DNA of 64,000 bases. Origin: Sulfurovaceae bacterium. GTDB taxonomy: Bacteria; Campylobacterota; Campylobacteria; Campylobacterales; Sulfurovaceae. Each line of letters starts with the position of its first letter. Position 1 is the first letter of the stretch. The position numbers were made by a program, and so were the translations under genes. Under the pieces are notes generated by a model that had not been told where the DNA came from, did no database searches, and was given only the letters and a program-made list of their open reading frames with translations. The DNA lies in contig JAQTLE010000002.1 of assembly GCA_028715055.1 (NCBI GenBank), positions 248,001-312,000 on the forward strand. The letters run 5' to 3'. This document shows, in pieces, positions 1 to 64,000 of this stretch.

Positions 1-1265
1 TTTCACAGGACAAAAATAATACTGCAGATGAATCAATCAGAGCAATTAGTTCGTCTGTTCGTTTTAAAGACGTAGCAGGAATAAAGGATGTCAAAGAGGA
101 ACTTGAAGAGATAATAGATTTTTTAAAATTACCACAAAAATATACAGATTTTGACATTAGATTACCAAAAGGGGTTTTGCTGGTTGGGCCTCCTGGCGTA
201 GGGAAAACAATGATCGCTAAAGCTGTGGCTGGCGAGGCTGGAGTACCGTTTTTTTATCAAAGCGGAGCATCTTTTGTACATATGTATGTGGGAATGGGAG
301 CAAAAAGGGTTTCTAGTTTATTTCAAGTTGCAAAACAAAATGCGCCTAGTATTATTTTTATTGATGAAATTGATGCCATAGGCAAGAGCAGGGGAGGCAG
401 GCAAAATGATGAAAGAGAAGCAACGCTAAATCAATTATTAACTGAAATGGATGGCTTTGAAGAAAGCACCGGAGTCATAGTAATGGCGGCTACAAATAAA
501 ATTGACGTACTAGACGAAGCTCTTCTGAGAGCAGGTAGATTTGATAGAAGAATATTTGTTTCATTGCCTGATATGCAAGAAAGAATCCATACATTAGAAC
601 TTTATTTATCAAAAAAATCACATAATGTAAATATTTCCGAAATAGCCAAAATGAGCGTTGGATTTAATTTTGCATCACTTGCTACTTGGGTCAATGAAGC
701 TGCTATGCATGCACTTAAAAATCGCAAAAGAATAATAGAATTTAGTGATTTCGAAGCAGTCAAAGACAAAGTAATGGTGGGCAAAAAAAGATTATTGACC
801 CTAGATGAAAATGAAAGAGAAATTCAAGCGACATATCAGGGAGCAAAGGCGCTTGTAGCAACCTGGTATGATATAGGATTTGAAAAAATAGGCATTGCCA
901 CCGAAAGATTTGAAGAGTTTGACTATACGATACTAGCAAAAAGTAAACTTATCAACAGAATTAAAGTGGATTTGGCCGGCACAATAGCAACTCAAAAAAA
1001 ATATAAAGAAATTTTTACGAATAGCAGCAAGGATATTGTGCATGCAAAAGAATTGGCACAAAAAATTGTAAATGATTTTGATTTGATGCTTGAAGCAACA
1101 GAAGATATAAACGTAAAAGAGCAAATTTTGCAAACCGCTTTTGAAGAAACCGGCTTATTGCTTGACAAATTAGATAATATATGCTCCATGATAAGTGATT
1201 ATCTATTGAAATATGAAACTATAACACAAGAACAAGCCAGAGAGATGCTGCGTGAAATTTTTTAG
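1..1265 (+). CDS. FtsH-like AAA+ ATPase with degenerate peptidase site (5' partial)
   Basis: The gene is cut by the left edge; its frame is open from base 3, and the first TTG in view (177) lies inside the AAA domain, so it is not the start. The visible part begins with the FtsH-typical FKDVAGIKDVKEEL stretch, then Walker A GPPGVGKT, Walker B IIFIDEID and the second region of homology ending AGRFDRR. In FtsH a HEXXH zinc site follows in the M41 domain; here the aligned stretch reads EIQATYQGAKALVA, so both zinc histidines and the catalytic Glu are replaced. The later SSKDIVHAKELA still resembles the third zinc-ligand region. It is probably a membrane-anchored AAA+ unfoldase or chaperone without proteolysis, but the N-terminal anchor is out of view. 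It overlaps the next gene by 14 bases. Confidence 0.88.
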   Translation, partial: SQDKNNTADESIRAISSSVRFKDVAGIKDVKEELEEIIDFLKLPQKYTDFDIRLPKGVLLVGPPGVGKTMIAKAVAGEAGVPFFYQSGASFVHMYVGMGAKRVSSLFQVAKQNAPSIIFIDEIDAIGKSRGGRQNDEREATLNQLLTEMDGFEESTGVIVMAATNKIDVLDEALLRAGRFDRRIFVSLPDMQERIHTLELYLSKKSHNVNISEIAKMSVGFNFASLATWVNEAAMHALKNRKRIIEFSDFEAVKDKVMVGKKRLLTLDENEREIQATYQGAKALVATWYDIGFEKIGIATERFEEFDYTILAKSKLINRIKVDLAGTIATQKKYKEIFTNSSKDIVHAKELAQKIVNDFDLMLEATEDINVKEQILQTAFEETGLLLDKLDNICSMISDYLLKYETITQEQAREMLREIF

Positions 1266-1770
1266 TGGATTTTGTTTGCAAAATGAACAAGAGCTTTTTG
1301 AATCATTCTTGGATAAATCTGATTATACGGTAGCAGGTTTTAGCTATGGTGCTCAAAAAGCAATCGAATATGCATCGAACAACACTCAAAGAATCGAAAG
1401 ACTCATCTTGCTTTCCCCGGCATTTTTTAATAATTGCTCAAAATCTTTTTTGAGGACCCAATTACACTATTTTAGTATAAATAAAGACCAATATTTACAA
1501 AATTTTTTAACTAATATTTGTTTGCCATATAGTAATGTTGGACTTGAAAAATATATTAGCGGCGGAAATGTAGAACAATTAGAAGAGTTGCTAATTTATA
1601 ATTGGAGCGAAGATAAATTATTATCACTGCAAAAAAAAGGTATAAAAATCGAAGTATTTTTAGGAGGCGAAGATAAGATTATCGATTCTAAATCCGCTTT
1701 TGATTTTTTTTCAAAATATGCGACAACATATCTTATAAAGAAGGCTGGACATCTGCTTAATGTTGAATAA
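1252..1770 (+). CDS. bioV: BioV-like pimeloyl-ACP methyl ester esterase (small alpha/beta hydrolase)
   Basis: A 172-residue alpha/beta hydrolase beginning at GTG (MKFFSGFC) inside the end of the FtsH-like gene. The nucleophile elbow is GFSYG with Ser31; Asp141 in GGEDKIID and His167 in KAGHLLN complete a plausible catalytic triad. The small size, lack of a long lid and start MKFFSGF fit BioV, the esterase that Helicobacter uses to release pimeloyl-ACP from its methyl ester for biotin synthesis. No other bio gene is in view, so the specific function is inferred from resemblance; the hydrolase fold is clear. It overlaps the upstream gene by 14 and the downstream gene by 11 bases, indicating translational coupling. 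Confidence 0.72.
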   Translation: MKFFSGFCLQNEQELFESFLDKSDYTVAGFSYGAQKAIEYASNNTQRIERLILLSPAFFNNCSKSFLRTQLHYFSINKDQYLQNFLTNICLPYSNVGLEKYISGGNVEQLEELLIYNWSEDKLLSLQKKGIKIEVFLGGEDKIIDSKSAFDFFSKYATTYLIKKAGHLLNVE

Positions 1771-2386
1771 TATTAATAAAAATCTGGGATATGTATTATT
1801 TCTTTTGGTAATTTTTTGTGTAGTTTGGATAATTGCTGCTATTTCGCCGATAAGTAGAAAAGACTGGTTGCTGGAAAATGTGCTTGTTTTTATTATATTA
1901 TTGGTTTTATCGATGACTTACAAAAAATTTACATTTTCCAATTTTTCTTATACTTTGATTGCGGTATTTTTGGTTATTCATGAAATAGGGGCGCATTATA
2001 CTTATGCTTTGGTGCCATATGAAAAATGGCTTAGCTTTTGTTGCGATTGGAGTCTTAATCAATTTATGGGTTGGGAAAGAAATAATTTTGACAGAATAGT
2101 CCATCTTCTATTTGGAATTATGTGGGTATATCCGGCCAAAGAATTTTTTAAAAGAATATTTTTGTTTGGCGACGGTTTGAGCTGGTTTTTTGCCGTAGAA
2201 AATGTCATGGTATTTTCACTCCTTTATGAATTGATAGAATGGGGGGCGGCTATGATATTTGGAGGTGATCTTGGTATGCAATATCTTGGTACGCAAGGAG
2301 ATATTTGGGATGCACACAAAGATATGCTGTTGTGCGATTTGGGTGCATCTATAACCGCATTTTTATCATATAAGGCCGGGAAATAA
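1760..2386 (+). CDS. DUF2238 (YjdF-type) integral membrane protein
   Basis: A 208-residue protein with about five or six hydrophobic segments. It carries the signature residues of the DUF2238/YjdF family: HEIGAHYTY near residue 75, a YDR/FDR-type motif (NNFDRIVH), YELIEW, and QGDIWDAHKDM near the C-terminus. The biochemical role of this family is not established. The ATG lies 11 bases upstream of the preceding stop and the SDR gene begins two bases after its stop, so it belongs to the same operon. Confidence 0.85.
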   Translation: MLNNINKNLGYVLFLLVIFCVVWIIAAISPISRKDWLLENVLVFIILLVLSMTYKKFTFSNFSYTLIAVFLVIHEIGAHYTYALVPYEKWLSFCCDWSLNQFMGWERNNFDRIVHLLFGIMWVYPAKEFFKRIFLFGDGLSWFFAVENVMVFSLLYELIEWGAAMIFGGDLGMQYLGTQGDIWDAHKDMLLCDLGASITAFLSYKAGK

Positions 2387-2387
2387 A

Positions 2388-3200
2388 ATGAGCATAGTGG
2401 TTATAACAGGCTGTAGCTCCGGTATAGGATTGGCTACTGCTATATATTTAAAAGAGCAGGGGATGATCGTTTTCCCGACTGCTAGAAAAGGTGAAGATGT
2501 TTTAAAATTAAAAGAACTTGGTTTTGAAGATGCCAAACTATTGGATGTTACAAATTCTAATCAAATATCCGATGTTATAAAATATGTTTTAGATAAACAC
2601 GGTAAAATCGATGTATGGTTCAATAATGCCGGCTATGGACAACCTGGAGCAATAGAAGATCTGCCCACTGATATTTTGCGGAAACAATTCGAAATAAACG
2701 TTTTTGGACTGTATGAATGTACACGCCAAATAATACCGATTATGCAAAAGCAAGGATATGGCAAAATAATACAACATAGCTCTGTTTTGGGTTTGATCTC
2801 GCTATTTGGCAGGGGTGCTTACAATGCGAGTAAGTATGCCATTGAAGGACTCACCGATACTTTGCGTTTGGAACTGGCTGGTACAAAGATTTATCCGATT
2901 CTATTAAATACCGGGCCGATTACAAGTTCTTTTAGAGATAATGCTATGAAAAATTTAAAAATAAATATTGACATCGAAAATTCACGCCATAAAGAAGTTT
3001 ATTTAAAAAATATATCCGGCAATGGGAAAAGGGTACCGTTCAATAAAAATTCGATAGCGGTTGCCAAGGTGGTTTATAAGATCATCATCACGACTACACC
3101 AAGACCAAGATATTACATAACAAAAGCTACCTATATTCTCGGATATTTAAAACGAATTTTGAGCACTAAAATGCTTGATAAAATACTTATAAAAATATAA
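2388..3200 (+). CDS. Short-chain dehydrogenase/reductase
   Basis: A 270-residue classical SDR. It has the cofactor glycine motif TGCSSGIG at residue 8, NNAG near residue 79, a catalytic Ser in QHSSVLG and the YNASK catalytic Tyr/Lys pair near residue 146. An Arg in TARKG after the second strand favours NADP(H). The substrate cannot be read from sequence; the closest general type is the YbbO-like group. It starts immediately after the DUF2238 gene, and mogA follows after 22 bases with its own AAGGA site. Confidence 0.92.
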   Translation: MSIVVITGCSSGIGLATAIYLKEQGMIVFPTARKGEDVLKLKELGFEDAKLLDVTNSNQISDVIKYVLDKHGKIDVWFNNAGYGQPGAIEDLPTDILRKQFEINVFGLYECTRQIIPIMQKQGYGKIIQHSSVLGLISLFGRGAYNASKYAIEGLTDTLRLELAGTKIYPILLNTGPITSSFRDNAMKNLKINIDIENSRHKEVYLKNISGNGKRVPFNKNSIAVAKVVYKIIITTTPRPRYYITKATYILGYLKRILSTKMLDKILIKI

Positions 3201-3222
3201 AACCAAAAAGGAATTAAAAATC

Positions 3223-3753
3223 ATGGATACTATTACAATTGGAGTAGTAACGACCAGCGACAGAGCTTCAAATGGAATATATGAAGATATATCCGGCAAA
3301 GGAATTATGGAAACATTAGGAGAGTATTTACTCAATGAATGTGTATATGAATATAGATGTATACCCGACGAACAAACATTGATAGAACAAACATTGCTCG
3401 AACTAGCTAAAACTTTTAAATGCGATCTTATTGTGACCACTGGCGGCACTGGTCCGGCCGCAAGAGATGTAACTACTGAAGCAACCGAGGCCGTATGTCA
3501 AAAATTACTTCCGGGTTTTGGAGAGCAGATGAGGGCGGTTAGCTTGCGTTATGTTCCTACTGCAATACTATCCAGACAAACTGCAGGTATTTGTCATGGT
3601 TCTCTTATTGTAAATCTTCCAGGCAAACCAAAATCCATCAAAGAATGCCTGGAGGCTATTTTTCCGGCAGTTCCGTATTGCATTGATCTGATCGGAGGCA
3701 AATTTATGGAAGCAAATGAAAAAAATATAACTATTTTTAGACCAAAGGCTTAA
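3223..3753 (+). CDS. mogA: Molybdopterin adenylyltransferase
   Basis: A 176-residue protein matching MogA over its full length. It starts TIGVVTTSDRAS and has the molybdopterin-binding TTGGTGPAARDVTTEA loop and the late NLPGKPKSIKE motif. MogA adenylylates molybdopterin before molybdate insertion in molybdenum cofactor synthesis. The start ATG follows an AAGGA ribosome site. It sits last-but-one in the cluster with the FtsH-like, esterase and SDR genes, and a short conserved-looking ORF follows four bases later. Confidence 0.95.
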   Translation: MDTITIGVVTTSDRASNGIYEDISGKGIMETLGEYLLNECVYEYRCIPDEQTLIEQTLLELAKTFKCDLIVTTGGTGPAARDVTTEATEAVCQKLLPGFGEQMRAVSLRYVPTAILSRQTAGICHGSLIVNLPGKPKSIKECLEAIFPAVPYCIDLIGGKFMEANEKNITIFRPKA

Positions 3754-3757
3754 TAAA

Positions 3758-3985
3758 ATGGCTATAAATATAGAGTTTATAGAATCCAAAATAGATGAAA
3801 TCTTAGTTGAACTCGAAAAAGAAGCAATGGATTATATATTAAACGAAAGTTTTGATAAAAAATCTACAAATATTCAAATGAAACCGCTTGTTTCTACTAA
3901 GCAGATATTGATAAACGCAATGGAAAGTATAAAAATGGTAGAAAAGCTGGCAAAAGAAGAAGAATCAAGAAGGGCTACGAAGTAG
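3758..3985 (+). CDS. Small hypothetical protein downstream of mogA
   Basis: A 75-residue charged, mostly helical protein rich in Glu, Lys and Ile, with no recognised domain and no membrane segment. It follows mogA by four bases and no other gene overlaps it, so it is probably the operon's last gene. Its TAG stop lies within a perfect inverted repeat. Function unknown. Confidence 0.7.
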   Translation: MAINIEFIESKIDEILVELEKEAMDYILNESFDKKSTNIQMKPLVSTKQILINAMESIKMVEKLAKEEESRRATK

Positions 3986-4006
3986 CCCGCGAAGCAAATT
4001 TTTTTT
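3972..4006 (+). terminator. Possible intrinsic terminator
   Basis: A perfect 7-bp inverted repeat (GGGCTAC, loop GAA, GTAGCCC) overlaps the stop codon of the small ORF and is followed after about ten bases by a run of eight to nine T. The gap between stem and T-run is longer than ideal. It sits between convergent genes. Confidence 0.45.
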
Positions 4007-4028
4007 AAAAAAATTATATCTATTAATA

Positions 4029-4655
4029 TTATGCCAGTAACTGCGATTTTTTCTGAGCTGTCATTACAAATACAGTGAAATTTGCTTGTGGTTTTTCTAT
4101 AATATTAGCAGTTTCAAATTTTATATTTATAAATCCTGCTTTTTGGGCGACGTTAGTAAGCATTTCCCTGTCAAAACCAAAATGGTAAACACCTTCATTG
4201 TCGCCATGAAATGATCCATCTTCGCTATCCAAATCAGCAATTGCAATAAATCCATTATCATTAAGCATCACATATAGCTTATTCAAAAGAGATTGAATAT
4301 CCTCTATATGATGCATTGTCATAGAAGAAATGATCCCATCTGCTTTTATTTTTAAATCATCACTCATAATATCAGTTTTAATAATATCAGTTTTGCATGC
4401 AAATTCTGATTGTTTGGCTTTAAATTCTTCTAACATAGTAGGGGAATTATCAATGGCAGTAATTTTTGATACATAAGGAGCAATAAAATATGTAAGCAAT
4501 CCTGTCCCGGCTCCAAAATCGATTAGTTCCATGGATGAGTTAATGTCTATATTTTTTAATATAATCTCTGATATTTCTTTAGCATTATTGACACGCATAC
4601 TACTCATATCCCAATTTTTAGATTTATGAGCAAAAAGATCAATATTTTTTTCCAT
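4029..4655 (-). CDS. Class I SAM-dependent methyltransferase
   Basis: A 208-residue methyltransferase of the type 11/12 group. Motif I is LIDFGAGTGLLTYF near residue 43, followed by the acidic strand end AIDNSPTML, a TDIM region and GIISSMTMHHIED as motif IV. It lies 27 bases downstream of the TetR gene and is probably cotranscribed with it, so it is likely a regulated detoxification or small-molecule methyltransferase. The substrate is not identifiable. Confidence 0.9.
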   Translation of the reverse strand: MEKNIDLFAHKSKNWDMSSMRVNNAKEISEIILKNIDINSSMELIDFGAGTGLLTYFIAPYVSKITAIDNSPTMLEEFKAKQSEFACKTDIIKTDIMSDDLKIKADGIISSMTMHHIEDIQSLLNKLYVMLNDNGFIAIADLDSEDGSFHGDNEGVYHFGFDREMLTNVAQKAGFINIKFETANIIEKPQANFTVFVMTAQKKSQLLA

Positions 4656-4682
4656 TTTTATCCTTAATATTACAAAATATAA

Positions 4683-5342
4683 TTAAAATAATGTGTTTTT
4701 TTGGTTAATTCTAATGGTTTCCCAAAAATAATCAACATGTTTTTCGAACAATGATACCATAGAAGATGTCGATTTTTTGTCTAATTTTAGCAAAGAGATT
4801 TGCATTTGATAAAAAAACAGTGGCGCAAAGAACTCATTTGCTAGAAGTAGAGGATCTGATGACGTTATCATCTCGTCTTGCATCATTGCAAATAGGTAAG
4901 ACGAGAGTTTTTTGACATTTTCTTGGTAAAAATACTCATTATATATCTCTCGTATGCGTTCATTATTGAAAATTTCTTGCATAAGCAACTTAAAAAGTGC
5001 CTCATTTTGTATATCAAAACTAATAAGTTTAAAAGTGGTGGCTATAGACAAAAGCAGAGATTTACCATGTTTATAAGAATCTGGAGCCGTAAAATTAGCA
5101 AAAAGCATAGCTATGGCCGAAGTAGTGAGCTCTTCTATTAGTGATTCTAATATCTCATCCTTGTTTTTAAAGTGATTATATAGCGCACTTTGCTTAATAC
5201 CTATAGCCCCGGCTATATCTCGAACCGTAGCAGCTCTATAGCCTTTAGCTGCGAATAATTTTAGCGAGGTAGTTAGTATCTTTTCTTTTGTTTTATCGCC
5301 TTTAGAGGGCAAAGAAGAAGTATTATGCTCTGTTTTATCCAT
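4683..5342 (-). CDS. TetR-family transcriptional repressor
   Basis: A 219-residue regulator. Residues from about 18 to 65 form the TetR DNA-binding domain (KILTTSLKLFAAKGY, then TVRDIAGAIGIKQSALYNHF). The C-terminal ligand-binding part is divergent, so the inducer is unknown. A near-consensus sigma-70 promoter with a palindromic operator in its spacer lies directly upstream, which implies autorepression. It is transcribed together with the methyltransferase. Confidence 0.93.
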   Translation of the reverse strand: MDKTEHNTSSLPSKGDKTKEKILTTSLKLFAAKGYRAATVRDIAGAIGIKQSALYNHFKNKDEILESLIEELTTSAIAMLFANFTAPDSYKHGKSLLLSIATTFKLISFDIQNEALFKLLMQEIFNNERIREIYNEYFYQENVKKLSSYLFAMMQDEMITSSDPLLLANEFFAPLFFYQMQISLLKLDKKSTSSMVSLFEKHVDYFWETIRINQKNTLF

Positions 5343-5365
5343 ATGTTATCCTTTTTAATGAAAGA

Positions 5366-5394
5366 ATTATAGTGAACATTTGTTCATAAGTCAA
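5366..5394 (-). promoter_or_regulatory. TetR operon promoter with operator in the spacer
   Basis: Read on the minus strand this is TTGACT, a 17-base spacer, then TATAAT. The palindrome TGAACAAATGTTCA fills most of the spacer, so a bound repressor would block RNA polymerase. This is one of the clearest sigma-70 promoters in the window. Confidence 0.85.
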
Positions 5395-5514
5395 GAGAGA
5401 CGATAATGAAATATATGAACACTTGTTAATTTAGTAAAAATCATCAATATCAATAAATGAACATTTGTTAATTAATTTAGCATGGCTATTATTTGTTATA
5501 TTAACATATGTTCA
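5373..5514. promoter_or_regulatory. Array of four palindromic TetR operators
   Basis: Four 14-bp sites of the form T(G/T)AACAnnTGTT(C/A)A lie at 5373-5386, 5416-5429, 5458-5471 and 5501-5514. Site 1 is the perfect palindrome TGAACATTTGTTCA; the others have one half-site changed at one base. Centre spacings are 43, 42 and 43 bases, about four helical turns, so all sites face the same side of the DNA. The first and last lie in the spacers of two divergent promoters. Confidence 0.82.
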
Positions 5515-5520
5515 TATAAC
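5493..5520 (+). promoter_or_regulatory. Possible divergent promoter overlapping operator 4
   Basis: TTGTTA, a 16-base spacer holding operator TTAACATATGTTCA, then TATAAC. The arrangement mirrors the TetR promoter on the other strand. It would start a rightward transcript near 5527 into a stretch without an ORF. Confidence 0.45.
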
Positions 5521-6068
5521 CCTCTGTATAGCCCTATATAGCGATAAGAGCATAAAAATGAAACTTGTTTGATATATTACTATGCGCTTTTATTAAACAA
5601 TATAATCAGATATGCCGGTTTATGGAATGCAAAAATAGGGCGCGTTAATATTTTTTAATAAAATATTAGTGATTTTTATTAGTCTTGATCGACTATAAGG
5701 CTTATAATTTTTAAAAGATAGAGTTTTTATGCTTAGATGCTTATCTGGTTATTAAAATTATGTCTGAATGCTTTTAGGAAAATAGCTCAGGTTAGATGCT
5801 AAATCGCAAAAAAAATTTCGAGCTGGTGCTCTAATATTTTTTTAGGCGCGATGCTTTTTCTCTGTCGTAATAAAAAACACCGATTTGATCTTATTATGAT
5901 AGAAATTTGGGATTTTGGTTTTTTATATGCATATATTATTTGGATATATTTGGATGCAATAGAAGACAATTATATTTTTAATAGAATTTATATTATGTTA
6001 ACCAATATCAATTTTAGATAAATTTAGATTGGCAATTGTTATATATACACTCACTCTCAATAATTAGA
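5521..6068 (+). other. ORF-free stretch, possible regulated RNA or decayed gene
   Basis: About 550 bases between the operator array and the upp promoter with no plausible coding frame on either strand. The word GATGCT or a near variant recurs several times between about 5730 and 5855, and a short tRNA-like string (AGCTCAG) occurs near 5785. It may be a noncoding RNA, a long leader for upp, or the eroded target gene of the TetR regulator. No class of RNA was recognised. Confidence 0.3.
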
Positions 6069-6074
6069 TATAAT
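6069..6074 (+). promoter_or_regulatory. Probable -10 box of upp
   Basis: TATAAT 21 bases upstream of the upp ATG. No good -35 box is seen, which is usual for Campylobacterota promoters. Confidence 0.5.
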
Positions 6075-6094
6075 TAATTAAAAAGTGAGATATT

Positions 6095-6718
6095 ATGATC
6101 CATGAACTTTCAAATATTGTTGCAAAAAATCTAATTAATCATTTGCGTGAACAAAAAATAGATTCTTTTTATTTTCGACATATCATCAAGGAATTATCTA
6201 GATTTTTAGCATATGAAGCACTTAGCTCTTTAGAGCCGAAGACGTTAAGTATAGAAACACGAACAGGAAAAATCTCTTTTGATTTTCTTGATGAGGAAAA
6301 TCTTGTTTTTGTTGCTATTCTGCGTGCCGGATTACCAATGATAGAAGCCATGAGTGATCTTTTCCCAAAAGCATCTTTTGGATTTTTGGCAATGAAACGA
6401 GATGAAGAAACACACAAAAGCAAACTATATTATGATCGTGTTCCATTGTGTAAGAATAAAATAGTAATTGTTGTAGATCCCATGGTTGCCACTGGAGGCT
6501 CTTTGAGTGATGCTATAGATTTTATCAAGACCAAAGCACCAAAAAAAATTTTTTCTCTTAATCTGATTGGCTGTCCTCAAGGACTAGCCGTAATAGAAAA
6601 AAAACATCCGGATATCAAACTTTATATTGCTCAAATAGATAAAAAACTAGATAGCAACATGTTTATTTTACCCGGAATTGGAGATGCCGGAGATAGGGAA
6701 TATAATACACCTCAATAA
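6095..6718 (+). CDS. upp: Uracil phosphoribosyltransferase
   Basis: A 207-residue UPRT that salvages uracil to UMP using PRPP. Diagnostic parts are the early ETRTGKISFDF strand, AILRAGLPM, the PRPP-binding loop VDPMVATGGSLSDAI near residue 127, and the C-terminal uracil-binding GIGDAGDREYNT. Length is normal for the family. It appears to be a single-gene unit with its own TATAAT box; the next gene has a separate promoter. Confidence 0.96.
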   Translation: MIHELSNIVAKNLINHLREQKIDSFYFRHIIKELSRFLAYEALSSLEPKTLSIETRTGKISFDFLDEENLVFVAILRAGLPMIEAMSDLFPKASFGFLAMKRDEETHKSKLYYDRVPLCKNKIVIVVDPMVATGGSLSDAIDFIKTKAPKKIFSLNLIGCPQGLAVIEKKHPDIKLYIAQIDKKLDSNMFILPGIGDAGDREYNTPQ

Positions 6719-6804
6719 GTCATCGTAATATTTCATCATTTTCGCCCCCTACTCTGGTTTGTTTATGCTATACTTATAATATATAAATTATAAAGTAAGA
6801 ATGT

Positions 6805-9609
6805 ATGGGAAAAAAGAAAAAAAATATACACATTAAGTTAAATAATAAAATCCGTGCATTTTTTCAAGGTTTACCATTTGATGAAGGTGTGACTACATTA
6901 AATGAAGAGCAGCTCATGGGATTGATGATGTTGCTTGAATTACCGTCTTATTCACTTGGCAAAGAAGATATGATTCGTGCTTTGCGACGAATTTGGAGTG
7001 AAGGCGAAGCAAGATCAAGAGAAACCATAGTTTCCTTTTTGACAGATAAACCAGAGCACAAAAAGACATCACTTCATTTTGCCACAGAAAAAACAACAAA
7101 TATACTTGAAATTTTAGATGATATTCCGCATACAAAAGAAGAAGAATATAATATACTTGATTCATTTGCTGATGTGGCCAATCATAAAATAACACGTAAC
7201 AAAATATACAATAAATTGCTATACGGTAGACAGAAAAAAAGTTTTGCTAAATTAGAGAAAGCTCTTGATGTTACATTTGATGCGATTGGACGAATGGAGT
7301 TTTATCATAGTTTTACTTTCGCATTTAAAGATTTCGATTTCAATAAATTATTACTATGCACTTCCGCGCCTATGGATTTTGAGATCACAAACGATGAACC
7401 TTCAGGTGAGTTACTTTTAAAACTACAAACCATCAAACAAGATCTTATAACAAAAAAACAAAAAGATATTGATAATTTTTTAGCAAACCTAAAAGAACAC
7501 GGCAATCCATATTTAAACGAAAAAGATATTATAGATTCAATTAAAACTATGCCTCCGGATGTATCACTAGACCATATACCTATCTCTTTTGAAAAGATTG
7601 AAAAAATTATCAGGAATTTTAACAATAGGTATTATCTAACCCAAAGCACAGATGATTTTATAATTCAAAAAGAGAAATCATATGCTTTTTGTGAAAGAAC
7701 ATTGAGATATGATATATCTTTGTCTTATACTAAAAAATTTATATACAATATTATATGGAGAGGTGATAGCCTACCGTATCAAGATGAGTTTGAGCAACTT
7801 AGCGATAGACTTATAGAGGACCTGAACATTTCTATAGATGAGCTAAAAGATGAAATGCTCGAGATATCCGATGGATTAAAAATTGATGAAGAAAAAGCCA
7901 TAGATTTTATACTTCAATTTTTTGAACCTCAACTTATTTCCTCCAAAACTCTCAAGTTAAAAGAAAAGACAAAAAGACGAATATTGTATCATTGGCATGA
8001 ATACATAAAACCTTTTTTAGAAAAATACAAACAAGAGCAGCTGCTAGCAAAAAGTATTAGAGATTTTAAGCAACTTTTTCCATTGGCTAGATCATTGAAA
8101 CGAAAAATCATATTTCACGCAGGTCCAACCAATAGCGGCAAAACATATTCTGCACTAACTCGTCTTGCTAATGCAACAACAGGTTCATATCTAGCACCGC
8201 TTCGTTTGTTAGCTCTAGAGGGATATGAAAATTTACAAAGAATGGGCGTAGAAGTCTCTTTGATCACAGGTGAAGAAGAAATAATACACGAAGACTCTAC
8301 TCATATCAGCTCAACAATTGAAATGATGAATAGCAGTGTGTCTGTGGATGTATGCGTAATAGATGAGATACAAATGATAAATGATAGAGATAGAGGTTGG
8401 GCTTGGGCAAATGCTCTCATAGGCGCACCGGCAAAAACTATTATTTTGACCGGCTCTTCAAATGCACTTAAAGCTGTAGAACAATTAGCATTATATCTTG
8501 AAGAACCGCTAGAGGTAATCACATTCGAACGCAAAAATCCATTGGAGATTTTGACACACCCTACTCCTATTCATAAAATAGAAAAACAAAGCGCCTTGGT
8601 AGCATTTTCAAGAAAAGATGTATTATCTTTAAAACAACAATTAACAAGCGAATATAGCGTATCTGTTGTGTATGGCAATCTATCTCCTGAAGTTAGAAGA
8701 GAAGAAGCTAGACGATTTCGCGATGGCGAAAGCGATATACTTATAGCCACAGATGCCATAGCTATGGGGCTAAACCTACCTATCAAAACTATCATATTTG
8801 CTAAAGATAATAAATTTGATGGTGTACACAGAAGAGAATTAGAGCCATCGGAAGTACTGCAAATTTCCGGAAGAGCCGGAAGATTTGGTTTTGAAGAAAA
8901 AGGATATATCGGCGCTTTAGACAAACATACTCTAGAAACCATATCAAAAGCATTTCACTCTCCGCTTACTGATATTGCACTTCCGGTTAGTGTAATGGCA
9001 AGTTTAGAACATGTATTGCTTATTGGGGAAATATTACAAACAGGAGGAATAGTAGAGATTTTAGACTTTTTTGCTGAAAATATGGAATTTGAAGGCCCGT
9101 TTGTTGCTGCCAATATTGAATCAATGCTTGAAATTGCTACAATTGTAGATGAATACAAATTGGACTTAAGAACAAAATATCATCTTTCTTGTGCACCTGC
9201 AAGTTTATCTTCACCTTATATCGAATCGGTGATGCATAAATATATTAGGTATATTGAAGCAGGTAAAAAAGTTCCATACACTCCTCCGAAAGATTTACCA
9301 CGTTTTGCACAAACAAATGAAATGCTTTTAAATGCAGAAGACAGGGTCAGAGAAATTTCATTGTATCTTTGGTTGTCTTTTAGATTTCCGGAATACTTTG
9401 AAGATACTGCACTAGCCATAAAAAGTCGCGGCAGATTAAATAGTTTTATTGAAACCTCTCTAAAACATGGGCATTTTGTCAAAGAATGTCATCGTTGCGG
9501 TAAAGTACTAGATTTTTCATATAGATTTTCCATATGTGAGAGCTGTCATACAAAAGGTAAAAGAGGCACTAGATACGCAACTAACAAAAATAAAGAAAAA
9601 GTGAAATAA
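6805..9609 (+). CDS. Suv3-like RNA/DNA helicase with C-terminal zinc finger
   Basis: A 934-residue SF2 helicase of the Suv3 type. After a long helical N-terminal region (about 1-430) comes the Suv3-characteristic Walker A region HAGPTNSGKTYSAL, motif II as VIDEIQMI, motif III LTGSSNALKA, motif V IATDAIAMGLNLP and motif VI QISGRAGRFG. A C-terminal CxxC...CxxC element (CHRCGKV, CESCHTK) probably binds zinc. Suv3 acts with exoribonucleases in mitochondria; a role in bacterial RNA turnover is inference. A TATAAT box at 6775 precedes it. The next gene starts 29 bases downstream. Confidence 0.88.
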   Translation: MGKKKKNIHIKLNNKIRAFFQGLPFDEGVTTLNEEQLMGLMMLLELPSYSLGKEDMIRALRRIWSEGEARSRETIVSFLTDKPEHKKTSLHFATEKTTNILEILDDIPHTKEEEYNILDSFADVANHKITRNKIYNKLLYGRQKKSFAKLEKALDVTFDAIGRMEFYHSFTFAFKDFDFNKLLLCTSAPMDFEITNDEPSGELLLKLQTIKQDLITKKQKDIDNFLANLKEHGNPYLNEKDIIDSIKTMPPDVSLDHIPISFEKIEKIIRNFNNRYYLTQSTDDFIIQKEKSYAFCERTLRYDISLSYTKKFIYNIIWRGDSLPYQDEFEQLSDRLIEDLNISIDELKDEMLEISDGLKIDEEKAIDFILQFFEPQLISSKTLKLKEKTKRRILYHWHEYIKPFLEKYKQEQLLAKSIRDFKQLFPLARSLKRKIIFHAGPTNSGKTYSALTRLANATTGSYLAPLRLLALEGYENLQRMGVEVSLITGEEEIIHEDSTHISSTIEMMNSSVSVDVCVIDEIQMINDRDRGWAWANALIGAPAKTIILTGSSNALKAVEQLALYLEEPLEVITFERKNPLEILTHPTPIHKIEKQSALVAFSRKDVLSLKQQLTSEYSVSVVYGNLSPEVRREEARRFRDGESDILIATDAIAMGLNLPIKTIIFAKDNKFDGVHRRELEPSEVLQISGRAGRFGFEEKGYIGALDKHTLETISKAFHSPLTDIALPVSVMASLEHVLLIGEILQTGGIVEILDFFAENMEFEGPFVAANIESMLEIATIVDEYKLDLRTKYHLSCAPASLSSPYIESVMHKYIRYIEAGKKVPYTPPKDLPRFAQTNEMLLNAEDRVREISLYLWLSFRFPEYFEDTALAIKSRGRLNSFIETSLKHGHFVKECHRCGKVLDFSYRFSICESCHTKGKRGTRYATNKNKEKVK

Positions 9610-9638
9610 TATTTTTATAATCACAAGGTGCATAAATA

Positions 9639-10796
9639 ATGATAGAAAATAGTTTATTATATATAGTAAGTTTGATTTTTATTATTGCCATTATTATATT
9701 GGCAGAAAAACAAAAATGGTTTAAATTTTTTGAATGGATCCCAAGTATTGTTTTGATATATGTCACTATCATGGTTGCTGCATCATTAGGACTTTGGAAG
9801 CAAAATAAAGAAATTGATACTACATATTCGACAATAAAAAATATTTTCCTTCCGGCTATGATTTTTTTAATGTTGTTGAACGCGAATATAAAAGAGGTTT
9901 TAAAATTGGGAAGAAAAATGCTAGGAACATTTTTTTTGGCTACTAGCACCATAATGATAGGTTTTGTAATATCATTTCTGATATTTAAATCGTATTTAGG
10001 GGCAGATGGCTGGAAAAGTCTGGCAGCATTAAGCGGTTCATGGATAGGAGGAACCGGAAATATGATAGCAATCCAAGGAGCGCTTAAAGTTCCGGACACT
10101 TATATGGGTTTCGTGCTTTTAACTGATTCTATAAATTATGCACTATGGGTTATGATACTTTTGGCGCTCATTCCATTTGCTGACAGATTTAATAAATGGA
10201 GCGGCGCAAATACTAAAGATATAGATGAAGTTGGTTTAAGATTATCAAAAAACGAAAATATTACAATGGTTAGTTTCGAATCTATATTGATTATGCTTGG
10301 AATATCACTTATGATTGCATATATTTCTCAAGAATTATCAGTACTGCTTCCAACGACTTCATTTTTATCAACAAGTACCTGGGTTGTTATGATAGCTACA
10401 ATTGCCGGTATAGCCGCTGGGATGACTTCGTTATCAAAAATTGGTGGAGGAAATGAATTGGCTTTTACCTTTTTATATATTATTGTAGGGCTTATTGCTT
10501 CAAAGGCATCTATTACAGATTTTAGTTCTGCTCCATTTTATGTACTTTCAGGAACCACCGTACTTTTAGTTCATTTGATACTAATGCTTATTTTTGCTAA
10601 ATTATTTAAACTTGATCTTTTTTCGCTAGGCGTAGCATCTTTGGCAAATATAGGCGGGGTGGGATCTGCCCCACTTCTTGCAGGAGCTTATTCCAAAGCT
10701 TTGGTGCCAATTGGAGTATTGATGGCGATGCTAGGATATATTGTGGGTACAGCCGGTGGACTTATAGTTGGAAAAATACTTCAAATGCTTTTATAA
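9639..10796 (+). CDS. DUF819 family membrane protein
   Basis: A 385-residue polytopic membrane protein with about ten to twelve hydrophobic segments. It matches the DUF819 (YjcL-type) family, with a SGSWIGGTGNMIAI loop near residue 130 and a related ANIGGVGSAPLLAGAY loop near residue 340; these paired Gly-rich loops suggest an internal repeat as in secondary transporters. The substrate is unknown. It follows the helicase by 29 bases. Confidence 0.88.
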   Translation: MIENSLLYIVSLIFIIAIIILAEKQKWFKFFEWIPSIVLIYVTIMVAASLGLWKQNKEIDTTYSTIKNIFLPAMIFLMLLNANIKEVLKLGRKMLGTFFLATSTIMIGFVISFLIFKSYLGADGWKSLAALSGSWIGGTGNMIAIQGALKVPDTYMGFVLLTDSINYALWVMILLALIPFADRFNKWSGANTKDIDEVGLRLSKNENITMVSFESILIMLGISLMIAYISQELSVLLPTTSFLSTSTWVVMIATIAGIAAGMTSLSKIGGGNELAFTFLYIIVGLIASKASITDFSSAPFYVLSGTTVLLVHLILMLIFAKLFKLDLFSLGVASLANIGGVGSAPLLAGAYSKALVPIGVLMAMLGYIVGTAGGLIVGKILQMLL

Positions 10797-10805
10797 AAAC
10801 CATTC

Positions 10806-10835
10806 ACAATATTTTCACTTTAACATGATATTATT
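10806..10835 (+). promoter_or_regulatory. Promoter block shared by the tyrosine-rich protein genes
   Basis: The stretch resembles blocks at 51698-51730 and 57679-57710, with a common core of ACAA, TTTTCACTTT and an AT-rich -10 region of the TATTATAATA type. It lies 28 bases before the start of the first tyrosine-rich gene. Confidence 0.5.
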
Positions 10836-10862
10836 GTGCCGTAATTAATTAAAGGAGATTTT

Positions 10863-11513
10863 TTGAAAAAAATAGCTATAAAATATTTGGCAACAGCCGG
10901 AATTTTGAGTACAACATTATTAATGGCTGAAGTATCCATAAACATTGGAGTTAATGCTGGCGCTATTGTGCCGGCTCCAGCTATTATAGGCGGCGTTTTT
11001 GAAGTGGATACACATTATAATGAACCGGTATATTTTTATAAGGGTAGATATTATTATGGTGGGGACTATAGAGACGGATACTATTTTTATAACGGTATGA
11101 GACTGGTTGGCGGAGAATTTTATGGTAAACCAAGATTCTATAAATACAATCAGCCAAGAGTAATAATGGAATATCCTAATAACTTTGTTGTTTTTGAAGA
11201 AGATAGATATTATGATAGACCAGCATATTTTTATAATGGAAGATATTATTATGGTGGAAATTTTAGAAATGGATACTATTATTATAATGGAAACAGATTT
11301 CATGGGGGCAGATTTTATTCAGAACCAAGAGCTTTCAATAAACATATGAGAAGATATGAAGATAGAATAGCTTTCAGAAACGACAGAGATTTCAGAAATA
11401 ATAGAGATTTTAGAAATGACAGAGATTCCAGAAATGATAAAGACTATAATGAAGATAGAAATCATGGAAACGACAGAAACTATGATGAAAATAGAAATTA
11501 TGGAAACAGATAA
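10863..11513 (+). CDS. Secreted tyrosine/glycine-rich repeat protein, copy 1
   Basis: A 216-residue exported protein starting at TTG after AAAGGAGA. A signal peptide (MKKIAIKYLATAG to about residue 22) precedes two copies of a Tyr/Gly motif of the form YFYxGRYYYGGxxRxGYYYYNG near residues 57 and 121. The C-terminus is low-complexity Arg/Asp/Asn (RDFRNDRD repeats). The same N-terminus, motif and charged or polar tail occur in the proteins at 51755 and 57739. Function unknown; an envelope or surface-matrix role is inferred from export and composition. The 3' end overlaps a small gene. Confidence 0.85.
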   Translation: MKKIAIKYLATAGILSTTLLMAEVSINIGVNAGAIVPAPAIIGGVFEVDTHYNEPVYFYKGRYYYGGDYRDGYYFYNGMRLVGGEFYGKPRFYKYNQPRVIMEYPNNFVVFEEDRYYDRPAYFYNGRYYYGGNFRNGYYYYNGNRFHGGRFYSEPRAFNKHMRRYEDRIAFRNDRDFRNNRDFRNDRDSRNDKDYNEDRNHGNDRNYDENRNYGNR

Positions 11514-11697
11514 TAATTTATTGGAAAAATTATACATTCAAAAAGAAATAATGCTCAAAGAATATAAATCTTTGCAAGAGCCAATGGCTCTTGCTGAAAA
11601 TAATTTTGAAAAAAGTCTAATAGAAGAAAAAAGAGCTTTGCTTGCAAAAGAGATAAAAGCTTTATCGGCGCAAATTAATGAATTAAAAGAAGTTTAA
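11500..11697 (+). CDS. Small coiled-coil protein overlapping copy 1
   Basis: A 65-residue Leu/Lys/Glu-rich helical protein from the ATG at 11500, which overlaps the end of the tyrosine-rich gene by 14 bases in another frame. Upstream codons in this frame only mirror the repeat of the preceding gene, so an earlier start is unlikely. A heptad-like pattern (LYIQKEIMLKEYKSL, later ALLAKEIKALSAQINEL) suggests a coiled coil. Function unknown. Confidence 0.55.
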   Translation: METDNNLLEKLYIQKEIMLKEYKSLQEPMALAENNFEKSLIEEKRALLAKEIKALSAQINELKEV

Positions 11698-11754
11698 TTT
11701 TATATTGTTCATGGTAGGATACTACATAAAAGTATCACTTATAAAAAGTCAAAA

Positions 11755-12831
11755 ATGAAAATCATATCTATTCGTACAGCTTTATTTCGCTCTCCATTAA
11801 AAACACCCTTCAAAACCGCACTTAGAACTGTAGAAAATTTAGAAGACATAGTAGTAATCATAGAATGCAATGATGGAAGTATCGGATATGGCGAAGGATC
11901 TCCAACGGCTGTAATTACCGGTGAAACACTAGGTACCATGGAAGCAGCAATATCTTATCTGAGTCAATTTATCATTGGACTAGATGTTGTGACCGATTTC
12001 GAAGAAATTTTGCATAAACTGCATACCGGGCTTTTGCATAATACAACTGCCAAATCAGCTATTGAAATTGCATTGTATGATCTTAGATCAAAAGCCCAAA
12101 AAAAACCTTTCTATGAATTTCTGGGCGGCACACAGAAAAAATTTGAAACAGATATCACTATAAGTCTAAATGATATCGACACAATGATAAAGGATTGCCT
12201 AAAGGCGGTTTCCATTGGTTATAAAATCCTCAAAATCAAACTTGGAAATAATCCATCAAAAGATATAGACAGAATCATAGCTATAAACGATGCACTACCA
12301 AAGGATATAATTCTTAGACTCGATGCTAATCAAGGCTGGAATAAAGAAGATAGTGTTCTCGTAATGCAAACGATAGAATCAAAAGGGATAATGGCCCAAT
12401 GCATAGAGCAACCCGTAAAAGCTGATGATATAACAGGACTTAAATATATAAAAGAACGCATACTAACTCCCGTGCTTGCCGATGAAGCCGTATTTAATCT
12501 AGCACAAGCCAACTTTATACTGGAATCTAACTCAGCTGATTATCTCAATATTAAACTTTCAAAATGTGGGGGCATAACCGAAGCTATTAAAATAGCCAAT
12601 AGAGCTCGTGAATTTGGAGTTTCTTGTATGATGGGTTGTATGTTGGAAGGTCCAATAGGTATAACTGCTGCTCTACACGTGGTTTCGGCAATATCTGATG
12701 TCATTACAATGGTAGACCTTGATGCAGTAGCACTGCTCTCTACTCCTCCACATAATTGCAGTGTTATTTTTGACGAAAATAAAATCTTGCTTTCTGATGA
12801 AATCGGGCTTGGTATAAAATATGAAAACTAG
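11755..12831 (+). CDS. L-Ala-D/L-Glu epimerase (dipeptide epimerase)
   Basis: A 358-residue enolase-superfamily enzyme of the muconate-lactonizing subgroup. The active site is visible as KIKLG (Lys acid/base), LRLDANQGW (metal Asp), EQPV (metal Glu), LADEAVF (metal Asp/Glu) and NIKLSKCGG (second Lys). This pattern fits Ala-Glu epimerase, which converts L-Ala-D-Glu from peptidoglycan to L-Ala-L-Glu. The next gene, overlapping by 11 bases, encodes an NlpC/P60 endopeptidase that could supply the dipeptide. Confidence 0.88.
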   Translation: MKIISIRTALFRSPLKTPFKTALRTVENLEDIVVIIECNDGSIGYGEGSPTAVITGETLGTMEAAISYLSQFIIGLDVVTDFEEILHKLHTGLLHNTTAKSAIEIALYDLRSKAQKKPFYEFLGGTQKKFETDITISLNDIDTMIKDCLKAVSIGYKILKIKLGNNPSKDIDRIIAINDALPKDIILRLDANQGWNKEDSVLVMQTIESKGIMAQCIEQPVKADDITGLKYIKERILTPVLADEAVFNLAQANFILESNSADYLNIKLSKCGGITEAIKIANRAREFGVSCMMGCMLEGPIGITAALHVVSAISDVITMVDLDAVALLSTPPHNCSVIFDENKILLSDEIGLGIKYEN

Positions 12832-14140
12832 GCTATATATTTTTATGCTTTTATATTTTTCTGTGCTTCATGCAGATTTTTACCTGATGCCAAGTACTAG
12901 AGCTTCAAGCAAAATCGACAACATGCCAAAAGCCATTATCCAGGATATGCAAACTATTCCGCAAAATCCAAGTTTCTATGCTAACCAAATAAAACCATTA
13001 AAAATAAGCGAACAAAAAAAACTGGATAATGAATATAACGAAAAATATTTTGCGTCATGGAAGATGAAGGATATAAATATTTCCGTGGATGACTTCGGAT
13101 GGGAAACTCGTTTTGTTAGAGAAAAGCCTATATATACTGCCAAAGCAAAAATAATACCTCCTGATATTTACGAAGAATGGATATCAAATGCTCAGATGGA
13201 CCTATACAATACCCAAAAAATCAGAGCCATAACCATTAAAAGAGCTGAACTAAAATCACTTCCGACAAAAGAATCATTCTATCGCGATCCGCATCAACCA
13301 GGAGAGGGTTTTCCATTTGACTATAATCAAAATAGCGCATATCCTATAAATATGCCGCTTCTCATTTCACATTTTTCTAAAGATGGCAAATGGGTATTTG
13401 TGCAAGGTGCTTATGCTTTTGGTTGGCTTAATATAAAAGATATAGCAATAGTCGATGATGATTTCATAAAACAATTTCAAAATGGACAATATGCCATCAC
13501 GGTAAAAGATAATTTAAGACTATATAAAAATAGTACGCCAATAAGTTTAATCAAACTTGGAACTATATTTCCTTATGATAGTAATGGTTACTTTTTTGCA
13601 ACAAAAAATAATAATGGCATGGCAAAACTTAGTAAAGTCAGACCAACATATTATGGCATAATTGCTCCAAAACCTATTGCGTTTACATCAAATAATGTAG
13701 CCAGAATAGCTAGTGCATTTATAAATGAACCTTATGGATGGGGAGAAAATTTTGAAGCCAGAGACTGTTCTGCATTGACCAGAGATTTTTTTGCACCATT
13801 TGGAATTTTTTTAAATAGAAATTCTAGCCAACAGGCAAAAGAAGGCAAACAGATATCTCTTATCGGCTTGACAAAAGAAGAGAAAAAAGTAAAAATTATC
13901 CAAGACGCCATTCCTTTTAGGTCCATGTTGTTTGTACCGGGACACATAGTATTATATATAGGCCAATACTATGGCGAACCAATAATCATTCATGCTTATT
14001 GGGGCGTAAGACAAAAAGATCTTACTAAACTTATAACAGGACGCACCATCATATCCACTACTGAACCGGGTAAAGAATTACCAACTACTAAAAGTGAAAG
14101 TCAACTCATAGAAACTTTGCAAAGCATTGTATCGTTTTAA
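12821..14140 (+). CDS. Secreted SH3b/NlpC-P60 cell-wall endopeptidase
   Basis: A 439-residue exported protein with a signal peptide (MKTRLYIFMLLYFSVLHA). An SH3b-type middle region (about 130-270) precedes a C-terminal NlpC/P60 domain. The catalytic Cys is in EARDCSALTRD, the His in VPGHIVLYIG, and the third polar residue in IIHAYWG. This architecture fits gamma-D-glutamyl-L-diamino-acid endopeptidases that cut muropeptides. Overlap with the epimerase gene supports a shared murein-peptide recycling role. Confidence 0.88.
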   Translation: MKTRLYIFMLLYFSVLHADFYLMPSTRASSKIDNMPKAIIQDMQTIPQNPSFYANQIKPLKISEQKKLDNEYNEKYFASWKMKDINISVDDFGWETRFVREKPIYTAKAKIIPPDIYEEWISNAQMDLYNTQKIRAITIKRAELKSLPTKESFYRDPHQPGEGFPFDYNQNSAYPINMPLLISHFSKDGKWVFVQGAYAFGWLNIKDIAIVDDDFIKQFQNGQYAITVKDNLRLYKNSTPISLIKLGTIFPYDSNGYFFATKNNNGMAKLSKVRPTYYGIIAPKPIAFTSNNVARIASAFINEPYGWGENFEARDCSALTRDFFAPFGIFLNRNSSQQAKEGKQISLIGLTKEEKKVKIIQDAIPFRSMLFVPGHIVLYIGQYYGEPIIIHAYWGVRQKDLTKLITGRTIISTTEPGKELPTTKSESQLIETLQSIVSF

Positions 14141-14159
14141 TTTTGGTAAAATATCATTC

Positions 14160-14762
14160 ATGAAACATTTAAAAACATTTAATACACATATACTAGCCGG
14201 AAGATATAAAGGCAAAATAATCTCCATCCCTGCTATAGATACAACTAGAAGTTCTAAATCTATTCTAAAAGAGTCATTTTTTAATACTTTACAATTTGAT
14301 GTAATAGATAAGAATTTTGTAGAAGTGTTTGCCGGAAGCGGCTCAGTTGGGCTTGAAGCCCTAAGTCGTGGTGCTAAGCACGCTTATTTTATAGAAAAAA
14401 ATCAAACTGCACTTATGACTTTGAGAAATAACATAAGACAAATAGATCCATTAAATACTACTGTATTAAGTGGAGATAGTTTTGAAAAGTTTACCATTAT
14501 TTATGATATGATCAAAAATAAAAACATAAAAACATATTTTTATTTCGATCCGCCATTTTCTATACGCGAAGGCATGGAAGAGATATATAAAAAGACTCTT
14601 GATCTCATTGCCAGTATAGAACCTGATATTTGTGAGATGGTAATAGTAGAACATATGACCAAACTTGACCTACCATCAACTATAGGACAATTATCTCTTT
14701 GGAAAACAAAAAAATTTGGTAAAAGTACGCTCAGTTACTATGTGCCGATTTCTAAAAATTAA
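14160..14762 (+). CDS. rsmD: 16S rRNA (guanine966-N2)-methyltransferase
   Basis: A 200-residue RsmD-type enzyme. The start at ATG 14160 (MKHLKTFNTHILAGRYKGK) is preferred over a TTG at 14127 that would extend into the upstream gene. Landmarks are ILAGRYKG, VFAGSGSVGLEALSRGA as the SAM-binding motif, and the catalytic DPPF. It modifies G966 of 16S rRNA. It lies just after the NlpC/P60 gene and is convergent with the UvrD-like helicase, three bases apart. Confidence 0.93.
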   Translation: MKHLKTFNTHILAGRYKGKIISIPAIDTTRSSKSILKESFFNTLQFDVIDKNFVEVFAGSGSVGLEALSRGAKHAYFIEKNQTALMTLRNNIRQIDPLNTTVLSGDSFEKFTIIYDMIKNKNIKTYFYFDPPFSIREGMEEIYKKTLDLIASIEPDICEMVIVEHMTKLDLPSTIGQLSLWKTKKFGKSTLSYYVPISKN

Positions 14763-14765
14763 AAA

Positions 14766-16784
14766 TTATTCAGAAGTTACTAATTCTTCATGTTCTTTTA
14801 ACAGTTTTGCTTCGTATAGAAAAATTGATGGTTTAAATTCGGTTTTTTTTACCTTATCATATTGCGCCAGTGAGAGATAAAGTCTCTCTTTGGCTCTAGT
14901 AACAGCAACGTAAAATAACCTTCTTTCTTCTTCAAGATCCCCTCCTTTGCTCATCAACTTGGTATTTGGAAATCTTCCATCCATCAGATCTATCACATAA
15001 ACTTCTAAAAACTCCAAACCTTTGCTTGCATGAACAGTTAATAGATTTACACCATCACCTTGACTAAGTTCGCTGCCGCCCAATATCATTGCATTTAAAA
15101 ATCTAGATAGATCATTATAGTGTGATGACAACTCAAGTAACAATTTTGCTTTTTGAAATATTCTTTCTTTTGCCAAATTATATTTATTAGTATCAACTTC
15201 CCCGTTTTTAAGTCGTGAACGGCTAAGAGACAAATTTTCTACCACTTCAGAATAAACTGGGGATTTTATAAGCTGGGATAGCATTTTTGCAGGATTTTTT
15301 TCATATTTAACAGCATGTAAATATGCACAAAAATCATCAAAAAATCTTACATTTTCACTATTTATTTTTTGGTGCGCGTGGATGGGATGATCATGTTTTG
15401 ACTTAGTATCTGCTTTTTTTTCTTCTATCCATTCTTCCTGAAATAATCCGGATGGCTGCATATATGAGGTTTTTGGCAATGAATGAATACTTGGATTCAA
15501 AACACCTTTCATGAAGTCACCTTCGCCGCAATGAATTAACGCCATAAAAAATTCTTTCGCTAGCGCAGGGCCTACACCTCTTGCATATTCAAATATATGC
15601 AAAAAAGCCATCATGTCTTTTGGATTGGATTTCAAGCTAAGTAAATCTAGCAAAAATTTAACTTCTTTAGCATCAAAAAAACTAGTACTTCCTTTACGTT
15701 TGCATGGGATACCAAGCTCTCTCAATGTAGCTTCAATACCGTCGGCACTTGAATTATTACGAAAAATAACCGCTATTTCATTATATGGTATATGCGATGT
15801 TTTAATAGCATAAGATATAGCATGATATTGTTCAAAAAGTTCATGATAGACCAAAAGTTTTGGAGCAATATCATCGCCTTCTCTGCCAACTCGTAATTTT
15901 TTGGGATATATTCGCGGATTATGTTCTATGACGCGATTTGCCAATGCTAAAATGGAAGCGGTTGATCTATAATTAGTGACCAATGAAAATAAATTAGCGC
16001 CTTTATATCTTCGCGTAAAAGTCGAGATATTTTCGATATTGGCACCATTGAATGCATAAATACTTTGATCATAATCTCCTACGCAAAATAATGAATTTGG
16101 CTTCATGGCATCTATGAGTGCGCCTTGCAATGTATTTGTATCTTGATACTCATCGACCAATATTTCGTCAAAACCTATATCGGAAATTTTAAGCTCATCA
16201 ATAGTTCGCAATAAAAGATCATTAAAAGAGACAAAACCATACTCTCTTTTTTCTATTTCAAATTTTTCTATTATGGCTATATATGTATTAATAAATGGCT
16301 CATGCTCAATATATTTTTCTAAAAACCAATCTTCAAATGCATCTAAAGATGCATTTTGATATAAACTATAAAGCTCATAAAGATACAAAGCAGAAAATGG
16401 CTCTCCTTCGGTTTGAGAAAAACTATATGCTTCATAAATACTCTTGAAAAGTATTTTTAGTTCACTTGGTTGTTTAAGTACAATTTCACCATGCTTAGCT
16501 TTGAGCCATCTATAACAAACCGCATGGAAAGTGCCTGATTCGATAATCGAGACGATCTCTTTTGGAAAAAACCTCTCTAGTCTAGCAAGCATTTCTCCAG
16601 CTGCTTTATTGGTAAAAGTCAACAATAAAATTTTTTCAGGCTGAATACCTGAATACAATAAATGTGCAATTCGTCCTACAATGGTAGAAGTCTTTCCTGT
16701 CCCGGCACTTGCTATAATTAAATTATGACCTAATGGGGCTTTGGCAGCTTGACGTTGTTCTAAATTTAATCCATTAAGTGCCAT
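14766..16784 (-). CDS. UvrD/Rep-family ATP-dependent DNA helicase
   Basis: A 672-residue SF1A helicase. Motifs run Q-motif LNLEQRQAA, Walker A ASAGTGKTSTIVGR, Ia TFTNKAAGEM, II VDEYQDTN, III GDYDQSIYAFNGA, IV YRS, V TVHASKGLE and VI YVAVTRAKERLYL. It is of Rep/UvrD/PcrA size but cannot be given one of these names safely, because Campylobacterota carry more than one. The role is DNA unwinding in repair or replication. Confidence 0.93.
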   Translation of the reverse strand: MALNGLNLEQRQAAKAPLGHNLIIASAGTGKTSTIVGRIAHLLYSGIQPEKILLLTFTNKAAGEMLARLERFFPKEIVSIIESGTFHAVCYRWLKAKHGEIVLKQPSELKILFKSIYEAYSFSQTEGEPFSALYLYELYSLYQNASLDAFEDWFLEKYIEHEPFINTYIAIIEKFEIEKREYGFVSFNDLLLRTIDELKISDIGFDEILVDEYQDTNTLQGALIDAMKPNSLFCVGDYDQSIYAFNGANIENISTFTRRYKGANLFSLVTNYRSTASILALANRVIEHNPRIYPKKLRVGREGDDIAPKLLVYHELFEQYHAISYAIKTSHIPYNEIAVIFRNNSSADGIEATLRELGIPCKRKGSTSFFDAKEVKFLLDLLSLKSNPKDMMAFLHIFEYARGVGPALAKEFFMALIHCGEGDFMKGVLNPSIHSLPKTSYMQPSGLFQEEWIEEKKADTKSKHDHPIHAHQKINSENVRFFDDFCAYLHAVKYEKNPAKMLSQLIKSPVYSEVVENLSLSRSRLKNGEVDTNKYNLAKERIFQKAKLLLELSSHYNDLSRFLNAMILGGSELSQGDGVNLLTVHASKGLEFLEVYVIDLMDGRFPNTKLMSKGGDLEEERRLFYVAVTRAKERLYLSLAQYDKVKKTEFKPSIFLYEAKLLKEHEELVTSE

Positions 16785-16832
16785 ATATACCCTATTTATA
16801 ATTTTTAAAAAGGGATTGTAGCTAATTTTAGA

Positions 16833-17408
16833 TTAGTTATTTGCAGATGTTGCTTTTGACGCTGTTTCTAATTTTTCCAATAAATGTTTATAGTTGTCAA
16901 GGTTTTGAAAGCCTTTTTCATAACGCCATCTTAATATAAACTCGATGATACTGTGTTTTTTTGAAATATTGAGCTCATTGCCTTTGCCGAAATATCCCAA
17001 AGATATATTTTTAGCTTTTTTCTTTTCGCTATCACCATCTGATTCATAGCTTATGGCAATAATTTGTATATATTTTCCATCTCTCACTTCGCCAAAATCA
17101 TCATCCTTGAGTCCGATTCCGGCTAGATTCATAGCTTTATATGAAAAAATATCATCAAATTTTGAACACTTCTCATTAATTTTAAGTTCATTAAAAAGCA
17201 TAGTTAAGCGCTGCATATTATATGATCTATTTTCTTTGTCTTCCGCAATAACACCGCTTTCAGATTGTAAATTTGGATTTTTTTCAATAACATTAGTAGC
17301 AATAGCGTGCTGTTCTGCAAAATCATCATCAAATAATGATTCTTTGACATTTAACTTTTCTTCGAGTTTGCCGCTAAGAGCTTTTAGCCTATCCAAGCTA
17401 CTAGACAT
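16833..17408 (-). CDS. Hypothetical protein
   Basis: A 191-residue soluble protein. The N-terminal 30 residues look helical, the middle is acidic (DDDFGEVRDGKYIQIIAISYES), and the C-terminus contains IIEFILRWRYEKGF. No domain or catalytic motif was recognised. It lies upstream of the helicase gene on the same strand, separated by about 50 bases, and is divergent from murA. Confidence 0.75.
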   Translation of the reverse strand: MSSSLDRLKALSGKLEEKLNVKESLFDDDFAEQHAIATNVIEKNPNLQSESGVIAEDKENRSYNMQRLTMLFNELKINEKCSKFDDIFSYKAMNLAGIGLKDDDFGEVRDGKYIQIIAISYESDGDSEKKKAKNISLGYFGKGNELNISKKHSIIEFILRWRYEKGFQNLDNYKHLLEKLETASKATSANN

Positions 17409-17570
17409 TATTGACCCTTTTTATTTGATATTAATGTATTATAAGACATATTTTCTAATATTTTTATAAAATTCTGAAAAATTATATGTAAAAATATTAA
17501 TCATATATATGACAAATAAGTGCTTAATGATATTTGAGATATAATTATTAAACAAAAAAAGGAAGTGGGC

Positions 17571-18836
17571 ATGGATTACTTGGAGATAGAAGGCGGAACA
17601 AAATTAAGTGGTAATGTAATTATAAGTGGCGCCAAAAACTCTGCATTACCTGTAATTGCGGCTACAATATTAAGCGACAAGCCTATTACGTTGACAAATC
17701 TTCCAAATGTAGTTGATATAAGAACACTTCTTAAACTTCTTACTATGCTAGGTGGTGAGGTCGAACATAATAATACCGTTGCACATATCAACAATTGCCA
17801 TATCAATAACACAAAAGCCGTCTATGAAATAGTATCACAAATGAGAGCTTCTATATTGGTACTTGGCCCATTACTTGCTAGATTTAAAGTTTGTGAAGTA
17901 AGTTTACCAGGAGGTTGTGCGATAGGTCAGCGCCCTATTGATATGCATCTTAAAGCATTAGAAACTATGGGAGCCCATATTGAAATAAAAGGTGGTTATG
18001 TTAGAGCTGAAGCTCCAAATGGACTTCAAGGTGCAAAAATAGTATTTGACAAAATTACAGTAGGCGGCACTGAAAATATTTTAATGGCTGCTGCACTTGC
18101 CAAAGGAACTACAACAATAGTAAATGCTGCTAAAGAGCCTGAAATTGTACAGTTATGCGAAATGCTTGAAAGTGCCGGCGTAAAAATCGAAGGCATAGGC
18201 ACTAGCGAGATCATTATAGAAGGAACTGACGGCAAACCTTTGGAGTTCAAAACTACAGAGATCATCCCAGATCGTATAGAAGCCGGCACATATCTATGTG
18301 CTGCTGCCATCACACATTCTACTATCACATTAGAAAATGCTAACTCAAATCACCTGCAAGCTGTAATAGATAAACTTGAATCTATGGGCTGCAAATGCGA
18401 ATCGACAGAAACTACAATAACTATACATGGACCTGAAAAATTAAAACCGGTTCATATAATTACAACAGAATATCCTGGATTTCCTACAGACATGCAAGCT
18501 CAATTTATGGCAATAGCAGCTATTGCCGATGGAGAGAGCATAATAGAAGAAAGATTGTTTGAGAATCGATTTATGCATGTAAGTGAACTTAATCGCTTAG
18601 GGGCTGATATTTGGCTAAAAGGAAATTTGGCTGCTGTACATGGGGTAGAAAAACTTTATGGAGCAGATGTTATGGCAACTGACTTAAGAGCAAGTTCTGC
18701 TCTAGTGCTTGGCGCATTAGTCGCCGAAGGTATTACTAGGGTAAGACGCATATATCATCTTGATAGAGGATATGACAATTTAGAAGGCAAACTATCCAAA
18801 CTTGGAGCTAAAATCACTCGCAAAAAGGATGAATAA
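17571..18836 (+). CDS. murA: UDP-N-acetylglucosamine 1-carboxyvinyltransferase
   Basis: A 421-residue MurA, first committed enzyme of peptidoglycan synthesis, transferring enolpyruvate from PEP to UDP-GlcNAc. ATG 17571 is chosen over GTG 17565 because AAGGA lies seven bases before the ATG but only one before the GTG. Visible residues are [10 protein letters not shown] with Lys22, the catalytic loop [10 protein letters not shown] with Cys116, and [10 protein letters not shown]. The Cys loop predicts fosfomycin sensitivity at this enzyme. The CYTH gene follows with no gap. Confidence 0.96.
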
Positions 18837-19298
18837 TTGGGTGTTGAGATAGAGAAAAAATTTCTTGTAGATATAAATAAGCTTCCGCCATTATTGAATG
18901 GCAAAAAACTACTACAAGGTTATCTTGTGCACCGTACTCCGAGTATTCGTATCCGTACCAGTGACGATGAAGCATTTTTGACCATCAAAGGAGATTCATT
19001 TAATGGGATTACCAGGTCAGAATTTGAATACTCTATCCCATATACTGATGCACTTGAACTTCTAAAGCAATGCAAAGGCTTGCTCATATCCAAAATGCGT
19101 TATGAGATAACACATGAAGATAATTTATGGGAGCTGGATATATTTGAAAACGAAAACAGTGGGCTTATAGTAGCAGAAATAGAACTGACAAGTGAAGATG
19201 AAAAGTTTGTGCTGCCAGACTGGGTAACAATAGAAGTATCAAATGACTCTCGATATACTAACGCTTCGCTTTCACAACTGCCCTACTCACAATGGTAA
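18837..19298 (+). CDS. CYTH domain protein (triphosphate-binding)
   Basis: A 153-residue CYTH protein starting at TTG directly after the murA stop. The signature EIEKKFLV is at the N-terminus; charged strands RIRTSDDEAFLTIK, EFEYSIPY, KMRYEI and ELDIFE supply the alternating basic and acidic residues of the triphosphate tunnel. Family members hydrolyse inorganic triphosphate or thiamine triphosphate, or make cAMP; a phosphatase is more likely than a cyclase, but this is inference. Translation is probably coupled to murA. Confidence 0.88.
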   Translation: MGVEIEKKFLVDINKLPPLLNGKKLLQGYLVHRTPSIRIRTSDDEAFLTIKGDSFNGITRSEFEYSIPYTDALELLKQCKGLLISKMRYEITHEDNLWELDIFENENSGLIVAEIELTSEDEKFVLPDWVTIEVSNDSRYTNASLSQLPYSQW

Positions 19299-19324
19299 AA
19301 AACATAAAATATTTAAAATAGATT

Positions 19325-19461
19325 TTCGAGATATCGCCTTCGGTTTCAAAGCAACGACTCTCCCAGCCTTCGGCGGTCTCTTCGAGACATCGCCTTCGGT
19401 TTCAAAGCAACGACTCTCCCAGCCTTCGGCGGTCTCTTCGAGACATCGCCTTCGGTTTCAA
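19325..19461. repeat. 56-bp tandem repeat, about 2.4 copies
   Basis: Copies start at 19325, 19381 and 19437, each with TTCGAGA(T/C)ATCGCCTTCG; the third is partial. The first two differ by one base. Each unit holds GCCTTCGGC, which can fold as a UUCG tetraloop, and GAGAC...GGTCTC at its ends. It lies between the convergent CYTH and truD genes and looks more GC-rich than its surroundings. Confidence 0.9.
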
Positions 19462-19466
19462 GCCTA

Positions 19467-19490
19467 CAAATGTGAAGCAGTTCACATTTG
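19467..19490. terminator. Hairpin between convergent genes
   Basis: A perfect 10-bp stem (CAAATGTGAA, loop GCAG, TTCACATTTG) ends two bases before the truD stop. No T-run follows on either strand, so it may act as a processing or stability hairpin rather than a classical terminator. Confidence 0.5.
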
Positions 19491-19491
19491 C

Positions 19492-20559
19492 TTAACGGCT
19501 CTCACCTCTAAGTACATCCAATACATTTGTGGCATAACACCCTTTCGGAAGAGTAAATCCAAGCTCATAGTGTGCTTTTTCTGGTATATATCTTTTTGTA
19601 ATATCTGTAGCCCATATCCAAGCGTATCTTCTAGCACCTTGTAATGGGATCGGCTCATCAAATGCACTTTCTATAACACCGGCATTTCCACTTGCTCTAG
19701 CAGTTTTCATGCCTGCTACCAGCCCAGTAGGTGATATGTCTCGCTCAGCAAATCTGGATGCTTCATTAACTAAATCCTCAGCATCAAAAAGCCTGCCGTA
19801 AGGATAGTGCATCATTACATCTCCTCTTAGGAGTTTAAAAAAGTTTGATTGCTCTTTTGTACTTTCAAGCGTACCTGCCGGTAATGACAATACGCTCTCG
19901 CTTTCAATTTCGCTATATTTTTGGAGCAACAAGCTAATTTCAATCCTTTTTGAGAGCCAATTATTAAAAAGGTAACTTTGATATGAACCTACCAAAAATT
20001 CCCGCAATTTTCTATCATTGATCTTGAGTTTTTTTTCAATGATTTTTTTGCCATCTTCCCAGTTATTGCCATCAGTTCCAAATCTTTGATTGCCAAAATA
20101 ATTCGGCAGACCATTTTGTTTTATCCATTCTATTCCGGAATCTAGCTTATCCTTTTGTACTCCAAGGACTTTTTTAAGGCGCATCTCAAAACGATTTCCT
20201 TTCAGATGCCCTACTCTTATTTTGTTATTATGTCTAGTAACTTCTAGTGTCTTGATACCGTCATGACTAAAATCTTTTAATTTTTCTTCATATTTGGCAA
20301 GCAGAGATATATGCTGTATGGTCATAGCATTTTTGTCTTTGAGCCCAGCATAACCTATCTCGCTGTGCTTTATGCCCAAATGATTTGCGATAATTGCTAT
20401 CATCTCCCAAGTAGTTAATTCTTTTTTACGAATTTTGAGCACTAAATGCTCACCTTCTCCGCTAAATTCATAAAGTGGTATCTCTTCGACGGTAAAGTCT
20501 CGCGGCGATGAGTTGAAAACAAAATCGTTTTGTATGGAAAGCGGATATAGTAGTTTCAT
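19492..20559 (-). CDS. truD: tRNA pseudouridine(13) synthase
   Basis: A 355-residue TruD. The catalytic motif is YAGLKDKNAMTIQ with the nucleophilic Asp near residue 80; NYFGNQRFG and the TRUD-domain LVGSYQSYLFNNWLS are also typical. It converts U13 of tRNA-Glu to pseudouridine. It is divergent from kup and convergent with the CYTH gene; the 56-bp repeat sits just past its end. Confidence 0.95.
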   Translation of the reverse strand: MKLLYPLSIQNDFVFNSSPRDFTVEEIPLYEFSGEGEHLVLKIRKKELTTWEMIAIIANHLGIKHSEIGYAGLKDKNAMTIQHISLLAKYEEKLKDFSHDGIKTLEVTRHNNKIRVGHLKGNRFEMRLKKVLGVQKDKLDSGIEWIKQNGLPNYFGNQRFGTDGNNWEDGKKIIEKKLKINDRKLREFLVGSYQSYLFNNWLSKRIEISLLLQKYSEIESESVLSLPAGTLESTKEQSNFFKLLRGDVMMHYPYGRLFDAEDLVNEASRFAERDISPTGLVAGMKTARASGNAGVIESAFDEPIPLQGARRYAWIWATDITKRYIPEKAHYELGFTLPKGCYATNVLDVLRGESR

Positions 20560-20741
20560 ATTTCTCTTTTTAAATTATTAATTGCGTATTGTACTAGCTT
20601 TGTGATAAATAGTGAGTAAAAAAATATTCTCTTGTGAGCTGTTTGTATCTTTATAAAAATTTTATATCGTGATAAATATCTTTATATCATTTATACAAAA
20701 TTTGGACTAATATACACTAAGCATATTTTAAAAGGATTTTA

Positions 20742-22565
20742 ATGACATTAAAAGAACGTATAAAGAATGAGATGATGGTCATCAAAGCACTCGGCGTAGT
20801 ATATGGTGATATAGGTACAAGCCCTATTTATACTCTTGCCATTGTTCTTGCACTGATCGCGCCCACAATTGAGAATTTATTTGGTATTTTGTCTTTTGTA
20901 TTTTGGGCTATTACAATATTGGTAACCATACAATATGCGTGGCTGGCTACCAGCCTCAGTAAAAAAGGAGAGGGAGGAACGGTTGTATTAGTACAGATAC
21001 TGCAGCCATATCTCAAAAATGCTAAAGCGGTTGCTGTTGTTTCAATGTTGGGTTTTCTTGGTCTATCATTAATGATAGGAGACGGCGTCATTACTCCTGC
21101 CATTAGCATACTAAGTGCTGTGGAGGGTATAGTATTGATACCTGGATATGAGAGCACTCCAAAACTAACTCTGCTTTTGATAGCTTCTGCTATCGCTTTT
21201 GCTCTTTTTGCAGTACAAAAAAAGGGTGTCGAAAAAGTAGCTTCGGCATTTGGACCTATTATGGTAATATGGTTTTTGGTATTAGGTGGCATTGGATTAT
21301 ATTACGTAAGTCAAGATTTTTCTATTTTTAAAGCCATAAATCCAATGTTTGCCATTAATTTTACTATTGAGCATCCTTTTATTACTTTTGTTATGTTAGC
21401 CGATGTTATTTTGGCGACTACCGGAGGGGAGGCACTTTATGCAGACATGGGGCATTTGGGTCGTTTGCCTATCTTAAAGGGTTGGCTATTTGCTTTTACG
21501 ACTTTGATTTTAAGCTATTATGGACAAGGTGCTTTTGTGCTATCTCATCCAAGTGCAATTAGTAGCCCGCTATTTGAAATGACAAAAGATTTTTCTATAG
21601 CTTTGTATGTTCCATTTTTGATTTTAGCCATCATGGCAACCATAATCGCTTCGCAAGCAATGATCAGTGGGATCTTCTCTGTTTTGTATCAAGCCATGAC
21701 TACTCGTATATTTCCACACTTCAAGGTCGACTATACATCACATCAACTTAGATCACAAATATATGTAGGTTCTATAAATTGGTTTTTGTTTGCATGTGTT
21801 ATTATTATGCTTTTTGTATTTAGAGAATCTGGCAAACTAGCCGCTGCTTATGGACTTGCTGTTGCTGGAGCTATGAGTATTACTGGTATTTTGATGAGTA
21901 TGATATTTGCTTACAAAAAAGAAAGAATCAAAATGCTCTTTGCTGTGATTTCTGGAACAACAAGTTTTGTATTTTTTCTATCTTGCTTGTTGAAAATACC
22001 GCATGGCGGATATTGGTCTTTGCTAATAGCTTCTATCCCATTGGGGCTTATTATCATCTATACACAGGGACAAAAACATCTTTATGCTTCATTATCCCCG
22101 ATACCAAAAGATACGTTTTTGCTAGAGTATAATGAAAAATATCAGCAAGATACGCGCATAAAAGGTGTAGCACTGTTTTTCGCTAGACGAGCTGTGGACA
22201 GCGTCCCGGGATATATCGCCAAAACTATGTTTCAAAATGGCATTATCTATGAGAGAAATATTATTGTTAGCCTTAGATCGTCCAATGACCCACTGGGAAT
22301 TACAAGTAATCTTTTACCTTTAGGCGATGGGATTGAATTTCTTGTAATAAATGCAGGATATATGGAGGTATTAAATATAGAAAAGATACTTAAACAAAAA
22401 GGTATCAATGAGAGAACTATTTTTTATGGTGACGAAGAAATAATCTCTAGCAAATTCCATTGGAAACTATATGCTTTTATCAAAGATGCATCCCCTACTT
22501 TTGCTAGTTTTTATAATTTTCCAAACGAAAAACTAATCGGTGTTGCTCATAGGGTTGAAATCTAA
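20742..22565 (+). CDS. kup: KUP potassium transporter
   Basis: A 607-residue KUP/HAK transporter with the family N-terminus ALGVVYGDIGTSPIYTL, about twelve membrane segments in the first 430 residues and a C-terminal cytoplasmic domain. The TTGGEALYADMGHLGR motif near residue 227 is diagnostic. It imports K+, probably with protons. It starts what looks like an operon with a DUF1566 protein and a KdpD/KdpE-like pair, suggesting that potassium or osmotic state is the signal. Confidence 0.96.
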   Translation: MTLKERIKNEMMVIKALGVVYGDIGTSPIYTLAIVLALIAPTIENLFGILSFVFWAITILVTIQYAWLATSLSKKGEGGTVVLVQILQPYLKNAKAVAVVSMLGFLGLSLMIGDGVITPAISILSAVEGIVLIPGYESTPKLTLLLIASAIAFALFAVQKKGVEKVASAFGPIMVIWFLVLGGIGLYYVSQDFSIFKAINPMFAINFTIEHPFITFVMLADVILATTGGEALYADMGHLGRLPILKGWLFAFTTLILSYYGQGAFVLSHPSAISSPLFEMTKDFSIALYVPFLILAIMATIIASQAMISGIFSVLYQAMTTRIFPHFKVDYTSHQLRSQIYVGSINWFLFACVIIMLFVFRESGKLAAAYGLAVAGAMSITGILMSMIFAYKKERIKMLFAVISGTTSFVFFLSCLLKIPHGGYWSLLIASIPLGLIIIYTQGQKHLYASLSPIPKDTFLLEYNEKYQQDTRIKGVALFFARRAVDSVPGYIAKTMFQNGIIYERNIIVSLRSSNDPLGITSNLLPLGDGIEFLVINAGYMEVLNIEKILKQKGINERTIFYGDEEIISSKFHWKLYAFIKDASPTFASFYNFPNEKLIGVAHRVEI

Positions 22566-22574
22566 GGAAAAAAT

Positions 22575-22973
22575 ATGAAAATATTACTTGCTATCACTAT
22601 AGTGGCACTCAGCATATTGAGTGCTTCTGGAAATACGAAACAAAATATTCACTCCAAACAATTAATGTGGCAGGATGCCCCTCTAAATGCGCTATATAAA
22701 ATGAGCTTCAAAAGAGCACTTGCTTATTGTGATACACTCCAATACGATAAGCTCACCGATTGGAGATTACCTAATTCTAATGAACTTATATCTACTGTTA
22801 ATACAAATAGAATTCCTACAATAAAGTCAACTTTTAATTATAGTAGTGTAGGATGTTATTGGAGTTATACAAAAGGTCAGATAGGAAGTGTGAATTTTCA
22901 AGAAGCAACAATAAGAAATAATATCAAATATATCGAACAAGAATGTTTTGTTCGCTGTGTTCGTGATAAATAG
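22575..22973 (+). CDS. Exported DUF1566 (Lcl-C) domain protein
   Basis: A 132-residue protein with a signal peptide (first ~18 residues). The DUF1566 fold shows as LMWQDAP, FKRALAYCDTL, LTDWRLPNSNEL, CYWSYTKG and the C-terminal CFVRCVRDK. Family members are periplasmic or surface domains of unknown role in many Campylobacterota. It sits between kup and the sensor kinase; the next gene starts six bases after its stop. Confidence 0.82.
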   Translation: MKILLAITIVALSILSASGNTKQNIHSKQLMWQDAPLNALYKMSFKRALAYCDTLQYDKLTDWRLPNSNELISTVNTNRIPTIKSTFNYSSVGCYWSYTKGQIGSVNFQEATIRNNIKYIEQECFVRCVRDK

Positions 22974-22979
22974 GACAAG

Positions 22980-23978
22980 ATGTTTTTACAAAGAGCTAAA
23001 TTTTTTCAAAGCCTTGCTTTAACTGCTTTTATTACAATTATTGCGCTTATATTTTTTGACAAAATAAATCTCATCAATACGGCAATGCTCTTTATGATAC
23101 CTATCCTTTTTTCGGCACTCTACAATAAAAGCATAGAAGTTTTTTTCATATCAATAATAGCGGTCTTATTTTTCAATTTTCTTTTTATACCGCCAAGATT
23201 CAATCTAGGCGTCCATGACCCAAACTATATTATAAGTTTTTTGATCATGATCGCAACCGGTCAAATGGTATCATCTTTAGCAAAGAAAGCTACAATTAGC
23301 AAAGAACACCAGATGTCACAAAAAATCCAAGATGCTCTTTTGGAGTCGCTTTCTCATGAATTGCGCACACCTCTGGCGGTTATCAAAGGGTGTTCGTCTA
23401 TATTATCGGAGCAAAGGTTAATATTAGATGATAATGAACGTAAAAATATAATAGATACAATTGATGAGAACACAGAGGATATGGAGAAGCATATAGGCAA
23501 TCTAATAAACTCTGCAAAACTTAAAAATGGCATTTTACAACTCAAAAAAGAGTTATGCGACATTGAAGAGATCATAGGCAGCGCTTTGTTAAAAACAGAA
23601 AAAGAGCAAGTTGCTTTTTTGAAAATATTAGACGATATACCGCTAATCTATGCTAATGCTATTTTTATTGAGCAAGCTGTTATCAATCTACTCGATAATG
23701 CATTTAAATACGGTTATAATGTGCTTCTAGAGGTCAAAGAAGAACCAAATGGCATATCAGTTGAAGTTAGTAATAGAGGAGATGTGCTTTCACAGTCTGA
23801 AATATCACAAGCAACAAATGCATTTACACGACTATCAAACTCCAACTCCAAAAGAGGCTTGGGCTTAGGATTGCATGTAGTGAAATTAATAGCTCAAATC
23901 CATAATGGGGCATTAATGCTAAGTAGCAAAAATGATCGTTTTTATGCCAAACTTTTTTTGCCAAAGAGGAATGAATGA
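22980..23978 (+). CDS. KdpD-like sensor histidine kinase lacking the N-terminal KdpD/USP part
   Basis: A 332-residue kinase. The first ~100 residues form four membrane segments of the DUF4118 type found in the middle of KdpD. The dimerisation box ESLSHELRTPLAVIKG carries phospho-acceptor His126. The ATPase domain has NLLDNAFKYG (N box) and RGLGLGLHVVKLIAQ (G box). Full-length KdpD is near 900 residues with cytoplasmic KdpD and USP domains; those are missing. It overlaps the response regulator by four bases (ATGA). Confidence 0.9.
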   Translation: MFLQRAKFFQSLALTAFITIIALIFFDKINLINTAMLFMIPILFSALYNKSIEVFFISIIAVLFFNFLFIPPRFNLGVHDPNYIISFLIMIATGQMVSSLAKKATISKEHQMSQKIQDALLESLSHELRTPLAVIKGCSSILSEQRLILDDNERKNIIDTIDENTEDMEKHIGNLINSAKLKNGILQLKKELCDIEEIIGSALLKTEKEQVAFLKILDDIPLIYANAIFIEQAVINLLDNAFKYGYNVLLEVKEEPNGISVEVSNRGDVLSQSEISQATNAFTRLSNSNSKRGLGLGLHVVKLIAQIHNGALMLSSKNDRFYAKLFLPKRNE

Positions 23979-24655
23979 AACCAAAAATATTAGTCGTTGA
24001 CGATGAAAAATCTATTCAAAAACTCCTTGAACTTACATTAAATATGAGCGGGTATGCAACCATACAGGCATTAACAGCCACAGATGGATTGCATAATGCT
24101 CTAAGTTATAATCCTCAACTTATCTTGCTTGATCTGGGACTTTCGGATATGGATGGCAGAAGATTTTTGCAACAGCTAAGAGAGTGGAGCCAAATTCCGG
24201 TTATTATCCTATCTTCTCACGATAGCGAGGAGACAAAAATAGCTCTTCTTGAAGATGGGGCGGATGATTATGTAACCAAACCTTTTAGTACCGGAGAATT
24301 GCTAGCTCGTATCAAAGCAACTCTTAGAAGACTGGAGACTTCGGATATTGCTTCTCCTATAATACAAAGCGGCAATCTCGTTCTTGATATCACTAATCAT
24401 ACGATATTTTTAGACAATGAAGAACTTAAATGTACTCCAAAAGAGTTTGAACTTTTGAAGCTTTTCATGAAATATAAAGGCAAAGTGCTTACTTATAATT
24501 GGCTTCTAAAAGAGGTATGGGGCATAGGATATCAACAAGAAGTGCATTATCTGAGAATTTTTGTAAAACAATTACGACAAAAAATAGAACCAAATCCATC
24601 TAGACCTTCCCGCATACGAACAGAAACCGGTATAGGATATCGTTTTATAATGTAA
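23975..24655 (+). CDS. KdpE-like OmpR-family response regulator
   Basis: A 226-residue regulator. Receiver residues are Asp9/Asp10 in VVDDEKS, phospho-acceptor Asp53 in LLDLGLSDMDG and Lys102 in VTKPF. The C-terminal winged helix has LKCTPKEFELLKLF and HYLRIFVKQLRQKIE, like KdpE. It is translationally coupled to the kinase. No kdpFABC genes are in view, so the target is probably another gene, possibly kup. Confidence 0.92.
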   Translation: MKPKILVVDDEKSIQKLLELTLNMSGYATIQALTATDGLHNALSYNPQLILLDLGLSDMDGRRFLQQLREWSQIPVIILSSHDSEETKIALLEDGADDYVTKPFSTGELLARIKATLRRLETSDIASPIIQSGNLVLDITNHTIFLDNEELKCTPKEFELLKLFMKYKGKVLTYNWLLKEVWGIGYQQEVHYLRIFVKQLRQKIEPNPSRPSRIRTETGIGYRFIM

Positions 24656-24819
24656 AAATTCAAAAAAATAATAAGTACAAAAACTACTTATAAATTATTA
24701 AATAATTCTCTCAAAGCACCTTAAATAAGCATTAAAAAGATCATCCAAAAACTTTAAAAACGTTAACTTTTAGCAAATTACCATATAATTACATAGATTT
24801 AAGCCTTACAGGAGAAAAA

Positions 24820-26127
24820 ATGCTCAGATTTGCCCCATCGCCGACAGGTGATATGCATATCGGTAACTTACGAGTGGCCATTATTAATTATATTGTTGCC
24901 ATGCAAAGAAATACAAATTTTGTAGTTCGCATAGAAGATACAGATAAAGAAAGAAATATAGAAGGCAAGGATGCTGAAATATTACAAATATTAGAAAAGT
25001 TTTCCTTGCCATACAGTCAACTTTTTTATCAAAGTGCCAATCTTCATATTCACCAAAATCTAGCGATTAAACTTTTGGAAGAAAATAAAGCCTTCATATG
25101 TACATGCACTCCCGAAGATCTTGAAGCAGAGAGGGAAAATGCAAAAAAAGAAGGAAAAGCATATAGATATAGCGGTAAATGTGCAGAGCAATCGCCTGAG
25201 AAAATAGAAGAAATAAAAACAAAAAAAATACCTTTTGTAATTCGTATCAAAAAACCTAATGCACCAATAATACATCATGACATTATCAAAGGGGATTTTA
25301 CAACACAACCAAATGAGGTAGATAGTTTCGTGATCTTACGTAATGACAGTACTCCTACTTATAATTTTGCATGTGCATGTGATGATATGCTTACTAATAT
25401 AGATATGATAATACGCGGCGAGGATCATCTTAGCAATACTCCAAAGCAAATACATATCAAAAATTCACTTGGATATGACAAAGAAACTGAGTATGCTCAT
25501 TTACCGATTATTTTAAATAATGAAAATAAAAAAATGAGCAAAAGAGATGATGCCAGCTCGGTCAAATGGCTGCTAGAGCAAGGATTTTTGCCTGATGCAA
25601 TCTTAAATTATCTACTATTACTTGGCAATAAAACACCAAAAGAAATTTTTACTCTTCCTGAAGCAATATCTTGGTTTAAATTGGAAGATATCTCGAAAAG
25701 TCCGGCCAAATTTGATATAGATAAATTGAGATTTCTTAATCGCGAACATCTAAGACTTATGGATGACAAAACATTTTCTGCCCTATTTGGGTTTAGAGAC
25801 AATGAGCTTGGAAAACTGGCCAAATTATATCTAGAAGAAGCAAGTACGCTTAGCGAGTTGGAACCAAAAATAAAAGCTATTTTCGCTCCGAAAAACTTTG
25901 AAGGCGAGTGGAACAAAGAAATGATTTTGCTGCGTGATATTATTGCAGGGGCTCCGGCAATTGCAACATATGATGAGTTCAAGAACTATCTTATGGAACA
26001 AAGCGGACTCAAAGGCAAATCACTATTTAAACCGCTTAGATTGCTGCTCACCGGCGCAGAACATGGACCAGAGCTTAGCGATCTTTACCCTTATATCAAA
26101 TCATATTTATTGGAGGTTATATCATGA
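24820..26127 (+). CDS. gltX: Glutamyl-tRNA synthetase (GltX2-type paralogue)
   Basis: A 435-residue class I synthetase. HIGH-type motif is APSPTGDMHIGNLR, KMSKS-type is KKMSKRDDA, and VRIEDTDKERN is typical. The gene order gltX-yggT-slt matches the locus of the second GluRS in Helicobacter and Campylobacter, where GltX2 charges Glu onto tRNA-Gln for later amidation by GatCAB. That specificity is inferred from context and the short length. AGGAGA precedes the ATG. Confidence 0.93.
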   Translation: MLRFAPSPTGDMHIGNLRVAIINYIVAMQRNTNFVVRIEDTDKERNIEGKDAEILQILEKFSLPYSQLFYQSANLHIHQNLAIKLLEENKAFICTCTPEDLEAERENAKKEGKAYRYSGKCAEQSPEKIEEIKTKKIPFVIRIKKPNAPIIHHDIIKGDFTTQPNEVDSFVILRNDSTPTYNFACACDDMLTNIDMIIRGEDHLSNTPKQIHIKNSLGYDKETEYAHLPIILNNENKKMSKRDDASSVKWLLEQGFLPDAILNYLLLLGNKTPKEIFTLPEAISWFKLEDISKSPAKFDIDKLRFLNREHLRLMDDKTFSALFGFRDNELGKLAKLYLEEASTLSELEPKIKAIFAPKNFEGEWNKEMILLRDIIAGAPAIATYDEFKNYLMEQSGLKGKSLFKPLRLLLTGAEHGPELSDLYPYIKSYLLEVIS

Positions 26128-26369
26128 TGTTTTTATCAAATCTTATTAATGGACTTATTACTCTTTATATTTGGGTTATAATTATAGTTTCACTTATTAG
26201 TATTATTGCTCCACATGTACAAAATCCGGTAGTTGACGTGTTACACAGAATTACGGATCCTGTTTTTGGCTTTGTAAGGGAAAAAATGCCGTTTGTAGTA
26301 TCAAATGGTATAGATTTCTCTCCGCTGGTTGTTATAATCGGCTTACAAATTATAAGAATAATATTTTAA
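26124..26369 (+). CDS. YggT family membrane protein
   Basis: An 81-residue protein with two hydrophobic segments flanking the YggT signature: VQNPVVDVLHRITDPVFGFVREKMP. Role in the envelope is unclear in general. It overlaps the gltX end by four bases, and slt begins 22 bases later, forming an operon. Confidence 0.87.
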   Translation: MMFLSNLINGLITLYIWVIIIVSLISIIAPHVQNPVVDVLHRITDPVFGFVREKMPFVVSNGIDFSPLVVIIGLQIIRIIF

Positions 26370-26391
26370 GCCGTACGATGGAATTAACTAC

Positions 26392-27666
26392 ATGAAAATA
26401 AAATATTTTTTTATCGTTTTAGCGATATTTTCAATCTTGTTGGAAGCCAAAACACTGACAACACAAGAAATAAATCAAATGCCTACATCTATAGAAAAAG
26501 ATTATTATATCTGGCGTTTTATTTCTCAACCGGATACTACACAACAAGAAGCATACGACGCTCTTATACAAGCCTCTTATATCAATAAAACTATCGCAGA
26601 TGCCTACAAGAACAAAACAGGAAGTATGCCGCGCATAGGTGCATATTGCAAAGGCCGCGATTGTACGCCTCCGCCCCCATCTAATAATACAGTTCAGGCA
26701 AATAGACGTTTTGCGGCCGGGATCAAAGCAGTAGCAGCGCAAGATCTTCAAACAGCATTATCTGATTTTATATATTCAAAACAAGTTACAGACAAAGTTG
26801 AAGATAGAGACAGAGCGACATTTTGGGCATATTTATTATCAAAAGACAAAACTTTCCTTAATGAATTGCTAAATAGCCAAGATGTTAATATGTATACGCT
26901 TATTGCTCATGATATGGCAAATGATCGCTATCCAAAGACTATCACGCCGAGCTTTGCATTAAAAAACAAATACTCATTTAATGAAAATGATCCAATCAAT
27001 TGGGCACTGATAAAAGAACAGGTTTTTTCTGGTAAAAACAATTTAGACGAGTTGGCACAATCATATGCTTATGAATCCACAGCAGGATACTATGCATTTA
27101 TAAAATCATACGCATCACAACACAAAGAAATATATTATCCGCTACCATATCGTGATATGCTTCAAGAATTGCCAATCGAAAGACAAGCACTGATATATGG
27201 GATTGCAAGACAAGAGAGTCACTTTATACCTGCGTCCGTATCACATTCTTTTGCATTAGGTATGATGCAAATCATGCCGTTTTTGGTGAATTATATAGCA
27301 AAAAAAGATGGTGAATCTATAGACTTAGACGATATGTTTGATCCCTACAAGGCTCTACAATATTCCAATCGTCACTTAAATTATCTAAATTCATATCTGT
27401 ATCATCCTCTTTTTGTAGCGTATGCTTATAACGGTGGTATGGGTTTTACAAAGCGTCTCATACAAAGACCGGATATGTTCAAATCAGGACCATTTGAACC
27501 TTATCTTAGTATGGAAAGAATTGAAAATATTGAATCAAGAGAATATGGCAAAAAAGTTCTTACAAATTATGTAATATATATGAACAAACTTGGTATATCT
27601 ACTCGTATATTGCCGCTTATCAATAAGCTAAATGACGGAACACAAATAGACCGTTTCCGAAATTAA
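26392..27666 (+). CDS. slt: Soluble lytic murein transglycosylase
   Basis: A 424-residue periplasmic protein with a signal peptide (MKIKYFFIVLAIFSILLEA), an alpha-helical superhelix-like N-terminal part and a C-terminal SLT domain. The catalytic Glu is in GIARQESHFIP; ALGMMQIMP and VAYAYNGG are family motifs. It is shorter than E. coli Slt70, as in other Campylobacterota. Cleavage of glycan strands with 1,6-anhydro product is expected. Confidence 0.92.
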   Translation: MKIKYFFIVLAIFSILLEAKTLTTQEINQMPTSIEKDYYIWRFISQPDTTQQEAYDALIQASYINKTIADAYKNKTGSMPRIGAYCKGRDCTPPPPSNNTVQANRRFAAGIKAVAAQDLQTALSDFIYSKQVTDKVEDRDRATFWAYLLSKDKTFLNELLNSQDVNMYTLIAHDMANDRYPKTITPSFALKNKYSFNENDPINWALIKEQVFSGKNNLDELAQSYAYESTAGYYAFIKSYASQHKEIYYPLPYRDMLQELPIERQALIYGIARQESHFIPASVSHSFALGMMQIMPFLVNYIAKKDGESIDLDDMFDPYKALQYSNRHLNYLNSYLYHPLFVAYAYNGGMGFTKRLIQRPDMFKSGPFEPYLSMERIENIESREYGKKVLTNYVIYMNKLGISTRILPLINKLNDGTQIDRFRN

Positions 27667-27738
27667 CTAAATACCCAACTCTCCCTAAAGAGCCTTAGGG
27701 TATAATCACTATCAAAAATAAAATGCAAAGTTTTTACC

Positions 27739-28974
27739 ATGACAAAAAAACCAAATGATATGTATATACCAAAACCAAGTCCAAATGATCCGGATGAGTT
27801 AGGACATTTTGGCATGTTTGGCGGCAGATATGTGCCAGAAACCCTTATGACTGCTTTGGAACAACTAAATAAAGATTATCAAAGTGTTAGATTTGATCCG
27901 GAATTTTGGGGAGAGGTAGACTATTATTATAAAAACTATGTCGGCAGACCTAGCCCACTTTACTTTGCTGAAAATATCAGCGAAGAGCTTGGGGCTAAAG
28001 TTTATCTAAAAAGAGAAGACCTAAATCATACGGGTGCGCACAAAATCAATCATACAATTGCTCAAGCTCTCTTGGCAAAAAGACTTGGAAAAAAGAAAAT
28101 CATAGCCGAAACAGGAGCAGGACAACATGGGGTTGCAACTGCGACTGTGGCTGCATTATTCAATCTTGAATGTGAGATCTTCATGGGGGAAAAGGACGTA
28201 GCCAGACAAGAACTGAATGTTTTCCGTATGAAATTACTCGGATCCAAAGTACACTCCGTTACATCAGGTAGCCGTACGCTAAAAGATGCCATGAATGATG
28301 CAATTCGTCACTGGGTAACTCATGCTAGAGATACTTATTATATTATAGGTACAGTAGCAGGTCCACATCCATACCCAATGATGATTAGGGACATGCAATC
28401 CATCATAGGATGGGAAGCAAAAGCACAAATTTTACAAGCAGAACAAAGATTGCCAGATAAAGTTATTGCTTGTATAGGCGGCGGTTCAAATGCTATGGGT
28501 ATATTTAATCATTTTTTAGAACACAAAGAAGTGGAATGCATAGGCATCGAGGCAGGCGGCTTGGGTATAGATACTGATAAACACGGTGCATGCCTAGCCA
28601 AAGGGAGCCCCGGCGTGCTTCATGGTCAAATGAGCTATCTGCTTCAAGATGAAGATGGACAGATATTAGAAGCCCATTCTATTTCTGCCGGACTTGATTA
28701 CCCAGGAATTGGGCCAGAACATGCTTATCTAAAAGATCATGGCATGGCAAAATATGATAGCATAACTGACTCTGAAGCGCTTGATGCATTTGTATGGCTT
28801 TCTCAACGCGAGGGAATAATACCGGCATTTGAAAGCTCTCATGCAGTAGCGTATCTAAAAAAAATGGATAAGTCAGAAATTAAAGATAAACTCATAATAG
28901 TAAATATTTCCGGTAGAGGTGACAAAGATATGATGCAAGCAAAAGATATATTAAAAGATCAATTTAAAGATTAA
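27739..28974 (+). CDS. trpB: Tryptophan synthase beta chain
   Basis: A 411-residue TrpB of the main (TrpB1) type: [14 protein letters not shown] at the start, PLP lysine Lys102 in [19 protein letters not shown] for indole binding and the phosphate-binding [10 protein letters not shown]. It condenses indole with serine. No trpA or other trp gene lies next to it, so the operon is split in this organism. pepA follows after 11 bases. Confidence 0.96.
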
Positions 28975-28985
28975 GGAATAAATTA

Positions 28986-30434
28986 ATGTTATTTAGCATT
29001 AGCGATAAAAATATAAACTCTTTTAATGGAGATATTACGCTTATTTTCGTTGTTAATGGCAATTTTGAACATGTTAATGTACAAGATAAAGAGCTATTAG
29101 AAAAAATAAGTTTCAAAGCAGAACAAGATGAAGTCTTTCATCTTGTAGAAAAACAACGACTATATGTTGGCGTATCATCATTGGATACAGGGTTATTGCG
29201 AAGTGCTTCAGCTGCTGCTATTCGTTCGATATTTGGAAAAAGTGCTTATAAACATCTTTCTATGGCTCCTTGTGAAAATCTTGATGAGCATTCGATACAA
29301 GCAATATGCGAAGGGATATTGCTTGGTAATTATTGCTTTACAAGATATAAAAGCAAACCAATAATATCCAATTTGGAAAAAGTAACTATTTATTTAAAAG
29401 ATTGCAGTAATCCAGCAGAAAAAGAAGCTATACAAAATGCCATTAACAATGCAGACATCATAGCAAATGCTACAAATTTCTCCAGAGATATAGTAAACAC
29501 AACTCCAGACGATTGCTATCCTGAAATACTTGCTCAGATTGCTAATGAGCTCTGCAAGAATAGTGCATTAGAATGCAATATATTAAAGATTAAAGAGTTA
29601 GAGCAGCAAAAAATGAATGCCATACTTGCAGTTGCAAGAGCAAGTAGGCATGATCCTTGCGTAATTCATCTAATGCACAAACCAACTAATCCCAAATATG
29701 TTGTTACATTGGTAGGAAAAGGTTTAACTTATGACAGTGGTGGGCTCAGTCTAAAACCATCAGCATCAATGGTAAACATGAAATCAGACAAGAGCGGAGC
29801 AGCAGCAGTTTTGGGAATAATGAAGGCAATTGGCGAGCTAGATCTTCCGATAGAGGTCCATGGTTTTATCGGCGCGGTAGAAAATATGATAGGTGGAGAT
29901 GCATATAAACCCGATGATGTACTATATGCAAAAAACGGCAAAACTATAGAAGTGCGCAATACTGATGCCGAGGGAAGACTAGTGCTTGCTGACGTGCTTT
30001 CTTATGCTCAACAAGAGGTAAATGCCGATTATATATATGATTTTGCCACGCTTACCGGAGCTTGCATAGTTGCTCTTGGAGCTTACACTATAGGCATAAT
30101 GGGCAACTCTGATGCACCAAAAACATTGCTAAAAAACGCCTCTATACCTTCTGGGGAAATAGTAACGGAATTGCATTTCAATAGATTCTTGAAAAAACTT
30201 ATCAAAAGCGAAATAGCAGACATAAGTAATGTATCTAGCTCTCCTTATGGCGGAGCTATCACAGCCGGATTGTTTTTATCAGAATTTATAGAAGAAGAAA
30301 ACAAAGACAAGTGGACACACCTGGATATCGCAGGTCCGGCTTTCGTTGAGCATACATGGGGCGAAAATCCACATGGAGGATCAGGAGCAGGAGTAAGGTT
30401 AATGGTAAATTTATTGCAAAATCTGGCTAAATAA
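28986..30434 (+). CDS. pepA: Leucyl aminopeptidase (M17)
   Basis: A 482-residue M17 peptidase. The C-terminal catalytic domain has VGKGLTYDSGG with metal-binding Lys/Asp, MKSDKSGAAAV and the signature NTDAEGRLVLAD; GPAFVEHTWG is near the end. It is a cytosolic two-metal exopeptidase. Its stop abuts the stop of the convergent antiporter gene with no spacer. Confidence 0.95.
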   Translation: MLFSISDKNINSFNGDITLIFVVNGNFEHVNVQDKELLEKISFKAEQDEVFHLVEKQRLYVGVSSLDTGLLRSASAAAIRSIFGKSAYKHLSMAPCENLDEHSIQAICEGILLGNYCFTRYKSKPIISNLEKVTIYLKDCSNPAEKEAIQNAINNADIIANATNFSRDIVNTTPDDCYPEILAQIANELCKNSALECNILKIKELEQQKMNAILAVARASRHDPCVIHLMHKPTNPKYVVTLVGKGLTYDSGGLSLKPSASMVNMKSDKSGAAAVLGIMKAIGELDLPIEVHGFIGAVENMIGGDAYKPDDVLYAKNGKTIEVRNTDAEGRLVLADVLSYAQQEVNADYIYDFATLTGACIVALGAYTIGIMGNSDAPKTLLKNASIPSGEIVTELHFNRFLKKLIKSEIADISNVSSSPYGGAITAGLFLSEFIEEENKDKWTHLDIAGPAFVEHTWGENPHGGSGAGVRLMVNLLQNLAK

Positions 30435-32054
30435 TTAAATTCTCAAAGAGCAACTCAAAGCTTTTTGAGTAAGCATTTCGGATATGATCTGACGATCATT
30501 GACTATATGCTTGATGCCTATCTCTCTTATTATTTTTTCTTCTTCATCGTTATTAACCGTAACTACCGTATTTATATTAGTGTCAATTGATATAATATTT
30601 TCGCAAATCAGTCTTTTATGCTTTTCATTTCTAATTGCTATTACCACGGCTACTGATTCTTCAATATTAAAATGCTCTAATACATTTTTTTGTGCAGCAT
30701 TTGCTAAAAAGATCATTTCTTCTCCACCTGCAATAGCTTTATCCACCAATGTAATATCATGTTCTAAAATAATGTAAAACAAATTCATATCTCTAAAATT
30801 GGCTGCCAATCTTTGTCCTAACGGTCCGTATCCGCAAATAATAATATGGCCTGCAAAACTATCTTCTCTGAAGGCTCTTTTTCTTAAAGCCGTTGGCTCT
30901 GGGGAAAAAAAATCTACAATATTCTTGATATTCTTGAGCACAAACGGTGCAATAAACATGGACATAACAACAGAAATAACCAAGATTTGATTCCATGCAT
31001 CACTGATCATGCCATTAGCATATGCGATCGTAAATATAACCAAAGCAAATTCACCAACTTGGAAAAGAGCCAATGCAGCTTTCATTGCCGACCTTTTTTG
31101 TACAAAAAAAGATAGAACCATAAATACAATAATAGCTTTAAGAAGCATTATCAGAACGACTAAAGATAATATGACATGCCAATATTTTATCAATGAATGC
31201 CAATCAATCTGTATGCCGATAGCTACAAAAAATATACCAAGCAAAATATCTCTGAATGGCACAAGATCGGCTTCTATTTTGTATCTGTATTTGGTTTCAG
31301 CAAGTATCATGCCTGCCAAAAATGCACCTAATGAATATGAAAAACCTAAGCTTTCTGCAAAAAATGATGTAGATATAACAACCAATAATACAGAAACCAA
31401 AAAGATCTCTTCGCTATTTGTGGACATAATCCAACTAAAATATCTCTCAGTTACATATTTTCCAGCGATAAAAAATGCCATAAAAACAATAACAGCACTT
31501 ATTAAAAGTTCTCCGATCAATGAGCTGAGCGACTGATTGTGAATCGTAAAAATAGATATCATAAGCAGTATAGGAATAACTGCTAGATCTTGAAAAAGCA
31601 AAACTCCTAAAGTAATACGGCCATACCCTGAATGTGTTTCGTGATTTTCATTAAGTATCTTAAGCACAATGGCAGTAGATGACAAGGCCAATGCAAACCC
31701 TATAATTAAAGATGTTTTTGGATTTGCTTCAAATAAAAAATAACTGACGCTAGAAAACAAAATACCCGTTATTCCTACTTGAAGCATTCCATATATGAAA
31801 ACTTCTTTTTTCATCTCTCGAAAATGCTTAACAGAAAACTCAAGCCCTATTGTAAACATCAAAAAAACAACACCAAATTGTGATATGTGAGAAAGCGTAT
31901 CTTTTGAACTATCATTAAACTTAAATATAGATGCTATGATAACACCTGATAAAATATACCCTATAATAGTTGGGATTTTGATCTTTTTAAGAAAAACATT
32001 AAAAAGTGTAGCAATGGCAATAGTAATAACTATGATAAACAATGTATGTTCCAT
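30435..32054 (-). CDS. CPA2 monovalent cation:proton antiporter (KefB-type)
   Basis: A 539-residue protein. About twelve membrane segments (1-375) precede a cytosolic RCK/TrkA-N domain beginning GHIIICGYGPLGQRLA. The core TIGLEFS and LALSSTAIVLKIL segments are typical of K+ efflux or Na+/H+ exchangers in this family. A glutathione-gated KefB/KefC function cannot be distinguished from a general K+(Na+)/H+ antiporter. Confidence 0.92.
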   Translation of the reverse strand: MEHTLFIIVITIAIATLFNVFLKKIKIPTIIGYILSGVIIASIFKFNDSSKDTLSHISQFGVVFLMFTIGLEFSVKHFREMKKEVFIYGMLQVGITGILFSSVSYFLFEANPKTSLIIGFALALSSTAIVLKILNENHETHSGYGRITLGVLLFQDLAVIPILLMISIFTIHNQSLSSLIGELLISAVIVFMAFFIAGKYVTERYFSWIMSTNSEEIFLVSVLLVVISTSFFAESLGFSYSLGAFLAGMILAETKYRYKIEADLVPFRDILLGIFFVAIGIQIDWHSLIKYWHVILSLVVLIMLLKAIIVFMVLSFFVQKRSAMKAALALFQVGEFALVIFTIAYANGMISDAWNQILVISVVMSMFIAPFVLKNIKNIVDFFSPEPTALRKRAFREDSFAGHIIICGYGPLGQRLAANFRDMNLFYIILEHDITLVDKAIAGGEEMIFLANAAQKNVLEHFNIEESVAVVIAIRNEKHKRLICENIISIDTNINTVVTVNNDEEEKIIREIGIKHIVNDRQIISEMLTQKALSCSLRI

Positions 32055-32108
32055 TCGACACTCCTTTGGGTTTTTTAAAATATTACCATTTTTTAATACA
32101 AAATTAAT

Positions 32109-32684
32109 CTATTCTTTGGCATCGGCCAAGGTTAAAGCAAACAATATTTGCACTTCTGATTTAAGTAAAGTTGATTGGGCTTGCTGCAACGTACCGCCTG
32201 TAGTTATTATATCATCTACTAGTATTGCATCTATGTCTTTTTTACCTTTATATATAAAATTTCTTGGATGCTCAAGACGATATTGTAAGCTTTGTCCAGA
32301 ATATTTAATATCATTTGATGCAAGCAAAGATGAATGCATGATATTTGCATTTTTTGTTTTCATTGCATGGGTAAGCAATGCCACATGCGAATATCCGTTT
32401 TTTACTTTTTCATCTACACCGATAATGCTGATTTCGCGTGGATCAGCAGAAATAAATTGCAACATAAATGGCTTTAACGTAATATCGGCTAATGCTTTGA
32501 AAATCCTATAACCTTGAGGTGTATGCTTGGAAAGTAATAGATTTTCTATAGTAGAATATTTATAAAAACTATATACATCCAAAGTGCCGATCGTTCTTTT
32601 AGAAATAGATGGACTTAATAAATTTATTTCACAATTCTTGCAAAAAGTACGAAAACTCAAACACTGACAGCTCATACATCTCAT
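32109..32684 (-). CDS. ComF-type phosphoribosyltransferase
   Basis: A 191-residue protein with an N-terminal zinc-binding set (CMSCQC, CKNC) and a PRTase motif ILVDDIITTGGTLQQA near residue 155. ComF homologues take part in natural transformation in several bacteria, including Helicobacter and Campylobacter; here the role is inferred from the family. It is in the minus-strand block between a CopD-like protein and the antiporter. Confidence 0.9.
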   Translation of the reverse strand: MRCMSCQCLSFRTFCKNCEINLLSPSISKRTIGTLDVYSFYKYSTIENLLLSKHTPQGYRIFKALADITLKPFMLQFISADPREISIIGVDEKVKNGYSHVALLTHAMKTKNANIMHSSLLASNDIKYSGQSLQYRLEHPRNFIYKGKKDIDAILVDDIITTGGTLQQAQSTLLKSEVQILFALTLADAKE

Positions 32685-32714
32685 ATTTGCCCTTTAGTTT
32701 ATCAAATTATTATT

Positions 32715-33161
32715 TTACAAAATATGTCTTATGATAATAGCATAATGAAGTATCAATAAATTTAAAAAAAATATGAGTAAAGATGAACCTCTTGATATAA
32801 AATGCTGCATCTTTGTTCTTTCTTTTGTATTTGTTTTAAGAGCTATTACAAAATGTATAATAGTAAGCACAACTACTGCGATCACAAGCCATAGTTTTTT
32901 ACGAAGTGTAACCAATAATTCACTTTGATTATCACTAAATAAAACTTCAATTAGTCCATTTTGCGTAATCAACATAATTCCTGTTGCTATTAAAATTATC
33001 AGTACTACTACCTCATAATATCCAAACACCGGTCCAATGTGCGAATAAACTTCTTTTTGAGCCTTTTTGTCTCTAAGAAATATACCCAAAACAAACATAA
33101 ACACAGATCCGCCTATCCAAGAAATAGCCGCAATCAAATGAATATGAAAAATCCAGCTCAT
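32715..33161 (-). CDS. CopD-like four-helix membrane protein
   Basis: A 148-residue protein with four hydrophobic segments. HIHLIAAISWIGGSVFM at the N-terminus matches the CopD/DUF420-like pattern with paired histidines on helix 1, and late histidines (IIHFVIAL, HYAII) could bind heme or copper. No periplasmic copper domain. Role in copper handling is only suggested. It begins one base after lepA ends. Confidence 0.72.
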   Translation of the reverse strand: MSWIFHIHLIAAISWIGGSVFMFVLGIFLRDKKAQKEVYSHIGPVFGYYEVVVLIILIATGIMLITQNGLIEVLFSDNQSELLVTLRKKLWLVIAVVVLTIIHFVIALKTNTKERTKMQHFISRGSSLLIFFLNLLILHYAIIIRHIL

Positions 33162-33162
33162 T

Positions 33163-34971
33163 TTAGCTGTCTAGTTTAAGTACAGCCATAAATGCTTCTT
33201 GTGGCACTTCTACCTTGCCTATTGACTTCATCCTTTTTTTACCTGCTTTTTGTTTTTCAAGCAGCTTTCTTTTACGAGTAATATCTCCACCATAACACTT
33301 GGCCGTTACATTCTTGCCCATTGATTTGACATTGGATCTAGCTATTACGGTATTGCCTATGCTTGCTTGTATGGCAACTTCAAACAATTGTCTAGGTATC
33401 AGCTCTTTTAATTGATTTACAAAAGCCAGTCCTCTAGTTCTGGCTTTTTCATCTGGTACGATAATAGATAATGCATCTACAACGTCACCTGCTACTTTAA
33501 TATCTAGTTTTACCAGCTTGCCGGGTCGAAAACCGATAGGCTCATAATCAAAACTCGCATATCCTTTGGTGGTACTTTTGAGCTTGTCATAAAAATCCAT
33601 AACTATTTCATTCATAGGTATGTCATACTCCAACAATACTCTAGTTTCATTTAGATAATCCATTTTTATCTGAATCCCTCTTCGATCACTCAAAAGTTTA
33701 ATTAGATTACCTACAAACTCTTGCGGCGTGAGTATAGTAGCCTTGACGTACGGCTCATAAATAGTATCGATCTTTTGCGGCTCTGGAAGCTCGCTTGGAT
33801 TTTGAATATTTATCTTTACTCCATTTGTCTGCAAGACTTCATATACAACAGTAGGTGCGGTAGCAATGAGATCAAGGTCAAATTCTCTCTCCAACCTCTC
33901 TTTGACCACTTCCATGTGAAGCATACCCAAAAATCCGGTACGAAATCCGCTGCCCAGAGCCATAGAACTCTCAGGCTCAAAGCTAAGTGAGCTGTCGTTT
34001 AGTTTGAGTTTATTTAGTGCATCTCTGAGGTCTTCAAATTTATCTGTTTCTATAGGATAAATACCGGCAAATACAAATGGTTTAGCCGGCTCAAACCCAT
34101 GAATAGGCTCGCTAGTTGGGTTCTTTGCGTCTGTGATAGTATCTCCAACTTGAAGTGCATCGACGGTTTTAAGCCCAAGAACGACTATACCTATCTCCCC
34201 TGTGCTGATTTCACTTGTTTTCTTTGGAGCCAAAGGATGCGGATACATGAGATCTAGTATCTGATGTTCCCTTTCTGCTCCCATTATTTTCACCATTTGT
34301 CCTTTTTTGAGACTTCCCTCAAAAACTCGCACGAGAGCTAACGCGCCTAAATAGTTATCAAACCAGCTATCATATATGAGAGCTTTAGTCGGAGCATTTT
34401 CATCGCCTGCTGGTGCTGGAATACGCTCTACTATGGCATCTATGAGTTCTTTAACCCCCTGCCCCGTTTTGGCAGATACTAAACAATGCTCAGTAGCATC
34501 GATGCCTATGGCATTTTCAAGTTCACCAAGCACTCTATCCGGATCTGCAGCAGGAAGGTCTATTTTATTAACTACCGGCAAAAGTTCTAAATTATTTTCT
34601 ATAGCTATATATACATTAGCAATAGTTTGCGCTTCCACGCCTTGTGCGGCGTCAACGATAAGCAATGCTCCTTCGCTAGATGCCAAAGATCTGCTCACTT
34701 CATAAGAGAAATCAACATGGCCCGGAGTGTCTATGAGATTAAGGACATATGCTTCACCATCTTTTATGTAATCAAGCCTTACACTTTGAGCCTTGATAGT
34801 AATTCCTCTCTCTTTTTCTATATCCATCGTGTCCATCACTTGGGCTGACATTTCGCGATCTGATATAGCACCGCACTCTTGTATGATACGATCCGCAAGT
34901 GTTGATTTGCCATGATCTATATGGGCTATAATAGAAAAATTACGAATACGAGATTGTGGTGTTTTTGACAC
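33163..34971 (-). CDS. lepA: Elongation factor 4
   Basis: A 602-residue translational GTPase. G1 [11 protein letters not shown]3 DTPGHVDF, G4 NKIDLP and G5 SAKTG are all present. The LepA-specific C-terminal domain shows [12 protein letters not shown] and [19 protein letters not shown]. Length is normal. It is membrane-associated and acts on the ribosome under stress. Confidence 0.97.
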
Positions 34972-35011
34972 AGGTTTCCTTGTTGTATAACTATTTTAGT
35001 CTATTTTAAAA

Positions 35012-35947
35012 TTACTCTACATCAAAAAGAGAATTTATGCTTTCATTGTTATGTACTCTCCTGATGACCTCTCCAAGCATAGAAGCCGTCGAGAGCATTT
35101 TAATTTTTGGAGATGATTTTCTCATTGGTATAGTATTTGCTACTACTAGCTCATCCAATACGCCATTTTCTATACGATCATACGCCGGACCCGAAAGTAC
35201 TGGATGCGTGCAGCAAGCCATTACGCTTGTAGCTCCTAGTTTTTTTAGAGCCTCAGCTGCTTTAACCATAGTACCGGCAGTATCTATCATGTCATCTAAC
35301 AAGATAACATCTTTACCATTTACATCACCTATGACATTCATGACTTCTGATTCATTGGCTTTTTGGCGTCTTTTATCTACTATGACCATCTCTAGTCCTA
35401 ATCTTTGGGCAAAATATCTAGCCCTTGTTACTCCTCCAATATCAGGAGAAGCAATAATCGGATTTGGCAATTGTTTTGCTTTGATATAATCTGCGAACAA
35501 GATAGCACCATATAGATTATCGACCGGGATGTCAAAAAAGCCTTGTATTTGAGAAGCATGCAAATCAACTGTGACCATTCTGGTAATTCCTGCGGTTTGC
35601 ATAAGGTTAGCTACCAATTTAGCTGAAATAGGTACCCTTGGAGCTGCTTTACGGTCTTGTCTAGCATAACCGTAATATGGAACAACAGCTGTAATGGATT
35701 TAGCTGATGATCTTTTCAAGGCATCAGTCATTATAAGAAGTTCCATAAGATTATCATTTGCCGGTGCGCAAGTAGGCTGAATAATATAAACATCCTTTCC
35801 TCTTACACTCTCTGTAATTTGAACATTGATCTCACCATCAGAAAATCTATTTATTGTGGCTTTCGAAAGTGGCATTTCGAGATACTTTGCTATCTCATTT
35901 GCCAACTCAACATTTGCAGTCCCAGAAAAAATCATATATCCGCCCAT
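35012..35947 (-). CDS. prs: Ribose-phosphate pyrophosphokinase
   Basis: A 311-residue PRPP synthase. The start MGGYMIFSG aligns with other Campylobacterota enzymes, so the upstream ATG is used. FSDGEINVQI, the flexible-loop region YYGYARQDRK, VDLHASQIQGFF and the PRPP-binding VILLDDMIDTAGTM are diagnostic. It supplies PRPP to upp, ComF-like and nucleotide enzymes. Confidence 0.97.
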   Translation of the reverse strand: MGGYMIFSGTANVELANEIAKYLEMPLSKATINRFSDGEINVQITESVRGKDVYIIQPTCAPANDNLMELLIMTDALKRSSAKSITAVVPYYGYARQDRKAAPRVPISAKLVANLMQTAGITRMVTVDLHASQIQGFFDIPVDNLYGAILFADYIKAKQLPNPIIASPDIGGVTRARYFAQRLGLEMVIVDKRRQKANESEVMNVIGDVNGKDVILLDDMIDTAGTMVKAAEALKKLGATSVMACCTHPVLSGPAYDRIENGVLDELVVANTIPMRKSSPKIKMLSTASMLGEVIRRVHNNESINSLFDVE

Positions 35948-36017
35948 AAGCGTTTTACCCCATCTTTAATTTAATATTATATTATATCCAAACATTGATA
36001 AAATAGAGGTTTTTAAA

Positions 36018-37040
36018 CTATATGATAATCCCGCCGCCAAGCAATCTATCGTTATCATACAAGGCAGCCACCTGACCTTTGGCTACTCCAAAAACACTTT
36101 CGTGCAATACAATATGGGCTTCATCTCCTTTTATATTTACAGTTGCTTGCACGGCTTGTGTACGATAACGTACTTTGACTTGGCACTCTATACTGCCGCT
36201 TATATTGTCCAATAAAGAAAGTTTTTTGAGATCTACAGAGTTGACCTCCAACTCTTCTTTTTTGCCGACTATGATTTGATTTGTTTGCGGTAAAAGTTTA
36301 AGCACAAAATGAGGATCATGAGCTCCATTTACAAAAAATCCCCTGCGTTTGCCTATGGTGTAATGCATATAACCCTTATGCGTCCCTACAACTTCTCCAA
36401 TGGTATTTAATACCTCGCCTTCTTTGTCGATCTGCATATAATCTTTCAATACATCAGTATAACTATTCTCAACAAAACATATCTCTAGACTTTCTTTTGA
36501 AGATGCTATAGTAGATAAAAAATCATATTTTTGTGCATGCAGTTTAACATCTTCTTTATGCCAATCTCCCAGAGGGAATAACAACTTCGGCAATACACTT
36601 TTGTCTATTTGAGCTAAAAAATAGCTCTGATCCTTGCTTTTATCAACCCCTTCATATATTGCATTTCCATCACATCTGACATAGTGCCCGGTAGCAATAA
36701 AATCAGCACCTTGTGACTCGGCAAATTCTATCATTTTTCCAAATTTAATGGTGCGGTTACATGCTATACATGGATTTGGAGTCAACCCATTCTTATATGA
36801 AGAGACAAAATAGTCAAACACCTCTTTTTTAAAATCGCTGCTCATATCAACAAAATGTGCTTTTATTCCAAGGTGTGCGGCTACATTTTCTACTTTTGCA
36901 AAATTGGCTTCATGATAACCTGCTTTGTCGTGAAGTTTCATATAAACCCCCTCCACTTCATAGCCGGCTTGTTGTAATAAAATCGCAACCATGCTAGAGT
37001 CAATTCCGCCACTCATACCAACCATTACTTTTGAACGCAT
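36018..37040 (-). CDS. mnmA: tRNA-specific 2-thiouridylase
   Basis: A 340-residue MnmA. It has the PP-loop [14 protein letters not shown], nucleophilic Cys in [15 protein letters not shown], second catalytic Cys in EICFVEN and YTIGKRRGF. It thiolates U34 of Lys, Glu and Gln tRNAs. It lies three bases downstream of flhF, where flhG would be expected from Campylobacter. Confidence 0.96.
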
Positions 37041-37043
37041 ATA

Positions 37044-38132
37044 TTAAGATTCCTTTTTTATATTTTGCCATTCCTTGGCTAAACGACCCAGTAAATAATC
37101 ACTTGAAGCTACTCTCAAATCTTTTGATATATCCTGCCCTGTAGAAAAATAATAAAGCGGTATTTGGCAGGTACGTAAAAAATCGACCAAAACACTTATG
37201 CTGGAGGTTTCATCAAATTTGGTTATTATTAGATAATCCGGACTCAAAAAAGAAAAATGCTCATACATATTATTTAGATCCTCTTTTTTTAGAGTTGCAT
37301 TTAAAACCAAAACTATAGACACAGGATAATTAGGAGCCTCTTTAATAAACGAAACGGTTTCCAAAAGTCTATCTGTATCAAAAGGTGATATTCCTCCGGT
37401 ATCTACAAAAATCAATTCTTTGTCTTTAAATATGTCTAATTGACTGGAAAATTCAATAATATCTTCAATATCGACACAATCGATACTCATTTGACTAGAA
37501 TAGCCCTCAAGCTGTTTATTGGCTGCCATGCGATAATGATCAAGATTTATAAATGCCATATTTGATGGATCTATTTTATTTTTATAGTAATTTGCCATTT
37601 TTGCAATTGCTGTAGTTTTGCCCACTCCTGTTGGCCCAACCATCATAATGATTTTAGGTGGCTGTTTTTCATCTTCAGAAAAAAGAAGCGAAGCATCAAG
37701 TTCATCAAGTATATAATGAATAATAAGATTTTTATCCTGTTCCAATTCATTTTCTACTAAAATTTTAGAAATTTCTTCCAACCATTTGGTATCCATTCCT
37801 TCCGATTGCAGCTCTTGTTTTATAATGTCTATGTGTGACTTGTTGGCAATATCTTTGTTTCTTATTGCGTCAAATTTATCCAATTCCTGTTCAAGTTCTT
37901 CGATTTCTTTTAAAAATACATCTTTATCGGCTAAATTAATCTTCTGATTAACATGTATATTATTATTTAAATCTATTGGGTTTTGAATGGGATTAAAAGT
38001 TATCGCATATCTGGTCTTATTAATATTTTTTATTTGCCTGGTAGAAATAAAATCTACACCATTAGGATATTTTGACATTATATGCCTATAGAGCGTATCA
38101 ATATTATTACCCAAAAAAGTCTCTTTTTGCAT
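37044..38132 (-). CDS. flhF: Flagellar biosynthesis SRP-type GTPase
   Basis: A 362-residue FlhF. The N-terminal ~100 residues are family-specific; the NG domain begins IIMMVGPTGVGKTTAIAK (G1), with DTGG (G3) and TKFDE (G4). Polar flagellar number and placement depend on FlhF in Campylobacterota. Its start codon directly follows the folK stop. No flhG is adjacent. Confidence 0.94.
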   Translation of the reverse strand: MQKETFLGNNIDTLYRHIMSKYPNGVDFISTRQIKNINKTRYAITFNPIQNPIDLNNNIHVNQKINLADKDVFLKEIEELEQELDKFDAIRNKDIANKSHIDIIKQELQSEGMDTKWLEEISKILVENELEQDKNLIIHYILDELDASLLFSEDEKQPPKIIMMVGPTGVGKTTAIAKMANYYKNKIDPSNMAFINLDHYRMAANKQLEGYSSQMSIDCVDIEDIIEFSSQLDIFKDKELIFVDTGGISPFDTDRLLETVSFIKEAPNYPVSIVLVLNATLKKEDLNNMYEHFSFLSPDYLIITKFDETSSISVLVDFLRTCQIPLYYFSTGQDISKDLRVASSDYLLGRLAKEWQNIKKES

Positions 38133-38621
38133 TCAAATACCTTTCATCCACTCCAGCGGCATAAGCACCGAAGATCTTGTCGTCCAAAAAGGATGAGGCA
38201 GGATAAGCTTTGGCGTGACCATTGTTCTCTTCGCATATTTTATCATATCTATATCCAAAGTTCTAGGCGCATTTTTAAAGCTTCGTTTTCTGCCAAATTG
38301 CTTTTCTATTCTTAGTATATAATCCAACAGCTCATGAGGGGTTAGGTATGTTTTAATAAGTATCAAAGCATTATAAAAATCAGGCTGATCAGCATAACCA
38401 AAAGGTGGATTTCGTAAGATAGGAGACGTTTGAACTATAGCCACAAATGGCGAACGCCGCAAATACCAATATAAACGTTCAAAACGTCTGACCACATCTC
38501 CAACATTGCCGCCTATACCAAGCAATACCTTGTGTCCTTTGATATCATTGTGGTTAAACCATGGATATAGCGGTGTTGTTATCTTGCTATGATCATCATC
38601 CAATATTTTTATTTTACGCAC
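38133..38621 (-). CDS. folK: HPPK, 6-hydroxymethyl-7,8-dihydropterin pyrophosphokinase
   Basis: A 162-residue HPPK of folate synthesis. Motifs are LLGIGGNVGD, the pterin-binding NPPFGYADQPDFYNALI and the metal-binding RTLDIDMI. It overlaps the upstream peptidase gene by eight bases and abuts flhF. Confidence 0.94.
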   Translation of the reverse strand: MRKIKILDDDHSKITTPLYPWFNHNDIKGHKVLLGIGGNVGDVVRRFERLYWYLRRSPFVAIVQTSPILRNPPFGYADQPDFYNALILIKTYLTPHELLDYILRIEKQFGRKRSFKNAPRTLDIDMIKYAKRTMVTPKLILPHPFWTTRSSVLMPLEWMKGI

Positions 38622-39639
38622 CCAAAATCTCCGCTCGGCCGTCTTTAATTGCTATAGTATCTTCTATTCTCACTCCAAATTCATTCAAGAAGTAAATTCC
38701 GGGTTCAATAGTAAATACCATACCATCTTCTATTATGGTATCTGATTTGGATGAAATAATCGGCAATTCATGGATATCCAGCCCTACTCCGTGTCCGGTG
38801 GAATGCACAAAATAATCACCATAACCGGCATCTGATATTATATTTCTAGCTATTGCATCTACTTCGCAAGATTTCATACCGCTGCGTAATCGTGATATAG
38901 CTTCATCATGCGCCTTACGGACAATATCATATACTTTTTGTAATCTTGAAGAGTTAAAATGCTGCATGGTGCCACTATGCATCTCATGATTTACAAAAAT
39001 AGTTCTTGTTCTATCTGAGCAATATCTTTCAAATTTAAGTCCGGCATCTATAAGAAGCAAATCATTATGTTTCAAAACATCATAAGTAGACATAGCATGC
39101 GGTTTGGCAGCATTTGCATTTATTGCAACGATCGGTTCAAAACTTAGATCATATATGCCTCTATAACTTAAATGCTCTTTTGCATGATAAGTAAGAGCAA
39201 ATTCATCAAGCCCGATCCCGTTGCTTTGCAGGGCAGCTGTAAAATTATCAAAAGCATTAGCGCCTAATTTTGCTGCTTGATATAATTTATTGACTTCTGA
39301 GCTATTTTTTATAATTCGTTTTTTTCGTGAAAAATCATGGCCTACATGAAAAAGACTTTCTATGTCGGAAGATATAGAAGTAAAGTCTGCTACGCTCCAT
39401 TCATGCGGATCAAATATAATATTTTTAATATTATTAGATCTGATAAGATTTTTTGCCACATTGATGATATCTCTATCTATCAATATATCCACGCCCCTAG
39501 CATACTCTTTGGCTTCTATCTCATATCTTCCGTCGGTAATAAAAAAAGATTCGCTGCCAAGCTTTAAATATATAGCATGATCACAACTATATCCACACTC
39601 ATAAAAAATTGCGTTTTCATTTTTGAGGATATAATTCAT
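38614..39639 (-). CDS. M24 family Xaa-Pro-type aminopeptidase
   Basis: A 341-residue pita-bread metallopeptidase. The N-terminal creatinase-like domain is followed by the M24 domain with metal ligands in LIDAGLKFERYCSDRTRT, HSTGHGVGLDIHE, FTIEPGI and FGVRIEDTI. It probably removes residues before proline (PepQ or PepP-like). It lies six bases downstream of aroQ. Confidence 0.93.
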   Translation of the reverse strand: MNYILKNENAIFYECGYSCDHAIYLKLGSESFFITDGRYEIEAKEYARGVDILIDRDIINVAKNLIRSNNIKNIIFDPHEWSVADFTSISSDIESLFHVGHDFSRKKRIIKNSSEVNKLYQAAKLGANAFDNFTAALQSNGIGLDEFALTYHAKEHLSYRGIYDLSFEPIVAINANAAKPHAMSTYDVLKHNDLLLIDAGLKFERYCSDRTRTIFVNHEMHSGTMQHFNSSRLQKVYDIVRKAHDEAISRLRSGMKSCEVDAIARNIISDAGYGDYFVHSTGHGVGLDIHELPIISSKSDTIIEDGMVFTIEPGIYFLNEFGVRIEDTIAIKDGRAEILGA

Positions 39640-39645
39640 AATATA

Positions 39646-40128
39646 TTATTCTTTTGAGGCTTTTGCCTTTTGTCTTGCTTGTTTGAGAGCTTCTAGTTCA
39701 CCAAGAATTTGTATCATTCCTATCATTGCCAAATGATATCCATATGGTCCCATTCCCAAAATTTGACCTGCACATACCGGAGCGGTTAAAGATATATGTC
39801 TAAATTCTTCTCTTTGATGAATATTTGATAAATGTACTTCAATAGTAGGAATATTAACTGCTGCGATCGCATCTCTAATAGCAATAGAAGTATGTGTGTA
39901 TGCTGCCGGATTGATTATAATTCCATCGCTATCACCCAAACATTCTTGTATGCGATCTACTATCTCGCCTTCTAGGTTACTTTGAAAAAAATCTATTTCT
40001 ATATTGTTTTGTTTTGCGATTTGTTCCATTTGGTTGTGAATATTTTCTAGCTTCATATTACCATATATACCTTGTTCGCGAACACCCAACATATTTAAAT
40101 TTGGACCTTGTATAACTGTGATTTTCAT
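39646..40128 (-). CDS. aroQ: 3-dehydroquinate dehydratase, type II
   Basis: A 160-residue Aro[18 protein letters not shown] contains the catalytic Tyr, [15 protein letters not shown] the substrate-binding stretch and [14 protein letters not shown] the catalytic His region. It converts 3-dehydroquinate to 3-dehydroshikimate. It is the first gene of the minus-strand flhF cluster and is divergent from the deaminase gene. Confidence 0.96.
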
Positions 40129-40203
40129 TTGTAACTACCTCTTATAAATATTTTAGTATGATTGTATCAAAATAGTATTAAACCTCCATTTATTAGGATA
40201 ATA

Positions 40204-41412
40204 ATGAACATTATAGAAGCAGATTACATATATATTCAAGGAGAATATATAAATCGCAAAGCCATTGCTTTTGATAAAACCATAAAAGCAATTGATACAA
40301 AAGAAAACCTGCTGGCACTATATCCAGATGCCACGATTCACACAACACCGCCAAACTCTGTTATATATCCTGGATTTATCAATACCCATGTGCATATAGA
40401 ATTTTCATCCAACAAAACTACCCTAACCTATGGTTCTTTTATAAAATGGTTAAGCTCCGTTATGACAAATGCATCAAAAACTTCTTCATGTGACAATAGC
40501 GCTATGGAAAATGCATGCAATGAAATGCTAAAAAGCGGAATTACAGGTTTTGGGGCCATAAGTAGCTATGGTGTTGATCTTAATGTATGCATTAATACGC
40601 CTCAAAGAGTTGTGTATTTTAATGAAATAGTCGGAAGTAATGAAGGCATGATCGATATCAACTATGAATCTTTTGAATACAGAACGAAATTATCACAAAA
40701 ATATGCTTCGGATAATTTCATACCTGCTGTGTCTATACATTCTGCATATTCTACGCATAAAACACTCATAAATAAAGCAATATCGTATGCAAAAGAAAAT
40801 AAACTTTTACTTACAGCTCATCTTTTGGAAAGTCCAGGTGAGCGAGAATGGCTTACAAATGCTTCCGGAGATTTTTATGAATTTTATAAAAATTTTATAG
40901 GAGTAGAGAAACCTGCAAATACACTTGATGAATTTTTAAAAGCTTTTGATGACACACCTACCCATTTTATTCATTGCGTTCAAGCAACTAAAAAAGAGTT
41001 GGATATGCTCAAAGTAAAAGGTCATTCCATAGCTCATTGTCCGCGTTCGAACAGAATGCTAGGATGCGGCAGATTATCTATAGAGGATGTAAAGGCACCA
41101 TTTAGTGTAGCTACAGACGGGTTAAGCTCGAATTGGTCATTAAATATATTCGATGAGCTTAGAGCTGCGCTTATGATGCATTATCATATTCCTCTTCATG
41201 AATTATCAGTTCAACTCATAAATAGCGTTACATCTATTCCGGCAAAAATATTTGGCTTAAATTGTGGTATTATTGCACCACAAAAATTGTCAGATTTTTG
41301 TATAATAACATTACCCGATACGCCAGTTTCATTGGAAGAAATTGCACTTTGGACTATTTTACATACAAAAGAAGCTACTAAAGTTTACATAGGAGGAAAA
41401 CAATATGTTTAA
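40204..41412 (+). CDS. Aminofutalosine deaminase-family amidohydrolase
   Basis: A 402-residue COG0402 amidohydrolase. ATG 40204 has AGGA five bases upstream and is preferred to ATG 40162. Metal ligands are in NTHVHIEF, LTAHLLESPGE, FIHCVQA and FSVATDGLSSN, with HCPRSNRMLG between. A COG0402 enzyme of this kind from Nitratiruptor, another campylobacterote, deaminates 6-aminodeoxyfutalosine in menaquinone synthesis; the same role is likely here. The sppA ATG overlaps its end by eight bases. Confidence 0.85.
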   Translation: MNIIEADYIYIQGEYINRKAIAFDKTIKAIDTKENLLALYPDATIHTTPPNSVIYPGFINTHVHIEFSSNKTTLTYGSFIKWLSSVMTNASKTSSCDNSAMENACNEMLKSGITGFGAISSYGVDLNVCINTPQRVVYFNEIVGSNEGMIDINYESFEYRTKLSQKYASDNFIPAVSIHSAYSTHKTLINKAISYAKENKLLLTAHLLESPGEREWLTNASGDFYEFYKNFIGVEKPANTLDEFLKAFDDTPTHFIHCVQATKKELDMLKVKGHSIAHCPRSNRMLGCGRLSIEDVKAPFSVATDGLSSNWSLNIFDELRAALMMHYHIPLHELSVQLINSVTSIPAKIFGLNCGIIAPQKLSDFCIITLPDTPVSLEEIALWTILHTKEATKVYIGGKQYV

Positions 41413-42259
41413 AACAATTGGTGATATATTAAAATGGATAGGTGATCATTTTTGGGGTATGATTTTTTTACTTATAGTGCTCATAATTATATGGCCGGCA
41501 GGCGAAGGACCTACCAGCAATGCCAATTTACAAGAAATTCAACTAAATGGCACCATAACCAATAGTGATGCTATACTAAAAGAGATAGAGGAAGCAAAAA
41601 AAAATCCGAAGATCAAGGGTATATTATTTTCTATAAACTCTCCAGGAGGTGCTGTAGCACCATCTATTGATATATCATATGCGATCAAAGATTTAGCGAC
41701 TAGCAAACCGGTTCTTGCATATGCTGGCGATGTAATGGCAAGCGGCGGTTATTACAGTTCCATATATGCCACTAAAATTATGGCGAATCCAGGTGCTACG
41801 GTGGGATCTATCGGAGTAATTATGGAGGGGGCAAACATAGAGCCTTTGATGCAAAAAATAGGCATCAAGTCACAAGTAGTCAAGCAAGGTACCTATAAAG
41901 AAATAGGCACAATGACTAGAGAATGGACACCTGTAGAAAGAGCTGAACTTGATAGACTCACTCATGATACATATGTACAATTTTTAAATGATGTTTCAAC
42001 AGCAAGAAAACTAAATCCGGCAAATGCTTCAAATTTTGCAGATGCTCATGTATTTTCAGCTGCTAGAGCAAAAAATGTTGGCTTAGTTGACATGATAGGT
42101 ACAAAACAACAGGCAAAAGCAGAAATAGCCAAAATGTCTAAAGTTGAAGAGCCGCAATGGAAAGAAAAAGATAAAATGGACCAATTCATAGATAAAATGA
42201 GTAGCCAAACTTCTGCGAAGATCTCTAGTTATTTGTTTGGGTTGAAAGCTACACTATAA
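41405..42259 (+). CDS. sppA: Signal peptide peptidase SppA (short type)
   Basis: A 284-residue membrane-anchored serine peptidase of the S49 family. One TM segment (about 18-33) is followed by a single protease domain: SPGGAVAPS, nucleophile Ser in DVMASGGYYSS and general-base Lys in QGTYKEIG. It cleaves leftover signal peptides in the membrane. It is coupled to the upstream deaminase gene. Confidence 0.93.
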   Translation: MFKTIGDILKWIGDHFWGMIFLLIVLIIIWPAGEGPTSNANLQEIQLNGTITNSDAILKEIEEAKKNPKIKGILFSINSPGGAVAPSIDISYAIKDLATSKPVLAYAGDVMASGGYYSSIYATKIMANPGATVGSIGVIMEGANIEPLMQKIGIKSQVVKQGTYKEIGTMTREWTPVERAELDRLTHDTYVQFLNDVSTARKLNPANASNFADAHVFSAARAKNVGLVDMIGTKQQAKAEIAKMSKVEEPQWKEKDKMDQFIDKMSSQTSAKISSYLFGLKATL

Positions 42260-42599
42260 GCAATATGTATCCACAACTTCCATGCTTTGCTTAGAAAACG
42301 ATGTTAAGCTCAGCATGGAGGGGAAAAGCAATCCTATAATTAATTATTGTCATTCTCGCCTCGTTCCATCGCTATTTATTTTACATAATGTATCATGACA
42401 ATGATACTCTGTTTAAGGCACTAATTCTAGCTTGTCACTACATCCAAAAACCTTTATTCAACCTTAATTTAATCAAATAAAACTTAATATTTGATAATTT
42501 ATAAAGTTTTTTACATTATAATTTCCTGTTTATTTATATCGGAGGATATTTTTTCTCCTTTAATAAAGTCAAAGTTACATAAGAAGAGAGGGACAAACC
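42260..42599. other. Intergenic stretch with palindromic repeat fragments
   Basis: About 340 bases without an ORF. It holds an inverted repeat with CCATGCT at 42280-42286 and AGCATGG at 42312-42318, and near 42359 the word CTCGTTCCA that recurs in the hairpins at 43275 and 59258. A GAGAGGG ribosome site near 42586 lies at the right end. Confidence 0.5.
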
Positions 42600-42611
42600 A
42601 TCGAATTACTA

Positions 42612-43220
42612 TTGTATATAATTATTATTTTTTTCGCTACTGCAATTTTAACTATCGCATCAATCAGATCAAAACTAACAATCTTTTCAAGATCAGCACT
42701 TACTTTGATCACCATACTATTCCTGAGCACTACAACTGCTCAAGCCGCTTATAGCCAAATAGCAAAACATGCCGGAATGGATAATAAAACATTTGAAATT
42801 ATCGTTAAGAAGATTGTCAAAGTAGAGTCTATAACTGGTGACTATCATGCTAGAAATCAAAAAAGTGGCGCCTACGGACGCTACCAGATCATGCCACAAA
42901 CAGCTAAACTCTATGCAAAAAATCTGGGCATACCTTACGGTACATGGAAACTGCCCCCAAATCAGGACAGAATATTCCAAGCCATTCTCAAAGATAATAT
43001 CTACTCATTAAAAAGCAACGGGATTCAGATCACTGCCTTTACTATCTACGGTTCGCATCAACAGGGTGCAGGCGGTTTTGCTGTAATTATGAAAAACAAG
43101 AAGCTTACAAAACAGATTGAAAGAAATATACGAAATAACCTTCCGGAAAAACTGAGAAAAACAGACAGTTCAAGACTCGCAATGGTATGGAAGAACTATT
43201 GGCAGAAAGAACTTGCCTAA
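42612..43220 (+). CDS. Lysozyme-like SLT-domain transglycosylase
   Basis: A 202-residue exported protein. Two hydrophobic stretches (about 2-20 and 28-46, the latter ending AQA) precede a transglycosylase domain with catalytic Glu in KVESITGDYH and AYGRYQIMPQTA. The TTG at 42612 is 20 bases from the GAGAGGG site; an ATC in the same frame at 42600 is spaced better, so the start is uncertain. The small VirB1/TrbN-like form and its position between palindromes suggest an acquired gene. Confidence 0.8.
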   Translation: MYIIIIFFATAILTIASIRSKLTIFSRSALTLITILFLSTTTAQAAYSQIAKHAGMDNKTFEIIVKKIVKVESITGDYHARNQKSGAYGRYQIMPQTAKLYAKNLGIPYGTWKLPPNQDRIFQAILKDNIYSLKSNGIQITAFTIYGSHQQGAGGFAVIMKNKKLTKQIERNIRNNLPEKLRKTDSSRLAMVWKNYWQKELA

Positions 43221-43274
43221 GCTGCGAACTTTTTGTTAATTAAAAATCTCGATCTTGTTTCACAATGCTTTTCT

Positions 43275-43304
43275 CTCGTTCCACCTCTCCAAAGGTGGAA
43301 CGAG
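43275..43304. repeat. Palindromic element with 12-bp perfect stem
   Basis: CTCGTTCCACCT, loop CTCCAA, AGGTGGAACGAG. The same CTCGTTCCA core appears near 42359 and in the hairpin at 59258. This resembles the common mobile palindromic units of bacterial intergenic DNA. It may also act as the end of the transglycosylase transcript. Confidence 0.65.
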
Positions 43305-43326
43305 TTAAAAATTAATTCTAGCAGCG

Positions 43327-43359
43327 ATGGGAGACGGGGGGCACACCCCTATCTCCCAT
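43327..43359 (-). terminator. Hairpin after the CNNM gene
   Basis: ATGGGAGA pairs with TCTCCCAT, with an inner GGGG/CCCC stem. It begins directly after the stop of the minus-strand CNNM gene. A T-rich stretch follows on the minus strand only after about 15 bases. Confidence 0.5.
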
Positions 43360-44445
43360 TTATTTCGTCAAGATCTTTTCTTTTTTCTTTTTTTCCAACA
43401 ACATTCTGTTTTGAATATTTTTATTTTTGGTTTTAGCAAAAACTTGCATATCCTCTACTTCATCCATCTCATCTACTATTTCAACACCTAGCAAAACTTC
43501 TATGACATCTTCTAGTGTAACGACTCCTGCTGTTTGTCCGTAGCTATCCTGTACAATAAACAAGTGTGTTTTTCGTTTAATGAACATATCCATAAGCATA
43601 GAAACAGGAATATTTTCTGAAACCCGGTGAGGCTCTATAGATATATCTCTTAGTTTAGTAGAATCCCTCTCTTCTACGCTTTCTTCGAGTATAGATTGAT
43701 TTAGAACTATTCCTACTATATTATCTATAGTCTCATCATAGATAGGCAATCTAGAATGTATATACATACGATCATCTTCTATTGCCTCTTCTACGGTAGT
43801 ATCTTTTTGAAAGGCAACAACAACGCTTCTAGGCGTCATAATATCTTTTGCTTTAATATGTTTTAATTTAAGGAGATTTTCTATTAAATGACTTTCTTTG
43901 CTTTGAATAGAACCCTCTCTTTCTCCCATAGCAACAACTGCCATGATCTCATCTCTGGTGAAATCGCTGCTTTGCTTTTTGCCTTTTGATATAAAATTGG
44001 TAATATGAGTAGATAGCCATACAAACGGATAAGTTACCTTCATTAGAAACTCTATAAAAAAAGCAGCAGGTATGAGCAATCTTTTCCAGTAAATTGCGCC
44101 TATTGTCTTAGGAATTATTTCTGATATATAAAGTATAGATAAAGTTAATACAAAAGCGGTTACTGCTTGCATATCGGAGTCAAATATTTTTTGTGCCTGA
44201 GCACCGACAGCAGTTGCGCCCATAGTTTGTGCAAAAGTATTAAAAGTTAATATAGAAGAAATCGGTCTGTCTATATTTGACTTTAATCTTTTCAAAGTGT
44301 GTACGGCTTCGCCATGAATATCTTTTGAGAGTGTCTCTATGTATGAATTTGTACTAGATAGAAGAACTGCTTCTAGTATAGAACAAATAAAAGCTACGGA
44401 AAGTGCGAGAAAAAAATAAGTTAGTAGTAGTGTCATGCTTGACAC
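43360..44445 (-). CDS. CNNM/CorB-type membrane protein (DUF21 plus CBS pair)
   Basis: A 361-residue protein. Residues 1-170 form a DUF21 membrane domain with three to four segments (first LLLTYFFLALSVAFICSILEA). Two CBS domains follow (MTPRSVVVAF, HSRLPIYDE, VTLEDVIEVLLG). The C-terminal CorC_HlyC domain common in this family is absent; the tail is short and Lys-rich. Such proteins are linked to Mg2+ or Co2+ transport. The old hemolysin label is not supported by mechanism. Confidence 0.9.
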   Translation of the reverse strand: MSSMTLLLTYFFLALSVAFICSILEAVLLSSTNSYIETLSKDIHGEAVHTLKRLKSNIDRPISSILTFNTFAQTMGATAVGAQAQKIFDSDMQAVTAFVLTLSILYISEIIPKTIGAIYWKRLLIPAAFFIEFLMKVTYPFVWLSTHITNFISKGKKQSSDFTRDEIMAVVAMGEREGSIQSKESHLIENLLKLKHIKAKDIMTPRSVVVAFQKDTTVEEAIEDDRMYIHSRLPIYDETIDNIVGIVLNQSILEESVEERDSTKLRDISIEPHRVSENIPVSMLMDMFIKRKTHLFIVQDSYGQTAGVVTLEDVIEVLLGVEIVDEMDEVEDMQVFAKTKNKNIQNRMLLEKKKKEKILTK

Positions 44446-44530
44446 CTATTGAAATTTGTAGCGGTTAAGCACCTATGGTCTACATCATTTGTATTCATTA
44501 AGGCAGTGTCCTTGGTTAGGTTGTTGGATT

Positions 44531-44560
44531 ATTCTACAAAAGTAGAATTTTGTTATTATA
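44531..44560 (-). promoter_or_regulatory. TATAAT box and 5' stem-loop of the CNNM leader
   Basis: On the minus strand TATAAT (44560-44555) is followed seven bases later by the perfect stem ATTCTAC, loop TTTT, GTAGAAT (44548-44531). The hairpin would sit at the very 5' end of the transcript. A leader of about 100 bases, with AGGTG occurring twice, lies between it and the start codon; no known riboswitch class was recognised. Confidence 0.45.
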
Positions 44561-44595
44561 GCATAAAATATTTTCATAGATGAAAATATTTAAAA

Positions 44596-46125
44596 CTACA
44601 CAACCAATGCTTTAGCAAATTTCAATGCTTCTTCACTCTTTTGCTCTCCGCCTACAATGCGGGCTATTTCTTCTATGCGGTCATCTTTGCTTAAAACAAT
44701 AGCTTGACTTTTTTCAAAGTCTTTTGTTACCAAAATATGTTGATTCGCTTTTGATGCAAGATGTGGTTGATGCGATATGGCAAACACTTGATATACGTTT
44801 GAAAGTCTAACAAGCATATTGGCAATCGCTATCGATTCATCTCCGCTAACGTTGGCATCTATTTCATCCAATATCACTACGCCGTGTTGTTTTGAAGAAT
44901 GGGAGGTGCTTGATACCAAAAGTGCCAAACGCAAACGATTGAACTCACCACCACTCAATGTCGATATTTTTGAATTGCCAAGACTAAGGGTTATCTCATC
45001 TATACCTGATTCTGTCATGCTTGTAGTATGCAGATCAAAAAAAGCATTTGGTAATTTCAACTGTCCCAAAAGAGGATCTATGCGACTTTTTAGTGCTTTT
45101 ATCTCATTATTTCTGGCCACTGATATCGCGCTAGACAAAATATCCAGTGTTTTAATTTGATTTGATATAAATTGCTCTAATTGACTCTTGTCTTCTTCTA
45201 TATGTTTATAGCTATTTAGTTCTTCTATTTTTCTTGCTTTAAAATCTATAGCTTCTTCGATGGAACCATAGCGATTTTTTAAACTGCTAATAGCTTCTAT
45301 GCGATTAAGGACTGATTCTATATCCATCTCTTGAAGCTCATCATTAAATGCAGCCATTTCTTCGGTATCGACTCGAAGTTGATTAAAGGCATCAGCAAGC
45401 AAAGAACTATCTTTGTTTGTAATACGATAAAGCTCAAATACTTTATGTTCATAATCAAAAATACCTTGTATGCCATTAAGTGCATCTTTAAGCTTATCTA
45501 TGCGAGAAAGTTGTTGTTTTATTTCCAGCAACTCCTCATCTTCTCCTATTTTTGGGTTTATACTGTCAATTTTTTGTATTTCAAATATAGTCATCTCGAT
45601 CAGGCTAGCTATTTTTGCCTCTTTTGAATGAATCTCTTCAAGCTCTCTTTGTGCATTTTTAAGCTCATAGTATTTTTCTCTAAAAAAAGCCAATTTTTTT
45701 ATATATCCGTCATCAGATGATGCTATAGAACTATCTACAATAGATAATAAAACTTTGCTATCCAGTCCGCTTTTGTCTCGCACACTCAAATAACGCACAT
45801 ACGGAGAAAACATCTCTTCTAGTGATTTTTTTGGGATATTTTGGTCATTTAGATAATGCCTAACTTTGTCTTTTTTTAGCGATTTGACCACAAGCTCATC
45901 ATCGAGCATATATAGTTCACTTTGCATATTGTCGGGCTTATTTAGCGCTACTTCAGACATTGAAGCATAGCTTGGCATTGTATATCCAAAGCTAGAAAGC
46001 AATGCTCCCATTAGTACCGATTTTCCAGCTCCGCTTGGTCCTGTGATCACTACTAAGCCATCACTAAAATCTAACGATACTTTATCAAAAGCCACAAGTT
46101 CTTTTAACAACAATTTTTCTATCAT
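44596..46125 (-). CDS. recN: DNA repair protein RecN
   Basis: A 509-residue SMC-like ATPase. The start MIEKLLLKELVAFDKV at 46125 is chosen; a longer frame would overlap nadK. Walker A is GPSGAGKSVLMGALL, the long middle is coiled coil, and the C-terminal head has the ABC signature LSGGEFNRLRLALL and Walker B VVILDEIDANVSG. It acts in double-strand break repair. It starts five bases before the nadK stop region, as a shared operon. Confidence 0.93.
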   Translation of the reverse strand: MIEKLLLKELVAFDKVSLDFSDGLVVITGPSGAGKSVLMGALLSSFGYTMPSYASMSEVALNKPDNMQSELYMLDDELVVKSLKKDKVRHYLNDQNIPKKSLEEMFSPYVRYLSVRDKSGLDSKVLLSIVDSSIASSDDGYIKKLAFFREKYYELKNAQRELEEIHSKEAKIASLIEMTIFEIQKIDSINPKIGEDEELLEIKQQLSRIDKLKDALNGIQGIFDYEHKVFELYRITNKDSSLLADAFNQLRVDTEEMAAFNDELQEMDIESVLNRIEAISSLKNRYGSIEEAIDFKARKIEELNSYKHIEEDKSQLEQFISNQIKTLDILSSAISVARNNEIKALKSRIDPLLGQLKLPNAFFDLHTTSMTESGIDEITLSLGNSKISTLSGGEFNRLRLALLVSSTSHSSKQHGVVILDEIDANVSGDESIAIANMLVRLSNVYQVFAISHQPHLASKANQHILVTKDFEKSQAIVLSKDDRIEEIARIVGGEQKSEEALKFAKALVV

Positions 46126-46129
46126 GCGG

Positions 46130-46999
46130 TTATAGCTTATCTCCCCAATGAAGTTTTTCACGCAATACATCAAAATAGTTTCTATGCAGGCTATGAAGCA
46201 TCTTAGCACCTCTTTTTGCGCCTTTAATAACAAGCACATCGCCCTCTTGCATTTCATAATCATCTTGTCCGTCTATAATAGCTATTGCCTTATCATCCGG
46301 AGAGCTAAGCTCTATCGTAAAATCAACAGGCACTATCAATGGACGCTGCGTCAAAGAATGGGCCGATATAGGCGTCATTATAAATGCTTGTGTCAAAGGA
46401 TACATAACCGGACCGCCGACTGCTAGATTATACGCCGTGGAGCCCGTAGGCGTAGAAACTATGAGGCCATCACCTCTATATGTATTGAACCATTTGCCAT
46501 CGATAGAAGCATTTATTTTAACCATCTTTGATATGGTCGGACGGGTCAATACTACATCGTTGAATGCAAAAAAATTGGTACTTTTTCCGCTGGATGTCTG
46601 TATATATCCCTCTATCATCATCCTTTCATCTATACGATATCGTCCTGTTAACAATTCATCCAAAAATTCATCTACACTATCAACACTCACATCGGCCAAA
46701 AATCCCAAATTGCCGGCATTTATCCCAAAAACCGGTTTTTTGTATTTATAACTTTTTCTCACTAATGACAACAACGTACCGTCACCACCTAAAGAAACCA
46801 AGCAATCCGCTTTTTTGCACATCTCATCAAAAGGCACACCCTCTTCGCCTATCATTTCAGCAGAATTATCTGACAGCAAGACAGTTATGCCTCTCTTTTC
46901 AAACAAAATTTTTATAGAATCAAAAACCAACTTTATCTCAGGCTCATTTGGCTTGAGCGTAAAACCAATAGTCTTTATGCTTTCTAAAAGTTGTGGCAT
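46130..46999 (-). CDS. nadK: NAD kinase
   Basis: A 289-residue NAD kinase. The ATP-binding GGDGTLLSLVRK, GNLGFLADV and the conserved STPTGSTAYNLAVGGP loop are present. It phosphorylates NAD to NADP. recN follows four bases downstream, an arrangement common in bacteria. Confidence 0.96.
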   Translation of the reverse strand: MPQLLESIKTIGFTLKPNEPEIKLVFDSIKILFEKRGITVLLSDNSAEMIGEEGVPFDEMCKKADCLVSLGGDGTLLSLVRKSYKYKKPVFGINAGNLGFLADVSVDSVDEFLDELLTGRYRIDERMMIEGYIQTSSGKSTNFFAFNDVVLTRPTISKMVKINASIDGKWFNTYRGDGLIVSTPTGSTAYNLAVGGPVMYPLTQAFIMTPISAHSLTQRPLIVPVDFTIELSSPDDKAIAIIDGQDDYEMQEGDVLVIKGAKRGAKMLHSLHRNYFDVLREKLHWGDKL

Positions 47000-47225
47000 C
47001 TATCTATATCCTAATGCTTATTTATATTAATGATAGAATACCATAAAAGGAATTAAAATAGTTATTTTGTTTCATTATGACATATTATTAAATTACGACT
47101 CTATTCATGGTAAGTTTGTCGAACCAAACAACTTACAAAATATCTAGCCTTCGAGAAGCTCATGGCAAACAGATTATCTTTGTAAAGAAACACTCTAAAA
47201 ATCGTAACCTTTATGAAACTTTAGG

Positions 47226-47231
47226 TATAAT
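47226..47231 (+). promoter_or_regulatory. Probable -10 box of aspS
   Basis: TATAAT 32 bases before the aspS GTG start, with AAGGA at 47253-47257 six bases before that start. Confidence 0.55.
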
Positions 47232-47263
47232 CGCGTCCAAAAATATTGAGTTAAGGATTGCGT

Positions 47264-49027
47264 GTGAGAACACATTATTGTGCCACAATTGGTACGGAAC
47301 ACATAGGACAAAGCGTCACATTGGCTGGATGGGTAGCCAGCAGAAGAGATCATGGCGGAGTAATATTCATTGACCTAAGAGACAATGATGAAGTAGTGCA
47401 AATTGTTTGCGATCCGACCGATAATGCTTCGGCACACAAAATAGCCGAAGAGGTCAGAGATCAATTCGTTCTTATAGTGAACGGTATCGTAAGAGCCAGA
47501 GGCGAAGGATTAGAAAACCCTAATCTCAAAACAGGCAAAGTTGAGATCGTGGCTTCTAATCTTGTCATAGAGAACCGTTCTTTGCCTATGCCATTTGAAC
47601 TTGGAGATCCAAAAGTCAACGAAGAGATACGTCTCAAATATCGCTACTTAGATCTAAGAACTCCTAAGTCACATCATATTTTCAAACTTCGCAGTAAAGC
47701 TACAATAGCAGCCAGAAATTCTCTAGATAGTCTTGGATTTACAGAGGTTGAAACACCAATCCTTACAAAATCAACCCCTGAAGGTGCTAGAGACTATTTA
47801 GTGCCTAGCCGTGTTCACCATGGTGAGTTCTATGCACTTCCACAATCTCCTCAACTATTTAAACAACTACTTATGGTTGCAGGGTTTGATAGATACTTCC
47901 AAATAGCCAAATGTTTCCGTGACGAAGACTTGCGAGCAGATCGTCAGCCTGAATTTACTCAAATAGACGTAGAGATGAGCTTTTGTAACCAAGAAGATGT
48001 CATAAACATTGCCGAGCAACTCATACACAACATATTTACACAATGCGGTTTTGATGTACCTTCAACATTTAAACGCATAAGCTACAATGAAGCTATGGAA
48101 AAATATGGTTCAGATAAACCAGATATGCGTTATGGACTTGGCATGGTAGATATGATAGATATATTTGCCAGATGTGATAATGAGATCTTTGCCAATATTG
48201 CTAAAGATACCAAGAAAAACCGTATCAAAGCACTAAAAGTTCCAAATGGTGACAATATCTTCTCGAAACGCCAAATGAAAGGCTTTGAAGATTTCGTGCG
48301 CCAATTTGGTGCTGGAGGACTTGGATACTTCCAAATGAAAGAAGATGGGCTCAAGGGGCCACTGGCTAAATTCTTTACAGAAGATGACCTTAACGCTATC
48401 GTGGAGAGATGCGATCTTGCTCTTGGCGACGTAGTATTTTTTGGGGCTGGTGAAAAGAAACTTGTATGGGATTACATGGGCAGATTCAGGATCTTCCTTG
48501 CTAATGAAATGAATATTATCCCAGAAGGCGTATTTGAATTCCTGTGGGTAGTAGATTTTCCTATGTTTGAGGTTGAAGAAGGTAATACTAAAGCTCTACA
48601 CCATCCATTTACTATGCCAAAACTTGACCAAGATGGCAAGATCGCGTATGATGACATAGAAGAACTGGAGTCAATTGCTTATGATATAGTATTGAACGGT
48701 TATGAGATAGGCGGAGGTTCTATACGTATCCATAAAGAAGATATCCAGCAACAAATATTTAATATATTGGGTATACAAGAAGAAGAAGCGAATGAAAAAT
48801 TTGGCTTCTTGCTTGATGCTCTCAAATTCGGTGCTCCACCACACGGCGGATTTGCTCTTGGACTTGACAGATTGATCATGATTATGACAGGATCTTCAAG
48901 CATACGTGATGTTATAGCATTCCCTAAAACACAAAGAGCCCAATGCTTACTCACACAAGCACCAAATGTTGTGGATGAAAAACAACTCGATGAGCTTGCG
49001 CTTCGCATAAGAAAATTAAACAAATAA
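47264..49027 (+). CDS. aspS: Aspartyl-tRNA synthetase
   Basis: A 587-residue bacterial AspRS. The GTG start at 47264 gives the usual [10 protein letters not shown] and correct spacing from AAGGA; a TTG at 47258 is too close to it. Class II motifs: [18 protein letters not shown] (motif 2) and [11 protein letters not shown] (motif 3), with the large bacterial insertion domain. Campylobacterota enzymes of this type usually charge both tRNA-Asp and tRNA-Asn, which here is inference. adk follows after 13 bases. Confidence 0.96.
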
Positions 49028-49040
49028 TAAAGGACATAAC

Positions 49041-49625
49041 ATGAAAAAACTATTTTTAATTATCGGAGCACCAGGAAGCGGCAAGACAACAGATGCACAG
49101 CAAATTGCAACTAGACATGATAATATCACTCATTACTCTACAGGAGATATGTTCAGAGCAGAGATAGCCAGCGGAAGCGAGAGAGGCAAGACAATTGATA
49201 GTTATGTAAGTAAAGGCAACCTAGTACCTATAGCTATCGTTATTGAAACTATAGTAGAAGCGATCAAAAATGCTCCGACAGATGTTATAGTTATCGATGG
49301 ATATCCTAGAAGTACAGAACAAATGATAGAACTTGATAAATATTTAGCCAAAGAAGATAGCGTAAAACTGATAAGCGTTATGGAAGTAAGAGTAAGTGAA
49401 GAGACTGCAAAACTTAGAATTTTAGGTCGCGCGGCAGAATCAGAAGTAGTCAGAGATGATGACAATGTAGAAGTATTTTATAATCGCATGAAAGTTTACA
49501 CTGATCCACTTCTTGAAATTCAAGATTTTTATGCTGCAAAAAATTTGCACAAAGTTATTGACGGCGAAGGCACTATAGATGAGATCGTAAACACTATGGA
49601 TGCTTTCGTACAAAGCAAAATCTAA
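49041..49625 (+). CDS. adk: Adenylate kinase
   Basis: A 194-residue short-type Adk. P-loop IIGAPGSGKTT, THYSTGDMFRAEI for AMP binding and VIDGYPRSTEQM are visible. The LID is short, without zinc cysteines. It interconverts ATP, ADP and AMP. It is cotranscribed with aspS. A small hairpin (GCCGC, TTTTG, GCGGC at 49636-49650) follows, without a T-run. Confidence 0.94.
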   Translation: MKKLFLIIGAPGSGKTTDAQQIATRHDNITHYSTGDMFRAEIASGSERGKTIDSYVSKGNLVPIAIVIETIVEAIKNAPTDVIVIDGYPRSTEQMIELDKYLAKEDSVKLISVMEVRVSEETAKLRILGRAAESEVVRDDDNVEVFYNRMKVYTDPLLEIQDFYAAKNLHKVIDGEGTIDEIVNTMDAFVQSKI

Positions 49626-49738
49626 TCCCACTTCAGCCGCTTTTGGCGGCAAATAGTACAAAATATCAATTTTGTTCACTATTTATTCACCATTATAAGC
49701 TAAAATCATACAATCTCATAAACTCAAAAGGAACCCAT

Positions 49739-50275
49739 ATGAAAAAAATTTTTATAATTTTAAGTGTGCTTTTTTTAGCATTTAGTTCATTTGCTATGGC
49801 TGAAGATGCTGCCATCATAAATGCAGAAGCAGATATAGCAGTTCAAAAATTCTATCAAAACGTAAAAGGCGGCGAAGCATTTTTGAACAAGACCAAAGGA
49901 TATTTGGTATTTCCAAATATTTATAAAGCCGGATTTATCGTAGGCGGAGAGTATGGAGAAGGCGTATTGCGATACAATGGTGCAAACCAAGGTTATTATA
50001 GCCTTACTTCCGGTTCACTTGGATGGCAATTAGGATTGCAAAAACGCTCTATGATCATTGCATTTGTGTCAGAAAGAGCTTTAGATTCATTTTTGAAGAG
50101 TAACGGTTGGACTATTGGTGCAGACGGCAGCATTAACGTTGCTGTATGGGGAGCTAGTAAAGATCTTAGTACTGTAAGTTTTGAAAGAGATGCAATAGCA
50201 TTTGTTTTTGACGAGGCAGGACTAATGGCTAGTATAGCTATTGAGGGCAGCAAGATCGCACCGATCGAAAAATAA
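49739..50275 (+). CDS. Ysc84/SYLF-domain exported protein
   Basis: A 178-residue protein with a signal peptide ending FAMA (start ATG 49739 after AAAAGGAA). The SYLF region shows AFLNKTKGYLVFPNIYKAGFIVGGEYGEG and a glycine-rich C-terminal half (SLGWQLGLQKRSMIIAF). Eukaryotic Ysc84 binds lipids and actin; bacterial members are envelope proteins of unknown role. Single gene with a terminator. Confidence 0.88.
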   Translation: MKKIFIILSVLFLAFSSFAMAEDAAIINAEADIAVQKFYQNVKGGEAFLNKTKGYLVFPNIYKAGFIVGGEYGEGVLRYNGANQGYYSLTSGSLGWQLGLQKRSMIIAFVSERALDSFLKSNGWTIGADGSINVAVWGASKDLSTVSFERDAIAFVFDEAGLMASIAIEGSKIAPIEK

Positions 50276-50302
50276 ATTTATGGGGATTTAATCCCCATAA
50301 AT
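50276..50302. terminator. Bidirectional terminator
   Basis: A perfect 13-bp inverted repeat around one base (ATTTATGGGGATT and AATCCCCATAAAT) directly follows the ysc84 stop. T-rich sequence follows on both strands. It serves the convergent ysc84 and rmuC genes. Confidence 0.72.
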
Positions 50303-50318
50303 TTCTATCTATAATTTC

Positions 50319-51494
50319 TTATATCTCTTGATCTTCATGTTCTATTGTATAACTATCTTCATTCTGGGCTATCGACGAAGGTAATGCCTTTTTAGGTTTT
50401 AGACCAAGTTTTCTCATGCTTTCAGCTCTTCTTATCAGATTCCCTTTCCCCGTAGCGAGTTTATTCATGGCTCCATCAAAACTTTTTTGAGTACGGCCTA
50501 TCTGTTCACCGATTTTTTCCATATCCTCTACAAATGCTACTAATTTTTCATACAAAGCTTCTGCTGACGCGGCAATTGCTTTAGCATTTTGATCTTGATA
50601 TTCGCTTCTCCATATATGCTCTATCGTACGCAATGTAACAAGTAATGTTGATGGAGAAACAACAACAATATTTTGCTCATAAGCCATTTTGAAAAAAGTA
50701 TTATCTTGTTCTAGAGCAAGCAAAAATGCACCCTCTATTGGCATAAACAACAATACAAAGTCCAGAGTTCTTATGCCATTTAATTGCTCATAACGTTTAT
50801 TGCTAAGCCCTTTAATATGTGTATGAATAGATAATAGATGTTGTTTGAGAGCACTTGCCCTCTCTTCATCTGTCTCTGCGCGAATGAATGCATCGTAAGC
50901 TACCAAAGATACTTTTGAATCGATAATGATATCTTTGTTTTGTGGAAGATGAACTATGACATCCGGACGAAATTTCTTGCCTTCTTCGTCACTAAAAGTA
51001 TTTTGAATCTCGTATTCATGGCCTTCTCTTAAGCCTGATTCTTCAAGTATTCTTTCTAATACTATTTCGCCCCAGTTGCCTTGAGTTTTATTCTCGCCTT
51101 TAAGTGCTTGTGTGAGATTTATGGCATCTTGGCTTAATCGCTCATTGAGAGATTTTAGACGAAGCAATTCGTCTTTGAGACTTTGTCTCTCTTTTGCATC
51201 ATGAATGAACTGCTCTCTGCTTTGCAAGGCAAATTCATTGATTTGCTCACGAAACGGTTTAAGCAACATATCAAGCCCTTGCTTATGCGTCTCATCAAAA
51301 TTTTTAGACTTCTGTTCAAATATTTGGGATGCCAAATGTGCGAATTCCAATTTTAATTGGGACTTTGTCTCATCAAGCAAATCTATCTTTTCTTCATAGG
51401 TACGTGCACTTTCTTCAAAACGAGTTTGCAGTACAGCATAATCCTTTTCAAGTAAATAATAGGCATGACGAGTTTTCATAAGCTGCCAGATCAA
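50319..51494 (-). CDS. rmuC: RmuC family protein
   Basis: A 391-residue protein from the TTG at 51494. A coiled-coil N-terminal half precedes the RmuC domain with GNWGEIVLERILEESGL, FRPDVIVHLPQNKDIIIDSKVSL and DFVLLFMPIEGAF, a PD-(D/E)XK-like nuclease fold. The frame stays open upstream for 17 codons that spell a clean membrane anchor, preceded by AAGGA; the initiator there would be ATA at 51545. RmuC limits inversions of short repeats in E. coli. Confidence 0.9.
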   Translation of the reverse strand: MIWQLMKTRHAYYLLEKDYAVLQTRFEESARTYEEKIDLLDETKSQLKLEFAHLASQIFEQKSKNFDETHKQGLDMLLKPFREQINEFALQSREQFIHDAKERQSLKDELLRLKSLNERLSQDAINLTQALKGENKTQGNWGEIVLERILEESGLREGHEYEIQNTFSDEEGKKFRPDVIVHLPQNKDIIIDSKVSLVAYDAFIRAETDEERASALKQHLLSIHTHIKGLSNKRYEQLNGIRTLDFVLLFMPIEGAFLLALEQDNTFFKMAYEQNIVVVSPSTLLVTLRTIEHIWRSEYQDQNAKAIAASAEALYEKLVAFVEDMEKIGEQIGRTQKSFDGAMNKLATGKGNLIRRAESMRKLGLKPKKALPSSIAQNEDSYTIEHEDQEI

Positions 51495-51697
51495 AACAAC
51501 TATTAATATAATACTAATGATTAAAATAAAGTATATCGGATTTATTGTATATCCTTTTTTGGGTATGTATTTTAAGTAATTATAGCTGTTTTATGTTTAT
51601 GGATATGGTAATATTACAAAATGACATATTCTTTTCAAACTATAAAATATATAATAAAATATCAAAAAATCGATCTATAAATTTATTTGTAAGAACT

Positions 51698-51730
51698 ACA
51701 CAAAGTTTCCACATTTGTACTATAATATAC
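51698..51730 (+). promoter_or_regulatory. Promoter block of tyrosine-rich copy 2
   Basis: ACACAAAGTTTCCACATTTG followed by a TATAAT box at 51721-51726. It aligns with the blocks at 57679 (ACACAAAATTTTCACTTTC, TATAAT) and 10806. Confidence 0.6.
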
Positions 51731-51754
51731 TTATATATCATTAAAGGAGATATC

Positions 51755-52120
51755 ATGAGTAAAATACAAATAAAGCATTTAAGTGCAATCGGTATCTTGT
51801 CTGGCATATTATTTTTAACTATGGGTGCAACAAAAACTTATGCTGCTCCACCTCCCCCGGGAATAATTTTTAGTGTGTTTGATAATCCTCGATATCATGA
51901 TGATAGGCCTTATTATTATTATGGTGGCAGATACTATTATGGTGGCCATTGGCGCAATGGATGTTATTACTGGCATGGTCATAGATATTGTAATGGACAT
52001 TATTATAGAAGAGGATATAATGAACATTACAGACATAGAGACTATAGAGACTATAGAGACCATAGAGATTATAGAGACCATAGAGATTATAGAGATTATA
52101 GAGATCATCGCCATTATTAA
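51755..52120 (+). CDS. Secreted tyrosine/glycine-rich repeat protein, copy 2
   Basis: A 121-residue exported protein; ATG 51755 follows AAAGGAGA. A signal peptide ends TYA-APPPP. One core motif (YYYYGGRYYYGGHWRNG, then YYWHGHRYCNGHYYRR) precedes an RDYRDHRDY tail made of nine-base DNA repeats (GACTATAGA/GACCATAGA types). Two Cys in the core may form a disulfide. It shares N-terminal IKHL, core and promoter with the proteins at 10863 and 57739. Function unknown. Confidence 0.85.
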   Translation: MSKIQIKHLSAIGILSGILFLTMGATKTYAAPPPPGIIFSVFDNPRYHDDRPYYYYGGRYYYGGHWRNGCYYWHGHRYCNGHYYRRGYNEHYRHRDYRDYRDHRDYRDHRDYRDYRDHRHY

Positions 52121-52135
52121 AGATAGACTCGTCAT

Positions 52136-52156
52136 CCATGGGCGTTTTGCCTATGG
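52136..52156 (+). terminator. Hairpin downstream of copy 2
   Basis: CCATGGGC, loop GTTTT, GCCTATGG, an 8-bp stem with one G-U pair. It is alike in sequence and position to the terminator after copy 3 at 58476. The T-run is poor here. Confidence 0.5.
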
Positions 52157-52312
52157 TATTCACTCGTCCTTTTAACAATTAAAAAAATAAGTTATAACTC
52201 ATTTTTTACTTTGATTTTCAACATATAACATTAACAATAGGTACAACAATTTTTAAAGGATTTTTATTATAAAAATACAACTCTATAAAAGACACATACT
52301 ACGAACTATGCA

Positions 52313-53047
52313 ATGATAAATCGCGTTCCTCATATTTTATTTTTATATTGGGTTATAAAAATTGCGGCCACAACGTTGGGTGAGACTGGCGCAGATATGT
52401 TCTCAATGACTTTTAATCTGGGCTATGGAACGACTATTGTTATTTTTACTGTCACTTTTTTGTTATTTTTGATCATTAAGATGGTCTTAAAAAGATATGA
52501 ACCCATTACTTACTGGCTGACTTTTACTGCAAGTGCCATAGTCGGAACTGCGATCTCCGATTATATAGACCGCACTTTGGCTCTTGGCTATTTGATCGGC
52601 TCATTGATACTAATTGCTTTATTGCTTATAATTCTTTCATTTTGGTATATCAAGGAAAGATCATTATCTGTCGAAAATATCACGACATCTTCAGCAGAGG
52701 TATTTTACTGGATGGCATTTTTGGTAGCAAATACGTTGGGGACCGCGGCTGGGGATTTTTTGAGCGATGATCTTGGTTTGGGATTTATGGCGAGTGCATT
52801 ATTGATCACAGGTCTGTTAATAATTACAGTACTTTTACATTACTATACTAAAATATCTAGCATATTGCTTTTTTGGATCGCATTTGTTTTAACAAGGCCT
52901 TTTGGCGCTACTTTTGGGGATTTGCTCACCAAGCCCATAGAGAAAGGCGGACTTGATCTGGGCACTATCGGCGCATCTATATTTTTTCTAGGTATTCTAA
53001 TAATAGCACTTATTAAAGAGGTAAAAATTGAAAAGGCAAAATTATAA
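52313..53047 (+). CDS. COG4705-type membrane protein with internal repeats
   Basis: A 244-residue polytopic protein with about eight hydrophobic segments. Four spaced variants of one motif mark an internal repeat: TLGETGADMFS, IVGTAISDYID, TLGTAAGDFLS and PFGATFGDLLT. This matches the uncharacterised COG4705 group. No good ribosome site is seen before ATG 52313. Transport is plausible from the repeat but unproven. Confidence 0.82.
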   Translation: MINRVPHILFLYWVIKIAATTLGETGADMFSMTFNLGYGTTIVIFTVTFLLFLIIKMVLKRYEPITYWLTFTASAIVGTAISDYIDRTLALGYLIGSLILIALLLIILSFWYIKERSLSVENITTSSAEVFYWMAFLVANTLGTAAGDFLSDDLGLGFMASALLITGLLIITVLLHYYTKISSILLFWIAFVLTRPFGATFGDLLTKPIEKGGLDLGTIGASIFFLGILIIALIKEVKIEKAKL

Positions 53048-53106
53048 CAAAATGCCGATAGTGTAATATCTACAATCTTAGCTGTATTGATTTAAAAAAT
53101 AATTAT

Positions 53107-53143
53107 CAAAAAGAACCGCAAGCAGTAACCAACCTACTTTGCG
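53107..53143 (-). terminator. Possible terminator of the Lmo0937-type gene
   Basis: On the minus strand CGCAA...AGTA pairs with TACT...TTGCG, with a small bulge, followed by TTCTTTTTG. It lies about 40 bases past the stop codon of the small gene. Confidence 0.45.
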
Positions 53144-53179
53144 ATTCACATCATAGAAAAACTATCCAGGCTAGGCTAG

Positions 53180-53326
53180 CTAAACACGTCGCCCCTGAAT
53201 GACACGAATCAGAACAATTATTATTGCGAGAACCAATAGGATATGGATTAATCCACCCATGGTATATGATGTTATCATACCCAATAGCCAGAGTACAACT
53301 AAAATAACAACTATAGTTTCAAGCAT
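53180..53326 (-). CDS. Lmo0937 family small membrane protein
   Basis: A 48-residue protein on the minus strand, with AAGGAGA six bases before its ATG. It consists of two hydrophobic segments, MLETIVVILVVLWLLGMI and LIHILLVLAIIIVLIRVI, joined by TSYTMGG and ending QGRRV. This is the full Lmo0937-family pattern, a short two-helix membrane protein of unknown function, often stress-induced. Confidence 0.88.
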   Translation of the reverse strand: MLETIVVILVVLWLLGMITSYTMGGLIHILLVLAIIIVLIRVIQGRRV

Positions 53327-53489
53327 TTTATTCTCCTTTTGCCATAAATAGGCATATCACAAATCAAAGGTCTACGACCACCTAACTATTGAATATCATA
53401 TCAATTGTACTACTTTAAAACTTAACGAATTATAAAAAATATATTGATCAAGTTATTTTATAATATAAAATAAATTAATAATTTATTTA

Positions 53490-54494
53490 TCACCAAATTG
53501 ACGACTGCTTCACCGATTCGGCAATGAGATGTATAGCCATTCCATAAGTTGCAGCATCATTATAACGTGTAAGTATGCGGAAATTTCTGCCGCCAAGCCA
53601 AAGTTCATCATGAGTAGTATCACGCAAAAGCAAAAGATACGCATTTGGCTCTTGAAATGATTCCTTTGGATAGATACCTTGAGCATTAAGCATTTCGATA
53701 GGATATGTACGTCTATGAGTAGGTTGTATCCCTTTTCTATAGCGTACGCCTTCAAAATTAGTTTCCACAGCAGCCGGCAGACCGTTTTGCCAACCGTTTT
53801 GATGCATGAATTTTGCTATGATGCCAATGCAGTCTTCCAAATCCCATGGATCTTTTTTACCGTCATGATTGTAATCCATGCCAAATGTTCTATACACCGA
53901 TGGGACTTGTTGTACGCAACCCATTGCTCCGGCAAATGAGCCTTTGAGTTTGGTAATATCATAATTCAGCTCTCTTGCCACCAAAAATAAATTTACAAGC
54001 TCACCTTTGAAAAATCCTTGCATACGGTTTGGGTTGAAAGCCAGAGTCGTAAGTGCATCCAAAATGCGATAATCTCCTGTATATTCTCCAAACTTGCTCT
54101 CAACTCCTATAAATCCAACTATATACTCTACCGGTACATCATATTGACTAGCGGCACGATTTAGCGTAGCAGCATAACGTCTTTTAAATTCTTTTGCTTT
54201 TTGGAGCGTGTCTGCATCAAGCACATGTGCTTTGTATCGTTCCCATGGACCGTTAGTCGTACCCTCTTTGTATCGTCCGGTATAACGATCAAGCGTATCA
54301 CGGTCAAATCCGGCATTTTCAAAAACCGACTCCAGATAGCTTCTCTCAAAATGATGTTTTTGTACCATCATATCTATAAAAGACTGCACTTCATTTTTGG
54401 AGAGATAATCATATTCGATCGGTGGCTTATCTTCGTTTGCTGCCAAAAAAGAGATCAAGGATATAATTACCAGAAGCAGTTTAAAAAGTCGCAT
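53490..54494 (-). CDS. mltB: Lytic murein transglycosylase B
   Basis: A 334-residue exported protein with a signal peptide (MRLFKLLLVIISLISFLAA). The MltB domain shows catalytic Glu in GFIGVESKFGEYTG, then FKGELVNLF and SFAGAMGCVQQVPS, and DGKKDPWDLEDC. No lipobox Cys follows the signal peptide, so it may be soluble in the periplasm. It is the third transglycosylase in the window. Confidence 0.92.
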   Translation of the reverse strand: MRLFKLLLVIISLISFLAANEDKPPIEYDYLSKNEVQSFIDMMVQKHHFERSYLESVFENAGFDRDTLDRYTGRYKEGTTNGPWERYKAHVLDADTLQKAKEFKRRYAATLNRAASQYDVPVEYIVGFIGVESKFGEYTGDYRILDALTTLAFNPNRMQGFFKGELVNLFLVARELNYDITKLKGSFAGAMGCVQQVPSVYRTFGMDYNHDGKKDPWDLEDCIGIIAKFMHQNGWQNGLPAAVETNFEGVRYRKGIQPTHRRTYPIEMLNAQGIYPKESFQEPNAYLLLLRDTTHDELWLGGRNFRILTRYNDAATYGMAIHLIAESVKQSSIW

Positions 54495-54618
54495 AAACTT
54501 CCATTTTCAAAGTTCTTGCAATTTGTACATTGGTCATATATATTGTAAACATATTTTATTGTATAGAAAATTATATTAAAAAAGCCTGTCCTGCTATTAT
54601 CACCTGACCTTTTTTGCC

Positions 54619-55446
54619 TTATCCTCTCTTAAAGATCATTGATTTGATATCTTGTCCGATCTCGCTAGCTACCACGTTGCATTTTACGATAAAGAGATAA
54701 TAGATTGGTCGCTCAGTTATTTGATACAGGCTTTCAAAGTTTCCCATTCCTTTGGCAAGCACGATATCGGCACGCTCAAAGATCTCTTTGGCTTTAGGAT
54801 TTGACTTATCGATCTCGAAGCCGGGAGTTTCGATACCAGTATCTATTATATCAGCAAAATCGCTAAGGATCTGGGCTTCTATTTTGGTTACATCGTTGAT
54901 AATAGGTTTGGTTCTGACAAAATAATGTATTTTGACATTATGGCGCTTTTTGATCATTTCCATTAGCAATTTATCAAAGATATGTTCTCCGACATTATCG
55001 CCTATGATAACGATCTCTTTTGCATCTTTCAACTCTTGTTCAAAGAAATGAAAATCATTGATCGAAAAGGCCTTATGAAAATGGTCTTGGATCATCTCTT
55101 GAAGTTCGAACTGATTTTGTGAACCGAAATCCATTACATTGCCGATAACGGCCATCTTGATAGCGTCTTGGATAGTTTGCACGAAAGAAGTATCCACCTT
55201 GAGTGCTTCTTTTATGGCATTTTGTTTGGCGCGCAAGACCGGATCATCATCTTCTATTATATCAGAAATAGAACGATAGATCTCTTTGGCTATTTGCGGA
55301 GGGGTATATGACATATCATGCTCTATTAGGATCTGTGCGGCTTTATCCAATATTTTTTTACTTGTGGTATTGTCTAGCTCCAAAAGTTTTGTAACTTTTA
55401 GCGCTTGATTTAACAAACATGTTATGCAATCTGGTTTTATATTCAA
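54619..55446 (-). CDS. DUF89/ARMT1-like damage-control phosphatase
   Basis: A 275-residue protein of the short prokaryotic DUF89 type. DCITCLLNQA near the start, IVIIGDNVGEHIFDKLL with the metal-binding Asp, and DIVLAKGMGNFES near residue 225 fit the family. Members dephosphorylate damaged or surplus sugar phosphates with a divalent metal. The natural substrate here is unknown. Confidence 0.87.
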   Translation of the reverse strand: MNIKPDCITCLLNQALKVTKLLELDNTTSKKILDKAAQILIEHDMSYTPPQIAKEIYRSISDIIEDDDPVLRAKQNAIKEALKVDTSFVQTIQDAIKMAVIGNVMDFGSQNQFELQEMIQDHFHKAFSINDFHFFEQELKDAKEIVIIGDNVGEHIFDKLLMEMIKKRHNVKIHYFVRTKPIINDVTKIEAQILSDFADIIDTGIETPGFEIDKSNPKAKEIFERADIVLAKGMGNFESLYQITERPIYYLFIVKCNVVASEIGQDIKSMIFKRG

Positions 55447-55565
55447 GTGCTCTCTCCTTTAGTCAATATAATTATAGCATTAGGACATTGTATCTAGTTT
55501 TTAGTTTTATGCATCAAAATGAAAAAAGATTGAAATCTATAATTTTAGTTGGCAGGAATTATTAG

Positions 55566-55685
55566 AAGAAGATCTTTGATCTTGAATTTTTATTAGAAGA
55601 TGGTGCAATATCTTCTGACGATACAAATATAATAAAATACACGAAAGATGCACGGGAAGCTTGGGATGAGGCATACACACAATAA
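55566..55685 (+). pseudogene. Possible LOG-family (TIGR00730) C-terminal remnant
   Basis: An open stretch after a TAG encodes about 39 residues (KKIFDLEFLLEDGAISSDDT, then KYTKDAREAWDEAY) and a stop. The pattern resembles the C-terminal end of LOG-family Rossmann proteins. There is no start codon or upstream homologous part, so it would be a decayed fragment. The surrounding 55447-55816 gap shows nothing else. Confidence 0.28.
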
Positions 55686-55816
55686 AAACATTGTTATTTT
55701 AAGAAGTATTGATAATAAAAGCCATCTATCGGAATCTCAAAATCATCAAAAAAATATACAAGCTTCGCTTAATTGCGCTATAATTTTTGCATAAAGCCAA
55801 TAAAAAAGGACTCCAT

Positions 55817-56200
55817 ATGTTTAATGCTGATTTTGATATAACCAACGGTATAGTTACTCTCCAGCCTCACGAAAAATTATCATCTAAAGATTTTCATATG
55901 GTTTCTGATGCTATAGATCCTTATATAGAAAAACACGGCAAACTCAACGGCATTATCATAGCGGTCAAATCTTTCCCCGGTTGGGAATCTTTGTTTGCCA
56001 TGATATCACATTTCAGATTTGTCAAAACACATCATGACAAGGTATTGTATGTGGCAATAGTTACAGATTCTATAATTGGAGGATTAGCTGAACATATTGC
56101 CGGTCATTTTGTAAATGCGACTATCAAACATTTCGCTTTTTGCGAACTCGATGATGCCAAAAATTGGATCAAGCATGAAAGTTGCTTGCTAGATAAATAA
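55817..56200 (+). CDS. SpoIIAA-like STAS domain protein
   Basis: A 127-residue protein from ATG 55817, preceded by AAAAGGA. The pattern of GIVTLQPHEKLSSKDF, KLNGIIIAVKSFPGWES, RFVKTHHDKVLYVAIVTD and ELDDAKNWI matches the SpoIIAA-like (DUF3478) STAS group. These bind lipophilic ligands or act as small regulatory domains; the role is unknown. It stands alone. Confidence 0.85.
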   Translation: MFNADFDITNGIVTLQPHEKLSSKDFHMVSDAIDPYIEKHGKLNGIIIAVKSFPGWESLFAMISHFRFVKTHHDKVLYVAIVTDSIIGGLAEHIAGHFVNATIKHFAFCELDDAKNWIKHESCLLDK

Positions 56201-56232
56201 AAGTGGGAAATAATTGGATATATTGAAGTGAT

Positions 56233-56256
56233 CATAGGCAGAAGATCCTGCCTATG
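56233..56256 (-). terminator. Hairpin downstream of csp
   Basis: A perfect 9-bp stem (CATAGGCAG, loop AAGATC, CTGCCTATG on the plus strand) lies seven bases past the csp stop and also after the convergent STAS gene. A clear T-run is missing on both sides. Confidence 0.5.
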
Positions 56257-56263
56257 AGAAGAA

Positions 56264-56482
56264 TTAGAGAATAGTAACGTTCTCTGCTTGAGGGCCTTTT
56301 TGGCCTTGTCCTACTGTAAAAGAAACTCTTTGATTCTCAGCCAATTCTACACGGCCATAGCCTGTATTGTTTACTTGACGAAAATGTACGAATACATCTT
56401 TGCTTCCATCTTCCGGTTGGATAAATCCAAAGCCTTTTTCACTGTTGAACCATTTAACGGTTCCGTTCATTTGATTTGCCAT
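56264..56482 (-). CDS. Cold-shock domain protein
   Basis: A 72-residue CSD protein. RNP1 is KGFGFIQ and RNP2 is VFVHF, with [11 protein letters not shown] at the start. It binds single-stranded RNA/DNA as a chaperone. AAGGAATTGC precedes the ATG. Its upstream region is long and ORF-free, which would allow a structured leader as in other csp genes. Confidence 0.95.
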
Positions 56483-56830
56483 TGCAATTCCTTTGGTTGT
56501 AAATACACTTCATACTGAAGAGACTGAAAATATAAAGTGGAGAGTATTCTTTTAGTGGGTAGTACTGCTAACGAAGGTTATAAATAAAAAACAAACTAAA
56601 GATGAAAAACTCAAAATCATCTTTCAATATGCGAAGTATAGCTGAAATTTTCAATAATAGCAAATAATAGCGATAAATCATCAATTTTGTAATACTTGTA
56701 TTTGATAAGGGAATCCATTTATTAAAAAATTACACAAATAATTCACATACCTTGGATATAGTTTTTTTGTTATTCATTGAAATAAAATAATCTTAAACAG
56801 AGATAATCATAACACTCTAAAGGAGAAAAA
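56483..56830. other. Divergent intergenic region (csp leader and EF-hand gene promoter)
   Basis: About 350 bases without an ORF. Small inverted repeats such as CTTCA-TAC-TGAAG near 56507 lie in the csp leader. AAAGGAGA precedes the EF-hand gene at 56818-56825. No other feature was recognised. Confidence 0.5.
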
Positions 56831-57514
56831 ATGAAAAAAGTAATGATGATAGCGGCGTTGGCTTGTGCAGCATGGGCTGCTGATTATTCACATATGAGTA
56901 CAGAACAACTCATGAATATGCGCGGTAATGTTTCTACAAACGAATGTCCTAGTTTCCATCAAGAGATGCAAAAACGCATGCAAAGAATGAGTCCTCAGGA
57001 ACGACAGCATTATATGAATTCCGGATATGGTATGGGCATGGGAGGAAACTCTATGATGAAGATGATGTCTTTTAATGATTTTGATATCAATCATAACGGA
57101 TTTATCACCAAATTTGAATTTCAAAAAGGGCAAGAAAAATGCAGGGCACGAATGCAAAAAATGCGTGGATATAACGGTCAAGGCATGATGGGAAGAAACT
57201 ACATGAAGCCTATGATGACTTTTAGAGATTTTGATATCAATCATAACGGATTTATCACCAAATTTGAATTTCAAAAAGGACATGAAAAATGCATGGCTCG
57301 GATGCAAAAAATGCAAAATAATTGTGGGTACAACAATCAAGGCATGATGAGAGGAAACCCTATGATGAATAACAATAACATGGGTGGCGGCATGAATAGC
57401 ACCGGTGGCCGAATGATGAACAACAACACTGGCGGAATGATGAATAATTCTGGCAGCGGACGAACATATAATAATACCGGCATAGACAGAAACAGAACGA
57501 TGCCACCGAAATAA
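56831..57514 (+). CDS. Exported EF-hand protein with Met/Asn/Gly-rich tail
   Basis: A 227-residue protein with a signal peptide (MKKVMMIAALACAAWA). A DUF1104-like region (STEQLMNMRGNVSTNECPSF) is followed by two identical EF-hand loops, DINHNGFITKFE, with Ca2+ ligands at positions 1, 3, 5 and 12. The tail is Met/Asn/Gly-rich and could bind metal through methionines. The two EF units are nearly identical in DNA, showing recent duplication. A periplasmic calcium or metal-binding role is inferred. Confidence 0.85.
   Translation: MKKVMMIAALACAAWAADYSHMSTEQLMNMRGNVSTNECPSFHQEMQKRMQRMSPQERQHYMNSGYGMGMGGNSMMKMMSFNDFDINHNGFITKFEFQKGQEKCRARMQKMRGYNGQGMMGRNYMKPMMTFRDFDINHNGFITKFEFQKGHEKCMARMQKMQNNCGYNNQGMMRGNPMMNNNNMGGGMNSTGGRMMNNNTGGMMNNSGSGRTYNNTGIDRNRTMPPK
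57077..57279 (+). repeat. Duplicated EF-hand DNA unit (150-bp offset)
   Basis: A 53-base identical stretch occurs at 57077-57129 and 57227-57279 in the same frame, 50 codons apart; flanking bases are also similar. It encodes the EF-hand loop and the following FQKG. Confidence 0.9.
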
Positions 57515-57678
57515 TTTTCGGAAAATAACTCGCAAAAATCCAAAATAATCCAATTGATTTGTGTTTAGTTATCCCCGTCTTTCACGCGGGGAGCTATATT
57601 CTTTAATTCAAATATTTAACATATTTAAGCTCAGCAGATTTAAACCAAAAATGTAAAATATTAAACGATCAAAAAAAT

Positions 57679-57710
57679 ACACAAAATTTTCACTTTCATA
57701 TTATAATATG
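57679..57710 (+). promoter_or_regulatory. Promoter block of tyrosine-rich copy 3
   Basis: ACACAAAATTTTCACTTTC followed by a TATAAT box at 57702-57707. It aligns base by base over most of its length with the block at 51698. Confidence 0.6.
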
Positions 57711-57738
57711 TCAAATAAATCAACCAAGGAATTACCTA

Positions 57739-58461
57739 ATGAATAAAACAAATATAAAACACTTAACCATTATGAGTGCCGTTGCCGGCATGTTGCTATT
57801 TACCGGATGTACTCCTACCCAAGAGGCGATCACTGCGGGTGTAGCCACTGCTGTTATCATAGATTCATTTGATTATCCTAGATATTATGACAGACCTTAT
57901 TATTATTATGATGGTATGTATTATTATGGCGGATACTATAGAGATGGATACTATTACTATAAAGGCCATAGATATAATGGCGGAAACTATTATCAACGAT
58001 ATGACAAAAGAAACCATGATAGATATAATTATCAAGATCATAATAACTATCAAGACCATAATAATATACAAAACTATCCTGCACGCCAATATAACTATAA
58101 TAATATGCAAAATTATCCTGCACACCAATATAACTATAATAATATGCAAAACTATCCTGTACGTCAGTACAACTATAATAATGTACAAGGCGGTACTACG
58201 CATATTTACAACAAAAATAACAACGGCTATACACAAGGCGGGAGTATAAATACCTATAATAACAATATACAACAAAGCGGATCTAGACATCACCGCCAAG
58301 ATAGTCAAAATACTCAAGACAATAATAACAACAATGTGCAAAGCAGTTCCGGACATCATTATAATAACAACCAAGATAATCAAGATAATCAGAACAATGA
58401 CGGCCAAAATAATTATAACAACTATAACCAGGACACGACGGGATATCCTCGCCAACATTAA
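57739..58461 (+). CDS. Tyrosine/glycine-rich repeat lipoprotein, copy 3
   Basis: A 240-residue protein with a lipoprotein signal (MLLFTGC, Cys near residue 24). One core motif (YYYYDGMYYYGGYYRDG, then YYYKGHRYNGGNYYQRY) precedes a tail of about four YNYNNMQNYP-type units and Asn/Gln/Asp-rich sequence. The repeats are also near-identical in DNA (about 45-base period around 58065-58190). N-terminus and core match the proteins at 10863 and 51755. Function unknown; outer-membrane anchoring is likely. Confidence 0.85.
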   Translation: MNKTNIKHLTIMSAVAGMLLFTGCTPTQEAITAGVATAVIIDSFDYPRYYDRPYYYYDGMYYYGGYYRDGYYYYKGHRYNGGNYYQRYDKRNHDRYNYQDHNNYQDHNNIQNYPARQYNYNNMQNYPAHQYNYNNMQNYPVRQYNYNNVQGGTTHIYNKNNNGYTQGGSINTYNNNIQQSGSRHHRQDSQNTQDNNNNNVQSSSGHHYNNNQDNQDNQNNDGQNNYNNYNQDTTGYPRQH

Positions 58462-58475
58462 AGATCTATCTTCAT

Positions 58476-58502
58476 CTATAGGCATTTCGCCTATGGTTTT
58501 TT
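58476..58502 (+). terminator. Intrinsic terminator after copy 3
   Basis: CTATAGGC, loop ATTTC, GCCTATGG (8-bp stem with one G-U pair), directly followed by TTTTTT. It is related to the hairpin after copy 2. Confidence 0.78.
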
Positions 58503-58538
58503 ATATCATTTCATCACAATTTCTTGTATAATCTGCAA

Positions 58539-59246
58539 ATGAAAAACATTATAATCATATTTTTGGTACTTGCGACATTTGGCGTATGCAAAGAGCATAA
58601 AAAACACAAGATCGTAAACATCCCCGAAGCTTCGGGGATAGATATCTGTAAAGATAACGGTAATCTGCTCGTGGTAAGCGATGAAGGCACTTACTACATC
58701 ATGGACACAAATGGTCACATACTTGATAACAGAAACTTAGGCAAATATGATCTCGAAGGTGCGTACTGCGAAAAAGATAGATTTGTATTTGCCGTAGAAA
58801 ACGGCGACATCGTCACAAAAAGCAGAACAACAGACGATATCAAAGTCTATAGATCACAGCAAAAATATCCCAAAAAGAACGGTATAGAAGGCATCGCTAA
58901 GATCAACAGGCATTATCTCCTAGCACTTCAAACCAAGAAAAAATCAGAAGCCAAACTCATAGAGGTAAAACTAGAAAACAGTCAAGTAATCAAACTTGGC
59001 GAACTTCCTACTGACATCATAGATAATTCGGGCCTGGAATATGACGGCCGGAATATCTATCTGCTAAGCGATACAAAAGACATGATGTATATATATGATA
59101 TGAAAACCAAAGAGTACAAAGATAGCGTAAAACTTCCGAAATTTGCCCAGGAAGGTGTAGCCATAGACTTCAAAAATGAGATCATATACTTCGCCGATGA
59201 TGACGGAGCTGTATATAAATATACTTTTGATGAGCTGGGGATGTGA
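58539..59246 (+). CDS. Exported SdiA-regulated-type beta-propeller protein
   Basis: A 235-residue protein from ATG 58539 (a TTG at 58524 is less likely). A short signal peptide (MKNIIIIFLVLATFGVC) may be a lipoprotein signal. The body has propeller-like repeats: EASGIDICKDNGNLLVVSDE, LEGAYCEKDRFVFAVENGD, GLEYDGRNIYLLSD and GVAIDFKNEIIYFADDD. This matches the SdiA-regulated (COG3204) family, a phytase-like propeller of unknown activity. Confidence 0.83.
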   Translation: MKNIIIIFLVLATFGVCKEHKKHKIVNIPEASGIDICKDNGNLLVVSDEGTYYIMDTNGHILDNRNLGKYDLEGAYCEKDRFVFAVENGDIVTKSRTTDDIKVYRSQQKYPKKNGIEGIAKINRHYLLALQTKKKSEAKLIEVKLENSQVIKLGELPTDIIDNSGLEYDGRNIYLLSDTKDMMYIYDMKTKEYKDSVKLPKFAQEGVAIDFKNEIIYFADDDGAVYKYTFDELGM

Positions 59247-59257
59247 GTACTGTTTTT

Positions 59258-59291
59258 TTCTCGTTTCATATCAGGGGATGTGGAACGAGAA
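59258..59291. repeat. Hairpin with 15-bp stem, CTCGTTcCA type
   Basis: TTCTCGTTTCATATC pairs with GATGTGGAACGAGAA, with two G-U pairs and loop AGGG. It shares the CTCGTTCCA core with the palindrome at 43275. It lies between convergent genes and has no T-run on either strand. Confidence 0.6.
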
Positions 59292-59299
59292 GAAATAAA

Positions 59300-62083
59300 T
59301 TATTTTTTATATTTTTTGCTAATTTCATTCAAAAAATAAATACCTTTTTTTTTATAAAGATTACAAATTTTCAAAGCGTTTTCTTGTTCATTTAATTGAT
59401 AGAGTGATTCAACAGTATTTTCAATTTGTTCTTGTTTATAAGTTGGAGGAATATCATTAGCAAGAATCTCCACATAGAGTTCACCAACATATTTTGGATT
59501 ATTTTTAACAAGTCTTTCAAGTTCTTCGACAATAAAATAAGAGTTGTGATTTTTCCCCGTATATTTTGCAGTTAATTTTAAATAAAACAAGATTTCATTA
59601 TTAATAGTATCTACAAATACGAACCATTTTGATAAAGTTGAAAATATTTCTTGAGCGTTATTTGAATCATCATCTTTAAACACTTCATATATTTTTTGCC
59701 ATAAACTAAATATTTTACTTCTCGCTTCTTTTGTAATAATTTTTCTATCCACTTGCCACATAAATCTAATCATCTCAAGAATAGATTCTTTATCTTTTGA
59801 CTCTATTACATTAAAGATTGTATCATTATCTTTGGAAGAATTAAACATTATACAAATATGCTGGATAACTTTTCGTTTTGTATTATCAGATTTAAATTTA
59901 TGCTTTAATGCTTTATTGATATGCCCATATAGTTTAAATTTCTCATATATATCTGTATAAACTGTAGATGAGTATAAAAAGTATCCTGATATAGCGATTT
60001 CCCATAATTTTTCTTTTTCTATGGGAAATATTCGATTAAAATTAGTATCTACCCACTCTTTATCCAAAAACCTTAGATTTGGTAAATAATCTCCCAAAAT
60101 AGTAAAAATAGATTTTGAATACTCTGTATTTTCATCAAGCTGTTTTGTAAAAAAATCTTTTACATCAGTTTCCCACTTTATACTTTGAGCACTATGTAAT
60201 CTACCATATCTTAATGCATAGTTAATAAGTGCATGCAATGCTTTACCGTTGATGGAATTTAACACATAAGTACTCAAATCATTATCTTCACATATTTGCT
60301 CATCCTCCTTGTGTTTTATAAGTAAAAAAAGTACTTTTTTTGCTTGTGGTAAATATTTTTTATCAAAGGCATTCTCATCACTTTTTGTGCCATCTTCTAT
60401 TAAGCTAGCTATTTGTCCTTTGAGCCACAACACATATTGCTCTTGTGATGTAAAAAAATCATCATCCAATATCTTTAAAATAAAATCAAAAACTTTTTCC
60501 CAATCAAATTTTTTATTTTCTCTCCAAGCATTAGTAAATCCATATATTAGATGATATTTATAAATCCGATCAAGTTCTATAAACTTTTCTATTTCTAACG
60601 AATACTTATGCGGGTCCTGCTTAACACAATCTGCTAAAACATTAGCCAATCCCTCTACAAGATCACCGTCTGTTGTAAATCTTTCTTTTTTTACTTGCGA
60701 TGGATCAAATGTTTTAATCTCGTGGACAATTTCATCTATTGTTTTATTACAAAAAATATCTTTCTCTTTGATCGGACTTTGATGACCTACCCACTCAGCA
60801 CCACTAGACCATATGTCAAAACATGGATATTCAAGTTCAGAAGGATTTATGGCATCATATTTTTCATACAATTCTTTTGCATTTGCACTTGATGATTTGA
60901 TACTCCATAGCCATTCTTTTTTCTTATATGCAGTAATGATTTCTAATTGCTCCAGAGACACATCATTGTAATATTTGGAATAATCTAAACTTTCAATCCA
61001 AACGATTAATTTGTCAAATTCGCTTGTTGTAAAATTTGAATTATTTTCAACCAACAGCATACAAAACTCATGTTTAAAAGTAGTATTGATTGTATCTTTA
61101 TGACTATCAAACCACTCCCAAAAAAGCTCTTTTAGCTCGTCATATTTTTTATTAATAGTATGAAATGCCAATCTTTTAAAAATAGGGTGTTCTTCATTGA
61201 AAAACTCTTCTATAAATTTTTTTACCTTATCAGTATCAAAAAACTCTAATAAATCTCTAGTAAAAGAGATAAGTTGATTATCATATCTATCTGGAAAACT
61301 ATTTTGAGGATGTTCTTCGATAGTTGCTATCCAAACATTGTTAAATGCTGCTTTGTCCTCTGTTATAACCTGCTTAATAATTGATACTAGTATCTCAAGT
61401 TCTTCTAAATCAATTATCTTAATTATTCCTTTAGAATGTCTTTCCAAAAGACTATTAAGCCAATATTTTTCTAATAATGGCTCTCGTTCCTGATACGATG
61501 TTCCTTTATCAATTGTTTTATAATCAAAAATAACTTTCAAAAGTTCAATTAATTGGTCTTTCATTTCAAATTCAATTAATACTGGCAGAACAATTTTTTC
61601 AAGCTCACCATGTAGTATCCCAGAAAACTTTGATTCTTTTAAAGATATATGAATAAAATTTATATGTTCCAGTGTGATTTTTTCATGAGATAAATTAAAT
61701 AGTATTTTTACCATATACCAGTCTGTTCTATAGTTATCTACTCTTGAACCATCTTGTTTTCTAAAGCTCATAATATTATTTATAATATACAATAGTGTAT
61801 TTGTAACTTCTTCTTTAGGTTCCTCTTTGTTCTGAATAGACACGGCTTCCAAAAAATCTAATATATCCCAATGTGGGATACTATAAAAACCTTTTCTATT
61901 TTCATCCTCTTTTGGCTCAGGGTTATCACTTGGGTCAAAAAAACCTTTTTCTTTTAAAGGGAAAAGCCACTTGTAAACATTAGGAAATTTATTTGCTTCT
62001 TTTGATGTAAATTTATGAAAAAAATATTTTCTTTGATCCAAATCATTTTCTATTAAATTTAAAACTTCTGAAATCTTACTCAT
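59300..62083 (-). CDS. Large helical protein paired with SIR2, putative defence sensor
   Basis: A 927-residue, largely helical protein with no signal peptide, no membrane segment and no visible Walker, nuclease or zinc motif. Trp- and Leu-rich repeats of helices across its length suggest an alpha-solenoid. The middle stretch with EWVGHQSPIKEKDIF and GLANVLADCVKQDPHKY resembles parts of large sirtuin- or STAND-linked defence proteins, but no family can be named. Its ATG overlaps the SIR2 stop by eight bases, so both act together. Combined length with SIR2 (about 1,228 residues) resembles single-chain defence-associated sirtuins. Confidence 0.82.
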   Translation of the reverse strand: MSKISEVLNLIENDLDQRKYFFHKFTSKEANKFPNVYKWLFPLKEKGFFDPSDNPEPKEDENRKGFYSIPHWDILDFLEAVSIQNKEEPKEEVTNTLLYIINNIMSFRKQDGSRVDNYRTDWYMVKILFNLSHEKITLEHINFIHISLKESKFSGILHGELEKIVLPVLIEFEMKDQLIELLKVIFDYKTIDKGTSYQEREPLLEKYWLNSLLERHSKGIIKIIDLEELEILVSIIKQVITEDKAAFNNVWIATIEEHPQNSFPDRYDNQLISFTRDLLEFFDTDKVKKFIEEFFNEEHPIFKRLAFHTINKKYDELKELFWEWFDSHKDTINTTFKHEFCMLLVENNSNFTTSEFDKLIVWIESLDYSKYYNDVSLEQLEIITAYKKKEWLWSIKSSSANAKELYEKYDAINPSELEYPCFDIWSSGAEWVGHQSPIKEKDIFCNKTIDEIVHEIKTFDPSQVKKERFTTDGDLVEGLANVLADCVKQDPHKYSLEIEKFIELDRIYKYHLIYGFTNAWRENKKFDWEKVFDFILKILDDDFFTSQEQYVLWLKGQIASLIEDGTKSDENAFDKKYLPQAKKVLFLLIKHKEDEQICEDNDLSTYVLNSINGKALHALINYALRYGRLHSAQSIKWETDVKDFFTKQLDENTEYSKSIFTILGDYLPNLRFLDKEWVDTNFNRIFPIEKEKLWEIAISGYFLYSSTVYTDIYEKFKLYGHINKALKHKFKSDNTKRKVIQHICIMFNSSKDNDTIFNVIESKDKESILEMIRFMWQVDRKIITKEARSKIFSLWQKIYEVFKDDDSNNAQEIFSTLSKWFVFVDTINNEILFYLKLTAKYTGKNHNSYFIVEELERLVKNNPKYVGELYVEILANDIPPTYKQEQIENTVESLYQLNEQENALKICNLYKKKGIYFLNEISKKYKK

Positions 62084-62978
62084 CTAAATTTTCCAATGCA
62101 TTATCTATAAGTTCATTTCCCGTTGAACTTTTGTATGAAATGAGCTCAATTTCCTCTCTCCACTCTTTGAAAATAATGGGTAATTGACCAAAACCATTTA
62201 AATCTTTGTAGTAAGGAATAATCTCAATATTTAGTTTTTTAAAATACTCTTGTTCATAGTTTTTAAGAGTTGATTCACATTCGTAATAATCTTTTAAAAA
62301 ATAGTGTTTTTTCTTTGTTTCTTTAGATTTAAATACATAATCTAGTATTTCAAATTCGCTTAACCCATACCCGACAAAAAGCACAGTGTATTCATTAAAA
62401 AACTTTTTTAAAAACTTTGTAAAATCAGAATGACAACTATATCTTTGAAGGTATTCATCAACTTCAAAAACTAAACTTTTTTTATCTGAAATACAGCCAT
62501 GAATTTTATATAAGTGGTGCTTATTTATTATTGTAGAGCTTGTAAAATCACTATCCTTATAAATTATAGTATCTTTGTAAAAATATTTATTTATCCATAC
62601 ATCAGCGTTGGTAGTTACAAATACTCCTCCTAAGTTAATCAGGTCCTTGTAAATTTTTGGTTTTACGGCTCTTTTTGCTTTAAAGTGATTTAGTGAATAT
62701 CGCATTTGCTGATAAAAATCTTTTTCAAAACCTCTATTTTTCAATAACGAATGAGCTATAGTAATAAGTTTTTTATAATCTCTATCATTTACCAAAAGCT
62801 CTTTTTCGTATTTTGAAATAATACTTTTATATTCACAAATTGAAATCAATTCTTTTGCTAAGTTTTCCCAACTTGAGCAACCATAATGTCTTGAAATACC
62901 GGCTCCAATAAATATTGCTAATTTTTCATCATTTATAGCATTGATAAGATCCATAGGAAGCTTGTATTCGTTTTCCAT
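62076..62978 (-). CDS. SIR2-like protein, putative NAD+-depleting effector
   Basis: A 300-residue SIR2_2-type protein. ATG 62978 is used; a TTG one codon upstream also fits. NAD-binding LAIFIGAGISR has GAGIS at 25-29; VTTNADVW carries Asn124 and Asp126, and YKIHGC carries His160, the expected catalytic base; FVGYGLSEFEILDYVF is the second nucleotide-binding segment. Zinc cysteines of deacetylase sirtuins are absent, as in antiphage NADases. The stop overlaps the large partner gene. A leader ORF ends at TGATG on the start codon. Confidence 0.88.
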   Translation of the reverse strand: MENEYKLPMDLINAINDEKLAIFIGAGISRHYGCSSWENLAKELISICEYKSIISKYEKELLVNDRDYKKLITIAHSLLKNRGFEKDFYQQMRYSLNHFKAKRAVKPKIYKDLINLGGVFVTTNADVWINKYFYKDTIIYKDSDFTSSTIINKHHLYKIHGCISDKKSLVFEVDEYLQRYSCHSDFTKFLKKFFNEYTVLFVGYGLSEFEILDYVFKSKETKKKHYFLKDYYECESTLKNYEQEYFKKLNIEIIPYYKDLNGFGQLPIIFKEWREEIELISYKSSTGNELIDNALENLDE

Positions 62979-63127
62979 CAATTTTCAAGCGCCTCTCTAC
63001 TAAGGACTGTTGTCATCAGATAATAAACCGAGGTTTTGTTTTGGTTTATTTCATTTATTTTTTCTTTATGACGCATCATAAATAGCATTTGTTTTGCCAC
63101 TACTACTCCCCCCCCCCCCCGACAATA
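62978..63127 (-). pseudogene. Leader ORF, probable ISAs1-type transposase remnant
   Basis: On the minus strand one frame runs from the G13 tract (CRGGGGVVVAKQ) to a TGA that overlaps the SIR2 ATG. Its end, TSVYYLMTTVLSREALEN, resembles the YYisS...LS...f segment of ISAs1/H-repeat transposases, just before their usual R-HW-IEN-LHW motif, which is missing. From the internal ATG at 63088 it would encode 36 residues. It could be translated as a leader and coupled to SIR2. No inverted repeat of the IS was found. Confidence 0.4.
63108..63120 (-). repeat. G13 homopolymer (C13 on plus strand)
   Basis: Thirteen C in a row on the plus strand. Long G/C runs in Campylobacterota are usually contingency loci that change length by slippage. 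It sits between a TATAAT box and the SIR2 operon, inside the leader frame. Confidence 0.95.
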
Positions 63128-63136
63128 ATTTAAAAT

Positions 63137-63142
63137 ATTATA
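63137..63142 (-). promoter_or_regulatory. Possible -10 box for the SIR2 operon
   Basis: TATAAT on the minus strand, 16 bases upstream of the G13 tract. Transcription would start at or just before the tract. No -35 box is clear. Confidence 0.45.
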
Positions 63143-63239
63143 TCAGATTTTTAGCTTTTATTTTTACTTAAACCTACTTTTTTAACTGCATCTTTGGCAC
63201 AGTTCTTTGACTGCCATATTTTGATTCGATATTTTCTGG

Positions 63240-63301
63240 ATTCCTGTCTACACAGAAATGACGATCATATGGATTGCTTCGCTACTTATAGTAACGCAGT
63301 C
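63240..63301. repeat. Paired imperfect palindromes (REP-like)
   Basis: ATTCCTGT, loop CTAC, ACAGAAAT at 63240-63259 with one mismatch, then GATTGC...TACT-TAT-AGTA...GCAGTC at 63272-63301. The pattern of TGGATTCCTG and GCTTCGCTAC is common in scattered intergenic palindromes. It fills the gap between the IS remnant and the ORF6N gene. Confidence 0.45.
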
Positions 63302-63303
63302 GC

Positions 63304-64000
63304 TTATCCAAGCACTTTTTTGATTCTCTTCATAAGTCCAAAACTCTCTACTTCAAGTATTGAAAAAGCAAACCACTTTTTGCCAAGATCTTTGAGACTT
63401 GCTCCTATATGATATATCTCTGCTTCATCAAGTATCAAAAATCTATCATGCGAACTAGCAAACTCTTTGACTTCTATCTTGGCATATTGGGCATTGTGTT
63501 TTTGCAAATCCAGCCTTAACTCTTTTGAGATGCTCTTGGTAAGTATCATTACTTTTACTTTTGGTTCACATTTGCCAAGAATTGAGAGAGTCGTCTCATC
63601 ACAGTAATTATCTATAAGTACTATAGAATTTTTGGCTTTTTTGACAAGTTCGCTTACAAATAGATAAGCATCGAAAATCTGTCCGTCAAAAAATATCCCT
63701 TGTTTTGGCTTTATACTTTTGTCTTCTAGAGCATCAAAAAGCTTTTCAAATTTCTCATCTGTTTTTATCTCATAGGTAATTTGCCGTTTTTCTACCAAGT
63801 CAAGTCGCTTAAAGATGTCGGCATTTAGTGAAAGAAATTTTTCTCATTTTTACAAAACTGTTGATTATATGAATGCTTGTTTTGATGGCTGTTTCGCTTT
63901 TAAGCACTGCTGAAAGCATTGATACACGCTGTTCCGTAAAAACAAAAGGTAAAGATGAAGAATGTTTGAGTAATTGCAACCGGTCACAATTTGTGACTAG
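63304..64000 (-). pseudogene. ORF6N domain protein, frameshifted and 5' partial
   Basis: On the minus strand the right edge cuts the gene in its ORF6N domain (LPFVFTEQRVSMLSAVLKSE, then IHIINSFVKMRK). The frame then shifts at an A5 run (63838-63842, T5 on plus) and stops after about 12 codons. Removing one A would join it to FLSLNADIFKRLDLVEKRQ and the intact 164-residue remainder. That remainder contains GIFFDGQIFDAYLFVSELV and ASSHDRFLILDE, a phospholipase-D-like half seen in campylobacterote ORF6N proteins. Such genes lie in phage and accessory regions. Confidence 0.75.

Follow-up and report, generated by a model that had tools for sequence, protein, structure and literature searches.

In the 64-kb stretch of Sulfurovaceae DNA analysed here (the window), a gene for a TetR-family protein is preceded by an array of four palindromic operators set on whole helical turns, and beyond the array lies the chromosome-dimer-resolution site dif. 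In relatives the gene and its array are linked to dif or difH and located at the terminus, and in the present genome the protein seems to have a single main target, the array. From this anatomy, which is strongly supported, we infer that TetR binds the operators, represses its own gene and, above all, has a role at the terminus. The reading that we put forward, and to which we give an even chance, is that a dedicated TetR protein and its phased array assemble at the terminus into a nucleoprotein complex that lies next to the Xer site, with the protein repressing its own gene through operator 1. TetR dimers would occupy the four palindromes on one face of the helix, producing a compact nucleoprotein complex near dif or, in related families, near difH-xerH; since operator 1 overlaps the near-consensus tetR promoter, the protein would keep its own level low; and the array as a whole would act as a landmark of the terminus by the Xer site, for instance by giving the terminus its organisation, by making forks pause, or by modulating Xer/FtsK or division there.

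The tetR gene (4683–5342, minus strand) encodes 219 amino acids, and its product is the predicted binder of the array. Pfam recognises TetR_N as the only domain in this protein, with 55.7 bits against a cut-off of 24, which bears out the TetR gene of the initial annotation. The predicted model has a mean pLDDT of 86.1, and its nearest solved folds are repressors of the EthR, MtrR and FadR type (Z up to 19.6 at about 15% identity); the protein is thus predicted to fold like common ligand-binding repressors, EthR and FadR among them, which speaks against the terminus reading. RefZ and SlmA are absent from the best 50 fold matches, an absence that excludes nothing. Downstream of tetR, a gene for a SAM-dependent methyltransferase (4029–4655, minus strand) is probably in one operon with it. 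Of 21 Sulfurovaceae loci, 16 have the methyltransferase cluster after tetR, and the 20 loci from other families all lack it. In these 20, all with context, no convincing same-strand gene was found 3′ of tetR: the few same-strand reading frames there mostly overlap longer opposite ones or, in locus L268, the RNase P RNA gene, those of family f4 being set aside as they lie opposite a 630-aa frame. Among Bacillales, the homologs of the protein (29–31% identity) have neither the array nor a B. subtilis-type dif nearby. Two features of the surroundings are recorded on their own account. One locus without array (L055, genome G012) has the C-terminal part of tetR and the methyltransferase gene tandemly repeated with a period of about 830 bp, and a 75-aa reading frame at 3758–3985 of the window, after a MoaB-like gene, is 65–73% identical in relatives and has no Pfam or NCBIfam match.

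The operators are of the type TGAACANNTGTTCA and begin at 5373, 5416, 5458 and 5501, in steps of 43, 42 and 43 bp. Operators 1 (TGAACATTTGTTCA, 5373–5386), 2 (TGAACACTTGTTAA, 5416–5429), 3 (TGAACATTTGTTAA, 5458–5471) and 4 (TTAACATATGTTCA, 5501–5514) all come from the site search and from an alignment of 66 loci, namely the four-site loci with at least 58% TetR identity. As the initial annotation had proposed, operator 4 is one of them. These four are the only sites in the window that match at 11 or more of 12 positions, and a search of the whole genome with at most one mismatch adds a single off-array site. Among relatives, 139 loci were reduced to 90 distinct tetR-upstream regions by dropping identical ones and those with less than 120 bp of upstream sequence. 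Four sites are present in 75 of these regions (the fourth site of L037 being doubtful), three in 11, one in 1 and none in 3. The 247 spacings between operators are 42–43 bp in 216 cases, 31–34 bp in 24 and 21–22 bp in three, with other values in four. When each of 28 patterns is counted once, their 76 spacings cluster at whole turns of the helix, with R = 0.92 at 10.5 bp versus at most 0.45 in 2000 random sets, the 28 patterns not being independent and the test mixing two detections of some loci; spacings of 23–30 or 35–40 bp do not occur among the patterns. Between the operators, the sequence is hardly conserved over the 66 loci.

Operator 1 fills the 17-bp spacer of the tetR promoter (TTGACT-17-TATAAT, 5366–5394, minus strand), which matches the consensus at 11 of 12 positions, and its flanks TGTCAA and ATTATA are conserved over the 66 loci. 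This arrangement suggests that tetR is autorepressed through operator 1. A distinct scenario holds at the other end of the array, where the initial annotation had placed a divergent promoter that reads into the DNA beyond. Promoter flanks are conserved only at operator 1: neither −10 nor −35 hexamers are conserved at operators 2–4 over the 66 loci, and thus operator 4 has no conserved promoter around it. A promoter scan returned 18 promoter-like sites, the level of shuffled sequence (18.1 expected), and its plus-strand match closest to operator 4 reaches 9 of 12 positions, at 5465–5492. What is found past operator 4 is a conserved element, A...CCCT.TAT..CG...TTTG (5528–5553, plus strand), detected with a motif sampler in Sulfurovaceae. 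It starts 12–14 bp past the end of operator 4 in 54 of 62 loci of the family, as sampled without a shuffled control, and is most conserved at its C-C and G positions, being unlike a −10 box.

The DNA beyond the array (5521–6068) had been noted as free of reading frames, and as a possible source of a regulatory RNA, leader of upp or place of a lost target gene. It has no frame of at least 60 aa, in agreement with that description, and two overlapping ones of 56 aa. Across species, what matches is the end of the plus-strand frame, its last 16 residues, which are encoded by the dif stretch (best E 3e-4); all other matches of the two frames are weak (the longest span 48 aa with 31% identity and an E of 0.22, and 46 aa with 35% and an E of 0.31). 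The small frames were discarded as genes because only the dif-encoded end recurs. The repeated word GATGCT does occur in three exact copies in the stretch, above local expectation (P about 5e-4, the word having been picked post hoc), but it is ordinary over the whole window (36 found versus 38.9 expected) and absent from the same spacer of two sisters, so that, not being conserved, it was rejected as an element. A regulatory RNA finds little support here, since the stretch has no Rfam match at gathering scores, an RNA-folding z-score of −1.14 and little conservation, the last also evident from blastn of the spacer between array and dif. In an alignment of two sisters whose TetR is about 90% identical to that of the window, identity from operator 4 to dif is 13–58% per 60 columns, gaps counted, as compared with 68–85% over operators 1–2 and 77–87% over a block at about 5970–6011. 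The start region of upp is also conserved in these sisters, and inspection by eye adds a few positions just past operator 4 and a second block around 5630–5660. Within this part, an AT-only near-palindrome (TTAATATTTTTTAATA, 5644–5659) between array and dif may be a further element: blastn pieces cover about 5644–5668 in several loci and similar stretches are seen elsewhere by eye (TAATATTTATTAGTATT). The evidence for it is weak, and the motif sampler did not recover it, its best motif having 9.7 bits versus 8.4–8.5 in shuffled sequence.

As for upp itself (6095–6718, plus strand; TIGR01091, 219.9 bits), the gene is a neighbour that lies outside the element. A leader running from the array was rejected because upp has its own probable −10 box, a TATAAT at 6069–6074 (plus strand) about 20 bp before the start codon and in a block conserved in sisters, and because neighbours turn over, upp being near the site in 4 of 30 dif-centred loci. 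The 21 Sulfurovaceae loci compared do not share a gene on the right-hand side; the suv3 cluster is present in 8 of them. The arrangement departs from that of a TetR protein with a divergent target, as a conserved divergent gene (21 loci) and a conserved promoter at the distal operator (66 loci) are both missing. The ORF-free DNA is instead the neighbourhood of dif, because the block at 5970–6011 contains that site.

This dif, which had escaped the initial annotation, is found at 5976–6003 (plus strand) within the conserved sister block as TTTTAATAGAATTTATATTATGTTAACC, composed of TTTTAATAGAA, the centre TTTATA and TTATGTTAACC. The study of Carnoy and Roten (2009, PMC2731167) lists the dif sites of Sulfurovum NBC37-1 and Sulfurimonas denitrificans and the consensus TTT-AATAGAATTTA-ATTATGTTAA-CAATA-A. 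The site of the window corresponds to these published Sulfurovum and Sulfurimonas sites and fits the consensus, with a length of 28 bp, a conserved XerD arm and a 6-bp centre. Judged by its sequence, 5976–6003 is the chromosome-dimer-resolution site dif of the XerCD type. The 16-bp right part of dif occurs once in this genome on the forward strand and not at all on the reverse strand when one mismatch is allowed, and it is single-copy in 78 of the 91 family genomes that have a match. As a control, the dif pattern was read backwards and still found a match in 21 of 150 genomes, which means that chance accounts for some of the dif-like matches elsewhere. The genome also encodes two Xer-like proteins, both scoring below the model cut-offs (TIGR02225 XerD, 227.9 bits, cut-off 329.6; TIGR02224 XerC, 187.4 bits, cut-off 335.15).

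We have analysed the association of the array with dif in 150 Sulfurovaceae genomes, among which 91 have a dif-like match, 91 a tetR ortholog and 77 both. In 68 of these 77, dif lies 98–2027 bp (median 591) from the tetR start on the side of the array, and the relative orientation of dif and tetR is the same in 66 of the 68. The exceptions are two genomes in which dif and tetR are 20.6 kb (G016) and 32.4 kb (G087) apart and a third with the two on different long contigs (G010). Five others (G007, G025, G132, G159 and G167) do not allow a judgement because tetR and dif fall on separate contigs, in several cases at a contig end; in G061, the left arm of the dif-like match is unconvincing. Array and tetR stay together in G016 and G087 although away from dif. 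Seen from the other partner, in 30 dif-centred loci (the first listed, not a random draw) a flank of 1.5 kb includes tetR in 23, the methyltransferase gene in 16, suv3 in 11 and upp in 4. A tetR match is missing in 14 of the 91 genomes with a dif-like match, some of these dif matches being doubtful. Leaving out G033, G083 and G153, the array is absent from all 11 examined, with at most one isolated 10/12 match; nine of them have a dif-like left arm, the left arms of G094 and G162 being poor by eye. The genomes with separated or missing tetR indicate that the association is neither strict nor essential. Moreover, array and dif are separated by a distance that varies from locus to locus, which makes a precise recombination complex improbable; a variable distance would fit a landmark, a roadblock or a recruitment platform, and not a precise recombination synapse.

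The linkage extends beyond the family. Among 248 genomes of the order, 69 have an ortholog of tetR (E ≤1e-30). Of these, 48 belong to families other than Sulfurovaceae, and 25 of the 48 were examined, 20 with surroundings and five with short flanks. Beside tetR and array, 12 of the 25 loci have difH and 10 have dif or its left half; in two the contig is too short, and one, the single locus of family f3 (G037), has neither dif nor difH in the 15 kb searched. In families f18 and f4, 12 of 13 loci (8 of 9 and 4 of 4, respectively) have difH at 124–217 bp from the start of tetR, the ninth f18 contig ending 197 bp upstream of tetR. These difH sites have 0–2 mismatches to the consensus published in PMC2731167. 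Past difH, the next gene is xerH in all nine f18 and f4 loci with full context. It encodes a tyrosine recombinase of 350–389 aa, named here from its size, motif and linkage to difH since NCBIfam offers only general Xer models. In f16, a putatively Sulfurimonas-like family, dif is 507–1984 bp from tetR in six of eight loci and the left half only is present in the other two, and in f9 dif is at 379 and 403 bp in two of three loci, the third contig ending 308 bp upstream. The finding of difH and xerH in f18 and f4 and of dif in f16 and f9 means that, so far as these loci can tell from their sequences, the array stays beside the dimer-resolution site although the type of site differs between lineages. 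XerH-like matches (E ≤1e-25) are strong in f18, f4, f8, f10 and f13, absent or weak in f16 (one, at 32%), and absent from nine of ten Sulfurovaceae (f1) genomes; the search of one genome each of f9 and f15 gave no match either.

Some of these loci have features of their own. The two f16 loci with a half site (L268 and L274) keep the left half of dif intact at about 937 and 618 bp from tetR, but other sequence stands in place of the right half, as would be seen after integration of an element at dif. In this family the gene for RNase P RNA is just past the array, between it and dif or its left half, in four of five f16 loci searched (L264, L265, L266 and L274), and in the fifth (L268) it is on the other side of tetR with the array persisting. 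Within Sulfurovaceae, G034 (L056/L287) encodes a XerH-like recombinase (42% identity) near a classical dif, and its array spacing is 43/33/43.

The position of the locus on the chromosome was evaluated in 24 genomes, complete or nearly so, whose tetR is on a contig of chromosome size, seven lengths being rounded and a few genomes having two or three contigs. In all 24, tetR is located at 0.44–0.50 of the genome or contig from dnaA, which itself is near base 400 in 19 of them and elsewhere in five. In the complete genome G031, where dif is at 1.144 Mb, the GC skew of 20-kb samples is positive as far as 1.13 Mb and becomes negative from 1.15 Mb onwards. The GC skew of the 64-kb window itself is ambiguous.

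Operator-like sites outside the array were surveyed in 20 stretches from 13 genomes of relatives, picked among the matches listed. The main site is inside a predicted reading frame in 17 of the 20, although in two of these (L305 and L306) it is near the start of frames whose starts are uncertain. The three intergenic sites comprise two in what we take to be the nitrilase/pcm neighbourhood, in two genomes of one genus, and one, TGAACATATGTTCA, before a presumably DUF134-like gene. The last sequence is near DUF134-like genes in L301, L305 and L306, two of these genomes having no tetR match, and is probably the site of another regulator. A second TetR regulon was considered and rejected, given one off-array site with one mismatch in this genome and matches mostly inside reading frames in relatives. 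With a single off-array site here and off-array matches mostly in genes, the array appears to be TetR's one main target.

These observations have to be weighed against other readings of the same locus. The strongest rival is that the array is what is left of a regulator of xerH: in an ancestral order tetR-array-difH-xerH TetR would have repressed xerH, which was then lost in the Sulfurovaceae and Sulfurimonas-like families when XerC/XerD and dif took over, the autoregulatory region of tetR persisting. We consider this possible, though rather unlikely. The position of xerH on the far side of the array in nine of nine full-context loci of two families is what this history would leave behind, and it agrees with the missing XerH match in nine of ten Sulfurovaceae genomes, with the XerC/XerD-like proteins of the present one, and with the XerH-like gene that G034 keeps beside dif. 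Since xerH holds that side of the array in two other families, a lost xerH in the Sulfurovaceae lineage is conceivable, and to this extent the lost target gene of the initial annotation survives, although a decayed protein gene was not seen. However, after a loss of xerH one would not expect 75 of 90 loci to retain four phased sites when the intervening sequence is drifting, and one genome each of f8, f10 and f13 has xerH without a tetR ortholog. An unlikely explanation, and the second rival, is that TetR is a plain local repressor of the tetR-methyltransferase operon, the four sites providing tight cooperative autorepression and the closeness to dif being passive. Operator 1 within the tetR promoter, the methyltransferase gene in 16 of 21 loci of the family, the predicted fold of a ligand-binding repressor, and the cohesion of array and tetR in the two genomes where they are far from dif are all consistent with it. 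Yet the array and its linkage to dif or difH persist in the 20 loci of other families where the methyltransferase is absent and no convincing same-strand gene follows tetR, and other neighbours turn over around dif (suv3 in 11 and upp in 4 of 30 loci).

A transcription factor of the ordinary kind fits poorly in general, because there is no convincing downstream partner outside the family and no common divergent gene other than xerH in two families. A divergent promoter at operator 4 that would produce a regulatory RNA from the ORF-free DNA is, in our view, very improbable: the conserved element at a fixed distance past operator 4 and the RNase P RNA gene just past the array in four of five f16 loci would suit it, but the lack of conserved −10 and −35 hexamers at operator 4, of an Rfam match, of marked folding (z-score −1.14) and of spacer conservation argues against it, as does L268, where the array is still present with the RNase P gene on the opposite side of tetR. 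A dedicated TetR protein with a phased array at the terminus remains the reading that we favour.

Several known systems resemble this arrangement in part. The fork traps Tus/Ter and RTP are protein-site complexes at the terminus, near dif; their proteins are of an unrelated family, and the sites of the present array are palindromic and therefore non-polar, unlike fork traps. The plasmid sites cer and psi are flanked by accessory protein sites, likewise on one side of the Xer site, but at a fixed distance, whereas here the distance from tetR start to dif ranges from 98 to 2027 bp. EthR binds its operator cooperatively, and EthR-type repressors share the fold and the placing of several dimers near their own promoter; unlike in these, the present sites are separate palindromes 21–45 bp apart, start to start. 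The nucleoid occlusion factor SlmA shares the TetR-family fold and the binding of chromosomal sites, but its model (NF007015) gives the window protein 31.4 bits where the cut-off is 120. The sites of SlmA are enriched towards the origin (PMC4117426). RefZ of Bacillus (PMC6657595) is likewise a TetR-family protein acting on near-palindromic chromosomal motifs with conserved positions; these motifs are on both arms and near oriC, whereas the system of the window is one array at the terminus. Among NCBIfam models, that of RefZ (NF037937) scores highest with the window protein and with four of five relatives tested, but it reaches 54.6 bits (45.7–56.9 for the five relatives) against a cut-off of 180. 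According to PMC2731167, dif has no apparent specific genetic environment and difH is unassociated with specific elements; here, a TetR operator array is linked to both. Our literature search, PMC2731167, PMC10331603 and PMC6657595 included, yielded no published link of dif or difH to a TetR operator array.

On a more general level, these results caution against assuming a divergent transcript under TetR control wherever the divergent side of a TetR gene is free of genes. They may also point to an undescribed terminus-binding system of Campylobacterales, in which a TetR with one main target and a phased four-site array, retained by the Xer site despite the change from difH/XerH to dif/XerCD between lineages, would position, pause or license the terminus for dimer resolution and division; we hold this wider proposal tentatively, at somewhat less than an even chance. 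To our knowledge, few lineages have a known protein dedicated to the terminus, as MatP, Tus and RTP are. If the array indeed stays by the Xer site across recombinase systems, this TetR would be a candidate terminus protein for Campylobacterota, and one with which the role of such proteins could be tested easily.
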